Origin: Lineolata rhizophorae
Lineage: Eukaryota > Ascomycota > Dothideomycetes > Lineolatales > Lineolataceae
DNA length: 26,339 nt
Assembly: GCA_010093515.1 (NCBI GenBank)
Contig: MU001682.1
Span: 942,174-968,512, forward strand
Direction of reading: 5' to 3'
Shown: piece by piece, positions 1 to 26,339 of the stretch
Numbering within the stretch: position 1 is the stretch's first letter
Layout: every line of letters begins with the position of its first letter
The notes under the pieces: generated by a model
What the model was told of the DNA's origin: nothing
Seen by the model: the letters and a program-made list of their open reading frames with translations, nothing else
Database searches by the model: none
Program-made: the position numbers and the translations under genes

Positions 1-29
1 CGACTCGGTGATATTGACGACTCGGTGAT
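1..29. repeat. Direct repeat at left edge
   Basis: CGACTCGGTGAT occurs at 1-12 and again at 18-29, a period of 17 bp. The array may continue outside the window. Confidence 0.6.
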
Positions 30-1517
30 GAAACACGTTAGTTTAATTTTATCTCCTTTTACGAATACTGAGCTTTATTGTATATTATCAAGCTCGCATG
101 GCATATTTTAGAAGCCTCATAGAACACATTTCCGGAGTGATACATTTCAAAGATCTTTGGCTGCGGAAGAAGTCTGAATTGTAACTTAAGCTAGAACATA
201 TGGTTCACCCTTGAACATTTTTATAAATGATATAATCTCAAACTGCTTTCCGTCGCTTCGATAATAAAGTTGGTAGTATGCTATGAAACTGTAGATTCAC
301 GTCTCCTAGCGATGTCTTTGGAACTAGCAATGATCAAGCATGCATCGTTGAAATTGAAAGTACAGGAATTGAGAAGTCCTAGAAAAAATGACACTGCATC
401 AAGTTGACGTCACTGCATAGTTGGAATTGGGTAATAACAGAACATGGTCATAAGTGCTGTAGGTAGTTTGGTACCCAGGTAGACACTGATAGATTCACAT
501 GCCTCAGTTAAGGCTACAATGCAACCGCACCACGACCTCCGCCTTGCACGCCACCACCTCGTTCTCCGTTATCATACCAGGTTAGACGAAAGACAGTAAC
601 ACATCACCGACAACAACTGTTGTTTCACGAAGAATCTCACCTCATATGAGGCCCTTCCCTTCCTCTGGCATAATGGCAAAATGGCACAGTGCTCCTAGCA
701 TAGCTGCCCAAACCACTGTGGCGACAAGCGTCGCCGTGAGCCAAAGCCGGCAAGATACCCAAAATTCCAGGTAAGTCGAGAGACACGACGCTCTCGTTCG
801 ATCGCCCTTGCAATCATCTACCTGTAAACTCGCGTTCCGACCACTTGTGATCAATGCTATAATGCGAATCTTTCGTTGACACCTGCGACACGACACGAGC
901 AGCGAATCAAGGTAGTCCTTCCCGGAAACGATCGCCGGGGGACTCAACATCGCCAACGGCGACGAAGCGTTCACCGCGACACTTTCTGGCCTTCAAAATC
1001 TTGCTCACCAGCAGCGACGGCGAGCCTATAAACAATGAGGGGCGTGCTGCAGAGGACTAAGTCGCATTGTGTCAGCCTTATTGCACGCAGTGGGTTGCGT
1101 GCAGCTGGGTGGAGCTGGGGCTCATGATCAAGGACAGCATGCTGAGCGTTGCCGTCGTTCTTTTTGACACACATTTGACGTGTCCACTGAGCTTCATTGC
1201 GCTTCATCTGTCGCGCTTCAGTCCGCTCTATCCATCATGCTTGGGTGTGCCCAATACAGACTTGGGACGATAGGTAATCCAGCTGTTGTTAAGCGCATGC
1301 CGCTTGGACTAATATGATTCCTTTTCACACGAAGCATGCGAGCGCATGGCGGCCAGTAGCCGGCCATTTGTTGAAGGGTCCGCTATCTACAGCTGTCCCT
1401 TTCTGAATATGGACCATCGGATAAATACACAAAATAGTCGACTTGCCAGTTCAACCTCTTAGCAGCCCCACAACAACAGCGCCAATCTATTTTGCAAGAC
1501 AACCCGACATCGCCAAA
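30..1517. other. AT-rich intergenic sequence, no gene seen
   Basis: Open frames here are short, lie on both strands and show no recognisable motif. I see no tRNA-like box B, repeat array or transposon terminus. Confidence 0.5.
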
Positions 1518-1549
1518 GGCATCACGTAGGAGCGGCATCACGTAAGAGC
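1518..1549. repeat. 16-bp tandem duplication
   Basis: GGCATCACGTAGGAGC at 1518-1533 is followed directly by GGCATCACGTAAGAGC at 1534-1549, with one mismatch. It looks like a local duplication. No flanking element is visible. Confidence 0.75.
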
Positions 1550-4238
1550 ATTGGACATCCGGCGATGGTTCAGCCTCTTTCAATAATATCGCCATCCACA
1601 CAGGATTGCATATCGATTACGAGAGCGTCTTTGACATGAGGAAGCATAAAATACATGAGAAGTAGCAGTGTGGCTGCTGTCGATATGGAGTTCTCGAAGT
1701 CCTTATCGCCACATTAGTTGAAATTTCATCGGGTTGTGGTTTCTGTCGATTGTCATGGCGGATCAAGCATTTTAAAAGTCAACCCATCTTTTTGCAAGCA
1801 TTTGGTAGTCAGCTGCGCGATCGATCACACTGGCTACACCATATGGTTTTCCCTTGCGGTTAGAAAATTTCCGAGGGTCGTTCTGAACTCTAGACTACAA
1901 TATCGAATTAATCATAGGCCAGTGGAGCGATCCCGCTAGCACTACCTAATATAGATAAGCCCACCATTGTGTGCGGTTTAGATGGAGGATCATCGGCTGC
2001 GGAAAGGAAGTTGAGGATACTAGGATAGAAACGGAAACCGAATGATGATATATGCTGACTTTGCGTACCGGTGATGCCTATATTTATTTACCACTGCGAA
2101 TAGACATCTCGTCATAGCCAGAGCTTGTCGATCATTTCTTAGCTCTGGAAAACTCAAATAGTAGCAGCAGCTGGTAAAAATCTTGCCAAATCTCGAAGGT
2201 CATCTACAAGAACAGGTCACATTGTAGAACCTAGAGCTCTTAGACTACATGAACTATTAAGAACGGTCTAAGGTTGAATAATGAATAAAGCCCTAGTATA
2301 TTGGTCAGAATCGTGTAGCAGTAGACGTAAGAGTTAGTCGCGGGACATGCAGTAAGTAAGTCAACACTTAAACATATCGTGCTAGTTGTTTAATGAATGC
2401 ACAAGTGCGTCCCGAAGCCTGATTTCTTGCTGCACTGGCTCTGTCGTGGCATCAAATTATATTGTGGATAGGGCAAGTACCGAATTTGGAGTTCTAGCCA
2501 ATTGCTTAAGTACCCCATTTCCGGTCTGCAATCACCATTTCTAATGTAGCCAACTTGACCGTTCCTATTTCGAAATATTCAGTAAATAGTGAAGCATTCA
2601 CTGCGGCCGGAACGAACTCCTGTACACCGTAGGATAGAAATTAAGGTCTTAACCATGTCGTGAAAGCTATATTTGGTAAGAGCGCCATCGTATCTTGTGG
2701 ATATAAGTTATCAAGCATTACCGGGCATGAATTGGTCTCCTGACACCTGATAAATATACCTGTGGCAAAACGAAGTAATAGGATCAAACGTTGAGCGACT
2801 TGACGCCTCATCCAGCATGCAATCACTTTTGCAATACGATGTGCCACTGTCACTAAGTAGAGGCGGTCGATCATACCCTCGTATATCATTTCTTCTATAT
2901 TACTAGTATCCTTCATGCTTCGTCGAATGCCTGCTATCTGCAACAGATGACGACGGGTGTACGTTCCACCTAGTCTTGTGCTTGCATGGTCCGACGGTGT
3001 CGCCAGCTTTGTTGGTTTCTTCGTCGAGACCATAGGCATCTTTGTTCGCAGTAAGGGGCGGAGAGACTGCATTCCACGCATCTCGCGCTTATTGGCGTCA
3101 CCAGTGTGGTCAGCTTAGGTAGTTGCAAACATCAGAAGGTAATGGAGATATGTATCGGATTTTGCCGCCTACCATACGCTTGCCTAGGCCATGGGGAGAC
3201 ATCCCAATACGTCTTGCGCCTTGTCTTGTCGCTAATCGTACGCTTATGCTAGATCGTGACCGTAATAGAGATTCGTAGGCTCCAAGGAGCGCTGAAAACC
3301 AAACAGTGTTAGCATATATATAGTTCCTAGCCGGCAGCATCGCACTGAAGTGCGATACTGTGCCAGTCTTTTGGCCAAGTTGGTTAGCTACAGGCTAGGG
3401 TACGCTAGTCCTAACAAGCAGAGGCTGATGAACAAATCGTATAGCTAAATAGCTGGGTGCTCACGTCGTAGTGTGTTAGCAGTTTGGGTTCTGCGGTGAT
3501 TGCTGTGAAAAATGTGGTAAACAAGCGCCAACTGTTTACCTGCAGGCGTGTGCACTCTGTCACGTGCGAGGGAAATGACCGCTCCGCACTGGCTTTGGAA
3601 AGCAAGGCTTGACGAAAAAGGACATTGAGTCTCTTAGGTCAAAAGTTTTAATACGCCCTAATATTTTTACGGTCCGAAGGTCTAAATGAATTGCATTTCG
3701 GTTGTTGTCACTACCAAAATTATAGGGTATACGAAGAATGAGCCAAAGATTGAGCCAAATAGAATCCGTTGGGCATTGAGCACCTCCAAAAGTGCATTTT
3801 CGGGCACAGAGAGACAACTAAAGGCGATGCGGATATCTGTCAGCAGATGGTTCACTAAATTCTTGCGTAGTAATGATATTCAAGCAACATCGCACCGCTT
3901 TACTGATTTGCCCTTTCAGGCGGCCCTCGTCTAGCCTTGCGCAGTATTTTGCAGTGATGCCTTGGGGGGCCGTAATGCTTCGTTGAAAGTCGATGTCTTT
4001 GTAAATCACTGCTTTAATACGTAGCACTGCATAGATCAAAATCATTTATGCTAAATAGTAACGCTTTGCTTAGTTATATTTCAAAAGGCCTCCAAGTGCC
4101 TCCACGCCATAATAAGGCGTGACGGTTACAACGCCGGCTGGGGCTATCTGAAAGCAGGTTTACTGACTTTTGTATAGATCACCATTGATATTTTGCTAAT
4201 TACTGCGCTTAGGACACAATTGCGAAGTATCACAAGTT
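1550..4238. other. AT-rich intergenic sequence, no gene seen
   Basis: Only short open frames of composition typical of chance occur here (the longest is about 146 codons at 2641-3081 on the minus strand). None has a recognisable domain, signal peptide or plausible spliced continuation. A 6-bp stem CACGCC/GGCGTG with a 7-nt loop lies near 4100. Confidence 0.45.
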
Positions 4239-4253
4239 CCACGTTTCACGTGG
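4239..4253. repeat. Perfect hairpin CCACGT-ttc-ACGTGG
   Basis: Arms at 4239-4244 and 4248-4253 are perfectly complementary around a 3-nt loop. It lies 138 bp upstream of the TATA box of hairpin tract HD1. Confidence 0.6.
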
Positions 4254-4390
4254 CCCCTAAAGACCTCCCGATAATGTAGTGATACGTTTTATGGCCCCCG
4301 TGGTTAATTGAAAAATAGCGCCAACGTCAAACTTCAAATCTGCCCCGGTGAGGTATGTAACGTGCCCACATTGTTTCTCAACGTCGTGCC

Positions 4391-4397
4391 TATAAAG
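4391..4397 (+). promoter_or_regulatory. TATA box upstream of hairpin tract HD1
   Basis: TATAAAG is followed about 30-50 bp downstream by a pyrimidine-rich stretch and then by the first stem-loop of HD1 at 4440. The spacing fits an RNA polymerase II start around 4420-4440. The assignment rests on position only. The GAAACTTC block found in the 18.5-kb and 19.7-kb promoters is absent. Confidence 0.35.
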
Positions 4398-4416
4398 TTC
4401 TGCATATGGTACATCA

Positions 4417-5426
4417 TCATGCCTCCTCACCTCTACTATCCACATGATGCCTCTCCGCCTGCATCATGTGGCTTTCTCCTTGCATCTTGATGTATCTCAC
4501 TTGCATCAATATCATGATGCTTCCCGACTTGCATCATGATGCCTCCTCACCTCGGCTATCCCCCGCACGCAGCCGAGTATGTCGGCTGGGGAAAGCCATG
4601 AAATGGGAGATCAGCTCCCTCACGGAGACAACAAAAGGAGAACGGCTCCAGGACATATCGTGGGGACCGACTTGAGCACCCACGTCAAAGCGCGTCCCGG
4701 ACGCAAAGCGGGATACAGATCCGCCGAAATACCTGAAGCTGGGACCAAAACTGGATTTAACGACGATTTTCCAGCCCAGCAACCCGGCAAACCCCTTTGA
4801 GCACCTTGGCATAAAGGAGAAAGACTCTCACAACAAATATTCAAGAGAGAACACTTCCGCAAAGGAGACATCCGCAAGGCTTCGAGGGAATCGAAGACCT
4901 TGAACAGATCCCTCCTTCGACAACCGCGGCCATGTTCACCAAAAGAGCATGGCCGCGGTCCAGAAAAATTCAAAGACGCATCGCGGCCCAAAGAGCCCGA
5001 TGGCGATCTTTTCGATTTCATTTCGAATCCGGAGTATCGGAGGGAATCCGGACCAGGAAACTCCGCCAGTACAATAGCATCAAGGAGAAAAGCTTCCGCA
5101 ATGTGGACTTCAACGCCACATGGAACGAGTCGAGGCTCGACGTGGACTTCAACGCTACGTGGAGCGAGTCGTGGTCGCATAGGGCCACGACCTCGACAGG
5201 TCACAATTGCCGGCTAGACAAATAGTCTGACAAAGGAAGTGGCTATAATTCAAGGGCCTCCGGGAAAGAGGGGGTTGTAGCCATCACGAATGGACCGATG
5301 GCGATAATACTTGCTGCGCGACGGCGGCCAAACCAATGGTGCCATTAGGAGTACACTGTGGAACTGGATGGGGGGGCCGGTTGTCGGCCGTCAAAAATGG
5401 GCTCATGAAAGAGCCGTCAATGGCTC
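4417..5426 (+). ncRNA. Hairpin-dense tract HD1, candidate structured non-coding RNA
   Basis: About 1 kb filled with closely spaced, mostly perfect inverted repeats with small loops. The strongest are 4440-4471 (11-bp stem CCACATGATGC), 4570-4588 (7 bp), 4876-4901 (10 bp with one bulged A) and 4923-4959 (12-bp stem ACCGCGGCCATG). Others are 5101-5121, 5129-5141, 5140-5160 and 5168-5191 (6, 6, 6 and 7 bp) and 5375-5389, 5400-5415 and 5411-5426 (5 bp each). A 23-bp sequence is repeated at 4419-4441 and 4539-4561 with two mismatches. Long open frames exist on both strands (4620-5204 minus; 4900-5225 plus), but none has a recognisable domain. I interpret the locus as a transcribed structured RNA starting after the TATA at 4391. 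The strand is supported by the TATA and by one G·U pair in 5140-5160, and remains uncertain. A cryptic protein gene or a decayed element are alternatives. Confidence 0.4.
5101..5171 (+). repeat. Two tandem 39-bp units, each with a hairpin that covaries
   Basis: Unit 1 forms ATGTGG/CCACAT (5101-5106 with 5116-5121). Unit 2 forms ACGTGG/CTACGT (5140-5145 with 5155-5160). Both have the loop ACTTCAACG. The second pair changes from T-A to C-G, a compensatory change. The fifth changes from G-C to G·T, which pairs only in plus-strand RNA. One frame reads VDFNATWNES and VDFNATWSES in the two units, so conservation at protein level is a competing explanation. Confidence 0.75.
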
Positions 5427-7192
5427 GGGGTCCGCCGGGGACGGGGAAGACGGGGCACACTGGTTGAGGAGGTGGGAGAGGGGCGGCGGGTTAAGTGTTA
5501 GAAGAAGGGAAAAGGGAGGACAGAGAAGCGCTAGGTGGCTGCGCGAGAGATGTCTGCGGGGACGAGGATGGGCATTGGTATCCTATAAGATAGAATTGAT
5601 GAGTTGAGCAAAATGCACTTATTGTGAGCTTCCCGCGACGGGACTTTTTGTGGGTGAAGGCGTGATCGCTGTGCGGAAGCCATCTGGCCCTCGAAACGAA
5701 AATTCCCACTGCGGGATGCGGGACTGGGTTCTGCGAACGCGCGGCTCGGCCATACGAGAAATGCCCTAACCAAGGCGCCAAGGAAATTGCTGCGACCATG
5801 GCCAGCCCATTGGGGTAAGTGCTGATGGCAACGACGTTAACCATATCTAGACATTACACTTTCTCGTCTCCTTTTCGCCCACTCTCGCTAACAGTTTATC
5901 TCAAACCAGACTATCCCGGAGCATGCGCAAAGAAACCGTGTTCAAGCCAGTTTGCGCTGCCCTAGTCTTCTCGACTTCATAACGTCGAGCCATCGCCCCG
6001 CTGACCCTCGAGATCCTTTCCAGCCATTTCGCTCCCACACAGTCATGTCTCCGTAGCGTCAACGAAAAGAGCGTACATCGTAGTTCGGTCGCAATTGCCT
6101 TCTCGAATGCGAAGACCCAAGCTTGAGCAGCCTGAAGATCGAGACGTCATGCGCGCCGCTCATCAGCGTTGTCCCAACAATCGCAGAGCCAACGAGCTCC
6201 CGGCCAGGCACGTACAAATACTTGGACTGCAGTCTCAGCCGCGTGACGCTGTGCTCGGAAACGAGATTGGGATTACGACACCGATGTTCAACTTGAGGCG
6301 AAGGAGACACGAATAGGATAGAAGGTGGAGAGGCAAATGGAGAGTTTGGCCGCTACAATCAGACTGGAACGAGAGCCACTATGTTGGCGTAACAGCTGTC
6401 GGAAAAAGTTCTGCTTAGACCCGCAATGTGCTAAGGCAGCGAGACAGAGCGTAGATTATATTGGCAAAGGAAAGGCAATGCACCCCCAAACAAGTTCTAG
6501 TGAGGGAGACTAACATGTCTACATGTTCACAGGAGAGTCCGGATCATGTCCGCTCGTTCGTGGCACTCGCGAACTGCGAAAGTCGTCGCTATCGATCGCG
6601 TGATTGGTCGATTGAGTAGACTAAAGTCGGCGCCGAGACTTTAGGGAACCGTATCCTTGAGCGGGAGGCTAGGAGAACCTAGAGCCTGATACAAAACGAG
6701 AGTGATTCAGGGCTTGAGAGAAGAGCCTGGCATTCCCTGCGTGTTGTTTGACTTGTGCATCACGAAGAAATACAATGTTGTGAGAGGAGAGAATAAAGAA
6801 GGTACATGGTGCTGAGAGAATACCTGGTTGTATATCTTGGCGGAAGCATTGGGAAAGGGAGCAACATTTTGGACAAGTGCGGCTACAAAGCCTCTACCAG
6901 AAGTATTGGAGTATGTAAATGATGGATTAGACTTGGTTTAGATTGCTTGTCTGAAGCTTCCAACATACGGAGTTGTCAGGCCTACTCTCCCAGTCGAATC
7001 GCAAGAGCGGCGAATAGAGGCCGTCGGGCACTAGCGCCCTTCTCCTCAATAGGCCGGCCGGACCTATTGTCCGTAGGACGCAAGTCGACATCAATAAATC
7101 AACTGCCGAAGTTCACGAGACTGACGATGCAGTTGCTTTGTTGCGGCGGCGTCGGCGCCGGAGAAGCTCCTCTCCGGGGTAGTGCCCGAAGA
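5427..7192. other. Intergenic sequence, no gene seen
   Basis: Purine-rich from about 5430 to 5570 and free of the hairpins that fill the preceding kilobase. The short open frames on both strands show no recognisable motif and no convincing exon chain. I cannot identify a gene. Confidence 0.4.
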
Positions 7193-7230
7193 TCACGTGA
7201 AGTCCCGCGTTTCAGGTAGAGCACGTGCTC
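7193..7230. promoter_or_regulatory. Paired palindromic E-boxes
   Basis: TCACGTGA at 7193-7200 and GAGCACGTGCTC at 7219-7230 are two perfect palindromes around the bHLH core CACGTG, 26 bp apart. CACGTG is the classical site for fungal bHLH factors of the Cbf1/Pho4 type. No gene can be assigned to them: the next supportable coding start on the plus strand is more than 2 kb away. Confidence 0.35.
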
Positions 7231-9169
7231 ATCTCGGCCAAATTGTATCGCCGCCGCTCGTCGAATCACCACCACCAGCTCCGCCATCCCCGGCTCCACC
7301 CTTACTCAGTCCAATTATCCCCAAATAGGCCCCCTCTCGCTTCTCCCAGCCCTAAGCCCCGCATCTGCTCCCCGGGCGCGACGCACCTCCTAGCCAGGAT
7401 CCGTCGTGATTTTTGCCCCTCTGGCCATTGCATCATTTCCTGCCGCCTTGTTCTTATTGCATTCCGAGTAGACCCCCTAGGCTTCTGCGGTACCTCCAGA
7501 AATATGCGGCCTTGGGCAGATCATGTTCCTGTTCTTTCTACTCGCGGTGGTCAGCTTCCTATGCGCTCCAGATTGCAGAGCGGATTCCTCTAGGCTGTGA
7601 ATGGGGAGAAAAGGCGACGGTATTATCTCAACCGTAGATCAGATACGAGGGCTATCAACTTTTCTAACGCGTGCCAGGCGGAGCCATAGACGGCAGTTGA
7701 AAAAAAAAAACAGGTTGTTTTCTCTGCCACAAGCATCACCGAGTTCGCAGCAGCCCCATGCTCTTGTTTTTTAATTGCCTCCGGACCAGCCGCATATTGA
7801 CTATCTAACCGCTCTTGGCGCCCCGGCGGCTGCTAAACGCCTCCCTGCGTTTAGCCTACCACTCCGCTCCAATCATATCTCGATGACACTTTCATCCGGC
7901 TCTCTGCTAGCCCTGTCACTCCCGTGATCTCGTTAGGGTATGCTGCGAAAGTGGATGGATGTCCTGCGCCATAGTACGGTCGGCGAGCATTTTGCGCCTG
8001 AGACGTTAATCTGCGCGCTGGCATCGCCATTCAAGCCGACGATGGGATACCACAATAAGCTGCTGTCGAGAATATCCTCTGGGGATCAAGGTCAACTGCC
8101 GAAATCTTTTCGCTTTTATTTTCTTGCTAGGCATGTTTGTTTTACCTCAGCTCACCGCCAATGCTTAGCTCATTTGGTCTCTCTTGAGAAATTCTTTTGA
8201 GAAATTCTCTTCTCTCTGCTATTTTCAACACACCAGACAAAATTTGGTGTAAGTTCTTCACGCATAATGTGTAACCGGATCGGCGGAGCTTGCAGTTCCA
8301 ACCCGTTTTCTAGAACATTGGCACGACGTGCTGCTTAGTAGACGGTGCCTGGCTAGACCTCTCGTGAAGCTAACCTCGCCGGCGGCTAAATTGCTTTTCC
8401 AGGCCGTGTGGTAGGGTAGGTAAATAAACCCTTCTCAATGTCTCATGTCGCGTCCAGGTCGTCGGGACTTCCCAACCTTAATTCGACGATCTACGCGACG
8501 TGTACAGGCGAGATGCATGTACCCATGGATGTCTTGCCGTGATGGTTCCCTCGGTCCCCTACGCCGCTCCAGACCGGGACCCTCAAAAATCTGGCAAAGG
8601 AATGGGATACCTAATCCTCAAGGAAGGCCAAGCTCGTCTGGCTAAATATGGGCCCCGCATGCAACGAGCGGGACGTGCCTAAACGCTGCTCTCGCTAACC
8701 ACGGAAATGGGGTCTCATCATCAACGTTACCAGTCTACATACCTGTCTCTTCAGTCCCCCCCGCAATATGAATGGCCCGGAAAGGAGAATATTACCGTTT
8801 ACAATTGATGAGTAGATGACTGGTCTTCATTGCCCTTGTTTTCTTTGCATAATCGGCATTTGTGTTTTCTACCATTTTCTCAACGTTAAGGTGACGATCA
8901 AGTGCTAGCGACTAAGCAAGGAAACACCATCTCCAGACAACCCATCAAAAAGAAAACTCTTAGTTTGCTTAGGAAGGATGTGTTAGAGTCAGACCGGCCG
9001 GGATGAGGCTGGACTCCTTAGCCTCCCCGTGGGGCAGCTGCTGTTCTGGCATGGCACCCCTACCTCCTTCGATGTCCTAGAACCACCTTAGCAAATTCTT
9101 GATTGCACTCCAATCTATCATTCCGATGCTACACCACGCTTGCCGTCCTGTTGCGACCTCTCGACGGAA
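7231..9169. other. Intergenic sequence upstream of the tyrosinase gene
   Basis: No supportable coding region. A run of ten A occurs near 7700, and a 12-bp direct repeat TTGAGAAATTCT lies at 8184-8195 and 8197-8208. Short open frames, such as 8500-8682 on the plus strand, have no recognisable domain. Confidence 0.4.
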
Positions 9170-9174
9170 TATAA
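9170..9174 (+). promoter_or_regulatory. TATA-like element of the tyrosinase gene
   Basis: TATAA within GGAATATAAGC lies 201 bp upstream of the tyrosinase start codon. It is followed by a pyrimidine-rich leader, as is common in fungal promoters. Confidence 0.4.
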
Positions 9175-9181
9175 GCACAAC

Positions 9182-9343
9182 ATGGCTCGCCCTTTCTTCG
9201 TATTTCTTTTCGCCTTTTCCCCTTTGCCGCCGCTGGATGTTGAACTCTTGTTCGTCGTCGCTTGTCCCGACTCCGTTGACTCGACGTCAGTCACCTTCAT
9301 TCATCCTTCTACCTGGTCTCTGGGTTTTCCGTTCCTTCGTTGA
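9182..9343 (+). other. Upstream open reading frame in the tyrosinase leader
   Basis: An ATG 8 bp after the TATA-like element opens a 53-residue frame that ends in TGA at 9341-9343, 27 bp before the tyrosinase ATG. It begins MARPFFVFLFAF and is hydrophobic at its N-terminus. If transcription starts upstream of 9182 it would be a uORF that could reduce tyrosinase translation. If transcription starts downstream it is irrelevant. It is not in frame with the tyrosinase. Confidence 0.3.
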
Positions 9344-9370
9344 TCGTTGCTCGGATTCCAGCACTACACG

Positions 9371-10712
9371 ATGCGATACCTTAGCGTGTTCCTCGCAACC
9401 ACGGCGGGCGTTAGCGCCCTAGCTACGCCTCGCGCCCCTTCTAACATCGAGCAGCTCATCGCGCGCCAGAAGGCGAGCACGTACGGCGCGGATCGCCTCG
9501 CAGGCCGCGCGCTGGAGAATCTGGTTGAGTACGCGAACCGCGAAGGGACGATCCATAAGCGGCAGGCCGAGTGCACGCCCGAGACGGCCGATGTGCGCAA
9601 GGAGTGGAGCGAACTAACCGACGCGGAGAAGAAGGAGTACATCGCGGCGGTGCAGTGCATCTCGACGGCGCCAAGCATCGGCACGGATGTCTTCTCGGGC
9701 GCCAGGACGCGCTACGACGACTTCGTCGGCACGCATATCGCACAGAGCTTGACGATTCACGGCACGGCGAACTTCTTGTCGTGGCATCGGTACTACACAT
9801 GGCTGTACGAGCAGGCTCTCAAGAATGAGTGCGGGTACACGGGCGCGCAACCGGTATATATATACTTTCTCCTTCTCGAGAGCTCTGCGTTGGATTTGAC
9901 TCTGACGAATTGCAGTACTGGAATTGGGGTATGTGGGCCGAGGATCCTCTTAACTCGCCAATCTTCGACGGCAGCGACACGAGCATGTCCGGCGACGGCG
10001 CCTACCGCGAACATCCCAGCCTGAACATGGCCGGCAAGATGTACAACCCTGCCAACGGTGGTGATTGTATCACTGAGGGGCCGTTTGTTAAGTAAGCGCC
10101 ACTCTTCTCTCTCGTCTACCTGGATTCTCCGTCGCAGTTCCTCGTATCTGCAAGTAGCTGACCACGTCGCCCAGTTTCACTGTCAATCTTGGCCCAGGCC
10201 AGAAGCTCTACGACTTCGTGGCGGACAACCCCGGCGCGGACCACCTGGGCTACAACCCGCGCTGCATCATTCGCGACATCAACAAGGAGGTGTCGATGGA
10301 CTCAACGCAGGACCACCACACGACGGACCTGATCGAGAACTACAACGATATCGTGTCGTTTCAGGACCGGATGCAGGCGGTGCAGCCGGGCTTCTTCGGC
10401 GTGCACGGCGGCGGCCACTACACGCACGGTGGCGACCCCGGCGGCGACTTCTACACCTCGCCTGGCGATCCTGTCTTCTACCTCCACCACGCCATGATCG
10501 ACCGCGTCTGGACCACGTGGCAGAACCTCGATCCGGACCAGCGCACCTACGCTGTCGGCGGCTCCGTCGGCGCCATGTTCGGCGGCTTCGACCAGCAGCA
10601 GCAGGAGGGCACGCTGGACGACCCGCTCGATCTCATGGTCGTCGGCGACACGATTACCATCCGTGATGCGAGCAGCACGCTGGGTGGGTCGTTTTGCTAT
10701 ATCTACACATAG
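9371..10712 (+). CDS. Secreted short-type tyrosinase / catechol oxidase, three exons
   Basis: Type-3 copper oxidase that oxidises phenols or catechols to quinones. Exons 9371-9853, 9916-10091 and 10175-10712 encode 398 residues. Introns of 62 and 83 bp are GT-AG with CTGAC branch points at 9902-9906 and 10158-10162. Residues 1-18 form a signal peptide. Lys63-Arg64 is a likely kexin site, giving a mature N-terminus at Gln65. The CuA ligands are His122, His130 and His139 (THIAQ, IHG, SWHRYY), and YWNWGMW spans the first splice junction. The CuB ligands are His297 and His301 (HGGGH) plus the HH pair 324-325 in DPVFYLHHAMIDRVW. The protein ends GSFCYIYT and lacks the long C-terminal shielding domain of classical fungal tyrosinases, as in the short secreted family that includes Aspergillus oryzae catechol oxidase. 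Thr128 stands where many fungal enzymes have the thioether Cys, and Gly298 where monophenolases often have Asn, so diphenolase activity is my guess. A TTG codon 24 bp upstream is in frame, but ATG 9371 gives the clean signal peptide. No cluster partner lies nearby. Confidence 0.95.
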
Positions 10713-10734
10713 TCGGGAGTAGTGGTATTCCTGC

Positions 10735-10740
10735 ATTAAA
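10735..10740 (+). terminator. Possible polyadenylation signal of the tyrosinase gene
   Basis: ATTAAA lies 22 bp after the stop codon and is followed by T-rich sequence. Fungal signals are weakly conserved, so this is only a candidate. Confidence 0.3.
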
Positions 10741-12740
10741 AGCTTTCGCTCTTTTCGTTTTCCTTCTTGATAGTGTAGGCTTGGGGATTACTTTTTGGCT
10801 TGCTTCGCAATCCATAAATGACATGCGCGGGCACTTTTGAGCTTGCACCTTATCTTGGTCGCACATTTTGGCTTGTGATTGCTACGACATGCGTCCTATC
10901 TGGACCACGCCGGCTCTTCCACCCTACCCTCTTGCGTCTCACGACGTTCAATCCCCCATGCAACCGCCTGCAGTCTCTCCTCTACCAACCCGGCGGCATC
11001 CAACTAACTCGGGCGTATTAATAATCTTGCACTGTCTCCCCGCATCTTCATCCTCTATCCATGCCTCACATCGCCGTAAACCTTTCTACCCAACCCCCAC
11101 CGACCCGATCCCCTCTCCCTCTTTTCCAACCAACCATCTCTGCCCAATTTCCAACACACACAACTGCCGCACCCTCTCCCCCCGGCCCGCCCAGCGTCAT
11201 CGCACGGCATCCCGTCCTGCGCACCCCAATCTAAATCTATTCGTGGACCATGAAGCAGCGACGCGCGACGGGGATTTAGACACCCCGGTCACCACATCCC
11301 TGCGCGGGCCACGGCGAGCGCCCAGACGCGCGCCGCGCGACGCGAGGCTCTTTGGGACTGAGTTGAAAATGGCCTAGACCTTAGCGGGGGTGGTGGTTGG
11401 ATGGAGGCGACTTGGCGAAGTGGTGATTGGGTGGGATGGCGTTTGGTGTTGAGTGGCTTTGGACAGTGCGCGAGAAGTGAGGCTGTGGTCGTGATGAGTC
11501 TGGATCTTTGGAGGCGCCAGATGTGGTGGATACGATGGAGCTGGATTCTTGGATCGGCTTTAATGCTCGACGAAGTGGCAGAAGGTATTGTTTTCGCCGC
11601 GATGCTAACTTCGGAGAAGGCTGTGTCTCCAACGCGCTGTCCTTGTGGTGTATTTTGATCGCGTCGAGGGTTGTTTATGCGACTTGGTTTGTGTCTTTCC
11701 GAGCAACAATGTCGTTGTCCGTGGTTTCCCTAGTCCGACAACTCGTTCTAGACGACTGCGACACACATAAGGCTCAACTTCCCCTTCGCACAATGCATCT
11801 CCACCAACTTTTCGCGACTTTCGTTGCAATCTTTTACGGATTCCTCTTCAAGCTGTTTTGCTATACGATGTGTAGCCGGAATGGCCCAAGTCGTCCATCA
11901 GCCCATTGCATATGCCGACTGCCGAATCTTTTCCACTCGTCTAGTGTTTCAAGTTGTAGTATTTCTGGAGCAAGGAAGTACCTCTGAAGGTGAGTTGATC
12001 CGAAAGGAGACTGGCATCGAAGTTGGATCTAGATTATTCTAGTCCCTGTTCTCGATAAGATCACCATTCTTCATGGCCTTCCTGCCCATCAATAATTACA
12101 CGACACACCAGGCTCTTCATTTTCTGACGCCTTTAGGCCTAGTTCCTCTTCGTAGATCTCGACGACAGTGTTCGTAGTCAGTGGCAAGCAGGAAGTGTCT
12201 TTGGCGTGTTCGCATGAAGACAGACAATTTTGGGTGAAATGATGCGCGAATATTGTCTCCGCGACCATTCCGGTCTTTATTCGGATCAAGAAAAGCCAGA
12301 GCTCGTATCCATCCATGAAGCGTCCAAGAAATCTCGACTTGTTCTGGTTGCTCTTCAGAGGGTCCACTTCTATAAGGTGGCGTTTGGCCGCCTTTCTGAG
12401 GAGAAAGAGAAGGGGGTCATAAACCAGAGCGCCGGAAGTGCGCGCTCAGGTGTTATTCTGGTCGCTACTGCTTTGGGCGACACGAGGTTCTCCAACCTGG
12501 TACCTGACACCCTTCCTCTGCGCTTTCCGAACCTAGGTCGAGCAACTCCCCATGACTTCCCGAGCTAAGGCTGGAAGTCCTGACCGTCTTCTGTTGCGAG
12601 AGGCGACATGGGTCGATGAGCTCGACTGGAGAGTGGGTGGGCTGCGACCTCTCCCCCACCCCCTCCCGCTTTTTACCTCCGGCCCCACGTGCTTCCATCA
12701 GCATCGCGCTCTCCGGCCGAAGATAGAAGCGGGAGATGGA
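10741..12740. other. Pyrimidine-rich then mixed intergenic sequence, no gene assigned
   Basis: From about 10,900 to 11,230 the plus strand is strongly C/T-rich, as in many fungal promoters or leaders. However, the downstream frames (for example 11508-11987 and 12230-12568) have no recognisable domain, and I could not build a convincing exon chain. A real but unrecognised gene with small exons is possible here. Confidence 0.35.
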
Positions 12741-13493
12741 TTATGAAGGCTTCAGGCGGCCGCGGCTCATCACGTCTCTGGAGCTGACGCCGAGCGCGCG
12801 GCATAGCTTTTGGATTGAGACGTCCTATCGACGTCTGAGGGCGTGTTCGGCCGGGGTGTACTGATGGCAACCCCCCCCCTTGTCCTGCCACGGACAGTAG
12901 GCACGATCTGTTCGGCAACTCGCTGCACAAGTGCAACCTTTGTGCTGGTTAGCGCCGGCGAGACTAGACGGCCGCCGGAAGTTGTCGGCCTCGCCCTGGC
13001 CGAGCTCCGGCTCCCCCTCCTCGTCGTCGCGCGGCCAGGACATTGTCCCCCGGCCTCCCGCGATGGGACCGCCGAACATGCTGGTGTCGAGCGGCACGGG
13101 CGTGATGCGGCCGAAGAGGCGATGGAGCTCCGAGAGCGGCATGGTATCGACGTGGGCGAGCTCGGTCTTTCGCCGCCAATCCAGCTGCTTGTGCTTTGCC
13201 TTGTCGGCCGCGGACGCGTCGCCGACGAACACCCGGGCGACGATGCTCGCCTCCTCCCACTCTCTTCCCACCCCCCCTCCCATTCCTCCTCCCACTCTTC
13301 CTCCCACTCCTCCTCTCACTCCTCCTCTCACTCCTCCTCCCACTCCTCCTCCCACTCCTCCTCCCACTCCTCCTCCCACTCCTCCTCCCCCTCCTCCTCC
13401 CACTCGCGTATTACGTGCGATTCCACGCCGTCGTCGGCCCCCGACCTCCCTTTCGTCCTCTCGTCCCCAGCCCGGAGGAACACGCCTTGTCTA
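12741..13493 (-). pseudogene. Decayed coding sequence with Cys-rich tail, split by a minisatellite
   Basis: One coherent frame can be followed on the minus strand in pieces. Before the repeat it reads GVESHVIREWEE (GAG codon starting at 13405). After the repeat it resumes with REWEEASIVARVFVG and DTMPLSELHRLFGRITPVPL. It then reaches a Cys-rich segment, CTCAASC...C...GC-H, at about 12,855-12,930. An in-frame TAG at 12827-12825 follows, then a coding-like tail (KLCRALGVSSRDVMSRG) and a TAA at 12743-12741. Equivalent GAG codons on the two sides of the repeat (13405 and 13262) are 143 bp apart, so the expansion breaks the frame. I do not recognise the family with certainty. The Cys spacing recalls CXC-type zinc-binding tails seen in some fungal mobile-element proteins, but that is inference. 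With a frameshift and a nonsense codon it is probably non-functional. Confidence 0.5.
13249..13405. repeat. 12-bp minisatellite (CTCCTCCCACTC)n
   Basis: About a dozen imperfect copies of a 12-bp unit, with a strong pyrimidine bias on the plus strand. The minus-strand unit GAGTGGGAGGAG encodes Glu-Trp-Glu-Glu in the flanking coding frame and Gly-Val-Gly-Gly in the shifted frame. The array therefore appears to have grown out of the host codons. Confidence 0.85.
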
Positions 13494-13522
13494 GGTCAAT
13501 TTCCTCCAGGCTAATTTGTTGA

Positions 13523-14522
13523 GGCCGACAACTGTCGGCCGGGCCGTTACCGAACTTGTTAGGTCCCTCTGGGACATGTTGGCCGAGATTCCATGCTCCG
13601 CTGCCAGCAGCGGATGCTTTGTAAGTCCACCTTTAGTGGACTTAGCTGCTGAAGTCCGGGCAAGAGGATTCCTTGCAATGTCGTAGACTGAGCAGCCCCC
13701 GATCCGGCGGCAAGTGAATCGGTCCCCTCGTTCGAGGGGACCGGCTGTAGTTAGTCGCCCGGGCGACAGTTGCTGCTTTGCAGCGGATTTCGTCGAGTCC
13801 ATATATGATGGACTAGATACCACACCGCCACCCTTATGTGTCACCCATTGGTCTTTTCGACCAGGCCCTCTGTCTGGTCTTTTCGTCCCCGACCAGACTC
13901 TCCCACTGATCTTTTCGTCCCCAACCACCCATGTGGCGTGGGCAGTTGAGGACTGGACAGCGATAGTCGTTCGCTTTATCGTGGATGCCATGTCTATGGC
14001 GATTAAGTCGCCCAGCTGTCGAGGCGAGGATATTGGGGTCCTCGGAGATCCCATTATGAGGCCATTAAAAATGGCAAAGCGAGGAGGGGATTCATGTCCC
14101 ATCCTAACGTTTTCATCTTTGGCCGTTCAGCGGCCGCACTTATGGCGCTGGCATCGGCCCCAGCGCCGTGATATAAGCTCCTCCTCTCGCCGGCCGCCGC
14201 AGTTTGCAGCCGGCCCATGTCTGCTTCGACGAACAGCTCCCCCGCTCTGAATTTGAGTCCGCTCAGCGGACCGTCGTTTTGTCTCGTTGATCTGAAGGGC
14301 CGACATACTTTCGGCAATGGTGGTGGTGCCAATCGCTGCGGAGTCGGCCACCGGCTTCAGTTTGCATGAGCCGACATCATGGTCGGCGAGAAGACTGGTA
14401 CGGGGCACCGCCGCAGCGACTTGAGAATGTTGCTTCAGGACGCTGGTGCACGCCACCAGGCAGAGCCGCATCCTGTAGCGGGCTCTCCCGTAGATCGCCA
14501 AGAGCCATGCCCTTTATGGCTC
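13523..14522 (+). ncRNA. Hairpin-dense tract HD2, candidate structured non-coding RNA
   Basis: About 21 short stem-loops fill 1.0 kb. Nine have perfect stems of at least 7 bp: 13523-13540 (8), 13597-13614 (7), 13622-13644 (9), 13720-13743 (11), 13754-13767 (7), 13796-13814 (7), 14144-14167 (8), 14257-14271 (7) and 14502-14522 (7). For stems of this length with loops up to 13 nt, chance predicts roughly one per kb. Stem extensions use T·G pairs on the plus strand eight times (719·744, 770·786, 771·785 and 848·864 of the 13-kb block; 13986·14001, 14120·14136, 14141·14170, 14143·14168). A·C pairs, which would be wobble in the minus RNA, occur only about twice. This favours a plus-strand RNA. Complementary GACCAG/CTGGTC words alternate at 13859-13896. 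No promoter is evident. Frames of 203 (minus) and 178 (plus) codons cross it without recognisable domains. Confidence 0.45.
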
Positions 14523-15038
14523 AAGGTATGGGGAATGAGGGTGGAGGGATGTCGTCTAGTTCCCCAGATAGAGTGTGACGGTTCGATTGAACTAGAAAGT
14601 CTGACGCGAGTGTGCCGATGGCAAAATGCTAAGCGACCATTTTCCAAGCTTGTACCATGGTCTAGTGACCAATATTTTTGCTCCTAGATTGCTGCCGTCT
14701 TCTGCAATTCGTGAAGTTCCAATACCCAGATTCTGAAATCCGAGTTGTCGTCCTTTCCACTCCCACGACTTGTTTACTTTTGTCCTCAAATGCCAGGATG
14801 TTTTTGTTGCTGACCGGTGAGGGCGAAACCGTAGAGATCGGTGTTTGTGCGAAGGAATGAAAGAAGGCTTCATGTTACGATGAGGAAGGAATCTGCGAAT
14901 AGATAGGAGGTGGGTAGCTGTTTAAGACAACCAAGAAATATTAGTGAGTGAAGGCCAATCAAAGATGCTGCCCTAGCTGTTACCTACTATATTTGCTAAT
15001 AATTGGAGGCCGTGTGGTTGGTTGGTTTTTGTGGATTG
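14523..15038. other. Intergenic sequence, no gene seen
   Basis: The dense hairpins stop abruptly after 14,522. Short open frames on both strands lack recognisable motifs. Confidence 0.4.
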
Positions 15039-15289
15039 CAAAACTGGTGTTTTGAGACCTGTACACCTTGCCTCTGCAGGGTGGTTCTGACTGCCGGATT
15101 CCGCAATCACCTGAATGGAAGCGAGCAGGCTAGTTCGCAAGCAAGCCATCCAGTTGCTCGATGCGGATTGACTTGGCATGTATTGCCGTAGTGTGAAGTA
15201 TATTTGCTGGAGGCTCGCCTGTACCGCCAGCAAAATTCAAGTCCTGGAACGATATTTGCCCGTGCCGGAGCCAGCAAGTTGTAATTGCT
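15039..15289 (+). other. Hairpin cluster HD4
   Basis: Consecutive stems: 15039-15054 (CAAAAC/GTTTTG, 6 bp), 15064-15083 (8 bp including one G·U in plus RNA), 15122-15160 (CGAGCA/TGCTCG enclosing GGCT/AGCC), 15174-15188 (5 bp with one U·G), 15203-15234 (TTTGCTGG/CCAGCAAA, 8 bp, enclosing AGGC/GCCT) and 15273-15289 (5 bp). It resembles HD1 to HD3 but is shorter and weaker. No promoter motif was identified. Confidence 0.3.
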
Positions 15290-18200
15290 CCAGAGCTCCC
15301 TCCGCGATGAGCAAGCCCGAAAACCAGGCCCAATACGATAGCTGCTTGATCTTGCGATACCATGTATTGTCATGCTATTGGAAAGATGCGAAGTGCTCAA
15401 GCATTTAGATCTGGTTGGTCAAACGGCAAGAGAAGATGGTCTGGTTCTTCTTCGAAACCCGCCATGCCCGCTAGCCTTGCTCCCGCCGATAGTAATGGTG
15501 TACTACCAGCGGGCCCCGGCCTCTAGTCTTTGTTCTGCGCGTGAAGCTGTGGTTAGCCCTGCCACGATATACGGTCGGAAACGTAGATATGCTCACTTTT
15601 GGCGAAGGCTTTCTCGACGATAGGGCAAAGGCGTCTAACAAGGCCACGCTCGTGTTGCCTTTTTCGTACCTCGAACCATCACCCCGGCTAGTCCTGGCGG
15701 GCACGGACAGAATGTGTGCCACGAACCCTTGTCCCGACCGGTTCTGTGGGACACGGGTAAACGTGAGCTGCGCAATGAATAGCGCGAAGGGCGACATTCA
15801 GAAAGGCCTTGCAGCGGCTTGGAAAGGCGAAGGAGAAGAGGAGAGGATAGGTAACAGAAGGTGTCCTTTCTTCCCTGGTGAGTATTTTAAAGACAAGGTT
15901 GAAGAAGGAAGAAGGACGAGTGGAAAAAAAGAGGGCGAGGAGCAGAATTTATACCTTGGGCGAGACCGATTTGAGCTCATGGGGCAGCGTAACACATGAT
16001 CCATGGCGCAAGTAGATGTAACGCTTCCGAGGTGAACGGAAAGTCTTGGGGCTATGCTCCAATCCACGGGCGATAGCGCAGGCCCGTATGGCGCCAGGTG
16101 ACCCATTCCGTGATGCTATGTCTTCCAGAGCCAATGTTAATAGTTTAATAGTTCAGGCTGCCCGTGGCGGTGATGCTGCCCCTCTTAATTGAGAGCACAG
16201 TTCAGATAAATCCATCGAGTAATTATCATTGCAAAGGTATCTCTCACCGTGTGCAGCCTCTTTTCTTCAGCTCCCGTTAATAGCGCATTCAAACAGTTCC
16301 AAAAGTAACAGTGCGTACAATGTCGTCTGTTGCGATGCGTTGTGGATTCAAGCTGCAGTCGGCGACGAAGCTCATTCCGCTTGAATCACTGTTTCAAGCG
16401 ACGCCATAGAGACATCTTTAGCGAATGAGCGTTCCTCGGCGTATGTACAATTTGATTAGCCTTCCCATCACAAAGGACAAGTTAGATCACCCATGAAGCT
16501 ATACTTAGTATAGCAGCAACCCTTGCCAAATTCCACGAGAGAAATGTCCCAATGTCATTTCAGCGAACACTGTGAAGCAACTTTTACCCATACGGTGCTT
16601 CTCATGTGCCAAAGACCCAAACAGACTAGAGCGACGATCCCTATCCTAATTCTCATATATCACCTGATACTGTTCACGCCGTGAGGTTGTTGATAATAGT
16701 GTCTTTCCCATTCTCCCCGCAATTTGTGGACGCTTTGGAAACAATGAAACTTATTCGTTCCGCGATAGAATTTCAAATATGTCTATAAGGCAGTCGCTAG
16801 CATTATGACCTCTTTAGCCATAGCCTAGGACTCAGGCGGCTTCCGGCCATGATAATTGTCAGCAGCTAAGACCACAACACTAATATCAAGAAAAGTAATC
16901 CCTCGGCCAGCTTTAACACCTAGCCGGCGCCTTTGTAAGTGTTTTTGAAGGAGTCTATGCTTCCGATAGACCTGTGAAGTAATTATAGGTGGCGAAACAC
17001 ATCGCAATGTCTATTTTAGTTTGCTTAGCCGACCGACGAGACAGCGATCCCACCAAACGATGTGGTTTAGATAGCTCTACAATGTCACCAATAACACTAC
17101 GAGACCTTTTCGTTTTGCCTCAGATCCCTGAATGTTCTCGAAACAAGTTCCACCACAGTACGTCTTCCACGATGTCCCCTGGTCGAATATAGATTGTAGG
17201 TATAGTGATCCACACGGTACTAACCCGCTATCCTAATGTCTTGCAAAGCAAATGTGGCATGGAAGAAGTTTAAATGCAGCTAAATACGCTCTGTGCGGGC
17301 TTGCCCATGAATACACATGGTGATCCCGGCCGGTTGGTATCGCTCTCGAAGATCTCAATTCTCCTGGTACTCTGGGCTGTCTCCTAAGAGGCATACGTAT
17401 TCCTGTCTGCTATGCGATCGAATGTGATCGAGAAAGAAGCCGTTCTAATAGCATCGCTGTGGTTGTTGGAACTGCTGCGACGGCAGGCATCGTGCACGGG
17501 ATGAGCTATAGGACGTGGTTAACCTCTTCAATGTAAAACTCCGAAAGGCTCATGCTGGCGGACCGCATATAAGACGTATTCGTATATGATCGATGAGTTG
17601 ATATAAAGGAAAGCATGATGTGCGCATTGGATTTGCTGCGTTGAGGGTTGGTGGTGCAATTTTCACGGCCTGAGGCTTTTTTCAATGAATATTTGAGGCG
17701 ATATTGCGAGCAAGTCTTCGAACGATTTATGGGTTTACATCGCCATTAAGGTAAGATAAAACCGAGGCTATTAGAAAATTTAGCTAGATCTGATGTCTTC
17801 AGGTAAAGCAATTTTGAAGGAGTGGCATGCTGTACTATACTGTGTCGCAAGTCGCTCTCATACGCGTCGAGACGCGCCGCCGTCGCGAAATGAACAAGGA
17901 GACCATACGCCTCTATTGCATCGACATTATACGCAAATCAACACGCTTGACAGTATCAGCGCTGCTACAATATCCTATAATTAAGCAATAGAATGGGCGG
18001 CGTATGCTCGCTACCTAGCTAAGTGTTGTGACCGACATCGTGAGCCGAGACACTTCCAAATTGCAGGTTTTGCTACATTTGCTCTCGCATAAGCGGGCGC
18101 AAAATTGCATCAACGCCATGCAGTAAGCGAGAAATATCATGTCGTGGATACAGCAGCGTTGGTATGTAGCTACGTACACACCCACATACATTATGGGCAT

Positions 18201-18311
18201 CCGACACAACACCATCAAAGTGGCAAACCCCAAACATCACAAGTGAGAAACAGCAAATTTTCTTCTTCAGACACCTACCCAAGGTAGGAAGAATGATGAA
18301 AAAGAGTCAAG
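15290..18311. other. Intergenic sequence, no gene assigned
   Basis: A frame at 15541-15999 on the plus strand contains a strong splice-donor-like GTGAGTATT at 15878-15886 and could be the first exon of an unrecognised gene. No downstream exon with recognisable content follows, so I do not call it. The rest is AT-rich with short frames only. Confidence 0.35.
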
Positions 18312-18502
18312 GGGAGTTCGCATCAGCCCGATGTAGTGTAAGACGAGCGACACAATGCCCAGGGGGATGAGCAAGCCCAGAAGGCCCCCCAGGCGAATGC
18401 CAAAAACTAGATTAATCACTAGGGTCCATAGACCCCGATACAGCGATTAAACTGTATTGAACAGATACTTCGTTTGATCAAAGCCAAAAGGCTAAGAGAG
18501 CT
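18312..18502 (-). ncRNA. U2-like spliceosomal snRNA with altered branch-point-recognition sequence
   Basis: The 5' half matches U2 snRNA, which pairs with intron branch points in the spliceosome. Reading the minus strand from A18502, it has stem-loop I (AGCC-TTTT-GGCT, 18493-18482), GATCAA, AGTATCTGTTC (18469-18459) and stem IIa (ATACAG/CTGTAT, 18457-18438). Stem IIb (GGGTC/GACCC, 18435-18422) and an Sm-like AGTTTTTGG near 18408-18400 follow. Next is a 10-bp stem III (18394-18385 with 18366-18357) whose two central pairs are G·U only in the minus RNA. The hexamer that should be GUAGUA reads GAAGUA (18471-18466), and the two bases before it are also changed (AC for GU). The U34 equivalent, which pairs in the branch helix, is replaced by A. 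The 3' end is approximate and stem IV is not clear. It is either a divergent, possibly specialised U2 or a pseudogene with an intact promoter. Confidence 0.85.
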
Positions 18503-18521
18503 GAAGAAGAAAAGGAGGGAT

Positions 18522-18575
18522 GGTGCGCGACCTTGGGAGGGTTTTTATACCTTTGTCGAGGAAGTTTCCAGTGAC
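18522..18575 (-). promoter_or_regulatory. snRNA-type promoter of the U2-like gene
   Basis: On the minus strand, GAAACTTC (18568-18561) is followed 10 bp later by AAAGGTATAAAAACCC, with TATAAAAA at 18549-18542. The TATA lies 47 bp before the inferred U2 5' end, and a pyrimidine tract fills the gap. The whole block recurs in inverted orientation at 19745-19797. Positional conservation suggests a proximal element plus a TATA box. Confidence 0.75.
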
Positions 18576-19744
18576 CCAGCTTTGTCAGCAACCTGCTGAT
18601 GTCAGCGTTCGCCTGGACAGCGTGACGCTGGGACGGGACAGTATCATGCTCGCTTACAGGTTTGCCTATATTGGTATCACCAACTAGTGAAGTTTATTCA
18701 CCTTGCTGCAGAAGTTATGTCTAATGGTTGCCTGTTTTAGTGCACTTTGCTATGAATTTTCTAGTGTGATGCCCCTGTTGCTTGGTCTGCTGTTTGCTTA
18801 GTCTAAAATTGTTGGGTAAAGGCTGATCTAGAGTTAGAAACGTGATTGCTGTGGTGGATTGTCTGCCCAACCAGTTAAGTACGCACTTGGATTAGCCGCA
18901 CAATTGCCCATAGATCTCATAATTAGGCATACATGAGAGAAATAATTTCGTTTGTTTCTAATTAATAGCTGTTGTACATACAATTGCGGTAATGGTGGCG
19001 AGATGTGTCCCAAGAGACGCACCACCACACCCAGAGCACAAACACCGCCCACAACACCAAAATGGTCTACCTATACCTAAAAAATACCTTGCAAGCAACA
19101 TGTATTTATATTACCACTTCATTTTACAACGATAATAGGTGTAGTTCTATAATGTTCATAAAAGGGATGGTGAATAGGTGTCCTTGTAATGTCCAGCGTG
19201 TTTGTAAATGTATCGCCCCCCCTACGATAAGCTTGTCGGGAACATCATACATTCAAGCTTTTGGGTGTTTCTGCATGCTGAGAATTGTCTCTTCTCTGTG
19301 ATAATTTTCCAATACCCCCACCACGCCGCATAGGATATGTTTGTGATGTTACTAAGTCCTGCGCTTTGAGGCGAGTGCTAACTATTGTGGCGTTTTTCCG
19401 AATTTACGGGTCTTTCGGCTGATATTTGCCACCTTACTGCCTCGCAGGAAGCTCCAAAGTACGCGACTGGATGAGTGACTTCAAAACACACGTGTCTCGC
19501 CCAAGCAACGCACATTAGGTATGACTTGATGCTGTAATATCGTGAAGGAATTGAACTCTTGCATGCTAACATTGTAGATAGCAGTAATAGAATTGCCATT
19601 GATCCATCCAAGCCGATGTCTCGAGATTAGTCCGTCATGCTACTCCATAATTCCTATAATCGATTGCGGCACCTACCCCAATTAGGCCGTGCCTACCATT
19701 CTTGACTACTAAGTGTCGCTGCCTAAGATAGCTTACTAAACATT
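18576..19744. other. Spacer between two divergent snRNA-type promoters
   Basis: AT-rich and without supportable coding sequence. Sequence similarity between the two flanking promoters stops at the edges of the 54-bp block, so this is not a simple large inverted duplication. One 6-bp palindrome, CAGCGT-g-ACGCTG, lies near 18,630. Confidence 0.4.
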
Positions 19745-19797
19745 GTCACGAGAAACTTCGCCGCTAAAGGTATAAAAACCCCCCAAGCTCGGGCACC
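19745..19797 (+). promoter_or_regulatory. snRNA-type promoter upstream of HD3
   Basis: Aligned with the promoter of the U2-like gene, 45 of 54 columns are identical with one 1-bp gap. Shared words are GTCAC, GAAACTTC, AAAGGTATAAAAACCC, CCCAAG and GCACC. TATAAAAA is at 19771-19778. By analogy, transcription would start near 19819, after the pyrimidine tract. Confidence 0.7.
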
Positions 19798-19818
19798 CTT
19801 CCTTCTCTTCTTTTTTCC

Positions 19819-20467
19819 ACATGTTTGAGGCGCGACAGTGTCACGGGTGTGATGGGTAATACCATAGCATAAGTGAGTCCTCACTCCTCCCCAATCCTTT
19901 ACCTTGGGAAAGTTAACGCCGCGCCTGGCGCGGGCTACACTATCCCGGCTTGTCGGGTTGTCTCAGCCATTATGACGCAAAAAGCTCTTGCTCCATTTTT
20001 GGAGACTTGTCAAACCTGGATTGTTGTCTAGCACACAGTCCTAGTGTTGACGGAATTTTTGGTACCCTTAAAGGTTTCGCGCCTGCAATCTTCATCTTCC
20101 TCTGGAATTCTCATCAAAACATAACTAAGCTAAGTTTTCCTACACAATTCTTCAGCTGAAGTCAATGATTTTGCTGTGCAAAGCACAGCCTACACGCTGG
20201 TGGCTTGCCACCTATTGTTCTAGGTCGATCTGCAGAGATCTCAGACAGCTTTTTAGTGTCTGCAATTTCTCTGGCTCGGTTCATCTAGCCAGATTTCAAG
20301 TATCGTCTAATTTGTGGGCTTGTCGGATCATTTTTGAAGTATAATCTAAGGTCAGGCTTATCTGGCCTTTGAAGTATCCTCTAAGAAAGTATCGTCTAAT
20401 TTCTGATTAACCCGGGCACGTCCCAATTGTTTAGAGGTTTAACAACCTCAATAACCATTTTTTTTTT
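19819..20467 (+). ncRNA. Candidate structured ncRNA HD3 with Sm-site-like motifs
   Basis: The locus starts after a promoter nearly identical to that of the neighbouring U2-like gene. Two exact AUUUUUGG motifs, the consensus Sm-protein site of snRNAs, lie at 19995-20002 and 20055-20062. The first sits in a small hairpin (CTCCA/TGGAG). Stem-loops are dense: 19872-19885 (6 bp), 19919-19933 (7), 20150-20161 (CTTCAGCTGAAG), 20173-20189 (7), 20199-20212 (6), 20227-20240 (5), 20242-20262 (6), 20270-20293 (7), 20348-20369 (8 with one U·G in plus RNA) and 20434-20449 (6). A run of ten T at 20458-20467 may mark the 3' end. A shorter RNA ending just after the second Sm motif is equally possible. It does not match U1, U4, U5, U6, U3, RNase P or SRP landmarks, and no telomerase template was found. 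No coding potential is evident. Confidence 0.55.
20298..20399 (+). repeat. Four copies of AAGTATCNTCTAA
   Basis: Copies at 20298-20310, 20337-20349 (two mismatches), 20372-20384 and 20387-20399 lie between the HD3 stem-loops. Spacing is irregular (39, 35 and 15 bp), so this is not a simple tandem array. Confidence 0.7.
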
Positions 20468-23317
20468 CATCATTCGTCTTGCCTTGTGCAAGTACCTGAG
20501 GAAGAAAACGGTTGAACAGAACGCGGTGTGCAAATGTAGTGTTGGTTGCCGATGAGGTACGGTATGCTAACAACTGCGGCAGAACGTCGTGATAGTAGCT
20601 CTTGGTGTTGACCCACCTCTACTCGACGCAGTTGTCGGTGTTAGAATGTTACCTTCTGCAGTGTGCTAACACCTATCTGCCTTGCTCGGCAGTGTCATCC
20701 ACATTATGAATTTTGTGTGAGACTGTGGCCGGCCGACTGCACAGGTTGCTAAGTACCGGGGGCTGTAGCTACATGTGGACTGGTCACCTGGTCTCATCTA
20801 ATGTCTTTTCGCCAATATCCGCAAAAAAGCCGTTGAATTTCGCTTACGAAGCAAAAGTGTCGAGTAACACGAAGCCCACGATAGCCTATTTGCCGGGCCA
20901 GCATCGTCATACGCGGAATCACTCTCAACAGTGCCGACCTCTCGTCTAGAATCTTGTTGCCTAGGTTGACGCTGTATCATACACTTGGAACTTGCTACTG
21001 AGCCTGCGTGTCTATCTTCACGGCGCCACGACCGCAAGTGTGAGGTGGCCGGTAGGCGCTAAGAAAGCGCGTCACGAGGAACGCGACTGTCTCAGGATAG
21101 CGCAGCTCCAAGTTACAATAACACGGTACATTTTGTGTGATTTTCTCTCTTAATAGCTATTGCTGACCCGGGTTATCGGTGATAGACCGTGTTAGAGAGA
21201 CTCAACCAAGCGAGGTCCGCGGATTGCATCCGTCAAGAGCTCGAGCATGCCAACCAGTCACCTAACCATCGCAAAATTCATCGTGGAAGAGTCAAAACCT
21301 CAATCGACGCTTGTACATTGCGACATCCAGCTCTTGAATCCGCCAAAGCGCACTCCATATTGTGGAGCTGTTGCTCGACGAAAACCCATGATTCAGGCGC
21401 GTGAAACATCAAAAGGCTTGAGTGGTCGAGCGCCTGTGCTGCTGGCACAAACTAGGCCATACAATGTAGAGGGAAGCATTACGACAGAGCTTGCTACTTG
21501 GGAGCGTAAAACATTGATAGAACAACGATATCTAGTATCTTGAGAGGCCGGCTAAGAGTAGTGATTGTAGACCCGATACTACAATACATCCATACTGTTT
21601 TCAAAAACAAGAAGCAGCATCGCGACACGGAGATACGTTAGTCTTTCGACCGCTAAGGTGACAAGGGAATGAAGTACGGTGCACTTGAACGAGCTGTCGA
21701 TATGGATCTTAAGACGACATCATACTTGGCCCTTTCTTTTTTTTTTCCGTGTAGAGATGCACTGGATGTGTTTCGCCATAAGTGTCGGCTGTACCATCGT
21801 GAAAATATGAATGGAGGTTCAACTACATATAGCAGGTCTAGAGCAGACGATATGTATAAAGCATGGCTAAAGAAATAATCCGAGTCTATCTTGGAATGAG
21901 GCTCATGATATGTATTTGTAGGGCATGAGCAGTTCAAACTGCCTTCCATGAGGCATCGATGGCTAACAAACTCATTGAAAGGTTAGTTTGTACAAGACTG
22001 ATCCCACACGAAACTATCGAGAAACGGCGAAGGAATTTATCCACATATCACGTATTGGACGCAGCCTAGCCATATTTTCTCTCCAAGTTAAAGAGAGAAG
22101 AAAAAAATATGGAACGTATGGCGGCGCAAAAACAATGGCGAATCGGTTTCCATCACACTACAATGTTGCTTGCACTAGGGCTTGCTCCCCTCGTCAACCC
22201 CGCGTATTATTATCTCTACCTATGGACGAAACATGCCGTACGGCGAGGTAAACGACGGTCGGTCGAAGAACGTGAAAGGAATAGACGCGGCTGTATGTCG
22301 AGGTGGATGAACACCTAACAAATCATTAGCGCTTGTATTTAGCATGCATTGTAATATGCACCAAGTTGTTTTCGAGGGCTTAGCAAGACAAACGGCGAGC
22401 ATACGTACACATCCAACTCATGAAGCGATGTAAAGAGAGCTCTAGATGCGTTCGGCTTGGTTGCTTTGGCTGGAATTTGAGGATAGAGCATACATTTGTA
22501 CCATATGTAGAAAACGTTTCCACATATGCGTCATGCCATTCATCCACTGCCGCAATTTATGTGTAGTATGGTTGAACTATAACAGCATTGTTAGATCAGT
22601 CAAGAATAGCTGAGTTGGCGCGACTGTAATACCTTTTGGGTAGCCCTGCAGCACCGGAACACCAGACGAAAACTTCGTTATGAGACAACATAAACACCTG
22701 ATGATCAAGATAGAAACCCCTAGATAAAAGTCCTCAATCTAGACAACGCCCCCGAAAGGACTGTCGGCTCTCAAGCTATCTTCCATCCAAGAATTCTGCT
22801 CTTTCCCTGTCATGGCGCATAACCATGAAAGTCTGTCGCAGTGGTAGAAGGCCGGCCGTAGCTGCGCGCATGGAAGGACCTTGTCAAGGGTTGTGGTATG
22901 GGATCTATGTCCGGAAACAGACCAATGTATTGGGGTATCTGCTCTCTTGCATGGCAAAATACAACTTAATGACATTATTGTCGACTCGAGTCGTTCTCGT
23001 AGAGAGGTCATGAATAGACCTGGCTGTGCATGACGTTTTATTAGCTGCTGGATCACGATGGAGAGCGTATGTACGCGTACCTGAAAACATACTCGCGTTC
23101 GATGGTGAGTTCTGTGACTGCGAGCAGAGTTTGCAAATTTAACGTATTTTGACAGCGAAGGGTGTTTTGGCAGTCGTGTGTATTATCCAAAACCCAACTA
23201 AAAGTCCTGCCACTGCTACAGGTTTCGCGGTTATAGCATCGGTCGTTCGTAGACACGCACATGATATGCGTGGATAAGGAAGCTCTGTAGTGTCGTTGCG
23301 TCGCTGTATTAGAGTCT
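20468..23317. other. Intergenic sequence, no gene assigned
   Basis: Two further stems lie just past HD3: 20637-20673 (GGTGTTAG/CTAACACC, 21-nt loop) and 20677-20692 (CTGCC/GGCAG). Beyond about 20,700 the sequence is AT-rich, with short frames that lack recognisable domains. Confidence 0.4.
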
Positions 23318-23340
23318 AGTTTTAACAGCGTGTTAAAACT
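23318..23340. repeat. Perfect 9-bp hairpin
   Basis: AGTTTTAAC and GTTAAAACT flank the 5-nt loop AGCGT. It lies 566 bp beyond the 3' end of the Zn2Cys6 gene, so a role in that gene's termination is unlikely. Confidence 0.7.
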
Positions 23341-23905
23341 GAAGTATTAGAGGTGACATGGATGACGTGCAGAAAACCTCAACGCCGGCTTTGTATGATA
23401 CCATAAATGTCTACCTATGCGCCGTCTTACATCATGGCGCTGATTGCAGTCGTGAGGTGTAGCGTAGAAGCGAGGACAGAAAGCATTGGGTAGGAAGTAT
23501 AAGCGCATAGTTTCTGCAAAATTTAGAGGCCCACAGCCGTAGTTCATATTCTGCTCATCATGTACGTGAATTTTGCCTATAGCTATCTACCTCGCTTAGG
23601 CTTTATGGTTATTTATCCAAATCGTTATGACCGTCTCTGTATCATAGCTTATAGCTGCTTTTTGAAGTCTTTTGACGGTATTTTACGTCATCATCATCTC
23701 TTTCTTGTCCATCAATCTGCCGCTCTTGGATGCGCCTTCTTTTCTTTTAAAACCTTCAACATTCTGCACTCGAATGCTTGCACTCTAGACATTCATCAAC
23801 CGCCAGCGTTCTGCCTTCAAAACCTTATCACTCCGCTATCCATCAACCGCCTTCTAGTTCTCTCCAAGGCAGCACCACTTGCTTGTCTTCGCGTCTGACT
23901 TCATA
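23341..23905. other. Region 3' of the Zn2Cys6 gene
   Basis: A/T-rich, with CATCAACCGCC repeated near 23,795 and 23,840. I looked here on the minus strand for a continuation of the transcription factor (a middle homology region) and found none. A 112-codon plus-strand frame (23560-23898) has no recognisable domain. Confidence 0.4.
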
Positions 23906-25228
23906 TTAAATCCCCGAAAGAGAGTCCGTGTTATCAAACTCGGAGTTAACGGGCGGAAAACCGAATCGATAACGTTCCATCGGGTTACCCGTCTGCTGTA
24001 GCTGCGGATCAATAGGGGCGCGGGAAGTTGTAGCGATGGTTCTGCCGGCAATGAGGGGTACAACTCTGTCAGGATGAAGCAGTTGCTGATGAACTGGCGT
24101 AACTGGAGGGTGGTCGGACACCAAAAGTGACGGATCCATGGGCCGGGTTGGGATGTATTGCGTGGTTTCCGGCTGAAGTGGAATAGCGCCGTTCTCCCGC
24201 AATATATGAAAATTGCGTGGCACCAGACGGGGTTCGGGGGCGACTCCGTGTACGGGCCGAGACAACGCTTGATGCGGTGGGAGAGTGGTGGAAGCACGCT
24301 GGGGGACTTCGGGGGCCAAATTCCGCTGAGCAGGCCAAGGCTGGCGTTCCTCGAACAGGAAAGGCGAGCAGAGTCTCGGTTGCTGCCGTGGTGGTATGAA
24401 ATCGTCCTGATGCTGTGGTGGCTGCGTGTACGCCGGGTCCGGCGGCTGCGCTTCAACGTTTGTGGCACTCGATACAACCTGCTGCTGCTGGGGAAGAAAC
24501 GGCTGAGGCATAGGAGCTCCGAACTCATTGAATTCGTGGTCCGGATGGCCTAATCCAGGCTGCAAATTCATGGCTGGAACCTGTCCCACTGGCGCATAGC
24601 CCTGAGCCGGCAACTGAGCTCTAATCTGGCCAATGTACTCGTGCGCTATAGGCATTATAGGTGTGGTAGGTTCTCCGAAGCCATGCTCATGACCGCCATT
24701 ACTACCCTGCGGGTTGCCTAGAGGGTTCGCTGGAAGACTGGCTGGAAGACTGGCTGCGGGATCAACTGGAGGATTGGCTGGAGGATTGGCAGGAGGGTTG
24801 GGCGGAAAGCTGAGTGGAAAGTTGAGCGGAAAGTTGAGCGGAAAGTTTGGCGGGAGATTTAGCGCAATGCTTTGAAGAGCCAGGGCGTTACTTTGCGGGA
24901 TTTGGGTTCCCCGTCACTGTCGATGCGCAGTCGGAGTCGCGGCTCCTCCGGTCCGTCCTGCATCACGGCTCACCCGGCCCGTGGCCACACTCGTCTCCGG
25001 ATCCCAACGACACTGTCGCGAGTGGGGACCTCTCTGCGTGCGCCGGCAGTTAGTACACACAGGCCTGGCTTCATCGCACCGAATCCTGCGTTGGCGGCAG
25101 GTCAGGCAGCCCGTCTTCCTCCGCCCGAGGCCAGGTTGACGGGCAGAGCCCTTCCTGCTGCCGCCGCGGCGGCCGCCACCTCCAGCACCGCCAGCTGCGG
25201 CCTGTCCCGGAGGGTGCATCGTTTCCAT
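23906..25228 (-). CDS. Zn2Cys6 (C6 zinc cluster) transcription factor, interrupted by one in-frame TGA
   Basis: A fungal DNA-binding regulator, presumably nuclear. From ATG 25228 the basic, Gly-rich N-terminus leads into the cluster with Cys41, 44, 51, 58, 61 and 73 (GCLTCRQRRIRCDE...). The spacing CX2CX6CX6CX2CX11C has a last loop longer than the usual 6-8. After residue 104 an in-frame TGA lies at 24916-24914. The same frame then stays open for 335 more codons to the stop at 23906. These encode FPLN and NPPA repeats, a QQQQ run and Pro/Gln-rich disordered sequence. The shared frame and composition indicate one gene. The TGA could be a nonsense mutation (CGA to TGA), could be read through, or could be removed by an intron. 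A strong donor GTGAGC starts at 24973, but the only phase-matched acceptor I found nearby (CAG at 24707) has no good branch point. No middle homology region or ligand domain is seen, so the protein is short for the family. A second ATG (codon 4) is an alternative start. The target genes are unknown. Confidence 0.65.
24728..24859 (-). repeat. Coding tandem repeats in the regulator (FPLN, NPPA, SLPA units)
   Basis: Three adjacent families of 12-15 bp units encode FPLN, NPPA and SLPA repeats on the minus strand. All keep the frame, which supports translation through this segment rather than its being intronic. Confidence 0.7.
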
Positions 25229-25260
25229 TTTATTTAAAAAAAAATTGTATCGGTGATACG
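25229..25260 (-). promoter_or_regulatory. A-rich leader of the Zn2Cys6 gene with a small hairpin
   Basis: Immediately before the ATG the minus strand is A/T-rich with a favourable A at -3 (AATAAAATGG). A perfect GTATC-ACC-GATAC hairpin lies about 20-30 bp upstream and would be in the 5' leader if transcribed. Confidence 0.35.
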
Positions 25261-26304
25261 CTAAAGACGGACAGAAGTCAGAGGCTGATCTGTTTCTTTG
25301 GAGTGCCCTTGTAGATATCGAATCGGCCAGCTATTCCAAGAAAGTTGGATTTTGGCCGGGTTATATACCCTAAGGGAAGAAGTTTGAGAGTCCAACAGAG
25401 TTCCATCACATATTTCTAAAATAGCAGAGAGGGCTGAATTGAGTCTCAATAATTGAGACATGTCTGAACAGCCTGTGGGCAGAAGTGCTTCACCGAGATA
25501 CACAATAACTGTAGCTCAGTCGTCAACTGAATAGAAGTCGCTTGTGATGACCCCAGCATCACCGACGCCCTGTAGAGGGTGTGAATATTTCTAGGTGGTG
25601 TCGTTAACAATCAGCCATGTTACCAAAGGCTTGAAACAACGTGCAAGCGCGAATCTTTGATCATTGTGATGACTAGGAAAGGTAGCACCAAATCACACGT
25701 GAAAGTTACTTTCCTGAAATAGTTTGGGTTAGGATAGACATTGTAGACATGTCATGTAGAATTTACTCGTTTTCTCCCATTGTATACCTTCACCACTTTG
25801 GTACAATAGCAGTTATGAAGTTTGAGTATAGAGTTTGTCTACTATAGCACAAAGAGAATGGAAACCTATTTTCGATATTCCTGGTTGCATTTTATTGAGA
25901 GCACTTTAGCTTTATTGAGGTACTGTATCTATAATTCCATTTTCTAATAATTCCGTCTTGCGAGAGTGACGGAGTGATGCTGGTGAAATATGGCTTACAT
26001 ATACTATGAGGGAGGCTCTTTAAAAATCATGAGGTAGTAGAGAACTAGTGCATATGCTACATCTTACGTAGCAGTGCGTTTATGTTGTAGGCAGAGGTCA
26101 GCCAAAAAATGTAACTGTAGTAATATGGTAATAGAATTTTGAGCCATAAATAGAATCTTGACATCTAGTCGCTGCTGCATTGTCGGTACGAGTAATTCGT
26201 CCACGATCTTGTATCAAACAGAACAAGTATCGCACGTTAAGTTAATAGCTAGAACAATAGACAGCCAAAGCGAACAAAATGTACACTAACGTAATCCACC
26301 ACGC
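25261..26304. other. AT-rich intergenic sequence
   Basis: This contains the promoter region of the Zn2Cys6 gene. No TATA or factor-binding palindrome stands out, and no other gene is supportable. Confidence 0.4.
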
Positions 26305-26336
26305 AGTGACACCAACCACCTAGTGACACCACCACC
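26305..26336. repeat. Direct repeat at right edge
   Basis: AGTGACACCAACCACC (26305-26320) is followed by AGTGACACCACCACC (26322-26336), a 17-bp period with a 1-bp difference. The array may continue outside the window. Confidence 0.6.
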
Positions 26337-26339
26337 ATC

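Follow-up and report, generated by a model that had tools for sequence, protein, structure and literature searches.

An old, dispersed class of U2 snRNA genes with an altered branch-site-reading hexamer in the fungus Lineolata rhizophorae

RESULTS AND DISCUSSION

A U2 gene with a GAAGUA hexamer

Few stretches in eukaryotes are as conserved as the hexamer with which U2 snRNA reads the intron branch site. In the Lineolata rhizophorae genome, seven U2 genes carry GAAGUA in its place, with A instead of U at position 34, beside seven genes with the canonical GUAGUA, and these A34 genes are an old, dispersed, and structurally maintained class. Because the base is changed in every copy found of this class, the sequences suggest that the class may read a different intron signal, and our leading explanation, to which we assign a probability of roughly 0.4, is that it is an old accessory U2 class that shifts branch-site choice. 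A natural seven-gene class with a shared hexamer change and compensated stems would offer a ready-made experiment on whether a cell can use two branch-site codes at once. It would also bear on the role of pseudouridine at position 34 and on the evolution of snRNA gene families when copies are dispersed, and should the copies prove redundant, they would still show which core positions are tolerated in nature.

The stretch of DNA that was analyzed as a whole (the window; 26,339 nucleotides, C13:942174-968512 in a genome of 31 Mb and 48 contigs) contains one of the seven genes (L008). A sequence-only reading of the window had proposed a U2-like snRNA at 18312..18502, naming no strand. On the minus strand, the Rfam U2 model (RF00004) aligns to 18504-18311, with ends within two bases of that proposal. 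The gene is full length (model positions 1-192 of 192) and scores 119.6 bits where the gathering threshold is 46 (E = 4.9e-24). Only 0.00 matches to the 20-base U2 core with up to two mismatches are expected in shuffled sequence. The hexamer GAAGUA lies at 18471-18466 (minus strand), corresponding to U2 positions 33 to 38 when numbered by the Rfam consensus, as is done throughout, and the replacement of U34 by A falls at 18470. Both other core changes that had been listed, G31 to A (18473) and U32 to C (18472) in the 5' strand of the branch-site stem-loop, were recovered in the alignment, together with a further class-specific change that the list had missed, A24 to U (18480), directly ahead of the GAUCA stretch. 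Since GAAGUA replaces GUAGUA, the window RNA is filed as a U2 variant and not as an ordinary member of the family.

The remaining parts of a U2 gene are in place on the same strand. By reading, stem III has 10 bp, including one U.G and one G.U pair, as had been described, and the Sm-type site AGUUUUUGG lies at 18400..18408. The snRNA-type promoter consists of a TATA box (TATAAAA, 18543..18549), with similar boxes ahead of U2 and U1 genes, and an upstream element (GAAACTT, 18562..18568) at near-fixed spacing to the TATA box. At 18264..18299 stands a 3' element composed of TCATCATTC, the hairpin TACCTTGGGTAGG, and GAAGA; elements resembling it were read behind U1 and U4 genes, and it is likely to be a signal for 3'-end formation. 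The loop of stem-loop IV, which is the motif for U2B'', carries two private substitutions in the window copy, and this copy may therefore be weaker than its class. Elsewhere in the window, a weak mir-3072 match in a GC-rich stretch (12610-12685, plus strand; 32.1 bits, cut-off 86) was taken as chance, and ARAGORN reported no tRNAs near the 16 U2 loci.

Two U2 classes in one genome

A U2 family search of the genome that scored 46 of 289 first-look candidates gave at least 16 U2 loci above the cut-off. When position 34 was left free in a core-pattern search, 14 places were found, 7 with GUAGUA and 7 with GAAGUA, and none with C or G at position 34; the reversed control gave 0 matches. This search finds only cores that are otherwise intact, and copies with other core changes would escape it. 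The other two of the 16 loci, which have degenerate cores (L015 and L016), were excluded from the class counts and structure counts. The A34 copies comprise four on contig C8 within 83 kb and three on C13 within 74 kb, and the seven U34 copies are spread over C9, C12, C34, and C37. The A34 genes are thus confined to C8:991-1074 kb and C13:923-997 kb, and no U34 copy was found on either of these contigs.

In a tree of the 14 RNAs, the two classes fall on opposite sides of one branch (SH-aLRT, 98; bootstrap, 94, that is, recovered in 94% of bootstrap trees and just below the program's mark of 95, with the diagnostic columns included). Five alignment columns, among them positions 24, 31, and 34, have no letter common to both classes. 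Position 24 is A in all seven GUAGUA copies and G or U in all seven GAAGUA copies; the class difference at position 31 depends on the alignment. Canonical U2 (RF00004), including the seven GUAGUA copies found here, has the same length as the A34 class, the same stems I to IV (with IIa and IIb), and an Sm-type site, and the GAUCA stretch, promoter, and 3' element are likewise common to both. It differs in having U34, in lacking the class changes at positions 24 and 31, and in lacking the extra base that precedes the hexamer in five of the seven A34 copies. Among the matches listed in a limited search of titles and abstract starts in open-licence PMC, there was no report of a natural fungal U2 class with an altered hexamer.

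U2 decay does occur in this genome, as the degenerate L015 and L016 and a 3' fragment (L049) indicate. By reading, what remains on the minus strand of L049 is the 3' half of a U2 gene, with an intact 3' element and without a recognizable 5' half; it was absent from the 16 U2 family hits and had no Rfam match at E values up to 1.

Age and structural maintenance of the A34 class

Likeness among the U2 loci is limited to the RNA and to flanking sequence of at most ~105 bases on the upstream side and ~85 on the downstream side; the few inter-locus matches beyond that zone involve further units of snRNA type, in L008 and L011. Over the 21 pairs of A34 copies, flanks between -310 and -150 are 66 to 79% identical, against 67 to 78% in letters shuffled once per pair, while the RNAs themselves remain 80 to 97% identical. 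Because the flanks have reached the level of shuffled sequence while the RNAs stay alike, the duplications that gave rise to the class are old.

The A34 RNAs retain the U2 fold. Of 315 pair cells in the seven copies, 92.1% are standard, compared with 86.3% in shuffles (a value reached in 0 of 500) and 33 to 49% in slid controls, and 10 pairs are changed on both sides, compared with 5.4 in shuffles (1 of 500); the shuffles do not preserve relatedness and the slid controls do, with the structure derived from one of the tested copies. For all 14 copies, the corresponding figures are 88.8% of 627 pair cells and 13 pairs with two-sided changes. Stems I, IIa, IIb, III, and IV are kept in the class, with compensation where they vary, except for one stem I pair that is lost in four A34 copies and weakened in the other three. 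The five-U run of the Sm-type site is invariant in all 14 aligned copies, and the stem-loop IV loop GUAUUGCACU is exact in all seven GUAGUA copies and in four of the seven GAAGUA copies. Positions 33 to 45 are invariant across the A34 copies, partly as a consequence of defining the class by the GAAGUA core and of leaving out two degenerate loci; 813 of 20,000 permutations also gave 13 consecutive invariant columns, so this figure lends only modest support.

The promoter is also kept. GAAACTT and TATA at near-fixed spacing stand ahead of 13 of the 16 U2 loci (all seven GAAGUA copies, six of seven GUAGUA copies, and neither of the two degenerate copies) and, in the window and loci L001 to L047, at only one place besides U2 loci (19752, plus strand). 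The loss of promoter and of core constraint that marks a U2 pseudogene was thus seen at L015 and L016 and not in the A34 class.

These observations bear on two explanations that had been put forward for the window gene. That it is a recently decayed copy, or that the A34 genes are decaying pseudogenes whose structure was kept fortuitously, is very improbable: the two private loop IV changes of the window copy and the decay visible at L015, L016, and L049 fit such a process, yet the two degenerate copies have lost GAAACTT and the core while the seven dispersed A34 loci share U34A and keep promoter, Sm-type site, and stems, with two-sided compensation and saturated flanks. An assembly or sequencing error at the window locus is a negligible prospect by comparison, because the same change stands at seven separate loci with different flanks.

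Predicted branch-site reading

Position 34 of U2 is normally a pseudouridine, in fungi as elsewhere, and an A at this position leaves no room for that modification. In human U2 as described in PMC13167188, the partner of position 34 is the base that immediately precedes the branch A, and pseudouridine is modelled at positions 34 and 37. Nearest-neighbor energies with the branch A bulged indicate that GUAGUA prefers A or G at the -1 position (-0.7 kcal/mol) over U (+1.2), whereas for GAAGUA the most favorable base is U (-0.5), with A at +2.0 and G at +0.9, so the preference at this base amounts to about 1.4 to 2.5 kcal/mol for naked RNA with proteins ignored. On this modelling, A34 should change the favored neighbor of the branch A from A or G to U, that is, to CTTAC-type sites. 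Discrimination between the classes may nevertheless be small, because the energies ignore proteins and because the four pairs 35 to 38 alone score equally well or better (-1.0 to -1.6 where computed, and -1.5 to -1.6 when GAAGUA faces A or G at -1). If expressed, an A34 U2 would be expected to enter spliceosomes and to favor CTTAC-type sites. The human RNU2-2 variant n.35A>G, at the adjoining position, may promote cryptic branch sites according to PMC13083260.

A preference for CTTAC branch points had been proposed from the sequence, and the pairing energies fit it, but intron counts gave it no support. In a genome-wide pattern count in donor-to-acceptor context, CTTAC occurred 198 times against 197 for the reversed control, an absence of excess in a count of low power that is further blurred because the donor core GTAAG reads CTTAC on the opposite strand. 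A count over 226 kb gave 4 CTTAC against 14 reversed, 15 CTAAC against 10, and 13 CTGAC against 7, numbers that are too small for a census. Two attempts at calling introns by codon use in 200 kb yielded 2 and 124 candidates, many of the 124 doubtful, and so provided no branch-site census. Both introns of the window's tyrosinase gene (Pfam tyrosinase) have CTGAC shortly upstream of AG by reading, as the sequence-only reading had stated. In Fusarium, CTTAC-type sites are rare: PMC5677156 gives CTRAY as 91% and CTHAH, which includes CTTAC, as 4.99% in its table and 3.96% in its text.

Possible roles of the A34 class

Under the reading that we favor, the A34 RNAs would be transcribed, would form particles with the Sm and SF3b proteins that ordinary U2 also uses, and would enter spliceosomes. 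There, A34 would be unable to pair with the A or G of CTAAC or CTGAC but could pair with U in CTTAC-type sites. The variant snRNP would act as an accessory particle, beside that of the seven ordinary copies, and would shift or slow the choice of branch site in a minority of introns. A stronger form of this idea, which we regard as rather doubtful, would place two major U2 snRNPs in one nucleus, the ordinary one reading CTRAC and the A34 form, without pseudouridine 34, reading U before the branch A in a small or condition-specific set of introns. The most serious competitor, itself somewhat unlikely, is tolerated redundancy, in which many dispersed U2 genes are not homogenized, position 34 faces a weakly constrained branch-site base, and one lineage drifted there to become an ordinary, slightly weaker U2 without special targets. 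The missing CTTAC excess (198 against 197) and the about equal duplex energy left to pairs 35 to 38 agree with drift of this kind, as do the mild relaxation of stem-loop IV in the class and the existence of dispersed 5S rRNA genes in a filamentous fungus (PMC2441463). Drift accounts less readily for the joint, class-wide difference at positions 24, 31 (alignment dependent), and 34, or for the replacement of U34 by A only, whereas the stretch of three or four bases preceding G33 shows four forms in seven copies.

Alternatively, and in our estimation improbably, the variant snRNPs could serve as a regulatory decoy, binding U2 proteins and perhaps U6 and engaging branch sites poorly, so that active U2 is lowered or tuned, possibly at a growth stage. 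Altered recognition combined with an intact promoter, Sm-type site, and stems is what such a decoy would need, and over-stable forms of the branch-site stem-loop are linked to reduced fidelity in yeast in PMC13083260. In two of the seven A34 copies (L012 and L013), the ensemble energy of this stem-loop is indeed -3.4 kcal/mol, against -0.38 (about -0.4) in six of the seven ordinary copies. However, the strengthening is not class-wide: the other five A34 copies range from about -0.6 to -1.5 (L007 and L008, -0.57; L004 and L005, -0.86; L006, -1.5), with a median for random letters of -1.1 to -1.4, and the ordinary copy L010 itself reaches -2.1. A stronger branch-site stem-loop was accordingly rejected as a trait of the class. 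Sequence alone cannot separate the specialized use that we favor from titration, both of them options named in the sequence-only reading. Mimicry of a 5' splice site is a far-fetched alternative, in which AAGUAU of the class would pair with the U1 5' end; the motif is the complement of AUACUU, which every one of the seven U1 loci has at its 5' end, but with a duplex energy of -3.7 kcal/mol in three variant forms tried, against -3.9 for ordinary U2, there is no energy gain, and the idea was rejected.

Comparison with known systems

An engineered orthogonal U2 in yeast, in which a second U2 with an altered branch-site hexamer operates alongside the normal one, is a laboratory construct; the A34 class is natural. 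Animal U2 paralogues and human RNU2-2 resemble the A34 class in being sequence-diverged U2 genes within one genome. Drosophila has six U2 genes encoding five isoforms, paralogues are also described in mouse and silk moth, and isoforms can differ in expression, with some variations overlapping important motifs (PMC4291461); compared by description only, a class-wide hexamer change is not among the features named in that account. Human RNU2-2 n.35A>G, reported together with stem-loop variants, is likewise a single change in the branch-site-reading stretch and is predicted to enter spliceosomes and possibly to alter branch-site choice (PMC13083260). As presented there, however, the RNU2-2 variants are disease variants of one gene, and the A34 class is old, inherited, and made up of seven genes. 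The dispersed 5S rRNA genes described for Podospora (PMC2441463) are another case of small RNA genes spread across the genome of a fungus but are not spliceosomal and have no recognition sequence at stake.

Other snRNAs and protein partners

Genome searches gave seven U1 loci, all under the Rfam gathering score and all with AUACUUACCU at the 5' end, one U4 match, one U5 match, and one U6 match above the cut-off with another just below it. With seven U1 and at least 16 U2 loci against single U4, U5, and clear U6 genes, the expanded snRNAs are the two that read introns; in the copies found, the reading stretch is changed in U2 only and not in U1. No U12 (RF00007) match was found in the genome, and control genomes likewise gave none. 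The second U6-like gene (L018, C17:441854-441958; 43.6 bits against a 44-bit cut-off) has ACAGAGAGAUUAGC one base shorter than in the main U6 and GCUCGG in place of GCAUGG. One U1 locus (L024, C13:936263-936409) lies among the A34 U2 genes of C13 and has the usual 5' end and stems that look the most diverged of the seven.

Duplicated protein partners for a second U2 were considered and rejected. SF3b1 had one match in the genome, and SF1 had two side-by-side matches, read as one gene in two exons; with each found once, a second U2 snRNP would have to share these proteins.

Further snRNA-type units

A second snRNA-type unit lies in the window at 19752-20502 (plus strand), with a U2-type promoter (GAAACTT at 19752 and TATA at 19768), the same 3' element as the U2 gene at 20467, and ~640 nt enclosed from a start at ~19820. 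It had no Rfam match above family cut-offs, and further searches with 19780-20140 returned chance-level scores. Its body is single copy in the genome, where seven other matches cover the 3' element only. AAGUAUNNUCUAA occurs four times within about 100 bases of the unit (20298-20399), compared with 0.34 matches expected in the window when one mismatch is allowed, and had no exact match in 47 loci examined; an Sm-like AAUUUUUGG lies at ~20054. The unit may encode one RNA or two.

Similar units occur near other loci. At L011:2834-2943 (minus strand; ends guessed), ~1.1 kb from a U2 copy, a gene for an Sm-type RNA of ~110 nt has a TATA box, folds strongly (z = -4.56), carries the shared 3' element, and has no Rfam match above cut-off. 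In L048, an snRNA-like TATA promoter and a 3' element enclose ~360 nt (~300-660, plus strand) that had no Rfam match at E values up to 1, and a further snRNA-type promoter with GGAAACC and TATAAAAACC was read at positions 1-75 (minus strand), directed out of the examined stretch.
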